From Nymphaea colorata (lineage: Eukaryota; Streptophyta; Magnoliopsida; Nymphaeales; Nymphaeaceae): a DNA stretch of 64,000 nt. The notes under the pieces are model-generated. The model did not search any database. It worked only from the letters and a program-made list of their open reading frames with translations, and had not been told where the DNA came from. The translations under genes were made by a program, and so were the position numbers. Position 1 is the first letter of the stretch. Each line of letters begins with the position of its first letter. The stretch is from positions 7,325,503 through 7,389,502 of the forward strand of contig NC_045143.1 of NCBI RefSeq assembly GCF_008831285.2, in the 5' to 3' direction. Positions 1-64,000 of the stretch are shown in pieces.

Positions 1-85
1 CATTCCATATCATCCAAATACCACCAAAAACTTGGTTTTGGAAGCAAAACCAGTTTTGGAGGGATCATCCAAACAGCCCCTTACT
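1..85. repeat. MITE-like end, dispersed family member
   Basis: The words ccagttttggaggg and atcatccaaacag recur near 27940-27990 in a similar order (ccagttttgaagg, atcatccaaacg). This suggests two members of one short dispersed element. No full terminal inverted repeat is visible because the window starts inside it. It lies in or beyond intron 3 of the minus-strand esterase gene that follows. Confidence 0.35.
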
Positions 86-443
86 CTTTCGAGAGACTTT
101 AGCCTTTTTAACTCAATCAATTCTACTAAGATTTATTTGCTGATTTCAGCTCGTAATTCTCTGAACATGTTCTCATTGTCGGATTCTTTAAGTAATGAAC
201 GCAGGGAGCATTCCTCATTCCTCCCGGCCGATTTGTATCGGAATCAATTCTACTAAGATTAATGATAACGCCAAGTTAATGAAATCTGAAAGGTGTTTTA
301 GATCAACAGGTGAAAATAAAAAAGGTTAAACGTATTTGCTAACGACATAAAAAAGGGAGGTGCGCAAAGTTATTGTCTGAAATTCACAAGTTTTTTTTTT
401 TTCTTCACCAACTTGAGAGAGTAGAAGTAAGAGGGCAACTGAC

Positions 444-2092
444 CGTAAGTAGTTGGATTATCTATCAATTCGTTGATGACGTTATAGAGAGACACAAACA
501 CGAATTGAGAGCCGGGGAACGTTTCTGTAAATGTGTCAATGGAAGCATTCAGTCGACCATTGTACGTTCTTGAAGCAGAATCAAACGTTTCACTGCAACT
601 TCCGTTGGTCATATCGCGCGCAACGGGGGTGCATCCACTTGATTCTGTAGAAAATACAATAAATTTTCGAGCTCCCAAACTGTACATCTTCTGCAAAGAT
701 CGTAAGAAACAGCAGGTCAATCCGTTGGCTGAACCAGAAAAATTGGTTGGAGGGGTACTTGATTAAACAAACTCAAATCTGGTGGAACACTTTTATATAT
801 ATATATATATATATAAGAATAAATATTTAAGATTTTTGTCTTCTTGTGTAAGGCGATTAGACTCGATCAAAAGCTTAAGAAACAAGAAAAGATATATTAT
901 CACACTGTAACACTTATGCTTTAAAGTGGAGATGAAAAATATGTCTAAGCTTTTTTATATAATTAGGTTCTCTAGAGTCAATTTTGTTTTAAATAAAAAC
1001 GATCCACCTAACTAACTTAAAATTCGCAAAAAAACTAAATTAATTTGAATATTATTAAACATGTACTAATATGTACCATAATGCAAATCATGAACATCTA
1101 ATAATGTAGTTACGGATCTAAAACAACCATTTCTCCATGATATCATTTTAGGTGTATTTTTTAGTCTTGTTAATAAAATAACAGCTACTTAAATTTAATC
1201 AAAATATGAAATGTAGAAATTAAAGAAAGATGGGGTTTCGGATAAAGAGATGAAGCCACTGCCAGTCGACATTGACATCACAGGCACCAAAGATTGAGAT
1301 GTTATCTTTACCGTCGTACCTCAAATATTTTAGTTAATTGGGAAATTAGTAGATCCGTAAACTCTGGTATGTCGCACGACTCCCCGGTTTCGAAACACTG
1401 GTCCACGAAGTCATTGCCGCCGGTGTTGAACAAGAACAAGCTTTGGGCCAAGAAAGAAGAGAGGTTGCCTCCAAGTTGGGACTCCAAGTCCGGCAGAGTC
1501 TTGTTCTGGAAGAACAGAACTTGATAATGCAATGGCGTCACTATCTCCTGCAGTTCAAGTTAAAAATGAATAATTAGCATCTCACTACATACGCCATGAA
1601 CTATACAAAGATTTAGCTAAGTGAAATCAGAAGGTGTTATATTACCAAGTTAATAGAATTTATATGGCAAGATCAATAATGCCCACAAATGGAAAAAACT
1701 TGGAAACCAATACTTACCCCAGCGGTGCTGTTGTCGAGGATTCCCGTCCCAGCGGAGCCGAAATTAACTCCATCGAGTATTCTTTCCCCGGTACTGTTGG
1801 GATCCCTTGAGCATGCAATCAGATGCTCAAAACCCAGACTCTCGGCAACGCAATCGGCCAAGTTCCGGGCATTAGAGAACCTGCCGGTGACGGCAAAGAA
1901 GTCCATGTTATACGGCAGGTAATCGGCGACAGCAGTAGAATTGGGCAGATAGTCATTGTTGCCGCAGTCAACTATAGAGTCCCCAAAAATGAACAGTGCT
2001 GGGGCTTGGCTTTCTGCGCGTGACAGGAAACAGTAGGAAGAGCAAGAAAGAAGGAAGAGGAGGATGACAATGGCCGAAGCAGAGGATGCCAT
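444..2092 (-). CDS. GDSL esterase/lipase, gene A (partial, last exon outside window)
   Basis: A secreted SGNH/GDSL-family hydrolase that would cleave ester or acyl bonds; the physiological substrate cannot be read from sequence. Three exons are visible: 2092-1718, 1547-1320 and 690-444, all with GT-AG junctions (donors gtaagta, gtacga, gtcagt). Exon 1 gives a hydrophobic signal peptide (about residues 1-26) and block I with FGDS (Ser39). Exon 2 carries the block III GGND motif (Asn170). Exon 3 starts KMYSLGARKF and is 247 nt, as in the sister genes. The fourth exon with the Asp-x-x-His pair is not in positions 1-443, so it lies off the left edge. The ATG at 2092 is preferred over the upstream frame extension to 2143 because it opens directly into the signal peptide. 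This copy is the most divergent: NSTAVADYLPYNMDFF replaces the family's PYG-DFPTGPTGRF region, and FSTESSGCTP replaces FG-QPLGCNP. Confidence 0.85.
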
Positions 2093-2179
2093 CTTGTGCT
2101 GTACCGGAAGAATGCGATCCTTTGACGTTACACAGTCATCCACTTGAAGAGCATGAGAGCATACGCTAAAACTTCCAGC

Positions 2180-2187
2180 ATATATAA
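2180..2187 (-). promoter_or_regulatory. putative TATA box of gene A
   Basis: A TATATA core on the minus strand (cttatatatg) lies about 90 bp upstream of the gene A start codon, leaving a 5' leader of roughly 60 nt. Position and sequence fit a plant TATA box; no transcript evidence is available. Confidence 0.4.
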
Positions 2188-2343
2188 GAGCTTATTGAAA
2201 GGCTGGATTAATTTTCATTATCTCCTTTCCCTTTGGGATTTGTTTAATGCTGGTGAGAATGAGGAAAAGTGGCGAAATAAGGTGAGATATTTTATCTTAT
2301 TTAGTATATATGAGCGGTTTCTTTCTTCCTGCTACAAATTTCT

Positions 2344-2700
2344 GACCGCGCACTGGAAATTTGCCGGCCGCTGGGATAGCTAGCTGACTGGGTGTTGGGC
2401 AGCTTCACGGCCAGGCATGCCGGTATGGTAGCTCGCAGCTGCCGGTCAAACCACCGAGACTGTTTCCTCCAATTGCCTGGTCTGTTAATGGAGGTTGCAG
2501 CCGACGTTCTTCTGCTGCCAGAGCGACCGTCCAGACCCACAGGTAGGCCATCTGTCTTGTCTTCTCAACTTCCTTCTCTACTGGTCCTGGGTTCGACGAA
2601 AGGCCACCAGCCAAGGTAGGTGCGCCGCTACCTGGGTTGAAATCGTCGGCCGGATCTGGAAAAACAGATCAACGGCGGGGCCGGAAAATATGTGGTCAAG
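2344..2700. other. GC-rich island of unknown origin
   Basis: About 350 bp of clearly GC-rich DNA (gccggccgctggg, gccggtcaaaccaccg, gtcggccggatctgg) sit in AT-rich flanks, followed by a long (AT)n tract. Open frames exist on both strands but none resembles a known protein and none has convincing splice sites. It could be a captured gene fragment or an old transposon end. I cannot assign it. Confidence 0.4.
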
Positions 2701-2737
2701 AGGCATTAATTTGTTCATGTTCTAAAATTTAATGGGC

Positions 2738-2739
<2 letters not shown>

Positions 2740-2794
<55 letters not shown>
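2740..2794. repeat. (AT)n microsatellite, about 27 units
   Basis: An uninterrupted TA dinucleotide run marks the right edge of the GC-rich island. Similar shorter runs occur at 794-815, 3892-3924 and 4951-4978. Confidence 0.95.
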
Positions 2795-2796
<2 letters not shown>

Positions 2797-3190
2797 AAAG
2801 CAGAGCCCTACTCTGCAAATGGTTTGATACTACAGTAAACAATTCCGTTGACCTGTGGCTTGGTCGGGGCGTTCACCTTTATCGATGGGTTGGATTTTCA
2901 GTTACGGGTTCTGGTTCAGCGTTCCGTTTTGTAATCGAATCTGGATCCGAGTTTGGTATCCAACTGAGCTTATGTACGTCTGTTTTCTTTCATCAATGAC
3001 GAAAATACCTTTAATCAGTAGAAAAAGGAATTTTTTTATAAGAGAAAAAATTCGAGAAAATGAAAAATTAAAAAAGAATAATTTTAAAATACGCACACTT
3101 TCTACCCCTTTCTTATTTATGTACATATTACATTTGCGCCGCTTGCATATGTGTATTGCATGCACCAATCCATGCACACAACTCACCTTC

Positions 3191-3360
3191 TCATAAAAAC
3201 CTGACATATTTTACATTTAAATGCAGAATCTTATGTTTGCAGACTGAAAGGTGACTGCAACTCACTCAGTCACTCTCTCGTAAAAGCTTCATAAAGTCTG
3301 ACATATTCTCTTATAAAAGCCTAACATATTTACATCTAAATGGAGGTTCTTATGCCTGCC
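3191..3360. repeat. imperfect direct repeat, two copies about 120 bp apart
   Basis: The segment at 3191-3240 (cataaaaacctgacatatt ... atcttatgtttgc) is repeated with few changes at 3311-3360 (tataaaagcctaacatatt ... gttcttatgcctgc). It looks like a local tandem duplication with a divergent middle. Confidence 0.6.
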
Positions 3361-3524
3361 GAAACATTGTTCTGTCGGAAAAACGAGATCCAAATTCGAA
3401 TCCAACTACATATAACATCGGAACCATTAGTGAGAGATACAGAGTGAGGGATGAGCTACCCGATCTCCAGAACGGCGATACTTCCGGTGGTGACCCGACC
3501 AACGGGCGGTGGAGTCGCCACCGC

Positions 3525-3606
3525 CACCACGACGACAACGACGACCACGACGACCACCACCACCACCACGAACACAACGGTGACACCCTAAACCCTAAAC
3601 CCTAAA
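3525..3606. repeat. (CAC/ACG)n low-complexity tract ending in three telomere-type repeats
   Basis: A trinucleotide-rich stretch of CAC, ACG and GAC words is followed by three head-to-tail CCCTAAA units at 3586-3606. The unit matches the common plant telomere repeat. Three copies are too few for a former telomere. Short arrays like this occur as telo-box motifs or as traces of end repair. Confidence 0.8.
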
Positions 3607-3888
3607 CACACTTTGTAAAATTTAAATTTTCATAACTTCAAAGGCAAAGGCAGCCATGGCTCCTGTTGGCGTGCCCTGGCTCCGCCCCCGCCCCCGCCCA
3701 CTCATGTTTTGGAAAGATGTCCCAACCATTAGAATGGCTTAATCTTTAAGTACTTTGAGTGAGAAAATAGAGGATGAATAACTCGCTCCCCAGTGTTGGC
3801 CCTAGGACTCCCATTTTTAAAAGCAAAGGCCGAGGCAAAGGGGGTGGCAGGGGCCTTGGCGTGCCGCCCACCTAGATTTTTAACACTT

Positions 3889-3926
<38 letters not shown>

Positions 3927-4943
3927 TAATTTTTCAAAATGTTAGTTCAACATATATAAAAAAAATGAAAATTTCTATTTCAACCTACAAAAAATTTCTG
4001 CCTTCACCCATGTTTAGAAGAATATGCATCATTTGGCACCCCTCCTCACCTTTCTACTCAATCTTGACTATGTTCTTTCCCTTGTGCAAGGGCGGAGGGG
4101 GGCACTACATGACTCCATCCCAACTAATTGAAAAAAAAAATACATTGAAAATTTTTAGTTGTGCAATGTATTTTTTTTATTCAGGTTAAGTTTGGTCAAC
4201 GCCTTGAGTACTTTGAACAAAGGTTTAAAAAGTTTAAGTTCCTTTGTTCTTCAACTGAGTGTGCCATATTCTCAATATGCACCCTATAGTCAATGTGCTC
4301 CTTATAGTTAGGGTTAGTCTTAGATAGAAGCGAGTAGACATGAGAAAGCAAATATTCTCAAAAGTAAGTCATAAAACCCCAAATCAAGCTTACATAATAT
4401 TTTGTTTCCGTCATTGATCTCCTTCAAACTGCAGTCAAGAATGAACCTATATAGTCAAAAGCATGATATTCTTGTCAAGAAAAGAACGTATTTGTCAGGC
4501 GGTATGCTCGGTCATTTAACATTCGTATCATTGGGCATTAAGTTTCTTGGAAACTATGAAATTCATTGAACTCGAACTCGTGACTATAGAAACAAAACCA
4601 CTTAGCAACTTGAATGAGGGCGGCTTTCCGGAAGAAGATTTTTTAATAATCTCCAATCAGAAGAGGTACTGGAGAAGGCGTCTCCTGCAAAGGGAGTCAT
4701 TACTTCTTTCTCTTCTTTAGTCATCAGAGAGGCCTTCTGTTCATGTTGCTTCTTAGTTTCTGTCTTACCAACTTACCAACTAACCTGTAATCTGAGAAGA
4801 TTTGGATTTTTTTCATTATTTGTACATGCTTTTTCATGTTAATGGAAGGAGGAGGACTAACCTCCACCACAGTGTTTTTTTGGCGGAAATGGATCCAGTC
4901 ATTAAAGCAGCAAGGAATCAGACAGACCAAAATTTTTTGATCT

Positions 4944-4978
<35 letters not shown>

Positions 4979-6105
4979 CATTGTCATCATCATCATGAAA
5001 AATAGGTCAGTATGAGGATACCTCAATTGGTAGGTAAATGGTTGTCATAATCGGTCGGGGGTATCGGGGCCTGAACTTGAAAAACTGGCCCGGGTAGGTT
5101 CAACGGCTCGGTTTGGCTTGTTTATTTTTTTCTTATTTTTATTTAATAATAAATTATATTTTATTATTAAAAATATATTTTATATTAAAATTTTTTAATT
5201 TTGTATTTAAAAAATATGTTTTTTATTTTAATCGAACTTGACTCGGGCTCAGATATATATCGGGCCAAGGCCCGTGCTTGAGTTTGAGCGTTGGGCCGGC
5301 TGATGCCTAAATCTTTTAATGGCAACTCACATTTCACATGCTTATCTACCACAATCCCAAGGTCATTACGGTCAAGCCAAAAAAATGTGTTCACCTAAAA
5401 CTGGTAGGTGAACTGTTGGCAAGTCACATTTACCAGCCCACCTATTCGTGTCAAACTCTATCAACTTCAACAGACTTTCAGGTTTTAGTATAATCTTCTA
5501 CCGACTTTCTCATGTCATCTAATAATATTTTGTATCATCCCTTTGTCTTTTGGCCAGGAGAGGCCCAAGCTGTAACTGTGCATTCCATGAATATGGTTTA
5601 TGAATGGTTAAAACTTTTGGAGCAGATTCTGGTACCAAACTATTAAAATTATAGTTTCAAAATTTTAATAGGGATCAAAATACAAATTTTTACATTTTTA
5701 TGTACATTAAACTAAATTTTTCAAATTTATAAGTAAGAGGACATCATTCCCAACAGTCATCTGATCTCCCAATTTGCTAGTTTAGTAAATGCAGGTTACA
5801 CTACAAATTAAATAAAACAAATTTGATTTGGCTACATCACAAAATAACCAATAGTTTTCCTCCAATTCAAGTCAGTTCCTTCCAAAGTCACATGGGTAGC
5901 TGATATGGGCACAATAATTAAAAAAAAAAAGTGGATAGAAAAGTACATTAGAGAATATATAAGCTAAGCAAAAGTTGAGTGGAGAAATTGACTAATTTGC
6001 CCACTGCAAAGCGAACGCGACGCATTCTACCACAAAGGCAGAGAATTAATTATTTTTTTTTAAAAAAAGAAAGCTGTTTGTTTTTCTTCTCATGCTGTTT
6101 GGTGC
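3607..6105. other. intergenic DNA, no gene recognised
   Basis: AT-rich sequence with (AT)n runs at 3892-3924 and 4951-4978 and fragments of dispersed repeats. The words caagggcggagggg (about 4087) and ggccgaggcaaaggggg (about 3828) belong to a 'ggggcggagcc' type of repeat seen again at 6106. The stretches 5040-5110 and 5230-5300 contain cgggccaaggcccgtg-like words also present at 8220-8380. Open frames are short and unconvincing. Confidence 0.5.
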
Positions 6106-6293
6106 GCAGGGGCAGAACCAAGGGAGGGCCCGCAGGAGCCCTAACCCTCTCAAAAAAAAAAATTACATGCAAATTTTAAAAAATTTCACTTGCGCTATAT
6201 AAAAATCTTGAAAAATAATATTTCAGCCTTTGTCAAAATTCAAAAACTTTAATTCAGCTCCCTTCATAAAAAATTTATAGCTTCGCCCTTATG
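6106..6293. mobile_element. MITE-like element with degenerate inverted ends
   Basis: The left end reads caggggcagaaccaag. The right end reads tatagcttcgccctta, whose complement taagggcgaagctata is similar, so the segment looks like a short non-autonomous DNA element of about 190 bp. There is no coding capacity. The flanking duplication is unclear, so the class (hAT-like is my guess) is inferred only from the end sequence. Confidence 0.35.
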
Positions 6294-6418
6294 AAACCAC
6301 AAAACAGTGGCTACCATAAAATATTTGGCTGGTGCACTTGTGATTATGAACATTTAGTACTTTTGACTGTACCTGACATTTTGTAGACTTTTAAACAACT
6401 TTAACTTTTTTTTATTTT

Positions 6419-6567
6419 AGGGCTTGTTTGGCAACAGTAACACGAATATGTTACTTTTTCTTTGAGCCACCCTCAAAATTAGGTGGAATCACATCCATAA
6501 ATTTGTCTCAATTTTAGAGGTGGTTCATGAAATAGTAACAACTTATTACTATTGCCAAACAAGCCCT
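6419..6567. mobile_element. MITE, 149 bp, good terminal inverted repeats
   Basis: The left terminus agggcttgtttggcaacag is matched by the inverted right terminus attgccaaacaagccct, with one mismatch (c/t) across about 18 bp. The inside is short and non-coding. No certain target duplication is visible in the flanks. The ends resemble those of plant hAT-type MITEs. Confidence 0.7.
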
Positions 6568-6732
6568 TCATGACGGCAGACTCAGTTGCTTACTTGATAA
6601 GATGGACTTACGCCATTTGAGTACCCGTATGTGGGGGTTCGATTAGACAAGCTAAGCTGGGGTGATTGAAGTATTGACTGGAATTATTATCTTAAAGATT
6701 TACTTCGCACAATTCTTTACCCTTTTCGCATT

Positions 6733-7413
6733 CTACACACTTATGCTCTGCATGAACTGACAATATTCCTTGAGATTTCTCGTTCCCATCAATGATCCTT
6801 TTATTGCTCTAGTTTGTGGTGGCCTATCTGGTATTATCAGTGTTTCTAGCCACCTTAAAATCTCCTCTTTACTTCCTTCCTTTGTTTTTAGTGACAATGA
6901 ATAGATAATTTGTCCATTTCTTGCTTCGTACATCCATACATTGGGTTCTTGGTACTGGTGCAGCAATTCTTCAAAAATCACTTGTAAATCTCTGGGCCTT
7001 CTCCTGATAAAAAAGTCCTTCATTTCTGGCAACAGTATCTCTTCCTGTGGCTGATAATCTGGTTGCACAAGCTCTTTTGTTAGTCCTATCTTGACGACAT
7101 ATATGGCAGAAAGTATCATGTTCTCAAATGTTTGGGCAGCATATATTCTTAGAAAGATAAGAGGTGTTTTTGTCACTTCTGGGTACCGCTTTACTGTTTT
7201 GCATTATTCTGGGATTTCTTCTAATTTTTTAGCATTGTTAGTGTAAACAGTGTCAAATAATCCATAACTGTGCACCATCTTTACTAGGTTTGGGTGTATG
7301 TTTGGATAGACTATCATTTTATGTATCCGTAGGTATGGTATGATAATATAGTCTTTTCTTGGGGCTCGTTTGTTTGTTGAGTGGAACAACGCCCATTCTA
7401 AACTCTGTGTCCA
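6733..7413 (-). pseudogene. unrecognised broken reading frame, one in-frame stop
   Basis: On the minus strand a frame open from 7413 runs to a single TAA at 7206-7204 and then stays open in the same frame to a stop at 6733. That makes about 226 codons with one interruption, in DNA where random frames close quickly. The translated part is rich in charged and aromatic residues (segments PNIHPNLVKMVHSYGLFDT, FFIRRRPRDLQVIFEELLHQ) and looks protein-like. I do not recognise the family. No ATG opens the frame, no intron signals are convincing and no other domain flanks it. A fragment of a transposon or integrated viral gene is possible, and so is an exon remnant of a host gene. Confidence 0.4.
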
Positions 7414-9329
7414 CTAGCTTAAGTTTTGCTAAGCTTGAACTCGTTAAGATTGAGCTAATTAAGCTGAATGTAAACAATTATATATTTATTTACAAATGCA
7501 CATTTAGAAGACTTAAATTTAGATTTAAACAAAAAGAACCTACTATGAACCATCTTTACAAGAATCTCGCTATGGAAAAGATCCACTCTGGCGTTCTTCG
7601 TTGAACTAAGGAACTTATGTCTAACGAAACTGAGATTCCCATTTACTTCCTTATACTAGCAAAAGGTTTGATATTGGATCAGAGAAGGAACAGATCTGAT
7701 CTTTAATCTAAGATTTCTCTAAGCTCGATCTAGATCAGAGGTAACCAAAGTCCCCTAGTGGATCATGTATCATGAGGAAATGTAAACTATATATTTAGTG
7801 GTTATGCATGCAAGTTGTGAACAATTTTGGGTCGTTGATTAGGGAATGATGGAGACTTTCATTAACATAAGAAAAGTATAGAAGAGGTCCCCCGCCACTA
7901 TTAGTATGAGAATTTAATAACATGCAACAAGTACATACTTTTAGTAGATTTTTTTTTTCAAGAAATTAAATGCTTGCCAAGAATGATATTCAAATAACAT
8001 TGATGAGATTGGAGGATGATGCAACATAAGCGTCAATTTCGATGAGTTCTTGTTACCGACATGAAGGAATATTGACGCAAGTGCATAAGCATCAGACTAA
8101 TGTTTTTCCATTATTGCTTTCTAGTCGCTAGTGGACTTGCCCTGGGTTGGAAATAACAAATGCTAAGTGGTTGTAGTTATTATGATTAGCAGGGAACTTA
8201 TCAAGTCAAAAGATATAGGGCTGGACATCGGGCTGGGCTGGGCTGGCATGACCGACCCAATTATCATGAATCTAGTTCAGGCCAGACTGAACTAAAACTG
8301 GGCCCATTACCTGACCCGTTAGTAGCCGGGCACAGCCCATCGGGTACCAGGCCAATACCCACGCTCGGCCTGATATTTATTAATATTTCTTTTTATAAAC
8401 CCACCTTTAAAGGCAGTCATTGTTTAATGGACTCATCCACCCCTTCTCCTCAAAAACTTTTTGCAATACATTTTTAAACTTGTGTTCTTTTTTTTGTATT
8501 TTTTTATTATTGCACTTTAACGCTCTTCCATGTATAGATTAATTGCTTGTGCAGGTTTCAAGGCATAAAAACTTGTACGAAAACTCATTTGAAAAAGTTG
8601 GAGGTGCATACTTTGTCTGCAAAAAGGACTTTTAGTCATTTATCTAAAACTTTTTAAAGAACACATCAAAAAGTAAGGACGGACTTGACTCAAGTTAATA
8701 AAAAAGAATATGAGGTTGTAGTCTAGTTATGTGGGTGCGGTTACGGGTGTAAGGGTATCGATACCCATACGGTGTTTTCGTACATTTTGGTATGGTGACT
8801 ATTAAATATAATTAATTTAAAAAATTTGACAAAAGTATTCATTTTCATTTTGATAAAAAACTTCAAACAATGAAAATGCCAACAAAAAGAGGTCTTGGTT
8901 AATGAGGCTTCTTATGCTAATAATTATGCAAGTAAAAAAAACAAATCAAGTCATTTTTTTTCACTTTTTAGTTATAATACAGTTTTGATCTGATTTTCAC
9001 TCGAAACTAGATTCAAACGTATCGGGTCGTACCGCCATACCGGCGTATCGGTATGGATACTCCTCCACCAAAAGTGGCATACCACTGTGACACAGCAGTC
9101 TAGTTAGGCAGCCAGCCTGGCCCGGCCTAATCCATGGCTTAGCCCGGCCTCATTTAGGGGTGAGTATCAACTAAGTGTCCATCCTTACTTGGTAGTCTAG
9201 TATTTACGGCATTTTGAAATAAATTAACTGGCGTCACAGTCATAGATAACATCTCGGAGTTTTAAATGGCGAGGTTTTTTCGAGTATAATATGGTGAACT
9301 TGAAAAAAATGAGAAAAATACTATAAATT
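7414..9329. other. intergenic DNA, no gene recognised
   Basis: AT-rich, non-coding. It includes gggctgggctgggctgg-type words near 8228-8380 and again near 9110-9150, which recall the 5040-5300 repeats. A ggtatcgatacccatac / cgtatcggtatggatac pair near 8755 and 9047 is partly inverted and may mark the two ends of one small element of about 300 bp. Confidence 0.4.
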
Positions 9330-9640
9330 TTTAAAAATTTAAAAAAATTAAAAATAAGGAAAAATAAAATAAGTAAGAAACTAATAACACAAACAACACA
9401 ATAGATTTGCAACAAATAAAAAATAAAAAATGAAAAAAAAATTGTTTGGCATTAAAAGAACTGAAAAAATAAAAAAACACAAAAAAAACAAACTAAAAGC
9501 GCTTTGAAACTCTTTTTTTCATTTTTAACATTTTCTTTCAAAAAAATGCATCTTTTAAGTTTTAAATTGTCATTTAATTTATTGTGTCTTTTTTGTTTTT
9601 TTTTTTTAAAAACACGTTTTTTGTGACGTGACTGGCACTA
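9330..9640. repeat. A/T-rich dispersed repeat, copy 1
   Basis: It shares ordered words with 31625-31880: aactaataacaca, agatttgca (agattttgcac in copy 2), ctgtttgacattaaaa / ttgtttggcattaaaa, aaattgtcatttaattta / aaatggccgtttaattta. The two segments are diverged copies of one element. No coding capacity is seen. Confidence 0.6.
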
Positions 9641-12131
9641 CCTGAATATAACCAGGTACTAAATTAGTACTTGTTACCAAATAAGTTTTCGAGTGTTTCT
9701 TTTCTCTCTTCTGCCTAGGAACTATAATTTTAAGTCAAGTATCGGTGGCGCTGAAGTTTTGTTCTGTAAAAATGGGTCACCACAAGATGAAGTACAACAG
9801 GTTTGGGTGGGAATTTTGGTCTTGTGAGCTTCGGCTTTTAACAGACAGTAGGGCATTTCTCCAGCCGTCGTAGAGATCAGACAGTCAAAAAAACTGGAAA
9901 CATAACCTCAGCCGAATTAACAAACGTAGATGACGATTAAGCTTATCCGTGCATCAAAATTTGCATTTTAATTGAAGATTTCTTACTCAAAAGATGCAGA
10001 ATCTTGGATCAGTTATCCGAAAGTTCGATTGCATAAAAAAAAAAAAAAATTCCCGATAGAAAACTTGATATCCTGTTTTGCTTTTCTTGTTTTTGCACCT
10101 TAGACAAAACAACATGCTGATGGTTTATTATGCAAGGTCATCGAACAGCAGAAAAACATATTCATAAAAATTCGTCCAGGACATCAAACACAGAAATTTG
10201 AATTGTTGGCATTAATTTTTTTGTTGAAATTTGGAAACTCATGGTACTTGTGTCTATAGAGCTACAAAACCACTCAATTTTACATAAACATTGCATTCGT
10301 ATATATAAACACATACTTTATAATACATATCTCAAGAAAATTCATTCTTTTCCAATCAACATGACAAGATCGTGTCCAGTGTTCGGCTGCAGAATCTAAG
10401 AGCCACATTCATAATATTGCATTATATTTCTTGACATACAACATTCATTATCTTTGATGGATGTGAAACATGAGTTGATAGCAGGACAACCGTACTTCAA
10501 CATCTCAAACATAAAATGATTATACTGCAAATAAATTGTTTCTGTCTCTCTTATGTGAAAAACGAGGGAAAAGCCAGAACACCAAGGGGTTGGACCATTT
10601 AAACATGTTGAAAGGGATCCAACCATTTAAATTTGTTCACATGTACATCATGAAAAATATATTCGGAGAAACGCTAATGGAGATGGCCACCGGCCCTTTA
10701 AATGAGAGGGTACTGGGCGAAGGGCAGAGGAAGCTGGGTCGCAGGCAAAAGCAGACAACGGGTGCAGCCAACTTTGAAGAAGCATATTTGAAAGCTATTT
10801 GTTGGTTGGGGTGGGCCACTGCCCACACCAGCCCATCAAAAATTGTATTATGATGTCTCAATATCATTTCTAAATTATATGTAATGCCCACACCAAATTT
10901 GTGTCACCAAAACAAATTTTAATTGGCGTTAAAGGATGTTTAAGTCAGATTTTTTCTTTTCAAAATTTAGCAAACCCGTAACTTTGCATGTACAAAAAAG
11001 GGAATAAATGATGATAAAGGGAAAGCTGTAAACAACAAAGCGACCAGCCCCTTCATACCTACGCCATTAATGATGTTCAATGAGTTTAGCAAACTCGAGT
11101 TCGCTTGATAAACTTGATTTGAATTCAACTCACTTATTAAACGAGTTGAGTTCAAACTTGAGCTCCAGCAGAGTTCAAGTTTTTCTTAAGACACTCAGTG
11201 ACTCAGACGAGTTCGAGCTGGCTCAGCTCAGCTTGAACTCTGGTCGTGAACATCCCTACTTAATATGAATCACTTCGCACTTGTTTAATGTGCTTTAATT
11301 ATCAATACCATTTATAAGAAAATGTAGCAGCAATGGTGGAGCTAGAATATTTTAGCTGAGAAGCACTGGAATCACCAACTTAGGTTTGATGAGGGCATCA
11401 CAACTGGACTGCAACATCAATCTCAATGAAATTTTACAATGACTGGTGTGAGCGAGAATGAGTTGCAGGCATGGGCCGTTTGGTGCACACAACACATATA
11501 TGCCAAAAAAAAAAAGAAAAAAAAGGTAGGAGTAAGAATATTTTGGAAATTATTTTAAAATAGTATCTCTTTTAATATTTGAAATTTTTTCAGTTTTTTT
11601 CTTTTGTTCCTGCAAAAAGTTATCTTTTTTTTATTAACGGCGTTTTCGTCATTAGTCATACTACTGTCTACTACAGCATAGAAAAGAAGAGGTGATAGTA
11701 GCTTTAGTCTCAAACTGTTGGAGGTGGCAATCTCTTTATTTTCATCGTGTCTTTTTCTTATAGTGTTTATTGTGTTGCTTCACAAGAGTTCCATTAATCT
11801 TCTTCTCTTTCAATTAAGCTACAAGAGTTCCAATTAATCTTCTTCTCTTTCAATTAACTATGCACGAGTAATTGATTCTCCAAGTCACCGTGCTGTTTTA
11901 CTAGAGGGAAAGATTCTCATATATAAAGCAAAATATATAAGGAAAGAGGCTACTAGTGGATAACAGTAGCATCTGGGAACAACTACTTGGGAATATAAAA
12001 AATGACAAACAAGGAAGGTGGTTGATCAAATTCCCTACTAGCTACTGCAACACCAATAAAAATGTTGCTTATTACATGAACATGAGCCTTCCTGCCCCCT
12101 TCAAGACTACGCAAAGGAACGACGCTTGGGT
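9641..12131. other. intergenic DNA, no gene recognised
   Basis: No convincing gene. A segment around 10800-10860 (ggggtgggccactgcccacaccagccc) is a repeat end also seen near 36335-36365 and 43500-43545. A segment at 11080-11255 is made of ctcgagttcg / gagttcgagctgg words similar to those at 56620-56740. A segment at 11470-11660 (gccgtttggtgcaca ... gcgttttcgtcatta) resembles 35330-35480. A short tandem duplication (caagagttccaattaatcttc) lies at about 11780-11855. Confidence 0.45.
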
Positions 12132-13204
12132 TTAAATTGTAGAAAGATGCAAAATGTTGTAAGGATAAACTTCCATTGCGTCCTGGGAGAGAAAGGCCTT
12201 CTCTACTAAGATTCGGTACAGAGCGGTGCTGCAGTGTGCACCATCATAGAACATGTACGCGTCCCTGTTCCCGCACGGTTTGCTCTCTGGTACGCATGCA
12301 ACGCCCGGCGGGAAGTCCGTATTGGTCTCACAACAAGCCTTATTCACCACCTTGAATCCTGTTAATTCATATATATACATCAGTACTTATCAAGAACCAG
12401 ACGATATTATACCAGATGTAGCTTATCTAGCTTCTTATGCAATAAAATGTCTCCAACTACTTGTTCCTGGTCGTCATTGCACAACTGCTTTCACAGCATC
12501 TATTTGATGTATTGATATATGCATGCAACGCTATTGATGCAATGTCCTTGAGAAACTTTCGAAGTTCATCATTCTTAGATGAGCATATTTGTACAAGATG
12601 TGTTTGTAAAACAATCTGGTTTATTCAAAGGGTTAAAGAGTGTCAACTCGTAAAAAAAAAGCCCATTTCAAAATACCAATGTATGGGTTGCTTTCAATTT
12701 CATTTGTAAATCATATCTAAACTATATATATAGTTAAGGGATTTGAAAGTTTTTAAGTTGCATGTTGTGCTTGAAAGCCATGAATTTGGTAAACAAGCTC
12801 ATCATCTGTAAATAACATTCTAGCTTACCCTCAGAACCCGGGTTCTTGTAGATGTTCTCGGTTATGTTGTAGGCATTCACGTAGACAAATTGAGCAGATG
12901 GCATGGTTTCAATCAGTTTGCTTATTGAGGATCTCATAATGCCGCTAAATTTTACAGCTCCATAGTTGAGATCAGCTTTGCATGTGTTGTTATTTTGCTG
13001 CTGAAAGGCAGGGTTGCATCCAAGTGGTTGAACACCGAACAAGACGAACTTTCGAGCTCCCAAATTATACATGCTCTGCGGAAGGCAACACATGCACCAA
13101 GGTAATTGTTTGAACAGAACTGATGTTGATATTTTGTCCTAGAGTAGTGGAACTAAAAAGCAGCACGAAAGAGCCCTTCCGAGTTGCTACAGCATGAATA
13201 TGTG

Positions 13205-13248
13205 GAAGAAGAAGAAGAAGAAGAAGAAGAAGAAGAAGAAGAAGAAGA
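13205..13248. repeat. (GAA)n microsatellite in intron 2 of gene B
   Basis: About 14 gaa units on the plus strand (TTC on the transcribed strand) lie inside the 209-bp second intron. On the sense strand this forms a long pyrimidine tract upstream of the exon 3 acceptor. Confidence 0.95.
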
Positions 13249-13363
13249 TAATGGTAAACACATAGGATAAAGGAGTTTGGGTACCTTAAGTCGCACAGTA
13301 AAGTTCGCCATGAGGTGCTGGAGACTTTCTTCGCATTGTTCCTGGCTATGAGTAGGTTGCTCG

Positions 13364-13712
13364 TGTTAACAAAACTGATAAGGATGAATCCGTTGGAGAG
13401 AAAATCAGCAATCAAGATATGAAGCTGGTAATAAAAGATTGTGATCAAATAAAAAAGGCAGAAAAATCAGAAGAAAGGGAAAGGCGAGAATTTGGGGATC
13501 AAATCAAGATTTCATTTAATCTAGGCAAGAACAACCTTGCCTACAATAAGACGTGATTTCTTCCCTATAAAAGGGACTCGACTCTCCCATTGTAATTATC
13601 TTCTTATTGAATGAAAAATTGTTCGAGTGCCTTCCGATCGTGGACGTAGGCTCAATCAGAGCTGAACCACGTTACTTGCTGTCTTTCATCCTGCTCTCTT
13701 CTTCTGTTTTCA
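13364..13712 (+). repeat. 5' LTR of the copia element in gene B
   Basis: Begins tgttaacaaaactg and ends gttttca, 349 bp. A TATA box (ctataaaag) at 13565-13573 is followed by an attgaatgaaaa stretch that may serve polyadenylation. The downstream segment gatcgtggacgtaggctc recurs in modified form in another LTR fragment at about 37300. Confidence 0.95.
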
Positions 13713-13715
13713 TTA

Positions 13716-13726
13716 TGGTATCAGAG
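13716..13726 (+). other. primer-binding site of the copia element
   Basis: tggtatcagag matches the complement of the 3' end of plant initiator tRNA-Met, the usual primer for plant copia elements. It starts three bases after the LTR's CA end, leaving 'tta' between. Confidence 0.9.
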
Positions 13727-13774
13727 AAATAGAAGTTGCTGCTGCGGAAATCATTTGAGTCTTACCACGACAGC

Positions 13775-13931
13775 ACAACCGCCCTCTTTTGAGAAGAGGC
13801 ATCAATCATACCACGGCAAGCTGTTGCTGTGGAAAGGGCACGACAACCCTCACACAACCGCCCTCCTTTGAAGAGAGGCATCAATCATACCACGACAAGC
13901 TGTTGCTGTGGAAAGGGCACGACAACCCTCT
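13775..13931 (+). repeat. 79-bp tandem duplication in the copia leader
   Basis: Two adjacent units starting acaaccgccctc at 13775 and 13854 share about 95% of their bases, including catcaatcataccacg and ctgttgctgtggaaaggg. They lie in the untranslated leader between the primer site and gag. The leader continues without a long frame to the ATG at 14333. Confidence 0.85.
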
Positions 13932-14332
13932 CTGCTTCCGACTCACCGGAAGCTGCTTAAGACCGTTTGGGTCTTCCACCGGTATCATTGCTCACGGCGT
14001 TTCTGCTGTTTACGGCAGAATCGATCATCTCTTGTTGCTGAAACAAAGGGAGAACAAAGACAGAACAGAGGAAGTTCTCCCTCTCTGTTCACGACAGCTT
14101 TATGGGGTGTTGTTAAAATCACCCCCTCTATCGAGCAAGAGTCAAATCGTTTTCTCAACGTGTGCAGATTCTTCAAGCGCCTTTGCACTTTTTTTCTGAA
14201 GATTCGTGGAAGCAGCGCTTGTAATTTTAAGCGCTGCTGGTTGTGAAACCGGGTCAAAGAAGAGCAGGTCGTTTCTTTCCGCCTCTTTATTTCAGTAAAC
14301 GGCATTTTCTTTACGACTGAAATTGTTCTTAA

Positions 14333-17300
14333 ATGGCGACTTCAACACCTGTTTTCCCTTATCCTTATACTGTCAACGTTGCAAATTTCGTTTCTCTCAA
14401 GCTACGAGCTGAAAATTTTCTCTTATGGAAAACACAAATTTTGGCACTGGTTGAGAGCCAAGATCTTCAAGGGTTTTTGACTGGCGAAGTTACTGCCCCA
14501 CCAGAATTTATTGATGATTCTTCTTCTCAGAAAATTCCCAATCTTCATTTTATTGCTTGGAGGAAGACTGATCGCTTAATCAAGGGATGGATAACCAGTA
14601 CGTTGTCCGAGAGTGCTCTTGGCCTAGTTGTTGGCCTTGAGACATCCAAGGATATTTGGAGGGTTCTTATGAATACCTTCTCTCGTAAATCGCGTGAGAG
14701 AGAATTCCATCTCACGCATTTACTAACTTCGCTTAAGAAGAATGATGATTCTGTGGAAGCCTATATAGGAAAATTCAAACGAATATGCGACGATCTTTCA
14801 GCTATTGGAAAATCTATTGACGAAGGGGCTCAAGTTTACTGGCTACTTCAAGGACTTGGAGAAGGATACGAAGCATTTATTGCATCCATGCTTCGACCAC
14901 CTACTCTTCCTTATGAAGAGGTTGTCTCTCTTCTTCAAAGTTTTGATTCCCGAATAAAGAGTCCCACTCCTCCTATCATGGCCATGACACATCAACAATC
15001 TGGACGTGGTCGCATGCGTGCACGCAGCTATAGAGGACGTGGCCACTATCAAGGGCGAGGACAGTATCAAAATCGACCACATGACAATTCCAATTTCGCT
15101 TCAAATGGTGATGACAAAAATAACAAAAACCCCGTTGTTTGTCAAATTTGTGGTAAGAAATATCATTCTGCAATCAAGTGTTTTGAAAGATTTAATCATG
15201 CCTATCAAGCTGGGGATGCCCAACAAGCACTTGCCGCCATTACTATTGATGATACAAACAACTCAGAATGGTTAGCTGACACTGGAGCATCAGCTCATAT
15301 GACTGGAAATCCTGGTAAGATTTCTGAAATCTCTACTTATGATGGAAGTGATCATGTTATTGTTGGGGATGGTACGCCTCTTTCTATAACTCATATTGGT
15401 AACAGTGAAGTCGTTACAGGCAAATCATCTATTCCTCTTTCTCATGTTCTATATGTTCCAAAACTAAAGAAAGACTTACTTTCTGTTAGTCAATTAACTA
15501 GTGCGTTACCATATGTTTTTGAATTTTCCTCCTCTTGTTGTCTCATAAAGGACAGGAGAACCGGGAAAATAGTGGCACAGGGCAACAAACGTGATGGAGT
15601 TTATACCATCGGCAAGGTCAGACATACAGCATGTTTTTCTTCCAGATTTCGGCGTGCTTCAGAAGAACAATGGCATTTCAGATTAGGACATCCCCATAAT
15701 GGCGTTGTGAGACATTTGCAGCAGAAAAATTTGATTAATGTTTGCTCTTCAGTTCCTAGAACTTCTATTTGTCATAGCTGTCAACTTGGCAAATCATGTA
15801 GGTTGCCATTTCTTGAACGAGAAAATAAATTTGTTGAACCTTTTGAAAAAATCCATTCGGATCTATGGGGACCAGCACCTGTTTGTTCTCATTTTGGTTA
15901 TCGCTACTATGTGATTTTTATTGATGAGCATTCTAGATTCACTTGGCTATATCCTTTGAAGTTAAAATCTGACTTCTTTGTTTGTTTTCAACATTTCCAG
16001 AAATTTGTTGAAACACAATTTAATAAAAGGATAAAGGTTTTTCAATCTGATGAAGGAGGAGAATATACAAGTACAAAATTTAGAGATTATCTAAAGTCTC
16101 TTGGAACAAAACAGTTGTTTTCTTGCCCATATACTAAACAACAAAATGGTATGGCAGAAAGAAAACATCGAAATATCACTGAATTAGGTCTGACCATGAT
16201 GTTGCATGCCAACATTCCCAAGCGTTTCTGGTTTGAAGCTTTTAGCAGTGCTGTTTTTCTCATCAATAGGCTACCATCGTCTTCTCTCAAGATGGATTCT
16301 CCTTACTTAAAACTTTTTGGGAAGCATCCTACGTATGATTTTCTTCGTGTTTTTGGATGTCGATGTTTCCCTTACTTAAGAGATTATGCAAAAGATAAAT
16401 TGGAGCCTCGATCACTGCCATGTGTTTTTCTTGGGTATAGTGATAGTCACAAAGGATATCGTTGTTTGTATCCGGCCACCGGAAAAATGTTTATCTCTCG
16501 ACATGTTTGTTTTGATGAACATTTTTTTCCTTATAAAGATCCTGCTAAATTATATGATGGAGATTCTCTAACTTCAGATCTGATTTCTTTCAATGAGGAA
16601 CAAGAGAATATAGAGCAAATGGTTCCCGAAAATGAGAATCTTATTCGAACAACTGACGTTCATGAGGAAGAACGAAGTGATATTGGCACTCACTCTCAAT
16701 CTCAAGAACATTTGATTGACAACGTGCCAATTAATGAGCAGTCGGTTCACAATTTGCTGGATAGTCTCGGACAGGATGAGTATCAGACAGGCATGACTGA
16801 CACCACGGGACAAAATCAAGTTCAAAGAAATGAAGAAAGCACTGAGATAGACAATGAACAGTCAGTTCACGAGCAGGTTGATAACTCGGAAGAAGGCGAT
16901 CATGGAGTTCTTGATACAAACACAATTGAAAGTATGGAACAAGGTGAGCATACTCCTCCTCCTTCTGCTATGATTAGAACAATGGTCACTAGATCGATGA
17001 TGGGAACCTTTAAACCGAATCCCAAGTATGCTAACTTACATACTTTGTACCAAGATATTCCTAAAGAACCTTCAAGTGTTAATGAAGCTCTTGGGAAACC
17101 AGGCTGGAAAAAGGCTATGGACGAAGAAATTAGAGCCTTAGATGAAAATAAAACCTGGAGACTTGTACCCTATGATCCCAAGATGAATCTAGTTGGCTCA
17201 AAATGGGTGTTTAAAACCAAACTCAAATCAAATGGGACATTGGAAAAACTCAAGGCTAGACTTGTTGCTCGAGGCTTCACCCAAAAAGAGGGAATAGACT

Positions 17301-18799
17301 TCCATGAAACCTTTTCTCCAGTAGTTCGTCCTACCACTATTAGAATGGTTCTTTCTATTGCTACAGTTAGAAAGTGGGAAATCAGACAGTTAGATATCAA
17401 GAATGCCTTCTTACACGGAGCTATAAATGAAGATGTATACATGAAACAACCTCCCGGGTATGAAGATAAAACAAAACCAGGATATGTTTGTAAATTGCAG
17501 CGAGCCATTTATGGTCTGAAACAAGCATCGCGTGCATGGTATGCACGGCTAAGCAGTTTCCTTCTTGATTATGGTTTTTCTACTAGTATGGGCGATCCGT
17601 CTATGTTTACATTACATCGAAGATCAAACACTCTTGTGCTTCTTGTGTATGTTGATGATATGATCCTAACCGGAAATTGTTCTATATTTTTGCAACGCTT
17701 TGTTAATGCCTTTTGCAAGGAGTTTCCTGTCAAAGATCTTGGCAGATTGAGCTATTTTTTAGGAGTCGAAGTGACTTGGACAGAAAAGGGAATTCTCTTA
17801 TGTCAAACCAAGTATGCTAAGGACATTCTTGAAAGAGCAAAGATGGAGGACTGCAAACCAAACATCACGCCAATGAGTCCAAAAATGCCTCAGTATAAGG
17901 ATGATGAAGTAAAATTCACAAATCCTACTCTCTACAGGCAGATAGTTGGATCCTTGCAATACTTGACTCTAACGCGACCTGATATCTCCTTTGCTATCAA
18001 TTATGTTAGTCAGTTTATGCATGAGCCACTTCAGATTCACTATCAAATGGTCAAAAGGATTCTTCGATACATTAAAGGATCAATACACATGGGACTAAAC
18101 ATATTGATGCAAAGCACTCTTGATTTATATGCTTTTTCAGACTCAGATTGGGCAGGATGTTCTCAAACAAGGCGATCCACCACAGGATTTTGTGTTTTTC
18201 TTGGAGCAAATTGTGTGTCTTGGAGTGCCAAGAAGCAAAATAGTGTAGCCAGATCTAGTACCGAAGCTGAATATAGAGCAATGGCGTCGACAGCGGCAGA
18301 ACTTACATGGATACAATTCTTAATGAAGGACATTGGAATACCAATTATCAAAGTCCCAATTTTATATTGTGATAATAAGAGCTCACTTTATATGACGGCA
18401 AATCCGGTATTTCATAACCGAAGCAAGCACATTCAGATTGATTTTCATTATGTTCGAGAAAGAGTAGCTCAAAAGCAACTTCAAACTAAGTATATTTCAA
18501 CCACAAATCAAGTTGCCGATCTGTTTACCAAAAGCTTATCAAAGCGTACTTTCAATCATCTCAAGACCAAACTTAGCCTTCAGCAGCGGCTTAGTTTGAG
18601 GGAGAATGTTAACAAAACTGATAAGGATGAATCCGTTGGAGAGAAAATCAGCAATCAAGATATGAAGCTGGTAATAAAAGATTGTGATCAAATAAAAAAG
18701 GCAGAAAAATCAGAAGAAAGGGAAAGGCGAGAATTTGGGGATCAAATCAAGATTTCATTTAATCTAGGCAAGAACAACCTTGCCTACAATAAGACGTGA
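14333..18799 (+). CDS. Ty1-copia gag-pol polyprotein, intact
   Basis: A single frame of 1488 codons. Gag occupies about residues 1-265. A CCHC zinc knuckle has Cys270, Cys273, His278 and Cys283. The aspartic protease active site DTGASAH starts at Asp316. A pre-integrase zinc-binding segment (HFRLGH ... CHSCQLGK) precedes the integrase core, which begins near HSDLWGP (His508) and contains the FIDEHSRF, SDEGGEY and NGMAERKHRN motifs of the D,D-E triad. Reverse transcriptase covers about 935-1180 with YVDD at 1106-1109. RNase H covers about 1265-1405 (SDSDWAG, TEAEYRAM, CDNKSS). All expected domains and catalytic residues are present. There is no stop before the 3' LTR, so the last 65 or so residues are encoded by LTR sequence, which is unusual. 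The ATG chosen opens the gag signature (NFVSLKL ... FLLWKTQ). Confidence 0.97.
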   Translation: MATSTPVFPYPYTVNVANFVSLKLRAENFLLWKTQILALVESQDLQGFLTGEVTAPPEFIDDSSSQKIPNLHFIAWRKTDRLIKGWITSTLSESALGLVVGLETSKDIWRVLMNTFSRKSREREFHLTHLLTSLKKNDDSVEAYIGKFKRICDDLSAIGKSIDEGAQVYWLLQGLGEGYEAFIASMLRPPTLPYEEVVSLLQSFDSRIKSPTPPIMAMTHQQSGRGRMRARSYRGRGHYQGRGQYQNRPHDNSNFASNGDDKNNKNPVVCQICGKKYHSAIKCFERFNHAYQAGDAQQALAAITIDDTNNSEWLADTGASAHMTGNPGKISEISTYDGSDHVIVGDGTPLSITHIGNSEVVTGKSSIPLSHVLYVPKLKKDLLSVSQLTSALPYVFEFSSSCCLIKDRRTGKIVAQGNKRDGVYTIGKVRHTACFSSRFRRASEEQWHFRLGHPHNGVVRHLQQKNLINVCSSVPRTSICHSCQLGKSCRLPFLERENKFVEPFEKIHSDLWGPAPVCSHFGYRYYVIFIDEHSRFTWLYPLKLKSDFFVCFQHFQKFVETQFNKRIKVFQSDEGGEYTSTKFRDYLKSLGTKQLFSCPYTKQQNGMAERKHRNITELGLTMMLHANIPKRFWFEAFSSAVFLINRLPSSSLKMDSPYLKLFGKHPTYDFLRVFGCRCFPYLRDYAKDKLEPRSLPCVFLGYSDSHKGYRCLYPATGKMFISRHVCFDEHFFPYKDPAKLYDGDSLTSDLISFNEEQENIEQMVPENENLIRTTDVHEEERSDIGTHSQSQEHLIDNVPINEQSVHNLLDSLGQDEYQTGMTDTTGQNQVQRNEESTEIDNEQSVHEQVDNSEEGDHGVLDTNTIESMEQGEHTPPPSAMIRTMVTRSMMGTFKPNPKYANLHTLYQDIPKEPSSVNEALGKPGWKKAMDEEIRALDENKTWRLVPYDPKMNLVGSKWVFKTKLKSNGTLEKLKARLVARGFTQKEGIDFHETFSPVVRPTTIRMVLSIATVRKWEIRQLDIKNAFLHGAINEDVYMKQPPGYEDKTKPGYVCKLQRAIYGLKQASRAWYARLSSFLLDYGFSTSMGDPSMFTLHRRSNTLVLLVYVDDMILTGNCSIFLQRFVNAFCKEFPVKDLGRLSYFLGVEVTWTEKGILLCQTKYAKDILERAKMEDCKPNITPMSPKMPQYKDDEVKFTNPTLYRQIVGSLQYLTLTRPDISFAINYVSQFMHEPLQIHYQMVKRILRYIKGSIHMGLNILMQSTLDLYAFSDSDWAGCSQTRRSTTGFCVFLGANCVSWSAKKQNSVARSSTEAEYRAMASTAAELTWIQFLMKDIGIPIIKVPILYCDNKSSLYMTANPVFHNRSKHIQIDFHYVRERVAQKQLQTKYISTTNQVADLFTKSLSKRTFNHLKTKLSLQQRLSLRENVNKTDKDESVGEKISNQDMKLVIKDCDQIKKAEKSEERERREFGDQIKISFNLGKNNLAYNKT
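18598..18606 (+). other. polypurine tract of the copia element
   Basis: gagggagaa lies immediately before the tgttaac that starts the 3' LTR, the expected site for plus-strand DNA priming. Confidence 0.85.
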
Positions 18800-18955
18800 T
18801 TTCTTCCCTATAAAAGGGACTCGACTCTCCCATTGTAATTATCTTCTTATTGAATGAAAAATTGTTCGAGTGCCTTCCGATCGTGGACGTAGGCTCAATC
18901 AGAGCTGAACCACGTTACTTGCTGTCTTTCATCCTGCTCTCTTCTTCTGTTTTCA
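18607..18955 (+). repeat. 3' LTR of the copia element in gene B
   Basis: Reads the same as 13364-13712 over 349 bp, to the eye without a difference. It encodes the tail of the polyprotein frame up to the stop at 18797-18799. Four bases (ttta) separate its CA end from the target duplication. Confidence 0.95.
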
Positions 18956-19915
18956 TTTAGCTCGCACAACTCATGAACGTCGTTACCCCCCGTGTTGAAT
19001 GCAAATATGCTCTTCGCCAGGTAGGTGGATAGTTCTGTCTCGTTAAATTGTTTCCTCAAATCTGGAAGTGTTGTGTTCTTGAATAACTTTGTTTGGTTTT
19101 TTAGTGATATCGATTTAGACTGCAATAACATCTTACAGTTAGGCGAATCATGGGGCGGCATATCTTGAGGTACCTTGCTTGAATCCAAATACGCAGAGCG
19201 TAAGAAGAGCTCATGAAGTACTCCAACGCTTCTACTATATTATAACAGATTTGCTTGCTTCATGTTCGAATTTCGAAACTCATTTTGCTAATAAAGAAGA
19301 TACTGAAATTCAAATAGAAATGACAATAAGACTGACACTTTCTTGTAAAAATCAGTTTAAGACTGCCATAGTGAGTTCAGCAATGCAAGTCTTGCCATTA
19401 GAAGCTTTTCATTCTCTCTTGAAAAAAACACACCATCATGAAGAAGAAAGAAAGGAATCATAAGAATCATCTGTACCATAAAGCCTAAAAACAGGCTTAC
19501 TTACATTGGGATAATCAAGAATGCCTGAACCACCAGAGGCATAGTTAACTCCAATAGTTATCATCCCACCTACGGCTTTGGGGTCCAAAACAGCCGGAGG
19601 GAGATGGGTAAAGTTCAAAAACACAGCCAAGATATCACCTGGGTTCAGCCCATTGGTGAACCTCCCTGTAGGACCGGTGGGAAAATCTACCCCATATGGA
19701 AGATGGCCGGTAGATGCACCGTGATCGAAAATGACATTGTTACCGCCGTCAACAACGGAGTCTCCGAACACGAACAGCGCAGGGACGCGCTGCTCCTTGT
19801 GTACTACAGAGTATGAAGAAGGAAAAGAGGAAACGAGCAAGAAGAAGAAGACACAGAGACCCATTCTTGCCATTGTTGGGAGACGTGGGTGTGGGAGACG
19901 CATGTTGCAGGCCTA

Positions 19916-19921
19916 CTTATA
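19916..19921 (-). promoter_or_regulatory. putative TATA box of gene B
   Basis: TATAAG on the minus strand (ctataagtag) lies 43 bp upstream of the ATG at 19873 and only 13 bp upstream of the alternative ATG at 19903. It therefore supports the downstream start. Confidence 0.45.
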
Positions 19922-22900
19922 GAAAGGAGCCGTGGGAGTAAGCTCTTCGTAATGGAGCACCAAGAGATACGATCAGAGGGGACACGGTAATTCTTGTTTT
20001 ACTGCTCTCTGATGTAGTGGACCAGGAGAAAGTATGTCCAAAAGATAGGCCAAGTTACCAACTTGGATTGTTCTTCCTCTTTCATATTTTTCTTCTCCAG
20101 GTTATTAATGTTTAGGGCTGCCCATGTAAGATTGATTTTCCTTTTCGTATTTGTATCATTCTGCGTGAGAATATTAACCGACGACAAAGACCGAACAGCG
20201 GAAGGGAAACAAAAGATAAGTTTCCCTACCGACCTGTTTCTATATATTATGAGGTAGATGGGAATTCTTATACCGATGTGCAACTTTTTACTGCAACCAG
20301 GAACACGGTAAGAAGTTTAGGAACGTTGGTAGATCATGGACGGCACATAGGATAGAAAAAGGGGACCAGTTCAACTTTTGTTTTTCCTTCATCTTTTTCT
20401 TTGTCTTGGTACGATGACTCCTGCCCACCCTCCATGTTTAAGAAGTTTAACTTTTCTGTTGTATATACATATATAACTTTCAATTACAACTTTCACGAAT
20501 TTCGCGTTGTTGAACCATGGATTGCTGCAAGTCCAGTATTTTCCTCTCTAACTAGAGGTCCATGAATTTGAGGGATAATCAGGAGGCTGCATTTATATGT
20601 TTCAAATCTTCAGTTTGCTAAAACTATGAATTAAAGTTGAGCTCCACATTATTTCGCTCTTCAAATTTAAGTTCTGATGTAACTAATTACATAAGGATGT
20701 GAAGTTTAACTAGACATTTTTTTTTAGTTTGACGAACTACGGATTTCTGTATAACGGGCCACATGTGATACCAGCAAAACTATGTAAGATCAGAGAAAAT
20801 TTTTAACTGTCAAAATACATCCAAAATTCCATATGCATTTTATTACTTCATAGTTGAAATTTAAGGATTTGTTGTGGATCTCATGTTGTATGCTTTTGTT
20901 ATTGTGTTAAAAGACTCATGGTTCATCAAACTAAGGGTTTAAGTTAGACATAAGATCCAGCACATAAGTTGAAATCCTTATTTTACCTTTTTGCATTGAG
21001 AAAAAATTGGATTTAATATTGAAGAATTCACAATCCTCAAACTGTTAGCTTTCATTTCCAATGGATCTCAGATCCAATAAAATCTCAAATACACAATCCT
21101 CAAACTATAAGGTTAATGACGATTAAGTTCAATAACCTCGGCTGTCATATATAACTAAAAATAACAGTTTTATCCTTAGTGAAAGGATGATTGTCGACAG
21201 AAAAAAAAAAAAAAAAGGGATGATGAATATAAAAATATATATGTAAGTACTTCTCGCAAAAACTAATAACTAAAATATTGTTACGGTCAATGTTGAAAAG
21301 CCTAATAGTCAATTTGAACATTAATGTAATTTACTGCATACATTACAAAGAGAAGTTTATAAGAACATTATCTTTCTACAACTCTCTTTTTTAAATATAT
21401 CAAGAAATAAAAACTTTTATAACTTTTTTTTTTAAATTTATGGAGATGGAAAACAGACACGCATAATTAGCTTCTTGAAGAATTCTCGTGAATATGCAAA
21501 CAAAGTCATTATTGTACGTTTAAGAGTATAGTTCAAGGCACATGTTAACTCTTGCACCATTAACAAGCCTGCGTGTTCCTCTCACACCTAACGTTATCAT
21601 GTCTTGTGGCATTGGAAAGATGGATGTTTGTGTAGAAAACACAGACATGCAAATTTTCTCTTTCTTTCACTCTCGCTCTCTCTCTTTCACGCAAGCCATC
21701 TGTTTGGTTCTAGTAGAGAGGCTTCCCTGTGATGGTAATGAGGAGTCTCTCTCTGCCTTATGAAGGAATGTCCACTTTGCTATTCGGCTATGATACTATT
21801 TATTGTTTGATGCTCAGTGACTATGTTGCTTTATCTATCCACTCTCTCTTCATCCTTCTTTTGTCTTATTATGCTGTTGTTTTGTATATTTCGTTCTTTT
21901 ATTTTTTATTTTTGCAGTTTGTTTTTGTATCTAGTGGACTTCTTGTCCTCAAATTTTGTTATGCATTTCCATTTTATCGGCTCTTTCTTTCTCTCTTTCT
22001 CTTTTGTTGACATGGACAATGTGTTCATGGTCTTCGATTGTTGTCGTTTTTTAATTCTCTGTATTTCGTAAAAAAATCTTGAGATGAAAGGGAAACCATA
22101 TGGTATCTCCAAGTTTTATATGGTTCTACAATTTTTTTTTACCCACTAAATTTGCAGTCATGTAATTCCTGGTCATAAGTTCAGCCATAAGAGGAGATCA
22201 CACGAAAGCCCGTTTCCCATCCGCTTCCCCCATTATGAGCACATGCCTTGGCGGGTGAACCAGGTCAAATCATTTGAACAGAACAAAATGTCCAAATGCA
22301 TGCATTTACCTTACCATTTATTAGTCAAAACTGAAGCAGAAATGAATTTGGATAAAGACATTGTTGGGTGTGAGCTATTCATGTTTGACCTAGCTCTATG
22401 ATGTTTTTACTAAAATATTGCATGGTTTAAGTCCAAACTTGTTTACTATTTATTAGTTCTTTTTAATAAAAAACTTTTAGCTCCGGCACTGTATTAGGCA
22501 TTCCTTCGTTCAGATGGTAAATCACATGGACTTTCTCATGAAGAACAAACAAAAGGAGAAAATGGCAAAATAGAATAGAGACCGCCTACCAAAAACAAAG
22601 AAGAAACTTACAAAGATGATCAGCAAATGTCATCGTGGCGTCATCGGCGTTGAATTGTGGATCGAAACTTCGTGGGAAAAACAAGAGTAGATTTGAAAAG
22701 AAGGAAAAAAAAAACAAACAAATACATTTCTTTATACAAAAAACGACTAGGGAACATTGCTGAGAAAAGGAGAAAGAATGATGAGCTTGACTAATCACAG
22801 GTTACAGGGCCAACAAATAAATTGCTAATTCCCCATACGTTAGCAGCCTCTTGAACATTATAAAAGAAGCTAATTATGGTCAAGCCATCGGGGCAGACTG

Positions 22901-23024
22901 AGGAAGTCAATTCGGATACAAACTAAATTGCCGGAGAATTATGCACGGCGACTATGAAATGATTTTTTTAATGGCCGACCAACTTCCCCACAACGCCGGC
23001 GAGTTTGTCGTCTCTCTTTAGGGT
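19922..23024. other. intergenic DNA, no gene recognised
   Basis: About 3.1 kb of AT-rich DNA between gene B and the receptor kinase. A CT-rich stretch at 21655-22010 (tctctttctttcactctcgctctc) gives long hydrophobic frames that are composition artefacts. A poly(A) run lies at 21201-21216. No splice-consistent exons or RNA genes were seen. Confidence 0.5.
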
Positions 23025-26010
23025 TCAAACCATGGAGGCCCTATCTGCAAGCTGATTCTGGCTGCTCTGGGTCATGGGCGTCCAACCAGTCGAGCCGGAG
23101 GTGTAGATGGAGCCGGTCACGTCCACGGAGGAGCAATCATAGGTCGAGTCCATGTGCCAAATGAACGGCGGCCGGAATGGCGGCACCGTCGGCGGGTCGA
23201 TGGACCGGGATATGATCTGAATGATGGCCGTAGCTTTGGGTCTATCATTTGGGTTGGGGTGAGAGCAAGCCAGACCCAAGAGCAGGAGGCGGGCCGCATC
23301 TTGCGGGTCGTAATTGTCTCCCAGCTTCTCGTCCACCGCTTCAAGAATTCTTCCTTCCCTGTGCAGGGTCCAGACATAGTCCACGAGGAGGCCGGTGGAC
23401 GACGATCTCGGCCGGCGGCCGCAGACGGTCTCGAGCACGACGGCTCCGAAGCCGAAGACGTCCGACTCCCTCGTTGCTTTGCCGGTGTGGAAGCACTCGG
23501 GGGCGACGTAGCCCATCGTGCCCTGTACGCCGTCGGCCTCCGCGTACGACGTCTTCTCGTCGTCGAGCACCCGGGCGAGGCCGAAGTCGCCGAGGCGGGC
23601 GTTGAACTCCGAGTCGAGCATGATGTTGCTGGCCTTGAGGTCTCGGTGCACCACGCGGTTGTCGTACTCGTTGTGGATGTAGTGAAGCGCGGAGGCGACG
23701 CCGGCGATTATTTTGTACCGTCGGTCCCAGCTCAGTGTTTGCTCGGTCGACTCGAACAGGTGCTGGTCCAGGCTCCCGTTTGGCATGAACTCGTACACGA
23801 TCAGCAGGGTCCCTTTCCTATGGCACCAACCTGAGATTTCAGAAACACGAACAAAGGTTAATGGAATTCACTGTGATTTTTACTGTTTCTAATGGCGCAG
23901 GAGTAACAGCAATAAGGTGTCCAACTGTCCATTAATGACTTGAGTAGTTGAGTTATTACCAAAAGGTGGCTGCGATCAAAGATTTTAAAATATCATAATG
24001 GTCAATCTATGCATGTTGAAGACAGCATATTTGAAAGCAAGAGATTCAGGTTGCGTTTGATTTCTTATAAGGTCTGAGGAGATCTGAAATTAATGACAAC
24101 TGAACATCAAACACTAGCGTGGATCTCAAATCTACCCTACACAATATAAAACAAAGCATGGACTTGAAGTCGAATGGAGAAAGAAGTCAGAGCTTAAAAG
24201 ATCACGGACTTGAGATTCGCTATGATCTTATGTCGTCACCAGTCTCACGTTCATGATAATCGAACACAACCCAATAGTGACCCAATTTAGGAACTACAAT
24301 CTCTTTTAAGAGTCCTCGGTGGAACTTTTTCTCTCTTTTTGTCCTTCTTTTTTGGGTTAGGCGGGCTGTGCCAGTTCATTGAATCACCGAAAGATTGGTT
24401 GCTTTCGAACGAAAAGTCATATCACATGGTCGACTTGGACGTCTTTCTTGGCTTCCATGGCCCCTTTACAGCGGAGTTGGTTAAGTAAATGTGCGGCTTA
24501 TTTAGTTTTCCGGTCAATTGAAAAAAGCGTTCGATGAACAGTTAGTGAGATTCTTTTAGGTGGATTTGTTGTTAGGTGTCGATCGTCCTACAGTAATGTT
24601 ATTAAACATAAGAAAAATTATGTTTCGTAAATTATGTTCTGCAGAAACCCCCAAATTTCTGGTTCTCCTTCTCTGAAGCCGACGCACATTGACTGTAACT
24701 CCTGAATTTTGATGATCGTTGCCATCGTTTCTCGTTTAATGCGAGTCTAATTTCACAAAAAGGAAAGGAAAAAACTGAGAAGGGGCATGAGAATACTGAC
24801 CGACGAGGCGGACGAGGTTCTTGTGGCGCAGACGGTTGATGGTGGTGAGCTCGGCGAGGAAGTCATCCTTCCCCTGCATCGCCTCCCTGGAGAACATCTT
24901 CACCGCGACTTCCGTGCCCTCAAACGGCAGCGCCCCCCTGTAGACCACGCCGAACCCACCTTGGCCCAGCTTCATCTGCTCGTCGAAGTTGTTGGTCGCC
25001 TTCTTCAGCTCGTTGAAGCTGAACTCCCTCGGCATCCCCGGCAAGCTCTTGAGCGCCCCGGTTATGTTGGTGTCGTCCACCGCCTTCCTCCGCCGGAGGA
25101 CGAACCACGCCGCTGCACAAATGGCCGCAGCCACTGCGACCGACGATGGTAATATGATCGCAAACACCATCACCGTCCACCGCATCCCCGGAACCTCCAG
25201 AATATCTACCGTCAGGTTCCATTTCAGTATGCAGTTCAATTCGGCTTCTTTCCCGGTCGATGCCGCGAATCCGAAATACGAATATTGGCTCAAGACGGCG
25301 GCGGTATTGAGGGGGTAAGAGAGGATGCTGCTATTGGGCTTCGTCTCGTTCTCGTTTGCTAAGTAGACGCTCAGCAATCTGGCGGAGGCATCATAGTCGA
25401 TCCAAGCAAGGTACTTCTTGGGGCCAGTTGTCGGGGCGAGGTCGATGCCGATCTTCGAGACCGAGAAGGTAGCGTTGGAACGGACGCTGTTGATGTCGAT
25501 CCCCACGTGGTTGTCATCGGGATCGAAGTCTTGCTTGACGGTGTCGAACTCCACGGCCAGCAGATAGTTGGAAGAGTTGCCGTCGATGGTCGAGTTCGTC
25601 AGGCCGAGGTACTGGCCGTAGCTGTTAGCCGGGATGCCGCTGTCCGGCGCGACGATGAACGCGAGACCTTCGCCGACGCTTTTGTTGTCGGGGCGGTATA
25701 TATTGAACAGAAAGGATGTGCTGAAGGACGCGAGCTTTCCCGACCGCTCGAAGAGCTGGTATCTCTTGTTGTAGATAACCCGGCCGGACTGATTCTGAAG
25801 CGCAAAGCCTTGATTGAGTGAGTCCGGCGTGACCTGGAGGGCTTCCTGCACCGACGCTTTGTTCTGGAAGATGAAGTTCGCCACAGTCGTTTGGTTGAAG
25901 TGTCCGAAAACGAGGTTGTCTTCCTTCTGGCACGAGGACGTCTGGAAAATGGCCACGAGAACGAAAAAAATGGTGGTGGCCGGTAAGGCGGGACGCGCCG
26001 GCGAGCCCAT
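23025..26010 (-). CDS. L-type lectin-domain receptor kinase, one intron
   Basis: A plasma-membrane receptor kinase with an extracellular legume-type lectin domain and an intracellular Ser/Thr kinase; members act in defence and development signalling. Exon 1 is 26010-24801 and exon 2 is 23830-23025, with a 970-bp intron whose junction splits the Gly of LVRLVGWCH. The product is 671 aa, normal for the family. Signal peptide about 1-27; lectin domain about 28-270 (GEGLAFIVAP, LAVEFDTV, DDNHVGIDINSV); transmembrane helix about 278-305 followed by RRRK; kinase with the GQGGFG loop (349-354), Lys371 in VAVK, HRDLKASN, DFGLAR and APE. The lectin loop reads GEG where the family usually has an Asp (GDG), so a metal/sugar-site residue is conservatively changed. 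The exons are strongly GC-rich against AT-rich flanks. It resembles the LecRK-IX group, but I give no symbol. An upstream frame extension to 26109 lacks an ATG. Confidence 0.95.
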
Positions 26011-27408
26011 CACGCCGGCGGGAGTCTGACAAAGGGATGGCGACGAGCGAGGGAGGGAGAGAGTCGGGACGGAGGAGGTTCTGTGTTTGCCCCCAAAGAT
26101 AAAGCACAAGGTGTTGGGTTTAGAAAGAGTAAACGGCCTTTTACAATTAAAAAAATTGGCAGATTCGGCCGCCCAATGTTGACGGCTCTAAAAGTCCTCC
26201 AAAATAAAATAAAGGCAGTCAAAATCATGAACAATCCACTAAACGTTGAATAAACATGTTCCGATAAGGCTAAAAAGGATTTAAAATAAGTAAAAGTTGA
26301 AAGCAATTAGCTGAAGCTGTGAGGACTAAGTGCAACCCACTTAGCTGAAGCTGGGCTTGGTTATGTAAGTCGAGCCCATGCACAGTGAGTCCAAGTCAAG
26401 ATTCCCCAAAGATAGAGAGCCAGGGGGAGACAGGGCTCGTGATAATGTCTGCGAGAGCTCGTGATAATGTAAGAAACGGACACGAATGATGAGGAAATCC
26501 CCGATGCCCTTTTTCATCGCATTGTTGTTGACAAAACGATCACAATCGTGGAAACTGTTCCAAGTTTTTTCGTAATTTTCCCTTGGAGAATTTTGGATAC
26601 ATGAATTTCCTAACATTAGCATCGAAGTTTCGAATCTCGAGTCTAGAACTCGGATTTCAGACCACTTCCGATCTCAGATCCTGAGTAAATTCAATCATAT
26701 CATTTGGGGGCAGTTTGGATGGGGCCAGACTTTTCAGCCCCTTCCACAAAACCACTTGAGAGAGAGAAAGAGCCGATAAAATGAGAATGTATATCAAATT
26801 TTGAAGATAAGAAGTCCCTTAGATACAAAAATTAGGGATAAGAGGTCCCCTAAATACAGTAACAAACCGCAAGACAAAAGCAAAAGAGAAAGAGAGAAAG
26901 AGAGAGGGAGTGATGACAAACTTGCATGCAGATTCACCGAAATCTGGTTTATATCTTGTGGAGACACCAATTGAAAACCAAAAGCATATTATGTGGTTGT
27001 ATGTGTGTTAATTTTCTAGTTTGGTGACATAAGGTGATATGATAAAATATTGTTGGAGATATAGTTTTGATAATGTTGATTAACAGGGCTGAGATAATAA
27101 GTTATTCAATTAGCTATTAAGATGAACTTGTTTCTTCTTTGTCTACCTAATGATGTTTTCTAACAGATGTTTAAATTGAAATGAATGTTTTAGATACAAC
27201 GTGAATAGATATTCCGGGCATTTTGAGTGATTTAAATGCATACTTATCAACACGTATTATATGTTTAATATTGAACAACCACACATGCAAACCCACTAAA
27301 ATGATACTGAAAATGTGTACAAGTCAGTTTTCAGCTTGACATATTGTAAAGGTGTCCAATTTATTAAGATTATAGGTAATGAAATTTATTTTTTAGAATG
27401 CTCTTTTC

Positions 27409-27411
<3 letters not shown>

Positions 27412-27457
<46 letters not shown>
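27412..27457. repeat. (AT)n microsatellite, about 23 units
   Basis: An uninterrupted TA run in intergenic DNA upstream of the receptor kinase. Confidence 0.95.
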
Positions 27458-27459
<2 letters not shown>

Positions 27460-27839
27460 GGTGTAATGGTTACCAAGAGTCACCCAATGGTTACCAAGAG
27501 TCACCCAACGATCTAACGAAGGACGTCCATCTGAATTAGATTTATGGTTGAGAAAAAAAAAACAACGAGAAAAATATGTGAATAATATTAGAGGATACAA
27601 ATATCCGCCACTTTTTTTCTTAACCGTCCTTCATGTTGGATCGAACAACTTTTGATTAAATGGTTGATTGACTCTAAAAAGTTAGATTCATTATTTAAGT
27701 TCTTATACATATGTATATATATATAAATAAATAAATAAATAAATATATAAATAAATAAATAAATATATACATATAACATAACTGTATTCAATATTAGTTT
27801 GAACTTGTTTTTTTATTTTATAAGCATCTTCAAAAACTC

Positions 27840-28035
27840 AATTTCTGTCATCCAAACAGAACACAAGTTTTGAAAAGTGAAAACATGGGTTTTACCTTGT
27901 CATCCAAACAGGGAAACCAAGTTTTAACAAAACGAGGTTTTGTGAAATCCAGTTTTGAAGGTATCATCCAAACGTGTCCCTCAGCTTTTGCATCCAAAAC
28001 CTAGTTTTATGGGGCTATCCCAATGCCTCCTTACA
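27840..28035. repeat. MITE-like dispersed repeat, second copy
   Basis: Contains three catccaaacag/cgtg words and ccagttttgaagg, matching the pattern at 1-85. The alternation of 'catccaaac' with 'aagttttgaaaa' words suggests internal subrepeats. No coding capacity. Confidence 0.4.
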
Positions 28036-28441
28036 ATTTTTTGCCTATATTGACACTATTTATATGCATCATTGAATCCATGAGATCAATACAATACTTT
28101 CATCATTTTGGTGTTTTCGGGAAACAACCGTATACTTTCTAGGTCCCCTTTACCTTAAAATCGTATTTGCTTGATTTTTTCTTGAACTACGTTGCGTGTA
28201 CACGTTTCCTTCAATATATACGCAATATTGTCAAAACGCAGAGACAATTATGCAGGTGCTCCGATTACGTAGGAAAGTTCCCAACGGTACTTGTAGAACA
28301 GAGAAGCGTTTGACTTGGAATATGATAACCATCAGTTGACATTGTAACTATAGGATGAATGTAGAAATATAGATCGATTGACTAATTGCTACACTAAACT
28401 TTGGCTTCCCACAATATGCAACTCATTTTTCTTCCTTGGAG

Positions 28442-28442
<1 letters not shown>

Positions 28443-28513
<71 letters not shown>
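28443..28513. repeat. (AT)n microsatellite, about 35 units
   Basis: The longest TA run in the window, uninterrupted. Such tracts can form cruciforms and are often length-variable. Confidence 0.95.
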
Positions 28514-28515
<2 letters not shown>

Positions 28516-30006
28516 GTTGTCAACATTAGCCATGCTTGCCATCTAATTGGATGCCCGCCAAAAGTGACTTACATCAGAGTGGACGCAACAAATATACACA
28601 AAAAAAAAAAAACCGAAGTTAAGGTACTTTGAAAATTTTTCAAACAAATATATTTTTTGATTTTTTAAACTTTTTCAATGCTTTTTTATCCCTATAAAAA
28701 AATTTCCCTTTTTATTGACCAAGTCATTCCGGTCATGACATAATCATGTACATATAATCAACTTCAATAGCGACGCGCTGTGGTCATTATATAGTCATGG
28801 TGCATAAGTTTATGTGCATCAGAGGTGCATATAACCAGCTTCGATAGCGACTAGATAAGGTCTTTACAGCCAACGATGAAGTCACAAAGAATAAAAAGTG
28901 GATAAGTGAATAAAAGAACTTTTTTCCCCTAATGTGCACATCCACTCATTTCAACCGGCGATAAGACCTTTCCCCGTCGCCATTTTTTTTTATGTTTTTT
29001 AGTTTATTTTTTTTTAAAAAATTAGAAAACGAATAAGAATAACAGGAGCAGATTTACCAACCGCTGTCATTTGGGCAGGCATGAAGTCATATTGATCCAT
29101 TGATTTGGGTCTACAAACCAAATTGGCATTTTATAATGCAATTCTCAACCAAAATGCTTGCCATTCTTGTCTTATAGCCTAAGTTTCATATTATGAGTCA
29201 GTCTCCTAGTTAAGCCAAGCCTACATAGAAATTCATCTTAGAAAATTGTTATTAATTTGTCAAAACTGTGAAGACACTTGTAGAAAGCTGGGCAAAACTG
29301 GCGTGTATTTTGCTTAAATTATTTAAGTTTCTGTTTTTTAATTTGTCTGTATCATGCAGTCTACGTCCTTCTCGGTCATAATTGTTACTATTTTCTACAT
29401 ATTTCGTCTAATAAAACAAGAGAAGGGAACTTTCCCTCCCCGTCATTCATCTTAAGAGAATTGCGTCGAGAATAAGGTAAGAAGACCATCGATGGGATGG
29501 AATATGAGGCCGGCACGAATAGAGGGTGGTTTCTAAGAATTTTCCACAGAGAAATCAAAGATCCTGATAAAAAAAAGTCCTGATACAGGGATTTAAGGTT
29601 AGGTGAGTTTTTCTTGGTAAGAATATAATTAAATATCCTGACTATTTCATAACAGAATCCAACTAGGATACGTAAATATCCGATGCAAGTACACATAGAT
29701 GTATATATAGGTTGGTAGGATTCAAATTGGATGTACACTATGGAATTGATCGGGTGTTCACATATTTGGATTTGGATTTGGATTTAATTTGAATGGGAAA
29801 AATTTATACCATATTTGAATCTAAATTTTGCATTCAAAATCTGAATCTGAATCTTCCTTTAAATTCACAACCTATCAATTCCCATTCTAATTTGGCTGGG
29901 TTGTTAAAGGTTGCAATCACGACACTCAAGTTGAAGGGTGTACCGTAAGTCTACCTAATCTCCGAAACAAGCCAAGGCATAAGGGTATGGTCTTGCCGGT
30001 TTTATG

Positions 30007-30235
30007 TTGAAGGCCGTTTCCCTTAAGTCAAAGTAAAAAAAAAACAAAAAAAATCCCAATTGACATTTAAAATACACAACGGAATCTTCGACATATGTCG
30101 AAGGCAGGTTCCCTTAAGTAAAAAAAAAAACTTGTAAATACACAACAAAATCTTATGTCGAAGGCAGTTTCCCTTAAGTCAAAGTAAAAAAAGAAAAAAA
30201 AAAATCCCAATTGACTTTTAAACACACAACAGAAT
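30007..30235. repeat. degenerate tandem repeat, three units
   Basis: The phrase gaaggc(a/c)gtttcccttaagt followed by an A-rich tract and aatacacaac(a/g) occurs at about 30010, 30100 and 30155. Unit lengths vary (about 90 and 55 bp) because of poly(A) differences. No coding capacity. Confidence 0.7.
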
Positions 30236-30885
30236 CTGAACCACATTATCATATATTAAAAACTGTTAAAACAAAATCCCAGTTCATATCCAAACCCGAA
30301 TCTAAATGTACATTTTATTCAAACGATTTCAAACCCAGATGCCATTTCTCAACTCTGAATCTGATCCCATTTCTTAAATTGGATGATAATTTCTTGTTCC
30401 ATGTCCAATATTTTTGAAGCTATTTAGTTGGATATCCAATCCACATCTGTCCCATTAGCATCTCTAGAAGCAAGTGTTGATCAAACCTTACGGAACCAAA
30501 ATTCCAATTAAAAAATGAATCCCCACAGGAATCCAATGACATCAAATCTTAATGATCATGAATTAAGATGAATTTGGTAAGGACCAGTCAGGGCCTGAAT
30601 CCCAATCGTATAAATCCCTAATTCATAGCTTCAAGAAACGGAGAAATTGGCCCAAAAAGAAAGTCTCACATCCTTTCCTGTTTTCAACCCAGACAAAAGC
30701 CAGATCGAAAATGAAACTTAAGCTGCATTAAGACTGGAGTCCAACCTAGCGATCGAACCATACTACAAGTTCACAGATCAAATGAAAGGATCAGGTTCCT
30801 TTCGAGCACGAGAACTACAAAGCTAGCTGCATGTTCTCGCTTATTACATAATACTACCGATACTAGAACTTACACGATCTACCCT

Positions 30886-33103
30886 TCACTTCATGGGAGA
30901 CCTTTCAACAGTGGGAATCACCTGAATGGCAGCAAGCCGTGAAATATCGAAAGGATTCACAATTTCCGGGTCTTCTGAGCAGAAGCCGCCGTCCACCAGA
31001 AGCTTGTACATGGCGGAGGTGCAGTGTGCGCCATCGAAATACATGTATGTATCTCTATCCGCGCAAGGGTCTCTACCTGGTGTGCATCCAGGTCCATTTC
31101 TTTCGCAACAGGACGCCTTGATTTCTTCGAATCCTGATGATCAAAACAATGGACAACCGGAAAAAAAAAAAAACATGGATTTACCGACGGTAGAAAATTG
31201 ACTGTTGATGAAAGTTATTTTTATCGACGTGACGTTTAAGATGTGGTGTCGCTGAAAAGGGACTTTCACCAACGTCTACCCCCAAATATCCTTGACTTTC
31301 AGCTTCATATTTGCACATGTGTTTCCGATGTTCAAAACTTGTGTCAATTGTGGATTAGGAAAAAGAAGTTTAACAAATCTTCATCGACGCAATTCAGTGC
31401 GTGAAAAATGTTATTATCAACGTTTAGTTGAAGGTTGATCAAAATATTACCGACGTCTAGTTGCGCGTTGATAAAATTTTTTACCAATATCCACCTACTT
31501 CTTGGTAAAAGTTTTTATTACCGACGTCAGTAATTTTTTAATTAACTATGCTTAAGACATGTCGGTAAAGATGTGTACACCAAGTGCACGGCAATAAATT
31601 TATGATAGTTTTCACGTTACAAATAACGTCTTAAAAAAAAACTAAAAGTAAGAAAAAAAAGTGAAACTAATAACACAGTAGATTTTGCACAAAAAAAAAC
31701 TGTTTGACATTAAAAAATCTAAAAAAATAAAAAAAAGTAAAAAAAATAAAAAACGTGTTTTTTCGTTTTAAACGTCTTTTTTTTTTTTTAAAACTGTATT
31801 TTTTTAAATTTTAAATGGCCGTTTAATTTATAGCATTTTTTTTCAGAAAAAAAAAAAAGAAAAAACCTTCTTTTGTCACTGTGTTTTTGACTGACAAGTA
31901 AATAAAAGTTGCTTCTTATTTTACCAACGTTTTTCCGCACATCGATGAATCCTCGTGTTTTTGTTGTGTCAATCTACAAATGCAAGCAAATTGACGCAGC
32001 GGCTTACCTTGAGAAGCTGGATTTTGGTAGACATCATCGGTAATCTTGTAGGCGTTAACGTACACAAAGTAGGAGTCGGGCATGGCTTTCTTCAGGCTGC
32101 CCAGGGACGAGTTCAGTTCTTCACTGAAAAGTTTGACAACCACGTTGAGCTCCTGTCTGCACTCGAAGTTATTGTTAGCAACATAGCCAGGATTGCACCC
32201 GAGTGGTTGGGCGCCGAACAACACGAACTTCCGAACACCCAAATCATTCAGCCTCTGCAACAAAAAGTCCCCACAGACATCAGTCTTACTGATCGTGAAT
32301 TGATACTTAGAAATGATGAAAAATATGGGCGCTAGCTACGTGGGCAAGATGAAAAGTTGTGGACCTTAAGGTGGACGGTCAAGTTGGCCACAAGAAGCTT
32401 GACATTTCCTTTGCATTCCTCCACATTGTTGAGAGGATCATCGCAGGCTTTAGTGCAGTCATTGCCACCGGTACTAAAGGCAAAGATGCTGTTCGCCAGA
32501 TAGGGAGCGAGCTTTCCCGACCTAGCGAATAGTCTCCTTAGATCCGGAAGGGTTTTTTGCTCGAAAAGGTCGATTTGTCCCCCCAGCGACATGAACTCAG
32601 ACTGCCAAAAAGATCAGATCAGGCGAATTTTGGGAATGAAAACACAAATATTCTTACTAGAAATTGAGTTCCTATCCACAGTTAGTATATAAGCTAGCGT
32701 ATATAGTTACGTCAGGATTATCAAGGATCCCGGAACCCCCAGACGCGTAGTTAACTCCGTTAAGAATCTTGCTTCCTTCGGCCGTGGGATCCTCGACGGC
32801 AAGAGGTAAACCTGGAAGATTCAAGTCCTCGGCCAAGAAATCACCGGGGTTCTTCCCGTTGGTGAACCTTCCGGTAGGACCGCTGGGGAAGTCTATTCCA
32901 TATGGCAGATTGCGGGTGGACACACCAGGGTTTCTAAAGGCATTGTTTCCGTTGTCGACCACAGAGTCCCCAAACACAAAAAGGGCCGGGGCATGGTTCA
33001 CAGTACCGGGACACACAGAGTGTGAAGTGGGAAGGAAGGCAACAAGGCAGAAGAGGACGAAGACGAAGACGCAGCAGATGGAAAGGTTACTCGGTCTTGC
33101 CAT
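30886..33103 (-). CDS. GDSL esterase/lipase, gene C, intact
   Basis: A secreted GDSL/SGNH ester hydrolase of 374 aa. Exons on the minus strand: 33103-32711, 32601-32365, 32254-32008 and 31133-30886 (TGA), with GT-AG introns of 109, 110 and 874 bp. A signal peptide (about 1-29) is followed by block I FGDS (Ser47), the NYASGGSGI block, GGND (Asn178), the GVRKFVLFG-QPLGCNP block in exon 3, and the catalytic Asp326/His329 pair in FDGAHCTS. All catalytic positions are present, so the enzyme is predicted active; the substrate is unknown. The ATG at 33103 is chosen over an in-frame upstream extension to 33298 because it starts the signal peptide and lies about 70 bp downstream of a TATA box. The third intron hosts two repeats, a CACTA-like fragment and an A/T-rich dispersed element. 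The C-terminus (IQVIPTVERSPMK) differs from the sister genes. Confidence 0.92.
31190..31620. mobile_element. CACTA-like subterminal repeat fragment in intron 3 of gene C
   Basis: Repeated words such as accgacgtctagttg, accaacgtctac, taccgacgtcagtaa and tcggtaaa on both strands recall the clustered subterminal motifs of plant CACTA (En/Spm) transposons. No transposase is present and the CACTA ends are not clear. A related stretch lies at about 50050-50240. Confidence 0.4.
31625..31880. repeat. A/T-rich dispersed repeat, copy 2, in intron 3 of gene C
   Basis: Diverged copy of the element at 9330-9640, with matching words in the same order (aactaataacacag, agattttgcac, ctgtttgacattaaaa, aaatggccgtttaattta). 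Non-coding. Confidence 0.6.
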
Positions 33104-33174
33104 CTTTGCAAGGACTACACTCTCTTGTGGTTGATCTCTGAAGGATGTGAAGACAGACACGGGGCTTGATTTCC

Positions 33175-33181
33175 TTATATA
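33175..33181 (-). promoter_or_regulatory. putative TATA box of gene C
   Basis: TATATAA on the minus strand (cctatataagg) lies about 72 bp upstream of the gene C ATG, a normal distance for a plant gene with a leader of about 40 nt. Confidence 0.55.
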
Positions 33182-35770
33182 GGGACAGGGGTACGCAAGA
33201 TGGCGCGCTCTTCCTGCAACAAGGACAGATGATTTGTCATCCCGTGAAAAATGTGAAAAGAAATGATCCTCTGCAACACTGCATGCTTCCAAAGACATTT
33301 AAATCTCTACGGTTCCTTCTGATGCAGACATGTGATTGATGAAAAAACGTTTGAAAGAAATCAACTCAACTTGAAAGGATAATGCCACAAGGTGGCTAGC
33401 ACATACGTTAAATCAAATTTGTTTCGTTGCTTAGTACAGCGACCATGCTATGCAATGACGTTTTTCTTTTTCTTTTTGCAAGTTTAACAGCTGCGTACTG
33501 CGTACATATTTCTCTTTCACCTTGACAGTAATGTATCGACTGCATTCATGCGTGGATGGATAGGAGGCTTTAAATCAGTGCTCCAAGAATCCATTCATCG
33601 ACCGAGGAGGTGAGGCTTTCGAATCAGTAAAAAACATAGTTACAAGGTCGGTTATTGAAGAATTTTACTGTATTCTAGAAACACTTAAAACTAACATGTG
33701 GCGCTCTCGAACCGGCACCAAATCAAATCAGTTGCCATCTGTCAGACTGGCCAATTCATCGAGTGATTTAGTAAACTTGACCAGTAGAAAAAACTTGTTT
33801 CACTCGTACGCACACATATAACAGTTGCCTCAAGACTACCACTGATCGTTGGTGCAGCAATAGTTTATTGTGTTTTTAGCAACAGTTTGTGATACTTTTG
33901 GCGATAACTTTTTAATTTTTAGATAATTGACTTCCCAAAAATTGGAATCCTTTATATATAAAGCAGGCCGGTCTGAATTTTATACCAGTTGACGTACATT
34001 CCAGCATCCCCGTCAATGTTTGAAGTCACTTCCCTCCTTTATATATGCTTCTCAAGGAGCAACTATTCCGGAAATTTCACTTTTAGACATCCACCGTTTG
34101 AGTTCATTAACAAGTACTACTGCATCGGGGGGCTCTTTTAACTCCAAACTTCCCCATCACTTGATACCAAATGCTTGATGCTTATGTGCTTCAAATATCT
34201 CAAAAAAAGCTGTAATCGGACTATATCCAAATGAATACATAATCATCCCTTAAAATTTTACCATTAAAGTCGCTAAGAGGTGAAGTAAAAATAAAGTTCC
34301 AAAAGTGTCATCTATACTTGTCAATTCCAGCGGTGTAACTAATCCCATTCTCTTGTAGGTCGTGAGGCGAGAATTTGTCATGGTGATTGAACATGGACAA
34401 ACTGAGTGGTCCTCTACGTTGATATTTCTCTTAGTAGAGCACTGTTCCGGCAAGTTGGGATTGTAACTAAGTGCCAAAGAATATACGCAGGGTGTATGCT
34501 GTAAACATCCATCTAGCTTCAACAACTAGTCACTGTACACAGCATACAGGAAAAATTTGTAGATTTGCTAATGAGGCTCAACAAGGCCATAGTCAGGCAG
34601 GACAAATGCATGCATAAGGAGGCAGTAGAAAATCGTCTATTCACCGTCCTATCGTTTTTGTCTGCGAGTCATTAATGCATGCAGGAACAAGAGCAATTCA
34701 TCTCTGAAACGATTCCCTCGAACATGATATTTTCTTCTTCTTTTTTTTTTTTTACAGATAACCTTTGTTATATGTGTGGATGATTCATATCTTGCCAAAC
34801 TGTTCACGGCATTCATTTTTTTTTTCTTTCTCACGTTTTGTCGTGATGCCATTGATTAATGACAAACAAATTTGTGGACCAGCACGAATTTTTCGACATC
34901 GCTACACTCAATCCACGTGCTTTTTTTCACGTTTTTGTATTTTACTCTTGCATTTCCTTTGGTTAAAAACTATGTAATTCAACAGCTTATTCCACCTAAG
35001 AAGTCAGGATCCAGTTAATGTTATAGCTCCCTAGCTCTACAAAATTGATCACTGACACAGGATAGGCAGCAGCAGTATGTTTTGCTCTAGCCAGTAATTG
35101 TGTTCTTCGTGCAAAGGAGACCGAATCGCACTCCATTATTTTTACTAGTTGTGAAATGGGGAAACATATTCGGCACCATCTGAACTCTTAGTCTGATATT
35201 GAGATTAAATTAGGTGCTAGAGTTATTGAATTGTGGGAGTGCTGGAGACGATGTAGATTTAAAGCTGTAAAAATGGGTTAACACATATTGGCTTCTCAAT
35301 TTACTCATGGCTTTGTAGACAGAGTTGCGTGCGCCGCTTGGTGCACTCAGTACGCCAAAAGTATATTTTTGAAATTATTGAAACAGAAATGTCCTTTTGA
35401 GTCTTTTTACTTTTTCAATTTTCTTTTTTGTTTTTTATTTAAATAGGGTCATTTTTGTGTTCAACCGTGATTGAGAACGAAATTACGTGCACCATCACGG
35501 CGTGCAGAACGTGCTTCGATGGCTTTGTGGTGTATATGACAAACAGATACAATGCGGAAGAAATATGGCCCAGTCTACGGGATGACCTAAAAAAATTTAT
35601 TTGTTAGCGACTCTTACATTAAGAAACAGCATGACGAGTTACCTCTATGGTTTATCATCCTGATTAAGGCCGCTCTATGGTTTTATACTGGTTCGCTTGT
35701 TTTTTGTATTGTTGTGACATCTTCCCACCAATTTTGTGCATGAATTTTCCATTTTATCAGCTTTCTCTAG

Positions 35771-35825
<55 letters not shown>

Positions 35826-36470
35826 TGTGTGTGTGTGCGCGCGCCCAGCCTCTCTCTCACAGTACACTACATCATTATCAAACAGTATGTTTAATTACAT
35901 CTGTCCGATGCATTGCATCAGGCGATTGTGATTGGATGAAACTAAAAAGATCCTTTTACATACATATATATGTGTGTGTTTGTGTCTGTATATAGATATT
36001 ATATATAAGAGTTCAAATCTGCCAGATGATTTAAAAGATAAAATTCATCGTTCAAAGCGTTTTAAACCATTGTTAAAAGCATTAAGGACCCACGGCTACA
36101 CCATAAACCATCACTAATGTCCTGTGACTATAGATTTTTATTGTCAGATTTTTAATATTTAATCAACATCGTGATGAGGTTAAATGATCACTAGAACCAC
36201 CATCCACAGTCCATAAATGGCTATGGCTTTGAGTTAGAGGCGCCAGGAGGCTTGGGTAATATAAAACCTTCCCACCATAAGGGGCAGTGCTATGCATAAA
36301 TGAGCACATTTTTTAAAATACCAAAGTAAAGAACTTTTATAAGGCTGGTGTGGGCAAGTGCCCACATCCGTTTATATGTCGCTTCGCAACTTACAAGGGT
36401 TCCCAAACCAGGTTTTCCTAGATGCGGCTTTTGATTGTCATTTATTCTCTAAAGAATTCTTTTAGTCGCG
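33182..36470. other. intergenic DNA, no gene recognised
   Basis: AT-rich DNA between the divergently oriented genes C (minus) and D (plus). It has an (AT)n run at 35772-35822 followed by a short (GT)n/(CG)n stretch (tgtgtgtgtgcgcgcgc). A segment at 35330-35480 resembles 11470-11660. No exon, RNA gene or coding transposon domain was recognised. Confidence 0.5.
35772..35822. repeat. (AT)n microsatellite, about 25 units
   Basis: Uninterrupted TA run followed by gtgtgtgtgcgcgcgc. Confidence 0.95.
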
Positions 36471-36495
36471 CACACACACACACACACACACATAT

Positions 36496-36531
<36 letters not shown>
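36470..36531. repeat. compound (CA)n(TA)n microsatellite
   Basis: About ten CA units run into an interrupted then pure TA array. It lies just upstream of the decayed copia fragment. Confidence 0.9.
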
Positions 36532-36534
<3 letters not shown>

Positions 36535-36683
36535 TTTTCTGGAACGAAAAATCTGTGACACACAGCACATTTTTCTTTCTCTGCACATGTGTAATCTTTT
36601 TCCTGTTGAGTTCATACCCTGTTTGTGCTCTGTTCTGTTTTGTTTTCTGTTAAGTATATACTCAGATTGCAGTTTGTACATAG

Positions 36684-37610
36684 TATCAGAGATACAAACT
36701 GTGCTTCGTGGATGGATCTCTTCCACAGCCAGAAGTTGGTGCACCAGTATAGACTATGGTTGCATTCTAATAACACGGTATTGTCATGGTTGATCAATTC
36801 TTTCTCTAGATAAGTATCAGAATGCATTATCTATGCTATCCATGCAAGAGACGAGTGCCTAGAACTGAAGAATAGATTTACACCAAGTATTGCTCCAGGA
36901 AAACACCAAATCGGGTCTGCCATTAATCGCCATGCTCAAGAATCTCAGCCAGTGGCAAGTTTTCTCACTAAATTAAAATCATACTGGGATGAATTGTCAT
37001 CCTACAAGATGTCATGAAGATTGTGTCAGAAAGACATGATCAATTCCTGATGGGACTCAATGAGTCCTATAATTTAATCAAGGGGCAAATTCTTATAGAT
37101 CATTTTCCAAATTTGGGGAAAGTATGCTCTCTAATCATTTTATAGGAAGAAAAACAGAGGGAGGCGAAGACTGTACCAGCTTTAGAACGTACTGGATTGC
37201 CAGCAGTGAGATTTGTTAAAGGCAAGAACACAAGGTGTGATCGGTTATTTGTCTGTCTGTGTATTCTTCAGAGAAAGAATACAAGAGATCTGTGCGACCG
37301 TGGACGTAGGAGATTATTGCTCCGAACCACGTAAATCGTTGTCTTCTTCCTTATTGTTTCTAATGCTCTCTTGAAAACGTAAGAGAAGAGTTTATTGTGT
37401 GTTATTCCTAACAGGTTGCATGTCATGCACGGTTTTCCACCGATCACCACTGCATCTTATGGCTCCTCCGGATGCACCGGTCAAGCTGGAACCACAAGCA
37501 CGGACAGATATTTTACTGCTACACCAAATTACATAATTAGACACCCAACTCACACTTTCGTACATGGTTTCAGTTTCTCAATTTTTGCATTGATTACATG
37601 GATGTAACTT
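36684..37610 (+). mobile_element. decayed Ty1-copia gag fragment
   Basis: A tRNA-Met-like primer site (gtatcagaga, about 36684) is followed by gag-like peptides in shifting frames: VLSWLINSFS, FLTKLKSYWDELSSYK, then QFLMGLNESYNLIKGQILI, EEKQREAKT and NTRCDR. These match the copia gag order up to the first Cys of the zinc knuckle. The knuckle's remainder appears to resume near 37415 (HVMHGFPPIT). Stops and frameshifts make it non-functional. Protease, integrase and RT are absent. Confidence 0.75.
37236..37413 (+). repeat. LTR-like insertion inside the gag fragment
   Basis: Between the two halves of the gag zinc-knuckle region lies non-gag sequence ending attcctaaca. It contains gaccgtggacgtaggag ... 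gaaccacgtaaat, the same R/U5-type module as in the 13364 LTR (gatcgtggacgtaggct ... gaaccacgttact). I interpret it as a truncated solo LTR of a related copia family nested in the older gag remnant. The target duplication is not clear. Confidence 0.5.
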
Positions 37611-37613
37611 CTC

Positions 37614-38309
37614 TTGGTTGCCTTGCTGCTGCTGCAGGCACCTTTTCTTCGCACGATTTTACTGATCCCGCAGGAAGGCAAGGAAGGTTAATTGAAGAGG
37701 TTATTATTGCCAGGTAAAATAGTAAAAGAAAAATAACGCCAGTTTCTGTACGTTCAATATGAGAGAACAAACAAAACAAGACACCAAGAACGCGCACACA
37801 TTGCTTCAATTTGGATGAACAGAAAAAGAGAAACAAGAAAGTGCTATACAAATTGAGGAGAAACTAGTCAATGAGCTTCACTGGGGAATTAGTGTGTCGA
37901 TGGTATGTAAGGTTGAACTCAGAACAAAAAATGAAACTTGGGTATGCAAGTTATACTGAAATTTTTTTATATGTAAGTCAACTTTTTGTAAAGATAGAAA
38001 AAAAAAAAAACCAAAGAAGTGAAAAAGATTAAAAGAGGCAACTCTTTTAGATAATGACCAAAACATCCTCCTTTTCTTTTAGCATATATGATATAAGGGT
38101 GCACAAAAAATGCCTTGAAAAGGAAAAAACGGGAATTTTTTGCAAAAGACGAAACCATCCTTATCAAAATATGATAAATACCGTGATGAAACTGTGCCGC
38201 TGAAAGATCGACTTTATCCCTTTGAACGTCATATCCACGACGCACCACTGCCGTCCGCGTACGACATACATACATGTCAGGTGCACAGTGTGCTTCCGGA
38301 GGTCCCTTG
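37614..38309. other. intergenic DNA, no gene recognised
   Basis: About 700 bp of AT-rich sequence between the copia remnant and the duplicated upstream block of gene D. Open frames are short and none is recognisable. Confidence 0.45.
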
Positions 38310-39200
38310 CTTGTCGAAAATCACGAAACCAAAGGTGACCGACGATCTTACCAACTTGAGGGAAACCAGCAACCGGGCTAGTGCGTTGTTAAGGATCTGT
38401 ACAAGAACGAGAGAGTTCTTCCAATGGCTGCCGTGGATGGTCGGTCATGCGATGGAGAATATATAACGTATAAAATGTGCAACTGCTGCACGAGTTTTGC
38501 TTTTGAACAGGAATATGAAACTGCAATTGTTTTATAATCAACACCATCTAGAAGAACGGCGAACGAATTTTGATTCCTACCTGAACTCTTAGTCACAGAC
38601 TATTGAGCGTAGTGTGACGTGAACACAGTAGCAACGCCCCCGGAGCAAACTGTAGGCTAAGATTGATGACCGGCCGGAAATATGAAACAGGTGTCCTTAA
38701 CTTAGCACCCACCACAGCTCCTAATCTTGACTTTTTTTTTTCCTTGAGAAGCCCTCAAACCAAACCAAACTACGTAATGACGAAAATACCCTTGATTAAA
38801 TAAAAAATAGAAAGCCTTTTTACAAGGACAAAACGAGTTATAAAAAATTTAAAAATTTAAAATGTCTAACTTTTTAATAAAAATTTCTGAAATGCAGCAA
38901 ACCTCTGCTCTTTCTTCTTTCAATATGTTTGTTGGGTGCACCTCCAAAACACCTGGAGCCCCTCCACCTACTAGGGATTTACCATGCTTTTACCATACGA
39001 CAAGAAAAATCCCTCCCTTTGGTTTCTTATATAAGTTTTCTGCACACGACGTTGCACCAACGCGACATTGACAAGTTAACTCAACTAGAGGAAGAGTAGA
39101 CCTTGAAGATCTCTGATGCAAACTCGCATTCGAGCTCTGTTTTAGTTCGTTCAATTAAATTTAAGATTATACAAGAAAATGGCAAAGTAATCAAGGAGAT
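38310..39200 (+). repeat. upstream block of gene D, duplicated at 51415-52050
   Basis: The same sequence recurs with substitutions and small gaps at 51415-52050: aaaatcacgaaaccaaa, ctgccgtggatggtc, gacgtataaaatgt, gacattgacaagttaa and actagaggaagagtag appear in the same order. The block ends about 650 bp before the gene D start, so it is part of the duplicated gene D unit. A frame at 38140-38466 is open here but not in the copy, which argues against coding. Confidence 0.85.
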
Positions 39201-39784
39201 AGAGACGGAAATGGAGAGAAAGTGGGAAACAGCAGGGAATAATGCAACACCTAAGAAACGGACGGGAACTGAATGAAAAGCAAACGCAAGCAAGGGAAAT
39301 TACTGGGAAGTGTTTAATCCCTTTCATCAATCTGGGCTGCATTCAAACGCCAATAATTTGGTAAACGGGAAGTTTTTGTTTTGATGAATATTACCAACTG
39401 ATAATAACCTAAAGCAATTACTTAACAAATTTTCAAAAATATGAGATTCAATGAAACGAAAAATTCCTAATTGAATATGGACATTCATACTAGATCCTAT
39501 AAAATTATAATTATGTGCCTTCTTACTGCATCCCATCGAACAGAAATCTAAATGGATATAAGAAAAAATCGAAAAAAATATAATAATCCGGTATATATAC
39601 CTCCTGAATCAGCTTCGCAAGTAAAATAACACCGTAGAATAAGAAAAAGTGACCCTATTGTTGCCAGTCAATGAAATTAATGAACTTAGAAAGATGTGAT
39701 GCCGTGTAATCATGTATCCTTTTCTTGTGAGTTTTAAAATGCTTGTTGGCAGGACGTCAATCAACCTCACCCTCTTTGGTGATC

Positions 39785-39790
39785 TATAAA
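39785..39790 (+). promoter_or_regulatory. putative TATA box of gene D
   Basis: TATAAA lies 58 bp upstream of the ATG at 39848 and 34 bp upstream of the in-frame ATG at 39824. Transcription would start near 39815-39820, which makes 39848 the more likely start codon. Confidence 0.5.
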
Positions 39791-39847
39791 ATGACATCCC
39801 GACGCTGGAAATTTTCAAGTGCTATGGGCGATCTTCTGTATACAAAA

Positions 39848-40327
39848 ATGGAAAGATCATTAGTTCATCACTGCTGCTGCTGCTGCTTCTTCTTCTTCAG
39901 CTGGTTTCTTGTCTTCTTTCCTTTTACTCCATCTGAGGCACAGGCCGTCCCAGCCCTGTTTATGTTTGGGGACTCTATTGTCGACAACGGAAATAATGCC
40001 ATTCTGCTTCCCAAAGAAACAGCCAGTCGTTTTCTTCCCTATGGATTTGATTTCCCCACTGGTCCTACTGGTAGATTTACAAATGGGATGAATCCAGGCG
40101 ATGTGTTTGCTAACCTTTTGAATCTTCCTCGTTTCATTCCTGCTGTTCTCGATCCCAAGGCGAAAGGCGAAATGATTTTGAACGGAGTTAACTATGCCTC
40201 TGGAGGCTCCGGGATTCTTGATTATCCTAATGTAAGTAAACTTTAACCGAACAATTGTCGTCTGATTACGAACGAGCGAAGTCAGCGTTGTCGCATTTTT
40301 TAGTGCAAGTTCTGTTGTTTGGGTGTT

Positions 40328-40358
<31 letters not shown>

Positions 40359-41287
40359 GCTTCATATGCTAGACATTGTAATTCTTGGAGCTATTGATTT
40401 TAACAAATTCATATGGATATTAAATAAAAAAAATAATTGTATTTTCAAAAGATTTAAATATCCTTCAAGCGGGTATAAGGAAACGCATGGTTTCTTCCTT
40501 TAAAGGATATTTGAGTCTCTTGAAAATATGACATTTTTTATCAACCTAATTTTTCCATAATGATTTTGTGAAAACTCAATTGGTCCAAACAAATACCATA
40601 CGTCTGTCATATGAGAGTCTGATCGTAATATAGACACACACAAGAATGAGTGCATGATGACTCTGGCCATCCCAGAGTCACCCATCTAACTCACTTGAAG
40701 CAATAATATGAAAACAAATTTGCAAACTAATACTACATGATGGAAATATCCACCACCATTTCCTCTTTGTTTTTCTCTTTAACCATCCATTGTGTTGAAT
40801 CAAAAGATTCAAGTTAGATTTATGTACTTCTTATAAGCCAAAGTCACCATTCAATTTCCTTATAATATATATATGTGTGTGTGTGTGTGTGATAGAGAGA
40901 GAAAGAGAGATTGATAGATCCATTAGGTTAGCGAAAAAAACCAAATTTTCTAAATGCAATGATTATTGTATTTCTCTTGCAATCTAACCTTACCTATATA
41001 ATCTCAAGAATATGTTGATGAAAAACATATATTAAGTTGATCATCTCTTTTGCTTTAGTAGTGTTTTTACAATAAGCAAAAGTGAGCTTCCCCCACAGCA
41101 TCAACAATTTTGATAATAGAAAAATCCATAATTTTGATAAAAAAACAACTTGTATGAAAACACATTTTATGTCAAAATAATTTTCTAAATTAGATGTTTA
41201 GATTTTGTTTAATTTTTTTTTTCAGCAAAAAAAATTAAAGATCTGCTTTCTAATCCCTGATCTAATAGTCTGTTACTCTCTCTCTCT

Positions 41288-41322
<35 letters not shown>

Positions 41323-44300
41323 AAATTTGCCTAATCACTCATGTACCAATGTGCAGTCCGAAGTTATATCGATGAACAACCAGATCAAGTTGTTTGAGAA
41401 TACAACTCTTCCAGAATTGAGGGCGTTCCTTAACAAGACTCAGCTGTCCTCCCACGTGGAAAAGAGCATTTTTGCATTCATTGCCGGAGGAAACGACTGC
41501 ATTGAGCTGTGTCAGAGACCCATCGGAGAGAAAGAGTGCAAGGAAAATCTCCTGCTCGTCATGGGAAATTACACTTTGCAAATGAAGGTTTTTTGAATTC
41601 TTCTTTGTCCTTTATGATCGATAGGTTAGCTAAAAATTGGATACTCTACTTCTGCCCTATATCTTTTGTGGTATCCCTTAATTTCTTACTTTTTTGCAGC
41701 TTTTTGCAGAACAGTCGTTGAATCTAAAAATTTATAATGTGGTTCTAATACAAAATATATATTTTGCAAAAGGCCTGCATTCTCTGAAACTAATTTGTGT
41801 CGAATTCCTCATGCATTTTTCCTGCTCAGTTTTCCGTAGATACTTTACCTGTGTGAAACTTGCCCTTCATAAACAAATTAATGGTAAGAATCTATACCGA
41901 ATCATGTTTTTCTGGTTGTGTACACATGAAACCGAGACCAACAAAGGATAAACGTTCATAATCCTTGTATAGTGGATGTGAAATTTAAATACTTGTGTTT
42001 TTAGTGACTGACCCTAGATTTTAACTAGAACATGAAATTCACATATAAGCAGTTCAAATTCTTTGCTTAAGGTCACCTTAAAAGAAAATTTCACTAGGGA
42101 ATTCAGAACAAAAAGGTGGCAGACATATATATAGTTATTTGACCATGTAAAGTGTAAATTGATTTACTTCAACCGCTCTTGATACATTGATATGCACTGA
42201 ATTCAACTGGTACGTTCGTAAAATCACATAAGCCATTGAGTATTTGGAATTGGATATATGAACCATAAGACATGAATATAATTTTTATACGTAAAACACA
42301 TTTCGCTTCTGTTTTTTTCTAGTTGGCAAGTTTTGGTTTGGCAGATCTTCGGTAGATTTTTGCCGGCAGGTGCACTATGGGGAACTCACTTGTTGATCTC
42401 TTTCAAATTTAAGATCTTATGAATAAGACATTTTGTGTGGTATATAGCGCTTTGATGGGAAGCATTTTTCCTGTTTAGACATCAAAGGACACTCAAACTG
42501 ATCAACATAGAAAGCAGTCTTAATAAGGCTGGAAGTCCAAGTGAAGCTTATCCTTTAATTTTAATTGTTCAGTTTGCCGAGAGTAACTCTAAGATGGCCA
42601 ACTTGGCGGGCAGAAATTTGGCTTCTTCACATATGTAATTGGCGAAAATACTAACAAATCATGAGGAGTGGATAGTTTTGCAACATTTTGTTGGAGTTGC
42701 ACATCGTCTTCCCATTCTACACTTCATTTGCTGTGCTTCCAAATCACTGGTACAATTGATGTTAAATTTTTTTTTTTAAAAAAGAAAAAGAATCTCTCGC
42801 GGAGCTTACGATGGACATGACACTAAGAACAATTTCTAAGTCTACCCACAAATGCTAAAGCATCCATAAGTATTTCTTACTGAGCTATCAGTTGGATAGT
42901 TGCAAAAAGCTTCCCCAGAAACCTGCTTGGCTAATTGCGAAAGGAAGAAACCGTAATAAAGGATTGAAATGATTTTCTTGTTGACTTCTTTATATAACTG
43001 CCGCAACCTTATTGCCCTCGCAGAAGCTCTATGGTTTAGGAGCTCGAAAGTTCGTGCTTTTTGGGGTAACACCGCTTGGGTGCAACCCGGCCTACCTGCC
43101 CAGTAACAATTACAGATGCAGAGAGGACTTGAATTTTGCGGCTCAATCATTCAACAACATGCTCAGATCTTTAGTGGACACGCTTAACCAAGATATGCCA
43201 GCAGCCAATTTTGTGCATGTCAATGCCTACAAAATTCTCTATGATGTCTACAGGAATCCTGCACCAGAGGGTAAGTCACATCTTTTATTTTAAATTGCAT
43301 CCAGCTTCTTTGAAAATGATGATCAGTTTCTGCCCTCTTACTCCGTTCTATCTTGACACCAATGGACTAAAGGGAGAATAGGCGCTTATCTCTTACCTAC
43401 GTAAGTTGTACTACCCATCTAATCTACCACAAACAGTAGCATACTACTACGTAGGCTTCAAGGATTGCAGATGGGCACACGGCACTAGTAGCGGAGGCAC
43501 ATATAGGCGGATCTAGATCTGGGCCATCGCCCTCACCAGCCCAAAATAAATTAAATTATTTATCCATGCGTGACTACCTCCTTAATTTACTTATTTATTA
43601 TACACAAATTCCCCCAAATAAGTCCATATTCGAAAGGGACCTATATATAGGACTATGATCAATGGGAAGAATAGTTTGAGTTCACTTCACATTGCTTTTA
43701 TAAGCTCAGGAACATGCTACAGTTTGACCTAATCAACACCACTAAGTTAAAAAGAACCAAGATTTTAAAAGGAATGGACTGAATGTGTACGCAAAGAAGT
43801 GGATGTCAATTTTTAGCTCTTGAAGACCATTCACCTCAATGATCAGTGGCGTTCAAGGTGCAGGCCTGGATGAAAGTTGAAACATATAAATGTGCCATCA
43901 GCATTCATCAATGGGACCAGGTTTCATAGAAGTAAGGCTTAGTAATTGGTCATGAATAAGGATCAACATGGGGATCATGAGGGGATTCAAGCCCTAAAGC
44001 AGGGCTCAGTATTCGACAGAGAGTCGTTGTAAAGCATGTTGGGAGGTTTACCCTAGTTTTCTTTTCATTTAGCAGGTCAAGTAAATGAGTCTAGTCTCAT
44101 AGGCACTAACTTCTTCCAAAACCTTGATCAGGGCGGGGCTACCAGCCAATTCAACCAGAACCTGCTCTGGTTGGTTGAGGAAGAAATTTAACGAGCCTAC
44201 GGTTAGTCAATATTATCAATAAATGGTGCTAGTATGAATTTTCTCTACCAGGATTTCGGGTGGTGGACAAGGCTTGTTGCGTTACAAACAGTACAGATTC

Positions 44301-44499
44301 CACAAAAGGGCGTGCATGCGTACCAGGGAGCACACCATGCAAGAATAGGCATGAATACATGTACTACGATGGTGCACACTGCACCGCCGCCACGTATTTG
44401 ATCTTGGTGGGGAAGGCCTTTTACTCAAAGCATTCGGAAGAGGTGTATCCTGTTAATATTGCACGTCTCGCTGCAGAATCTGGTCTACCAAGTTTCTAA
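39848..44499 (+). CDS. GDSL esterase/lipase, gene D, intact
   Basis: A secreted GDSL/SGNH ester hydrolase of 369 aa. Exons: 39848-40231, 41357-41587, 43024-43270 and 44252-44499 (TAA), with GT-AG junctions and the same intron phases as genes B and C. The signal peptide has an unusual run of Cys then Phe residues near its start (HHCCCCCFFFF), encoded by a TGC/TTC-rich stretch. Catalytic positions are FGDS (Ser43), the NYASGGSGI block, GGND (Asn174) and YDGAHCT (Asp327, His330). Introns are long (1125, 1436 and 981 bp) and contain (AT)n runs at 40327-40358 and 41290-41319. It is the only intact esterase of the cluster on the plus strand and the source of the broken duplicate at 51415-53655. The in-frame ATG at 39824 is an alternative start. 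Confidence 0.93.
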
Positions 44500-44980
44500 A
44501 GTTCCTTTAAGGAATGCCTTACTTTACTTTATTGTAAGAATAAGTGAGATCTGTTGTCTTGCATTGTGAAGGTGCTTGGATCATTCCTTCGTTATATCCA
44601 ATTAAATATTTGTAATATAGCTAGAATGGTTTCTGCAGTTTATAATGTCACAGTTGCTATGGGTTCGGTTATGGTAAGGAATGGCTTTCTCATAACTTTA
44701 TTGAAGAACAAGTGAAGCATGTTGCCTTGCACAAGGAAAAAACTTGAAGCTTTCCATAGTTTTATCTAATTACTATTTGTAAAGGAGAACTATTTCTACA
44801 ATATATTTTCATAGTCTCTTATAACTACAGATGTAAACCATGGGCATGAAGCAACAAAAAATGGTGGTGAAAGCTACATCCAAGTGGTAACTAAGAAGAT
44901 CAGTGGATGTGGTGGATGTGTTTGTGATAGATACGAAGATGTATATGAACGGTTGAGAACTATCTTCTTGATTTGTAGGT
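43370..44980 (+). repeat. 3' block of gene D, duplicated at about 52085-53655
   Basis: Intron 3, exon 4 and the 3' flank recur downstream. Shared words include ttgacctaatcaacaccactaagtt, gacaaggcttgttgcgttac, atgtactacgatggtg and ttattgtaagaataagtg. The blocks stay alignable to about 44980 / 53655 (gttgagaact, ttgatttg). Confidence 0.85.
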
Positions 44981-45350
44981 AGCTAATTACCAATGTCCAT
45001 GTGCATCATAAACATTTAGGGTTGCAGATTCATTAACCCTTGAAGTTAACTTCTGCCGATCTCACTTATAAAGCCTGAAAGAATAGCACAATTGAAAAAT
45101 GTCATCAATTTAGCATTTTCCTTTTTAAAGCATAAACTATGGCAGTGCCATTGTGCATCACTATGGACCGCCCAGATGTGAAGGCCAATAAACTAGACCA
45201 TTAAACAATGGCTCATTCACTTTATGAATAAGTGAAATTAGAATAATTTAATTGGCCAATTCAATTTACATTTATGTAATCACTCTAAATTTTTCTAAAA
45301 GATTATGATGTTTTATCCAAGCACAAAACTCAAATTTAAGCACAAGATTC
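44981..45350. other. intergenic DNA, no gene recognised
   Basis: AT-rich, non-coding sequence between the gene D 3' block and the tandem-repeat region. Confidence 0.4.
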
Positions 45351-45460
45351 AAATCCAAAATACAACTTTTAGATCCAAATTAAATCCAAAATACAACTTT
45401 TAGATCCAAATTAAATCCAAAATACAACTTTCATATCCAAATTAAATCCAAAACCCAAGT
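45351..45460. repeat. 31-bp tandem repeat, about 3.5 units
   Basis: aaatccaaaatacaactttt recurs at 45351, 45382 and 45413, with a decayed fourth unit (aaatccaaaacccaagttc). It leads directly into the 72-bp array. Confidence 0.85.
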
Positions 45461-45485
45461 TCAGATCCAAATCGATCATTTAAGA

Positions 45486-45980
45486 CCCATTTGCCCATCC
45501 TTTTGACAAAAAATCTCCTTTTAGAGGGTGATTTTAGTCTTTTTTGGGTGGACAAGACCAATTTACCTTTTTTTTTGACAAAAAATCTCCTTTTAGATGG
45601 TGATTTTAGTCTTTTTGGGTGGACAAGACCAATTTGCTCTTCCTTTTAACCAAAAAAACCTCCTTTTAAAGGGTGATTTTAGTCTTTTTGGGTGGACAAG
45701 ACACATTTGCCCTTTCTTTTGATCAAAAAAATCTCTTTTTAGAGGGTGATTTTAGTCTTTTTTAGTGGACAAGACCAGTTTGCCCTTCCTTTTGACAAAA
45801 AAATCTCTTTTTAGAGAGTGATTTTAGTTTTTTTGGGTAGACAAGACTCATTTGACCTTTCTTTTGATAAAAAAACTTACTTTTAGAGGGTGATTTTAGT
45901 TTTTTTTGGTGGACAAGACCCATTTGCCGTTTTGACAAAACAATATCCTTTTAGAAGGTGATTTTAATCTTTTTAGGTCA
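45486..45980. repeat. 72-bp tandem repeat, seven units
   Basis: Each unit has the order catttgcccttccttttga, caaaaaaatctcctttta, gagggtgattttagtcttt, ttgggtggacaagacc. Seven head-to-tail copies are visible, the last one decayed. Length variation is mostly in A and T runs. It probably belongs to a large retroelement LTR or untranslated region, because a TATA-like promoter follows at 46018, but no retroelement protein adjoins it. Confidence 0.9.
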
Positions 45981-46017
45981 AAAAATTCAAATTTAGGGTT
46001 TTAGCTCCAAAATCTTC

Positions 46018-46025
46018 TATAAATA
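46018..46025 (+). promoter_or_regulatory. TATA-like element after the tandem array
   Basis: tataaata sits just downstream of the 72-bp array and is followed by a pyrimidine-rich leader-like stretch (ctctctctctctccatcttcttc). This arrangement resembles the promoter of a large LTR; there is no gene to confirm it. Confidence 0.3.
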
Positions 46026-46289
46026 CTCCCCATTTTTCCACCTCTTAGGTAAGATTGGTCCTTGGGAGAAAGAAACTCTAGTGTATTCTCACTTAAAGAC
46101 TTAGAGTTTCTCTTGAGCTCTCTCTCTCTCCATCTTCTTCTCTTCATTTTCCTCTCCAACTTGGAGCAAGCTACAACCCTCTTGGAGGTATCATCTTGAA
46201 GCTTCACTCAAATGAGATCTTTTTAAGTCATTTCTCATTAAAGGTATGTAACCATCATCCCTCTTATTTCTCTTTTTTTTTTTTCTTTC

Positions 46290-47285
46290 CTCATCTTCAT
46301 CTTCTCATGGCCAAAGAAGATACCACTCAACCTCTTTTTAGAGACAAGACGCTATGCTCAAATGCACCGGAAGCATGAAAAGATGATATGATCTTTCATT
46401 TTAATTATGTTCTTTCAAGTATTTTTGTTGTTATGCCTTCTCTTCATTATTATTATTATGCTATTTCTTTTTCTTGAACTTAGTCTTGTTGTTTTTTCAT
46501 TTTCTCTTCTCATCTTCATCTCCCAATGGCCAAAGGAGATAACACTCAACCTCTTTTTAGAAACAAGAGGCTATGCTCAAATGCAACGGGAGCATGAGAA
46601 GATGAGATGATATTTTATTTTTTGATTAAATAATGCTCTTTCAAGTATTTTTGTTGTTGTTGTTCTTTCTCTTCATTAATATCTTCTTGCTCTTTCTTCT
46701 CTTCAATATATTCTTGTTGTTGTTATTCTTTTCCTTCATGAATGTATTCTTGTTGTTTTTGTTATTTTCTTTCCTCAATATAACCTTGTTCTTGTTATTT
46801 TTTTTTCTCTCTTTCTCCTCTCCCCACGGCCAAAGGAGATAGCACTCAATCTCTTTTTAGAGACAAGAGACTATGTTCAAGTGCATTGGGAGCATGGAAA
46901 GATGAGATGATCTTTCATTTCGTGATTGAATCATGCTTTCTTTTATTAAATATACCATTGTTTTTCTTTCTATATTTTCTCCTCGTCTTCATCTCTCCAT
47001 GGCTAAAGGAGGTATCACTCAATTTCTTTTTAGAGACAAGAGGCTATGCTCAAGTGCACCGGGAGCATGGAAAGATGAGATAATCTTTCATTTTAATCAT
47101 ATTCTTTCTTTTCATGAATACATTCTTGTTGTTCTTTTGCTTTCTCTTATTTCCTCTATTTCTTATTTCCCCATGGCCAAAGGAGATAGTTCTCAATCTC
47201 TATTTTAAAGTCAAGAGACTATACTCAAGTGCACCAGGAACATGAGAAAATGAGGTGACATATCATTTCATAGTTACATCATGTC
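46290..47285 (+). repeat. long tandem repeat with a conserved mini-frame, five units
   Basis: Five units contain atggccaaaggagata ... ctctttttagagacaag ... gctatgctcaa at 46307, 46526, 46826 (acggcc), 46999 and 47173. Spacing is 219, 300, 173 and 174 bp. The shared core encodes a peptide of the type MAKG-TQ-LFRDKRLCS-A-GA, ending at a TGA in units 1-2 and running on in units 3-4. Between cores are TTC/TTG-rich spacers. It is probably repeat-derived, not a gene. Confidence 0.8.
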
Positions 47286-49080
47286 CTCCCTCCTAATTGA
47301 ACCTTGCACTTTTCGTGATCCTCTTTCTCTCTTTCATTCCTTGAATGTTGTCTATATATTTTCAATACATACTTGCTTGATTTTTTACTTATATGTGAAT
47401 GTATGGTGTAAATGAGAGTGTGGTTTGGGGACTCTTTATTTTCATATTAATTTTTGAGGTTGGGACTTGTCCAACTCGGAATAAACCCTCACGAAAATGT
47501 ACATGTTAATTGCATATCATTTTGCGCTAGTTTCCTTCTTAATCATCCCATTAAAAACCCTAACGAGTGTCTCGTTATGTTGCTTGTTTTCTTCCATACC
47601 CAACCGTGGAAGAAATATATCCCTTACAAAAAATTAAATAATAACATTCTATGCTTATATAAATCATATTTTCCAAAACATTTTCAAAAGGAACCTTCTA
47701 ACATGGCCTTAGGGACTTAGCTTAGACTTGTGTATGAGTTCAAGCTCCCCTCCGGCCCACATTAAACTTGAAGTTGGTAATTTTAGGTTATTCCTTGATT
47801 TCTAATCTTGTGAAGATATGGATGTATACACATGTTATATACATCTATGCCAACATGATGACCCCCCATCTTTCTCTCTCTATGCTTTCACTTTCCATTT
47901 TATAAATTTTCATATGTGCATGAATACGTATGTACATGTGCTCTATTTCCTCTCTTTCAAATATTTATTCCTCTTTTCAAGAGAAATATCTTCTCTTATA
48001 AAATTTCTCAAACCCATATAGACGTATGATATTTTTCTTTTCCTCTAAAATTTCTCTTTTTTTTCAAATCAATACATCTTTTTCTCTTAAGCTTTCATAT
48101 TTGTGTATATGTGATGGTATGTACACATGTATGCATGTCTTTCTCTATCTCTCTCTCTTTCTTTTCATAAGAGTGTTTTATCTCTTGTATTATTTTTAAC
48201 ATTCTCCTCACATGATATTTTTATCTACCAACTTCATTAAGACCACAAACCAAGTAATGACCCAACATTGAAGTCATGCTTGATGGTCTACAATCTCAAT
48301 CCCCTTTCAAAAATTTTTCCTTTTTATATACAACTACAAAAACCTTAGATGTATGTGGTAGAAATGACTTTAGATGAATGTTGTGGTAGGAATGTTTTAC
48401 ATTCATATAGGATAAATGCATTCATGCATTCTCACCCACTTTATTTCACTTATGATTACAAGCATCTCTCCAAAAGAACTTAAGCAAGATGTGATTGAGC
48501 TTTAACTAGGTGGTAACCGAATTAGAGCAAAATCTCAAACCTACTTAAAGTCTTAAGAGAACACTAAAGTGATTTCAAAATGATTTCACAAGCTTTTCAA
48601 ATGATACTTACTAATTCCACTTTTTCCTCAAAACATTTCACATTTTCAAGCAACCTTTCAAGAGTCTTTTAAAAAATTTGAAACATTAAACTTTTAATAT
48701 TTTCTTCACCGCATATAGAATCAAAAGGATGTTTAAGTTAAAATGAAATGCATCAATGATGAACATAGCCCTTGGATTGATTACCCCCGGTAAAGGTGCC
48801 GGGAACGGTCAATCCTCATACCGACAGGCGAGTCCTTTTCTTTCTTATTTCAAAACAAAACTCAATTTTTTGAAGCACTCCAAAACCAATAAAATTTTGA
48901 AATGCAAACAATTTACCTCTTTTCCATGAAACAATACTAAAGAATTATTTTCAAATTCTTGAGTAAAGACTTCCGAATTCAGTAAGCTGTGGTTAGGCAC
49001 AAATTAATTTGAAAATACCAACTGAAGCCAGTTCTGTATAGTGAACAGGCTGATATTTTGTACTGTCTTTTACATGGAGG
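47286..49080. other. long non-coding stretch, possibly part of the same large repeat element
   Basis: About 1.8 kb rich in pyrimidine runs (tctttctctatctctctctctttc at about 48138), with no recognised protein. A more GC-rich phrase (acccccggtaaaggtgccggg, about 48782) stands out and is followed by accgacaggcgagtcc. This may be the far end of the element that began at 45350. Confidence 0.4.
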
Positions 49081-49099
49081 TGATCAACAAAAAAGTCAG

Positions 49100-49770
49100 T
49101 TAAAAATACTGATAAATGAGTACATTTATATGATGTGTTGGACATGCTAATAAATCTCTCTCCTTAACTGGAAAAGGGTGAAGAAAGTCATTCTTCATTG
49201 AACATGCATGTAGTCAGATTCACATTTTATACAAATTCTTGATGGACGTTACACAATTGTGGATAGATCCAATAATTAAGGGACTGGAGTTAACGCAGGA
49301 TCCGATCACAAACATGTTGCTTTATCTGAGAGATATGACACCAAAATCTATTATGGAAAGCTTATCTTCCACACACAATCTAATGATTCCAACACTCCCC
49401 TTTAAATTGCCACTCCTCCTGGATTGAAGAGAGCCACCTTGCTCCTTAATGCTTGGAACTTTTCTTGCGCTAGTGTCTCTGTGAATATGTCTTGAACTTG
49501 TTAGGGTGAGGGTAGAAACTGAGTTTGAATTTCTTCACTTTGAATTTTGTCTCTAACATTGTACCAGTCAATTTCAATATGGTTGGACTACTCATGGAAT
49601 GTGGAATTGGCCGCTATGTGCATTGTGACTTGTTGTCGCAGAGCAAAGAGATTGGCTGTTTGTGGGATATCCCAAATCATGTAGAAGAGCTTTAAGCCAT
49701 GTCAGTTCACATGTTGCAAGGGCTATAGACCGGTGCTCAGATTCTACCGAGGATTTAGAAATCATAAACA
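49100..49770 (-). mobile_element. Ty1-copia 3' fragment: RNase H tail plus LTR
   Basis: On the minus strand, from 49770 to 49400, RNase H C-terminal signatures appear in two frames (SSVESEHRSIALATCELTWL, then MHIAANSTFHE and a spaced IEIDW). A polypurine tract (aaaggggag) follows, and then an LTR start (tgttggaatc, from 49394 downward). A TATA-like tataaaatg near 49230 fits the LTR. The upstream polyprotein is missing and frameshifts and stops are present. Confidence 0.7.
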
Positions 49771-49779
49771 TCTTATACA

Positions 49780-51410
49780 ATTATTTTTATAAACATCTTA
49801 TACGTAAGGTAATTTGGAAATCACCGAAACTTTAAAATATTTATTTTTGATTAAATGATGAAAAGTGTACACAATTAATTAAAAATAAATATAGTTAATT
49901 TTTTTTAAAATGCGTAGTAAAGATTATACATGGAACTTTTGACTTGGCCCGTGAAAGAACACTCACAGCATGACCCACCCATCACTATTGGTGAGATGAG
50001 CACTGATGGATTCTTAAAACATCCATGGTACTTAACACATACTGATGGCTGTTTCATTTTCATCAATAAAACAGACTTTTGTCCGTCGACTACTTCATTG
50101 CTCTCAGTAACCCTTAAGTATTTCTGACGACAATGTTTTCCATCAATAAAAAGTCTGTTCCAATGATAAAGTGTACAGGTTGTCGGTAAAATCCATCTAT
50201 TACTAACGGTATGTTTTTCTACCGCCAGTAATAAGTGGTTTTGTTTGGTTTAAATTGGATTACCACTGAATCGATTCAAGTAGGCTTATTCAGAACAATC
50301 ATTTATAAAATTGGTTTTGTATCCCACGTTTGTTAACCCATACATATCTGACAATGTTGAATATTGAAGGTTTATTTGGAAGAGCTTTTATCATATGATA
50401 TGCTTCTTGAGTGCAATTGTAGTGCATTAGAAGCATTTGAAATAAATTTCAAAAACATCATTTGATCCAATTGTTAATGAGTCTAAATGAATCATTTATT
50501 GCAATAGAGGCCGAATACTCCTCCTAGACCCATTTCCTTCAACAGCTAAAGTATATTTATTGGTGCTATAGGAAGAAAAACAAGGGAGGCATGTAATCAA
50601 TCAAATGTTATATATCATGTTGGCTCAACTGCAACAGGACCCGATGCTCGATCTCTTAAGCACGAAAAAGGAGACATTCATCTTCCATGTTGCTTTGTTT
50701 GAACTGTTAATGACTTTAAACCTTATGTGAATCTATCAAGGTGGTGTTGAAAAGGTAACTTAAATTCCTATTGTCACAAGAATATATGTTATTATTTATT
50801 AGAAATTAGTTACAAGATGTGTTACATGGTTCATCAAAGATTCTTATTAGTAAATCACCAATATCAATTTGATAGTTGATGTTCCGGTGACAACATCGAA
50901 ATGAAGTATTTGCCTTTTCTTCTTTCAACATATGATTTAGTCAATGAAGTGAAACGTTTTGAGAATAGGTTCTGAAAGAAAAGAAAACATTCTTCGAACA
51001 TGTTTTTGGCATATAATCGGAGGAAGAAAAGCATTTTTTTTTCAGTGCACATACAAGGACAACTTACTAAAAAAAAGACAGTTTATATGATTGTTTGGAT
51101 TTGAATGACGTGGACATAAAATACAATCTTTAGTTGTAAGTCATTGGGTTAGATAAAGTGATGTTGTCGTTTGCATGTTTTACTATGAGTAATAATGAAA
51201 ATGTCAACCTTTGCAGAATATTGCACAATATAAAAGTAACAAATAATTATGGGGCAAATATTATTTCATGTTGTGTTCCATTGCAGAGACATAAGCTTTA
51301 GGGGGTTTAAAAGTCATGGTTGTAATATCCGAATGCACTAATATACCATTGGTTATTTATACATCGTTGCCTAGAAAGGTCAGTTTTGTACTCACAGAAA
51401 TATATGGTCT
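49780..51410. other. intergenic DNA with a CACTA-like patch
   Basis: No gene recognised. At about 50050-50240 repeated words (accgccagtaataag, tgtcggtaaaatcc, tctgacgacaatg) resemble the 31190-31620 CACTA-like fragment. Confidence 0.4.
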
Positions 51411-51414
51411 CTTT

Positions 51415-53655
51415 CTTGTCAAAAATCACGAAACCAAAAGTGTTCTCAAGATCCCATGAAAACACCAATTTGAGTAAAACTAGCAACCGGCGAGCTAATG
51501 CATTGTAAGGATCTATATAAGAACGAAAGAGTTATTCCAATGTCTGCCGTGGATGGTCACGTCAAGCCGATGGAGAACATATGACGTATAAAATGTAAAA
51601 CTACTCCATGAAGTTTTGTGTTTGAACAGGATGAAACTGCAACTGTTCTGCAATCAACACGAATGAATTTAATTCCTACATGAACTCTTGCACCTGACTG
51701 ACTACTGAGAATAGTTTCTGCTGTCCTTTACTTCGCACCCATGAAAACTCCTAAATCATGATTTTTATTCCTTTCTTGACGGTGGAGAAGCCCTCAAAGT
51801 ATCAGGGTTTTGGTCAATAAAACTCTTGAAGCCCCTCTATCTACTGGGAAATTACCATGCTTTTACCGAACGACAAGGAAAATCCATACCTTTTGTTTCT
51901 TTTATGAGTTTTGAGCACACGACGTTGCACCTACGTGACATTGACAAGTTAATCCAACTAGAGGAAGAGTAGCGTATTCGAATTCAGTTTTAGTTCGTTG
52001 AAGTAATTTAAGATCATTCAGGAAAACCGCATAGTAAGGAGATTGTGCCAATAAAGTAGGAATGCATAACAAAATATGGACTAAAAGGTGAATAGGAACT
52101 TTTCACTTGCCTGTGTCAATCGTCCAGCAAGTGGGACTACCCATCTAATCTCCTAATGAATATGTCACGAATAAATCTCTATAAAAAAAGGGACCTATCA
52201 GGAACTATGAAATGAAAGAATAGCTTGAGTCACTTCACATTGCTTTTACGAGCCCAGGAACATGCCACGGTTGACCTAATCAACACCACTAAGTTCAAAC
52301 TGAAACCAATTTTTAAAAGGAATGGTCTGAATGTGTATGCAAAGAACTGGATCCCAGTTTTCAGCTCTTGAAAACCATTCATTTCAATGACAAGGTGCAG
52401 GTCATGGATGAGAGTTGAATCATATAAATGAGCCATCATGCAACCAGGTTTCTTAGAAGTAAGGCTAAGTAATTGGTCCTGAATAAGGATCAACATGGGT
52501 ATCATGAAGTGAATCAGGCCCTAAACCTGGTCTCAGTATTAGACACATTGTCCTTGTAGAGCATATTGGGAGGCTTACCCTTGTTTTCCTTTCATTTAGC
52601 ACGACAAGTAAATTGAGTCTGGTCACGTACTCCTTCCAAATCCCTGACCATGGCGGGCATAGCTACCAGCCACAGGGTTTCGCGCTCCCAGGAATGTTAC
52701 ATGTGATTTCCTGTTGCTGAAGAAAAAAACCAAGTAAGCGTAGATAAGTGACCGACACATAGTAGTATAGTTGTCAACAAGCGACTACTATAGCGTCAGA
52801 CACTGATCCACACAGCGAACCTGCCCAGGTAGGTTCAAAATTAAACCTTTTAACGAGCCTATAGTTTGTCCATATTGTCATTAAATGGTGCTTGTATAAA
52901 TTTTCTTTACCAGGATTTCTGGTGGTGGACAAGGCTTGTTGCGTTACAACTTACAAACAGTACAGGTTCCGCAGCAGGGATTGCATGCGTATCAGAGAGC
53001 ACACAATGCGAGAACAAGGATGAATACATGTACTACGATGGTGTACACTACAGCACTGCGGCGTATTTGATCTTAGTGGGGAAGGCCTTTTACTCAGAGC
53101 ATCCCGAAGAAGTGTATCCTTTTAATATTGCACGCCTTGCTACGGAATCTGTTCCCAAAAACAGGGCAATTTTCTAACGTTCCTTTATGATAAGAAAGGC
53201 CTTCTTTACCTTATTGTAAGAATAAGTGTTACCTGTTGCATTGCACTGTGAAGGTCGTTGGTTCATTCCTTGTTTCTATCTAATTAAATATTTGTCGTAT
53301 AGAATGGTTTCTACATCATATGCTTTTCTAGTTGCTAAGGGTTCGTTTATAGTAAGGAATGGCTTCTTCATAACTTTATTGTAAGGATAAGTGAGGCATG
53401 TTGTCTTGCGCAGTGAAGAAACTTGAAACTTTCCTTAGTTTTACCTAAGTACTGTTTGTAAAAGGGATTTGTTTGTACAATGTATTTTCATAGTTTATGA
53501 CAGCCACAGGTGTAAAATATGGGCATGAAGCAACACGCAATTAAAGTTACATCCAAGTGGTTAGTAAGAAGATAAGCAGATGTAGTTGATGTGTTTGTGA
53601 TAGATGCGAAGATATATATATACAAGGTTGAGAACTAACTTTTTGATTTGCAGAC
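51415..53655 (+). pseudogene. truncated duplicate of gene D (D'), exons 1-3 deleted
   Basis: 51415-52050 aligns with the upstream block 38310-39200. From about 52085 the sequence aligns with gene D intron 3, exon 4 and 3' flank (43370-44980). The gene D segment in between, about 4.2 kb with exons 1-3, is absent. The remaining exon 4 starts after ccag at about 52914 with the dinucleotide-phased GA, but carries a 7-bp insertion (cttacaa region, about 52950) that shifts frame before the second half. The downstream frame still encodes a good block V (YYDGVHYST) and ends at 53177. No signal peptide, nucleophile Ser or oxyanion blocks remain, so it cannot make an enzyme. Confidence 0.9.
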
Positions 53656-54030
53656 AGGTGGTCATTCGATTACTATCCATTGGGACCGGACAGACAGAAA
53701 TTCATGTCCATCACACAACTGTCCTGTTCTCATGGACAATGATGTTCATTGTCCGTCATTTGATAATTTTAGGAATATAACACTATGCTCATTTTGTCCA
53801 GCGTTTGTTTCTCATATGTTTGTTCTGTTTGTCTTGTTTGTCGTTTGTATTTGTTTTGTCTGATGTTTGCGTATTCCATGGTCAGTTGTGGCAGTTATGT
53901 CTGTCATGTCTGGCATGTCTGGTGTTTGTTTATGTTTTGTTCGAACTGTCTATTCTGTCTGGTGTTTGTGTCTTCTATGATCAGTTCGTCTATTATATTT
54001 GTTTTATCTGCTATATGATGACAAGAATAC
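53656..54030. repeat. TGTC/TTTG-rich low-complexity region
   Basis: The plus strand is dominated by tgtctg, tgtttgt and gtcatgtctggc words. Two longer phrases recur: tctgatgtttgcgtattccatggtcagtt and tctggtgtttgtgtcttctatgatcagtt (about 53857 and 53957), giving a degenerate unit of about 100 bp. The left edge has a short imperfect palindrome (catggacaatgatgttcattgtccgtc). Frames here are Cys/Val/Phe-rich artefacts. Confidence 0.6.
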
Positions 54031-54839
54031 CATATTTTTTAAACATGTTATATGCAAATTAATATATTTGATAACACAATCCATAATATTATAGCAAAAA
54101 ACAAATAAAAAACAAATCTTTCAATAGATTCTTATATATAACAAAAACACCATTACTGTTAAATGTTCAAATATCTATATAATCATTAGTATCAAGCAAA
54201 ACTACAAAATACAAATATTCTAAAATGTTTAATTGTTGTAAGTCATATGTTGGAGTACATTGACACAGAAATACATATAAAAGTTTAGACTAGAGCTACT
54301 ATAAATACAAAAATAACCATGACAACTTGGTAGATGTTATATATGGTTTTGATGGGAAAAGTACTTATCTAGCGAGTGTGTTTCCCTCTATGTCACTTGT
54401 TTGTCCCTGTTTTATTCTGATTTGTAAAGTGATGAAAAAGAAAGCTCTTTATGAGACCTCGAACTGTAACATACAAATCATCTTATTCAAGTCAGTAAAT
54501 ATATTCTTCAGTTGTGATTAATGAAATCACGAGGGAATTGCCTACACTTGCCACTTTGTTTCTCTGTTTTCTTACTCCTGTTTGGCTGCTTTGTTTTCTT
54601 TCATTGATAAGTGGATCTACTCTAAGTTGCATGAGGTGAGAACTTTTCACATGTTTTCCTTCATTTTTCCAATTGCATCAAAGGAAAAACTTTGGCCTTG
54701 AGTCCTATGACTGCAACAGTAAAAGCCGGTGAACAAATTGGACTCTTCTCTCAGCAAACCCAGCAGGTCCTTACTTGAAGAAATGAAATTTGGGGTTCAT
54801 ATATTTCTCTATCCCGACCTATCATGGTAATCGTGTTAC
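54031..54839. other. intergenic DNA, no gene recognised
   Basis: AT-rich, non-coding. The right part may include more of the copia fragment that becomes recognisable at 54840, but I see no motif. Confidence 0.4.
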
Positions 54840-55060
54840 AATATATGTTGTAATGAGTTCAGTGTTTCATGAATGCGAAACACTTGTCCAAATAGCTTGT
54901 CATTACGTTAAGGCCAAGGAGATGGTCGAGGAAATGATATTGACCATTCATCCTGTTCAAACTAGCCAGCTGATGTGTTACGAAGGTTTTGTTCTAAAAA
55001 AACAGAGATTTGACGATGTGTGAGCCCCAAGTGAGGGAAACGTGATAAAATTGATCGATC
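54840..55060 (+). mobile_element. Ty1-copia RNase H tail remnant
   Basis: The translated segment SSVFHECETLVQIACHYVKAK ... ILTIHPVQTSQLM aligns by pattern with the copia RNase H end (NPVFHxRTKHIEIDCHxVRxK ... I-T-xV-T--QLAD). A purine-rich stretch (agtgagggaaa, 55030-55040) after the stop may be the polypurine tract. The rest of pol is gone. Confidence 0.55.
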
Positions 55061-56200
55061 GTTATTATTCTTCGAGCCAGGTCACAAAGACCCTCATGAT
55101 TCAGTTTCTTGTCTCTTTGATTTCTTGCTGTATACAAAGACAACAATTATATCGCCGCATGTTTTTATGGGTTTTTAAAGTTTTTTCCGTTTGTTTTTCC
55201 TCTTTTGGCTGCCCGTGGATGTAGGCAGCTTCCAGGCAAGTACCACACAAATTTCTTGCTTTCATTTTTTTCCTCTTTTTTTGTCTTGGTTTTTTTCTCG
55301 ACGAGAAGCTAAGGCTTTTTGTCATCTGTTGCTTAGATCAGACATTGCAGTATGTAATACTGATCATCAAAACATGTGGATCTTAAATCTGTTCAAAGAT
55401 AAAATTGTAAATATTCTGTGGCGCCTCCAGCATGAGATCCTTGGATTTAATCCAAAACTCTCCAATGAAAATCCTGGGAACTAAGGATGATGCATCCTCA
55501 CCCTTTTCCTCCAACCTCCTTTCCATTGAGGAAAATATTCAAAGTTTTGAAAGGATGCACGACCAAAATCAGATCTTAGATCTTCTGTACAACCTTATAT
55601 CTAGCACTACATATAACGACATAAGTTGTTAAACGCAGTATCTCATTTAAATCCAAATCTAGTTAGATAAATTTAGTGAGAAAATTTTAGGTTTTTTTCA
55701 TTTTTATGATTTATTGACCTGGAAACGACACCTAATTGAGAGACGGTTGCATTTTTGCTAATGGGCGTCATAGTCAAGTCATAGAAGAACTCAAATAGGC
55801 CATTTGCTTTAATTTATAAAAATTCCTACACGTAATTGGACTAGGCCATCTAAGAAGTTCGTCCACTCGATTTATATCTAAAGTGCTTTACCCATTTGAT
55901 GAGCTATATGAGCTCGAGTGAAGCTCCCTAACACAAGCTCGATCAAAGTAACTAGTTTAATATCCATCATCATGCCTATTGCAAATTCTGTTCTCAAAAA
56001 ACTTAAGGACCAAACAAAAGAAAAAAAAAAACACGAAAAAAGGACACATTTGCTCACACCTTGCCCTTGGGCCCATCTTCTTCTCTATTTTGGCCTGCAG
56101 AGAGCACCGGCCTCGTCCTCGGTCTCCTGAAGCCTCCTCCTCATCTGACCCAATTCTTAAACAAGAAAACGGCGTCCATCTCGCCCTTTAACGAGAGAGG
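55061..56200. other. intergenic DNA, no gene recognised
   Basis: The first part may be LTR of the preceding remnant. The segment 56060-56200 is locally GC-richer (ccggcctcgtcctcggtctcctg) but has no convincing exon. Confidence 0.4.
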
Positions 56201-56421
56201 GAAAATGAAGAGATTGATGGGAGAGCGATGAAAGTAAAGGGAAAATGAAGAGATTGATGGGAGAGCGATGAAAGTAAAGGGAGAATGAAGAGATTGATGG
56301 GAGAGCGATGAAAGTCAAGGGAAAATGAAGCGATTGATGGGAGAGCGATGAAAGTGACTGTAATAATGACAGTAAAAGGGAGGTGGGTGAAGGGATTGAT
56401 GGGATAGCGATGAAAGTGACT
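56201..56421. repeat. 40-bp tandem repeat, four units plus a diverged fifth
   Basis: gaaaatgaagagattgatgg, gagagcgatgaaagtaaagg repeats at 56201, 56241, 56281 and 56321 with one or two changes per unit. A fifth, interrupted unit (gggattgatgggatagcgatgaaagtgac) follows at 56393-56421. The near identity points to recent expansion. Confidence 0.95.
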
Positions 56422-57085
56422 CTACTAATGTAACATGGAAGGTGGCTGCGTGGGTGAGGGGAGAGAAAAAAAAAAAAAAATGAAGAGAATGAAAAGGGAG
56501 GAAAAACTAAAAACGTAAAACAAAATTAACGTCGGCTTGCACGGTGCGGGTGAAGAGAGGGAAGAAAGAAGGAAAATTAAAAACTAGAGATTAAAGTCAA
56601 AGTTGAGTGGAGTTGAGTTTGACCAACTTAAATTCGATTAACATATTCTAGTTTAGCGAGTTCAACTCGACCCTGAGTTGGCTCGACTCTTCATGAAGCC
56701 TGAGTTGGCTCGACTTTTCATGAACCCCTACTCAAAACCAGATTGACAGATTGAGTTGTATACACAAAAGTTGGCATGTAACAAATATGCACCAAAGGGA
56801 GGTAGGAGAATTTTAAAAAAATATATACAAAAGGATATGGACAATTTAGACATTTTTATTTTTTTACTATCTTTTCTATCTTATTAAAATGTTTTTTATA
56901 TAAACATAAATAAGGTAGGGGCTCGAAACCGAAACTCTTCCATCTTTTCATTTACCTATAGTGGTTGTGGCGATAAAAGCTCACGCAGAAAAAAGGTGCC
57001 GTCATCGATGTCCATAACATAAATATGTTCATGAGATCCATTTAAGTCTAAATGCAAGTACGACCATGTAACTCATTTTATTACA
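56422..57085. other. intergenic DNA, no gene recognised
   Basis: Contains a gagttgagtggagttgagt / ctcgaccctgagttggctcgac segment (56600-56740) like that at 11080-11255, then AT-rich sequence. Confidence 0.4.
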
Positions 57086-58167
57086 TTAATTGTCAACTCT
57101 CTCATGTCCTTTTACTTCTTCACCTAGCTCAAGCTGCCTCTGAAAAGGTTTGGATCTCAAGTCCAAAAAGGTCTGCAACGTCGGCAGGTTCGAGGTGTAC
57201 GCCTTCTTCACTAAATGCCTGTATAGGGCCTGTGTGAGGTGCGCCCCATCATAATACATGTATGTGCTCCTGTGCTTGCAAGGGATGCTGTACTGCACGC
57301 ATGGTTCACCAAGAATTTCAGTGGAGACGGTGCAACAACTCTGGTTCACCACCTTGGATTACATGCACACCATTCCCACACAATAGAACCAACATTTCAG
57401 TACCCACATGCCAGTGTCAAATATTCCATTAACGATGGGAACCCAGAAATTTCATATTGATCAAAAACACAGTAGGGTAAAAGTTTTCTGATTGCTAATG
57501 GGTTTTATCAAGAATCGAAGTCCAGCTTCCCTGTGATTTTAATAAATATAGCATAGCAAAGTAAAGATTCATCATCTTGTTCGAAAAACTTGGTGAATTT
57601 CCATCAAGATCGTAACTTTCATTTAACATAAATATGAAGGTAATAATGATTCCTACTGTTGAATGGGGACCCTCACATCTATGGTGACAGCACCACTCAC
57701 CTCACTAATGACGAGCACAAAAGCGACCAACAAGCCCAGCACCCGCACCAAGTGGATCTCTTGCTAATTAACGTTTCTAGCTGATGTTACCAGACGAACA
57801 TCAAGCAATGACAGGAGTTCAGGTGAACTTTTAGACAGATTTACTGGTTTTTGTCTGTGGAAATCTGACAATCAGAATCGCCAACAGTTTTCTAAAGCAC
57901 AAATATCCCCTAACCCACATGATTTCTTCCTTAGCGTGTGTCAATCGCCAATGCTTTTGAGACATGAGGCTAGTGGTGGAGATGAAGATGGTGATAATGA
58001 TGAAATCCACAGTAAAACGTGGCATACCATAAGATTGTGGATTGTCAAATACGTTTCTCACGATTCCATAGGTATTGAGGAACACGAAACTAGAACCCGG
58101 TAGACTTTTCTTCATCCCGTCTATTGAAGATCTCAGGGGAGAGTTAAACGTTATTGCAGCGTGGTTC

Positions 58168-58700
58168 GAGAGTCATCACCGACTCTTGAGATGAGTCGAG
58201 AAGACTCATGAGGCTTTGAGCCTCTCTTTTAAAGTCGGTGGATTAAGGCGGTGCTTAATGAGTAAAGAAAAAATTTAAAAAAATGGAAAACGGTGGAAGC
58301 TTCATCCACCGACCTCCTCTTCCTATAAATAGGGATGATTGGCCATTTTGAGGGTATGTAGAAAATCAAGTTGAGTGCTTTTGGTTGTGAGTTGAGTGTG
58401 CTCCATTTGTGAGCTGGTGAGTGCTCGTGTGTTCACTTCGTGAACTCGAGTGTCGAAGCTTCAAGTGTGTGCTGCAAGGGTATTGGGGTTTTAGCTCACT
58501 GCGTGGGCCAAAGTGAGTTTTTTTCTGAGTTCTCTTTTGTAAATCCAGTTTCATGAATAAATAATTGACATTTTAAAGTATACTCTGCCAAAGTTATTAT
58601 TGAGAATTATTCTGGACGTCGAGACTCTGCTGAATTTTTTTCGCATAAATTCGAGTTTGTAGCTGAGTTATATTTAGGGCCCGCATTACGTTTCCCAACA
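58168..58700 (+). repeat. 5' LTR of the copia element in gene E
   Basis: Aligns with 62885-63411 with about a dozen substitutions and a few A/T-run indels. A TATA-like tataaatag lies at about 58325. The terminal TGAA is missing at the left end. Confidence 0.9.
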
Positions 58701-58701
58701 A

Positions 58702-58714
58702 TTGGTATCAGAGC
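58702..58714 (+). other. primer-binding site of the copia element in gene E
   Basis: ttggtatcagagc, complementary to plant initiator tRNA-Met, starts two bases after the 5' LTR. Confidence 0.9.
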
Positions 58715-58775
58715 GGGGTTCTGTTTAAGGGCCGATTTACTAGTGAGATTAATTGGGCAATTATATTCTGAAATT

Positions 58776-61700
58776 ATGGCGGCATTAGCGGTTGCATTAA
58801 ATAATATTGAGAAGCTTAACAATAGCAATTATGGCTATTGGAAATCTTGTATGGAGTCGTATTTTCTTGGACAGAAATTATGGGAGATAGTATTGGGATC
58901 AGACACTAATATTCCTGTCGACGAGGAACCGAAGAAGAAATAGATGATCAAAGCAGGAAAAGCTTTATTTGCAATTAAGGTTTCAATTGAGAAGGCTTTA
59001 TTAGAGCATATACGAGAAGCTACGACTCCTAAAGAAGCATGGGATGCTTTTGCAACGTTATTTTCTCGAGCTAATGACGCCCGCCTACAATTGTTAGAAA
59101 ATGAATTAGCTACATTAACTCAGGGAAACATGTCGATAGCAGAGTATTTTATGAAAGTTAAAAATATCTGTAGAGAAATTTCTCAAATTGATCATGAGTC
59201 TAAAATTAGTGAGGCCCATATGTAGAGAATTCTTAGTCGCGGACTTCGTCCAGAATTTGGCAGTTTTATAATTGGTGTTCAAGGCTGGCCAGTTCAACCA
59301 ACTTTGTTGGAGTTAGAAAATCTCTTGATCAATCAAGAAACATTAGCGAAGCAAATGGCCGGGTTTTCTCTCAAGGGAAATAATGAGGAAGCTTTGTTTA
59401 GTAAGGGTTAGAGATCACGATGGCCAGCTAAGCCAGTCATTAGGTCTCCAAGTAGGAATACTGATGAAAAGAAAGAGAAAAATGTAGAAAAGAAAACAAA
59501 AGAAACTACACAACAATGGAGACCAAAGAATAAGTGTTTTAGATGTGGAAGACTGGGTCATTTTGCTCGTGACTGCAGAGTCAGAATAAATGAAGGAAAT
59601 ACAGTCACGACAAGTAAGCAATATGGGGGAGCTAACGAGACTGTACAGAAAAATTCATTTCTGTACTCAATGGAGGTTAAAGAGAATATTATGCAAGAAA
59701 GATGTAATTCCGCCCATAAAAAACCAGTAAAAGAAAAAGAAGAGAAGATCAATTATCAAACTGATTGGATAATTGATTCTGGATGTTCAAACCATATGAC
59801 TGGTGATGAAGGCAAGTTCATAAGTATGAAAGAATATGACGGAAATAGAGTTGTTGTTACTGTTAACAACACAAAGCTCCCAGTGAAACATATTGGAGAA
59901 GCAGAGGTTGTAGCCAACTTTGGCAAAGACCAGATTTTACGGAACGTTTATCATGTTCCAGGAATGACTAAGAATCTGTTGTCTGTGCCACAACTTACAT
60001 TTTTAGGGCACTATGTTGTGTTTGGCCCAAATGATGTTCAAGGAACTCCCATGTTTGAAGGAAGGAAAGTTGAGTCAATATATGTCTTGTCTGCAGAAAC
60101 AACATATACTGACAAAACAAAAAAACATAGCACTGCAGATATCTGGCATGAGAGACTCGCTCATGTTGGATACAACAAACTTCGGGAGATGTCTAATAAG
60201 GGGCAGTTGATTGGCCTGCCCAAGCTTGAGGTACGAACTGACAAAGTATGCCCAGGATCTCAGTACGGAAAGGCGCACAGGCAGCCATACAAAGAATCAA
60301 AATATAGAGCTAAAGCGCCATTCGAGCTTGTGCATTCAGACGTATTCGGCAAAGTACCAGACCCATCGGTTGGAGGTAAATGATATTTTATCACATTTAT
60401 TGATAATTTTTCAAGATATACCTGGGTCTATTTCATAAAAGAAAAGTCCGAAGCACTTGAAAATTTTAAGGAGTTTCACCAAATTGTACAAAAAGAACTT
60501 GGGCATAGAATTCGGTGTCTACGAACCGATAATGATGGCGAATATACATCTAATATGTTTATGGCATACACGAGGCAACATGGTATTTAAAGGCAATTCA
60601 CATGTGCCTATACGCCACAGCAAAATGGAGTGGCAGAAAGGAAAAATCGCCACATAGCAGAAACATGTCGAAGTATGATGCATGCAAAGAACATGCCACC
60701 AAGATTTTGGGCCGAGTGTGTCAGCACCGCTGTACACGTAATTAATCGACTACCAATGTCAAGGTTTAATTTCAAGTCTTCATATGAAATGCTTTATAAA
60801 AAGTAGCCATCTGTGAGCTATTTTAGAGTATCTGGTTGTGTATGTTATGTCTTTATATTTGAACAACACAAGACTAAGTTCGACAAAAAGGCACAGAGAT
60901 GTGTCTTTGTCGGATATGATCCATATCGGAAGGGATGGCGATGTGCTAATCCTAGCACAGGGCAAGTTCATGTTTCTCGCGACGTCATCTTCGATGAAGC
61001 ACTATCGTGGGGGTCAGAAGAAAAGAAAGCGCTTCCAGACTCTCTAGTTTTTGAGAAAGATGTTCGAAACAAAATACAATTCGAGATGAATCAAGGCGAA
61101 CATGAGTCGAAAGTTCTAGAAGCAAGACGACCTGATAAACAGGTCCAAATGTCTAAACATAGTTCAAGACGAGAAGGACGAGCAGATCCATGGAGAACAG
61201 GAGTAAGTCCTGTCCAACAAAGAAGTACAGAAGAAGAAAGACCATCACAACTTGAAGAGGCAGAAGAAGCACCAATAGCACTAAGAAGATCAACGAGAAT
61301 ACCAAAACCAAATCCCAAGTATGCAGATGCAGATTGTACCATCATGGAGGAGATCGAGCCAGCTTCTTTTCAAGAAGCAAAAGATGTTGAAAAATGGCAA
61401 GCAGCAATGAAAGATGAAATGAAGGCGCTGGAGCATAACGAGACTTGGGAACTCGTACCAAAGCCTGCAGGAGTAAAGCCTATTACTTGTAAGTGGGTTT
61501 ACAAAATTAAAAGAAATGCAGATGGCTCAGTTGAGAGATATAAGGCTCGACTAGTCACGAGAGGATTTTCACAGCAGTACTGCATTGACTTTGAAGAAAC
61601 TTTTAGTCCTGTTGCGAAGATCACATCCGTACGCATTCTGATGGCCATTGCTACAAGCAAATCTTGAAAGCTATGGCAAATGGATGTGAAAAATGCTTTC

Positions 61701-62857
61701 TTATATGGAGATCTCGATCAAGAAATCTATATGGAGCAGCCTGAAGGATTCAAATCTCCAAACAAGCCAGACTACGTCTGCAAGTTAAGAAAAGCACTCT
61801 ATGGACTGAAGCAAGCACCCAGAGCATGGTACGGAAAATAGCTGAATTTTTAGTATTTAGTGGATTTCAAGTCTCTTCAGCATATTCAAGTCTCTTTGTC
61901 AAGGCAAGAGGTACGAAACTTACTATTTTGTTAATTTATGTTGATGACTTAATTATTACTGGAGATGACAATGAATAAATTAATCTCATTCGTGAACATC
62001 TCACAGTGAGATTTGAAATGAAAGAGCTGGGGGAGTTGCGACATTTCCTTGGATTGAAAATTGATTACGAAGCTCAAAGATTATTTTTAAGTCAAAAGAA
62101 GTATGCTCATGACTTACTACGTAAGTATGGTATGCTCAGTTGCAAACCTATCTCAACACCAATTGATATAAATGCAAAGCTTAGAATTGATGAAGGAGAC
62201 AAGCTAGAAAACATTACTATGTATTGACAACTGGTTGGAAGTCTAATCTACTTAACATTGTCAAGACCAGATATTGCATATGCAGTTGGTGTTGTAAGCA
62301 GGTTCATGCAAACTCCAAGGAAGCCACATTTAGAAGCATTAAAAAGAAAACGAACTCTTGACTTTGGTATACTTGATGAAAAATGGCCAACTTGTCAAGT
62401 TGTTGGATATTGTGATGCGGATTATGTTGGAGACTTATCAACTCGAAGATCAACCACTGGATATACGTTTAGTCTTGGAAGTGGTGCAGTTTCATGGTGC
62501 AGTAAGAGGCAGCCGACAGTTTCACTGTCTACAACAGAAGCAGAATATAGAGCAGCATCTCAAGCCGCACAAGAATGTGTATGGTTGATATGACTACTAA
62601 AAGACATCAAACAAAATGTAGATTATGCAGTGAGAATTTACTACGACAATCAGAGTGCAATTAGACTGGCAGAAAATCCTGTCTTCCATGCCCGGACGAA
62701 ACATATAGAGGTAGAGCATCATTTTATTAGAGAAAAAGTACTCAAAGGAGATATTCAGTTGCAGCCAGTCGGTTCAGCAGATCAAGTTGCTGACATATTT
62801 ACCAAAGGCTTGCCAGATATTCACCAAGTTTCGAAGAATGTTGAGAGTCATAAGTAA
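58776..62857 (+). pseudogene. decayed Ty1-copia gag-pol
   Basis: From the ATG at 58776 the copia domains are recognisable in order: gag (NYGYWKSCMESYF), zinc knuckle CFRCGRLGHFARDC (about 59530-59570), protease DSGCSNHMTG (about 59775), pre-integrase (WHERLAHVGYNKL), integrase (HSDVFG at about 60335; a downstream core segment is frameshifted), RT ([22 protein letters not shown] at about 61937) and RNase H ([22 protein letters not shown]). In-frame stops occur near 58940, 59222, 59409, 60380, 60804, 61665, 61976, 62224 and 62591, and at least one frameshift lies near 60520-60660. It cannot make a full polyprotein. Confidence 0.9.
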
Positions 62858-62869
62858 AGAGTCGGTAAT

Positions 62870-62880
62870 GAGGGGGAGAT
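62870..62880 (+). other. polypurine tract of the copia element in gene E
   Basis: gagggggaga(t) directly precedes the tgaagag that begins the 3' LTR. Confidence 0.8.
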
Positions 62881-63411
62881 TGAAGAGAGTCATCACCGAC
62901 TCTTGAAATGAGTCGAGAAGACTCATGAGGCTTTGAGCCTCTCTTTTAAAGTCGGTGGATTAAGGCGGTGCTTAATGAGTAAAGAAAAAAAAAATGGAAA
63001 ACTGTGGAAGCTTCATCCACCGACCTCCTCTTCCTGTAAATAGGGATGATTGGCCATTTTGAGGGTATGTAGAAAATCAAGTTGAGTGCTTTTGGTTGTG
63101 AGTTGGGTGTGCTCCATTTGTGAGCTGGTGAGTGCTCGTGTGTTCACTTCGTGAACTCGAGTGTCGAAGCTTCAAGTGTGTGCGGCAAGGGTATTGGGGT
63201 TTTAGCTCACTGCATGGGCCGAGATGAGTTTTTTTCTAAGTTCTCTTTTGTAAATCCAGTTTCATGAATAAATAATTGACATTTTAAAGTATACTCTGCC
63301 AAAGTTATTATTGAGAATTATTCTGGACGTCGAGACTCTGCTGAATTTTTTCCGCATAAATTCGAGTTTGTAGCTGAGTTATATTTAGGGCCCGCATTAC
63401 GTTTCCCAACA
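62881..63411 (+). repeat. 3' LTR of the copia element in gene E
   Basis: 531 bp from tgaagagagtcatc to gtttcccaaca, complete with TG and CA ends. It abuts the esterase exon at 63412. Confidence 0.93.
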
Positions 63412-64000
63412 GTAACGTCGCCTTATATTGAGGGTTGCAACCATTTGCTTGAATTCCGAAAAGGACGAACTTGCGAGCTCCCAAATTGTACACGATCTGC
63501 AAAAACAAGCCTAATTAAACACCAGAACCAAGAAATTTAAAACACCTGCGTTGCAGAAAAGTTGGCATCGGCAATTTCCTGAAAAATGGGGATCGCTACT
63601 GCTATCCAGAGATAAGAAAAAGAGACTGAAAGTTGTTGTGAACCTTGAGTTCGTGAGTGAAATTTGCCAAGAGACTCTCATTGAACTCGTCGCAAACGCA
63701 CTTTTCCCTCTGAACAGGTCCACTACACTCTTGTTCGAGGTCGTTACCTCCAGAGTTGAAGACGAATATGCTTTTTGCCAGATAGCTAGACAGCTCCTTT
63801 CTGTTGTCAAACTGTGTCCTTAACTCAGGGATGGTGATGGTTTGGAAGTGCTTGATTTGCTGGCTCAGTGAGATAAACAAGGTCTGCAACAAGTTTGCAC
63901 ATCATCAAAAAGTCAATACTTTAGTTCTCCGATTGCTTTTGCTTTCGATTATGTCCACCTTAATCGACCACAAAGCAAAATGTGATCAAGCAATTCAACG

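Follow-up and report, generated by a model that had tools for sequence, protein, structure and literature searches.

A 64,000-nt stretch of Nymphaea colorata DNA, here called the window (C6:7325503-7389502), has a GC content of 38% and contains GDSL genes with introns, copia elements and a lectin receptor kinase, a content that marks it as plant DNA. One of the GDSL genes is found in two pieces, with an LTR retrotransposon lying between the two parts of its second exon (Table 1). Genome-wide searches were carried out on the 407.8-Mb assembly of 783 contigs.

Table 1. Positions of the split GDSL gene, the inserted element and its close copies, and other cluster members (window coordinates unless a C number is given).
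Feature	Position	Strand	Remarks
GDSL esterase gene	12132-19873	minus	ATG at 19873, TAA at 12134-12132
Exon 1	19505..19873	minus	start codon, hydrophobic N-terminus, Ser39 block GDS, Gly115
Exon 2, first part	18960..19119	minus	block GGND, Asn169
Exon 2, second part	13285..13358	minus	
Exon 3	12829..13075	minus	
Exon 4	12132..12358	minus	Asp322/His325 block, stop TAA
Ty1/copia LTR retrotransposon, 5,596 bp	13364..18959	plus	antisense to the esterase gene
5' LTR, 352 bp	13364..13715	plus	ends TG...TA; followed by TGGTATCAGAG
3' LTR, 353 bp	18607..18959	plus	one extra T near end; preceded by GAGGGAGAA
Target-site duplication GCTCG, copy 1	13359..13363		
Target-site duplication GCTCG, copy 2	18960..18964		
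Polyprotein, open, 1,488 aa	14333..18799	plus	stop inside 3' LTR
Paralogue G3, intact, 374 aa	30886..33103	minus	comparison gene
Paralogue G4, intact, 369 aa	39848..44499	plus	comparison gene
GDSL cluster member	about 51.8-53.5 kb		3' part alone found
Second copia element	about 58168-63411		in exon 3 of a neighbouring GDSL gene (gene from 57.2 kb on)
Full-length copy, 5.5-5.7 kb	window		target-site duplication GCTCG
Full-length copy, 5.5-5.7 kb	C11:14.57		target-site duplication GCGGC
Full-length copy, 5.5-5.7 kb	C3:27.33		target-site duplication AGAAC
Full-length copy, 5.5-5.7 kb	C11:13.88		target-site duplication CTCTT
Fifth two-LTR copy, 3,087 bp	C11:3.198		target-site duplication TGGTT
Single-LTR site	C4:21.34		
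Single-LTR site	C12:12.39		

Removal of the element and one copy of GCTCG restored a four-exon gene of 358 codons followed by TAA, with GT-AG borders at all three introns. A profile search of the joined model with PF00657 gave an E-value of 5.8e-26 over residues 33-336 (92.4 bits, curated cut-off 23.6), and Ser39, Gly115, Asn169, Asp322 and His325 are each retained in their own block; these are the catalytic residues and blocks of the family. The only sequence relative found among solved structures was a lysophospholipase A (8a24, E 9.6e-5). From its sequence the gene product is a member of the GDSL (SGNH) esterase family. It shares with the plant GDSL/SGNH esterase-lipases (PF00657) the profile match, the conserved catalytic blocks and the location in a tandem cluster, and differs in carrying an insertion that splits the gene. 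The first-pass annotation had claimed a complete esterase gene interrupted by a single copia insertion in exon 2 and otherwise undamaged; the restored frame and the element bounded by the GCTCG copies bear this out, and a check of exons 1-4 found no disabling change besides the element.

The esterase model gave at least 121 exon-level matches in the genome (114 scored of 281 candidates). By hand count, about 85 of the listed matches fall on C6 at 7.07-7.53 Mb, and a second group among them lies on C1 around 28.03-28.13 Mb. The intact paralogues G3 and G4 have the same four-exon layout as the split gene and share 53.5% and 58.2% identity, respectively, with the joined protein. In the alignments the insertion point is gapless against G3 and shows a one-residue gap against G4. 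At its C-terminus the joined protein falls short of G3 by 12 residues and of G4 by 6. The dN/dS of the joined gene was 0.24 against G3 and 0.21 against G4 by NG86, and 0.25 and 0.23 by YN00, values which are only rough because the paralogues, with a dS of about 1.4, are close to saturation at synonymous sites. With G3 as outgroup the split gene carried 31 unique changes and G4 35 (chi2 0.24); with G4 as outgroup the counts were 31 for the split gene and 51 for G3. With low dN/dS, no acceleration in the unique-change counts and intact exons and introns, the coding sequence and its introns give no indication that decay had set in ahead of the insertion, and the comparison with the paralogues suggests that the gene was under constraint until recently.

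The inserted element has paired LTRs, a 5-bp target duplication and a single polyprotein in which integrase precedes reverse transcriptase, an organization that identifies it at the sequence level as Ty1/copia. The polyprotein, searched in 300-aa pieces, matched the Pfam families gag, Pol_BBD, gag_pre-integrs, rve, SH3_retrovirus and RVT_2, in the order gag (14333-15232), rve (15233-16132) and RVT_2 (17033-17932). The last piece (17933-18796), at the place expected for RNase H, had no Pfam match; its residues 1-202 align to the second copia element of the window at 42%. We take TGGTATCAGAG to be the primer-binding site, and presumably both it and GAGGGAGAA act as priming sites.

The same annotation had described the LTRs as identical, the polyprotein as intact and the insertion as very young. 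The polyprotein is indeed open throughout. The LTRs agree without a substitution over 351 bp, so that identity holds for substitutions, but not for length, as the 3' LTR ends in CATTTA and the 5' LTR in CATTA. The extra T seems particular to the 3' LTR of the window copy, because CATTA is also the ending of five LTRs from three further close copies (both of C11:14.57, both of C11:3.198 and the 3' LTR of C3:27.33); the 5' LTR of C3:27.33 is shortened at its end, and C11:13.88 ends in CTTTA. The youth of the insertion is borne out by the substitution-free LTRs together with a near-identical sister copy (C11:14569570-14575157).

For dating, substitution rates of 1.3e-8, 6.5e-9 and 2.2e-9 per site per year were assumed, none of them measured for Nymphaea colorata. 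Under these rates, 0 substitutions in 351 LTR positions correspond to 95% upper ages of 0.33, 0.66 and 1.94 My, respectively. Between the sister copy and the window copy there are three substitutions in the internal region, two gaps (7 and 1 nt) at 14196-14206, ahead of the polyprotein, and a single LTR substitution; the sister copy also has an LTR indel of its own. At the LTR substitution, both window LTRs share one base, and the other base was found in the LTRs compared directly, namely, both of C11:14.57, both of C3:27.33 and the 5' LTR of C11:3.198. Since both of its LTRs carry the base not seen in those others, the window copy probably did not give rise to the sister. The window insertion should hence postdate the split from the sister, which gives a tighter bound. 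The two faster rates yield a point estimate of 0.029-0.059 My with an upper limit of 0.067-0.135 My; the slow rate raises the upper limit to 0.40 My. These sister-based ages would be overestimates if some of the differences arose as copying errors during transposition. Dating from sequence thus indicates a young insertion, no older than about 0.07-0.14 My at the faster assumed rates and 0.40 My at the slow one.

The proposed course of events is that a Ty1/copia element entered coding exon 2 of a GDSL cluster gene in antisense orientation and duplicated GCTCG. A transcript that runs on from exon 2 into element sequence would meet a stop 21 codons past the junction and is predicted to encode a 197-aa stub with 176 native residues, lacking the Asp/His block. 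Skipping of exon 2 (234 nt) would, by arithmetic, keep the frame and lose Asn169. Judging from the predicted truncated product, a null allele is the most likely outcome. The silencing claimed in the first-pass annotation is therefore probable, and the polymorphism between individuals that it suggested is a possibility. When exon 1-2 DNA was compared with the assembly, the only full-identity match was the locus itself, followed by a match of 73%, and the best paralogous exon among the listed protein-search matches reached 65%; the one assembly therefore shows a single copy of the gene, with the element present, and neither an empty allele nor a closely similar duplicate.

Three other accounts of the locus were weighed. 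The element might behave as an intron, being spliced out through cryptic sites in exon 2 or at the LTR ends so that a nearly full-length esterase is still made. Ten GT-AG pairs around the junction would drop the element in frame and free of stops, seven of them retaining GGND, and the least lossy of these seven would cost six residues; splicing out of an exonic copia insertion is also on record (PMC12112155). However, the same paper has exonic insertions mostly giving TE-gene transcripts. In the present scan, a plain consensus match run without a control set, the least lossy GGND-retaining pair has a donor matching 4/9 consensus positions, cryptic donors match at most 6/9 (at most 5/9 in pairs that retain more of exon 2), and the acceptor tracts contain at most 56% pyrimidine. 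Removal by splicing is hence considered improbable.

Slightly less probable still is that the gene was already a relic and the element landed in neutral sequence. Other cluster members are indeed broken, one being present as a 3' part and the gene from 57.2 kb being split by a copia element, but the open exons, canonical introns, retained catalytic residues and lack of acceleration relative to G3 and G4 speak against it, and the older-relic reading was rejected on the intact exons and introns and the relative-rate counts. Misplacement of the element into the esterase locus during assembly is barely credible. The near-identical C11 copy is the type of repeat able to mislead an assembler, but GCTCG duplicates local sequence where the C11 copy has GCGGC, and a substitution present in both window LTRs is absent from the C11 copy; this reading was rejected on the local duplication and the base common to both LTRs. 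We are confident, taking the parts jointly, that an antisense Ty1/copia element split coding exon 2 of a GDSL gene that had been under constraint, duplicating GCTCG and most likely leaving a null allele.

The second copia element of the window belongs to a copia family other than that of the exon 2 element. Over 527 positions its two LTRs show 11 substitutions, besides a 6-nt gap (K 0.021), corresponding to 0.8-1.6 My at the two faster assumed rates. The element has broken reading frames, and its borders showed no visible target duplication. An LTR search with this element gave at least 48 matches (40 scored of 241 candidates), of which three two-LTR copies were inspected (C8:4.43, C11:4.50 and C6:6.97). 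The flanks of the C8:4.43 copy (target duplication GCCAG) were read as a putative frame-broken glycosyltransferase gene, and those of the other two look non-coding by their frames. This family, too, appears to enter genes in part.

The family of the exon 2 element is small. An LTR search of the genome gave at least 41 matches (40 scored of 68 candidates), 12 of them at 92% or higher and derived from seven insertion sites. A search with part of the reverse transcriptase region gave at least 42 matches (40 scored of 250 candidates). The four full-length copies again stood out, with 98% or higher, and the next match was at 90%, apart from a short fragment beside one copy. When the flanks of the five two-LTR sites were joined, reading frames ran across the junction at each. 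At C11:14.57 the joined flanks encode a 470-aa aspartyl protease, with TAXi_N (2.6e-46) spanning the junction, TAXi_C (3.7e-33) and Asp (1.3e-24). At C11:13.88 a MYB match (1.3e-14) lies on one flank, with the junction 15 residues beyond it, and at C3:27.33 a BURP-like match (2.9e-5) spans the junction at 24.2 bits, below the cut-off of 27. The joined frame at C11:3.198 had no Pfam match. The exon status of the window site rests on the whole gene model, because the 161-aa frame over its own junction (exon 2 alone) had no Pfam match.

Apparent coding exons accordingly hold 4/4 full-length copies, 4/5 two-LTR copies and copies at 4/7 of the sites found. As the window copy had been chosen for lying in an exon, the counts were also taken with this copy excluded, which gave 3/3, 3/4 and 3/6, respectively. 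If 10% of the genome is assumed to be coding, the probability of such a count arising by chance is 5e-4 for 4/5 and 3e-3 for 4/7; with the window copy excluded it is 1e-3 for 3/3, 4e-3 for 3/4 and 0.016 for 3/6, the last rising to 0.047 at an assumed 15%. The length of the junction frame proved too weak as a sign of coding sequence, the five sites scoring 0.03-0.11 against 2,000 random window positions. Since frame length did not separate the sites from random positions, the exon reading rests on the Pfam matches and the reading of the flanks. A contrast set was assembled from 14 single outer flanks (12 diverged copies and the C4 and C12 sites), six of 20 loci having been left out as near-duplicates or for unclear borders. 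At each flank the longest border-touching frame was judged, and ten of the 14 were run on Pfam, yielding two matches below the cut-off and none convincing, a weak contrast that is blind to coding sites in another frame or past an intron.

A copia insertion splitting a coding exon is an ordinary type of mutation, the same kind of event as in published cases. In cucumber, CsGL3 was disabled by a copia-type insertion of 5,005 bp whose two LTRs are identical (PMC4696102). The csgl3 allele resembles the present one in having an autonomous-looking copia-type LTR element of about 5 kb within a gene, a short target duplication and loss of function (here inferred). The cases differ in that CsGL3 is an HD-ZIP factor with a known phenotype and with lines that carry or lack the insertion (PMC4696102), whereas the present locus is known from sequence. 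In Arabidopsis, PMC6668482 describes a marked exon preference for ATCOPIA93 and H2A.Z-guided copia integration within environmentally responsive genes. The elements described there and in PMC12112155, ATCOPIA93 and ATCOPIA78/ONSEN, likewise enter genes, the marked exon preference being that of ATCOPIA93; they represent other families in another plant, and the H2A.Z link is theirs. Entry into the esterase exon would reflect a tendency, general among copia elements of plants, to settle in exons of genes that are non-essential and respond to the environment. The apparent exon pattern of the close copies, together with the neighbouring GDSL gene broken by the other copia family, fits the exon and H2A.Z preference reported in PMC6668482. 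The window insertion was not found described in the titles and abstract openings searched. New here are the second broken gene within one cluster and a small family whose full-length copies found all lie in apparent coding exons.

It is possible, although we hold it only tentatively and consider it rather doubtful, that the exon 2 element belongs to a low-copy family of mutagens that seek out exons and were active until recently. On this reading each intact young copy sits within a coding exon and the diverged copies lie in non-coding DNA; integration would be steered to exons, selection would later remove the insertions, and null alleles would segregate in the species. The locus itself offers what is most likely a clean, datable natural knockout within a large esterase cluster, and the family pattern would allow the published copia exon preference to be tested in a second plant. 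Should empty alleles still be segregating, functional and null haplotypes would be directly comparable at this locus, and if the exon-seeking reading is true, the family would constitute a natural insertional mutagen.

A full-length sister of the young Ty1/copia element that occupies coding exon 2 of the window's GDSL esterase gene was found at C11:14569570-14575157; it is near-identical to the window element and is housed in the coding frame of a TAXi-type aspartyl protease. The sites of two further full-length copies are apparent coding frames as well, BURP-like for the copy at 27.33 Mb of C3 (Pfam match below the cut-off) and MYB for that at 13.88 Mb of C11. The untranslated leader of the window element (13774-13930) carries two tandem copies of a 78-bp repeat, 95% identical, and both repeats are also present in the C11 sister. 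The 5' LTR of the C3 copy ends at C3:27330142 without the last bases preceding the primer-binding-like site, which are common to the other close copies.

The esterase cluster holds another GDSL gene whose exon 3 is interrupted by a second copia element (58168-63411), older and belonging to a different family. The LTRs of this second element share ∼98% identity, its reading frames are broken and no target duplication is visible at the element. Other features of the window are listed below.

Additional features of the window
Feature	Position	Strand	Basis
Legume-lectin receptor kinase gene	23025-26109	-	Lectin and kinase domains, Pfam
Decayed relic, fragment resembling the 3' part of the copia polyprotein	49429-49774	-	Similarity

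The segment 51819-53535 is a partial duplicate of the GDSL gene region at 38.9-44.8 kb; of the coding sequence, only a 3' portion was detected in this duplicate. In the esterase-model search of the genome, three GDSL genes within C6:7157000-7197100 (at ∼7.158, 7.166, and 7.196 Mb) gave identical exon-1 scores, and hence they look like recent tandem copies.
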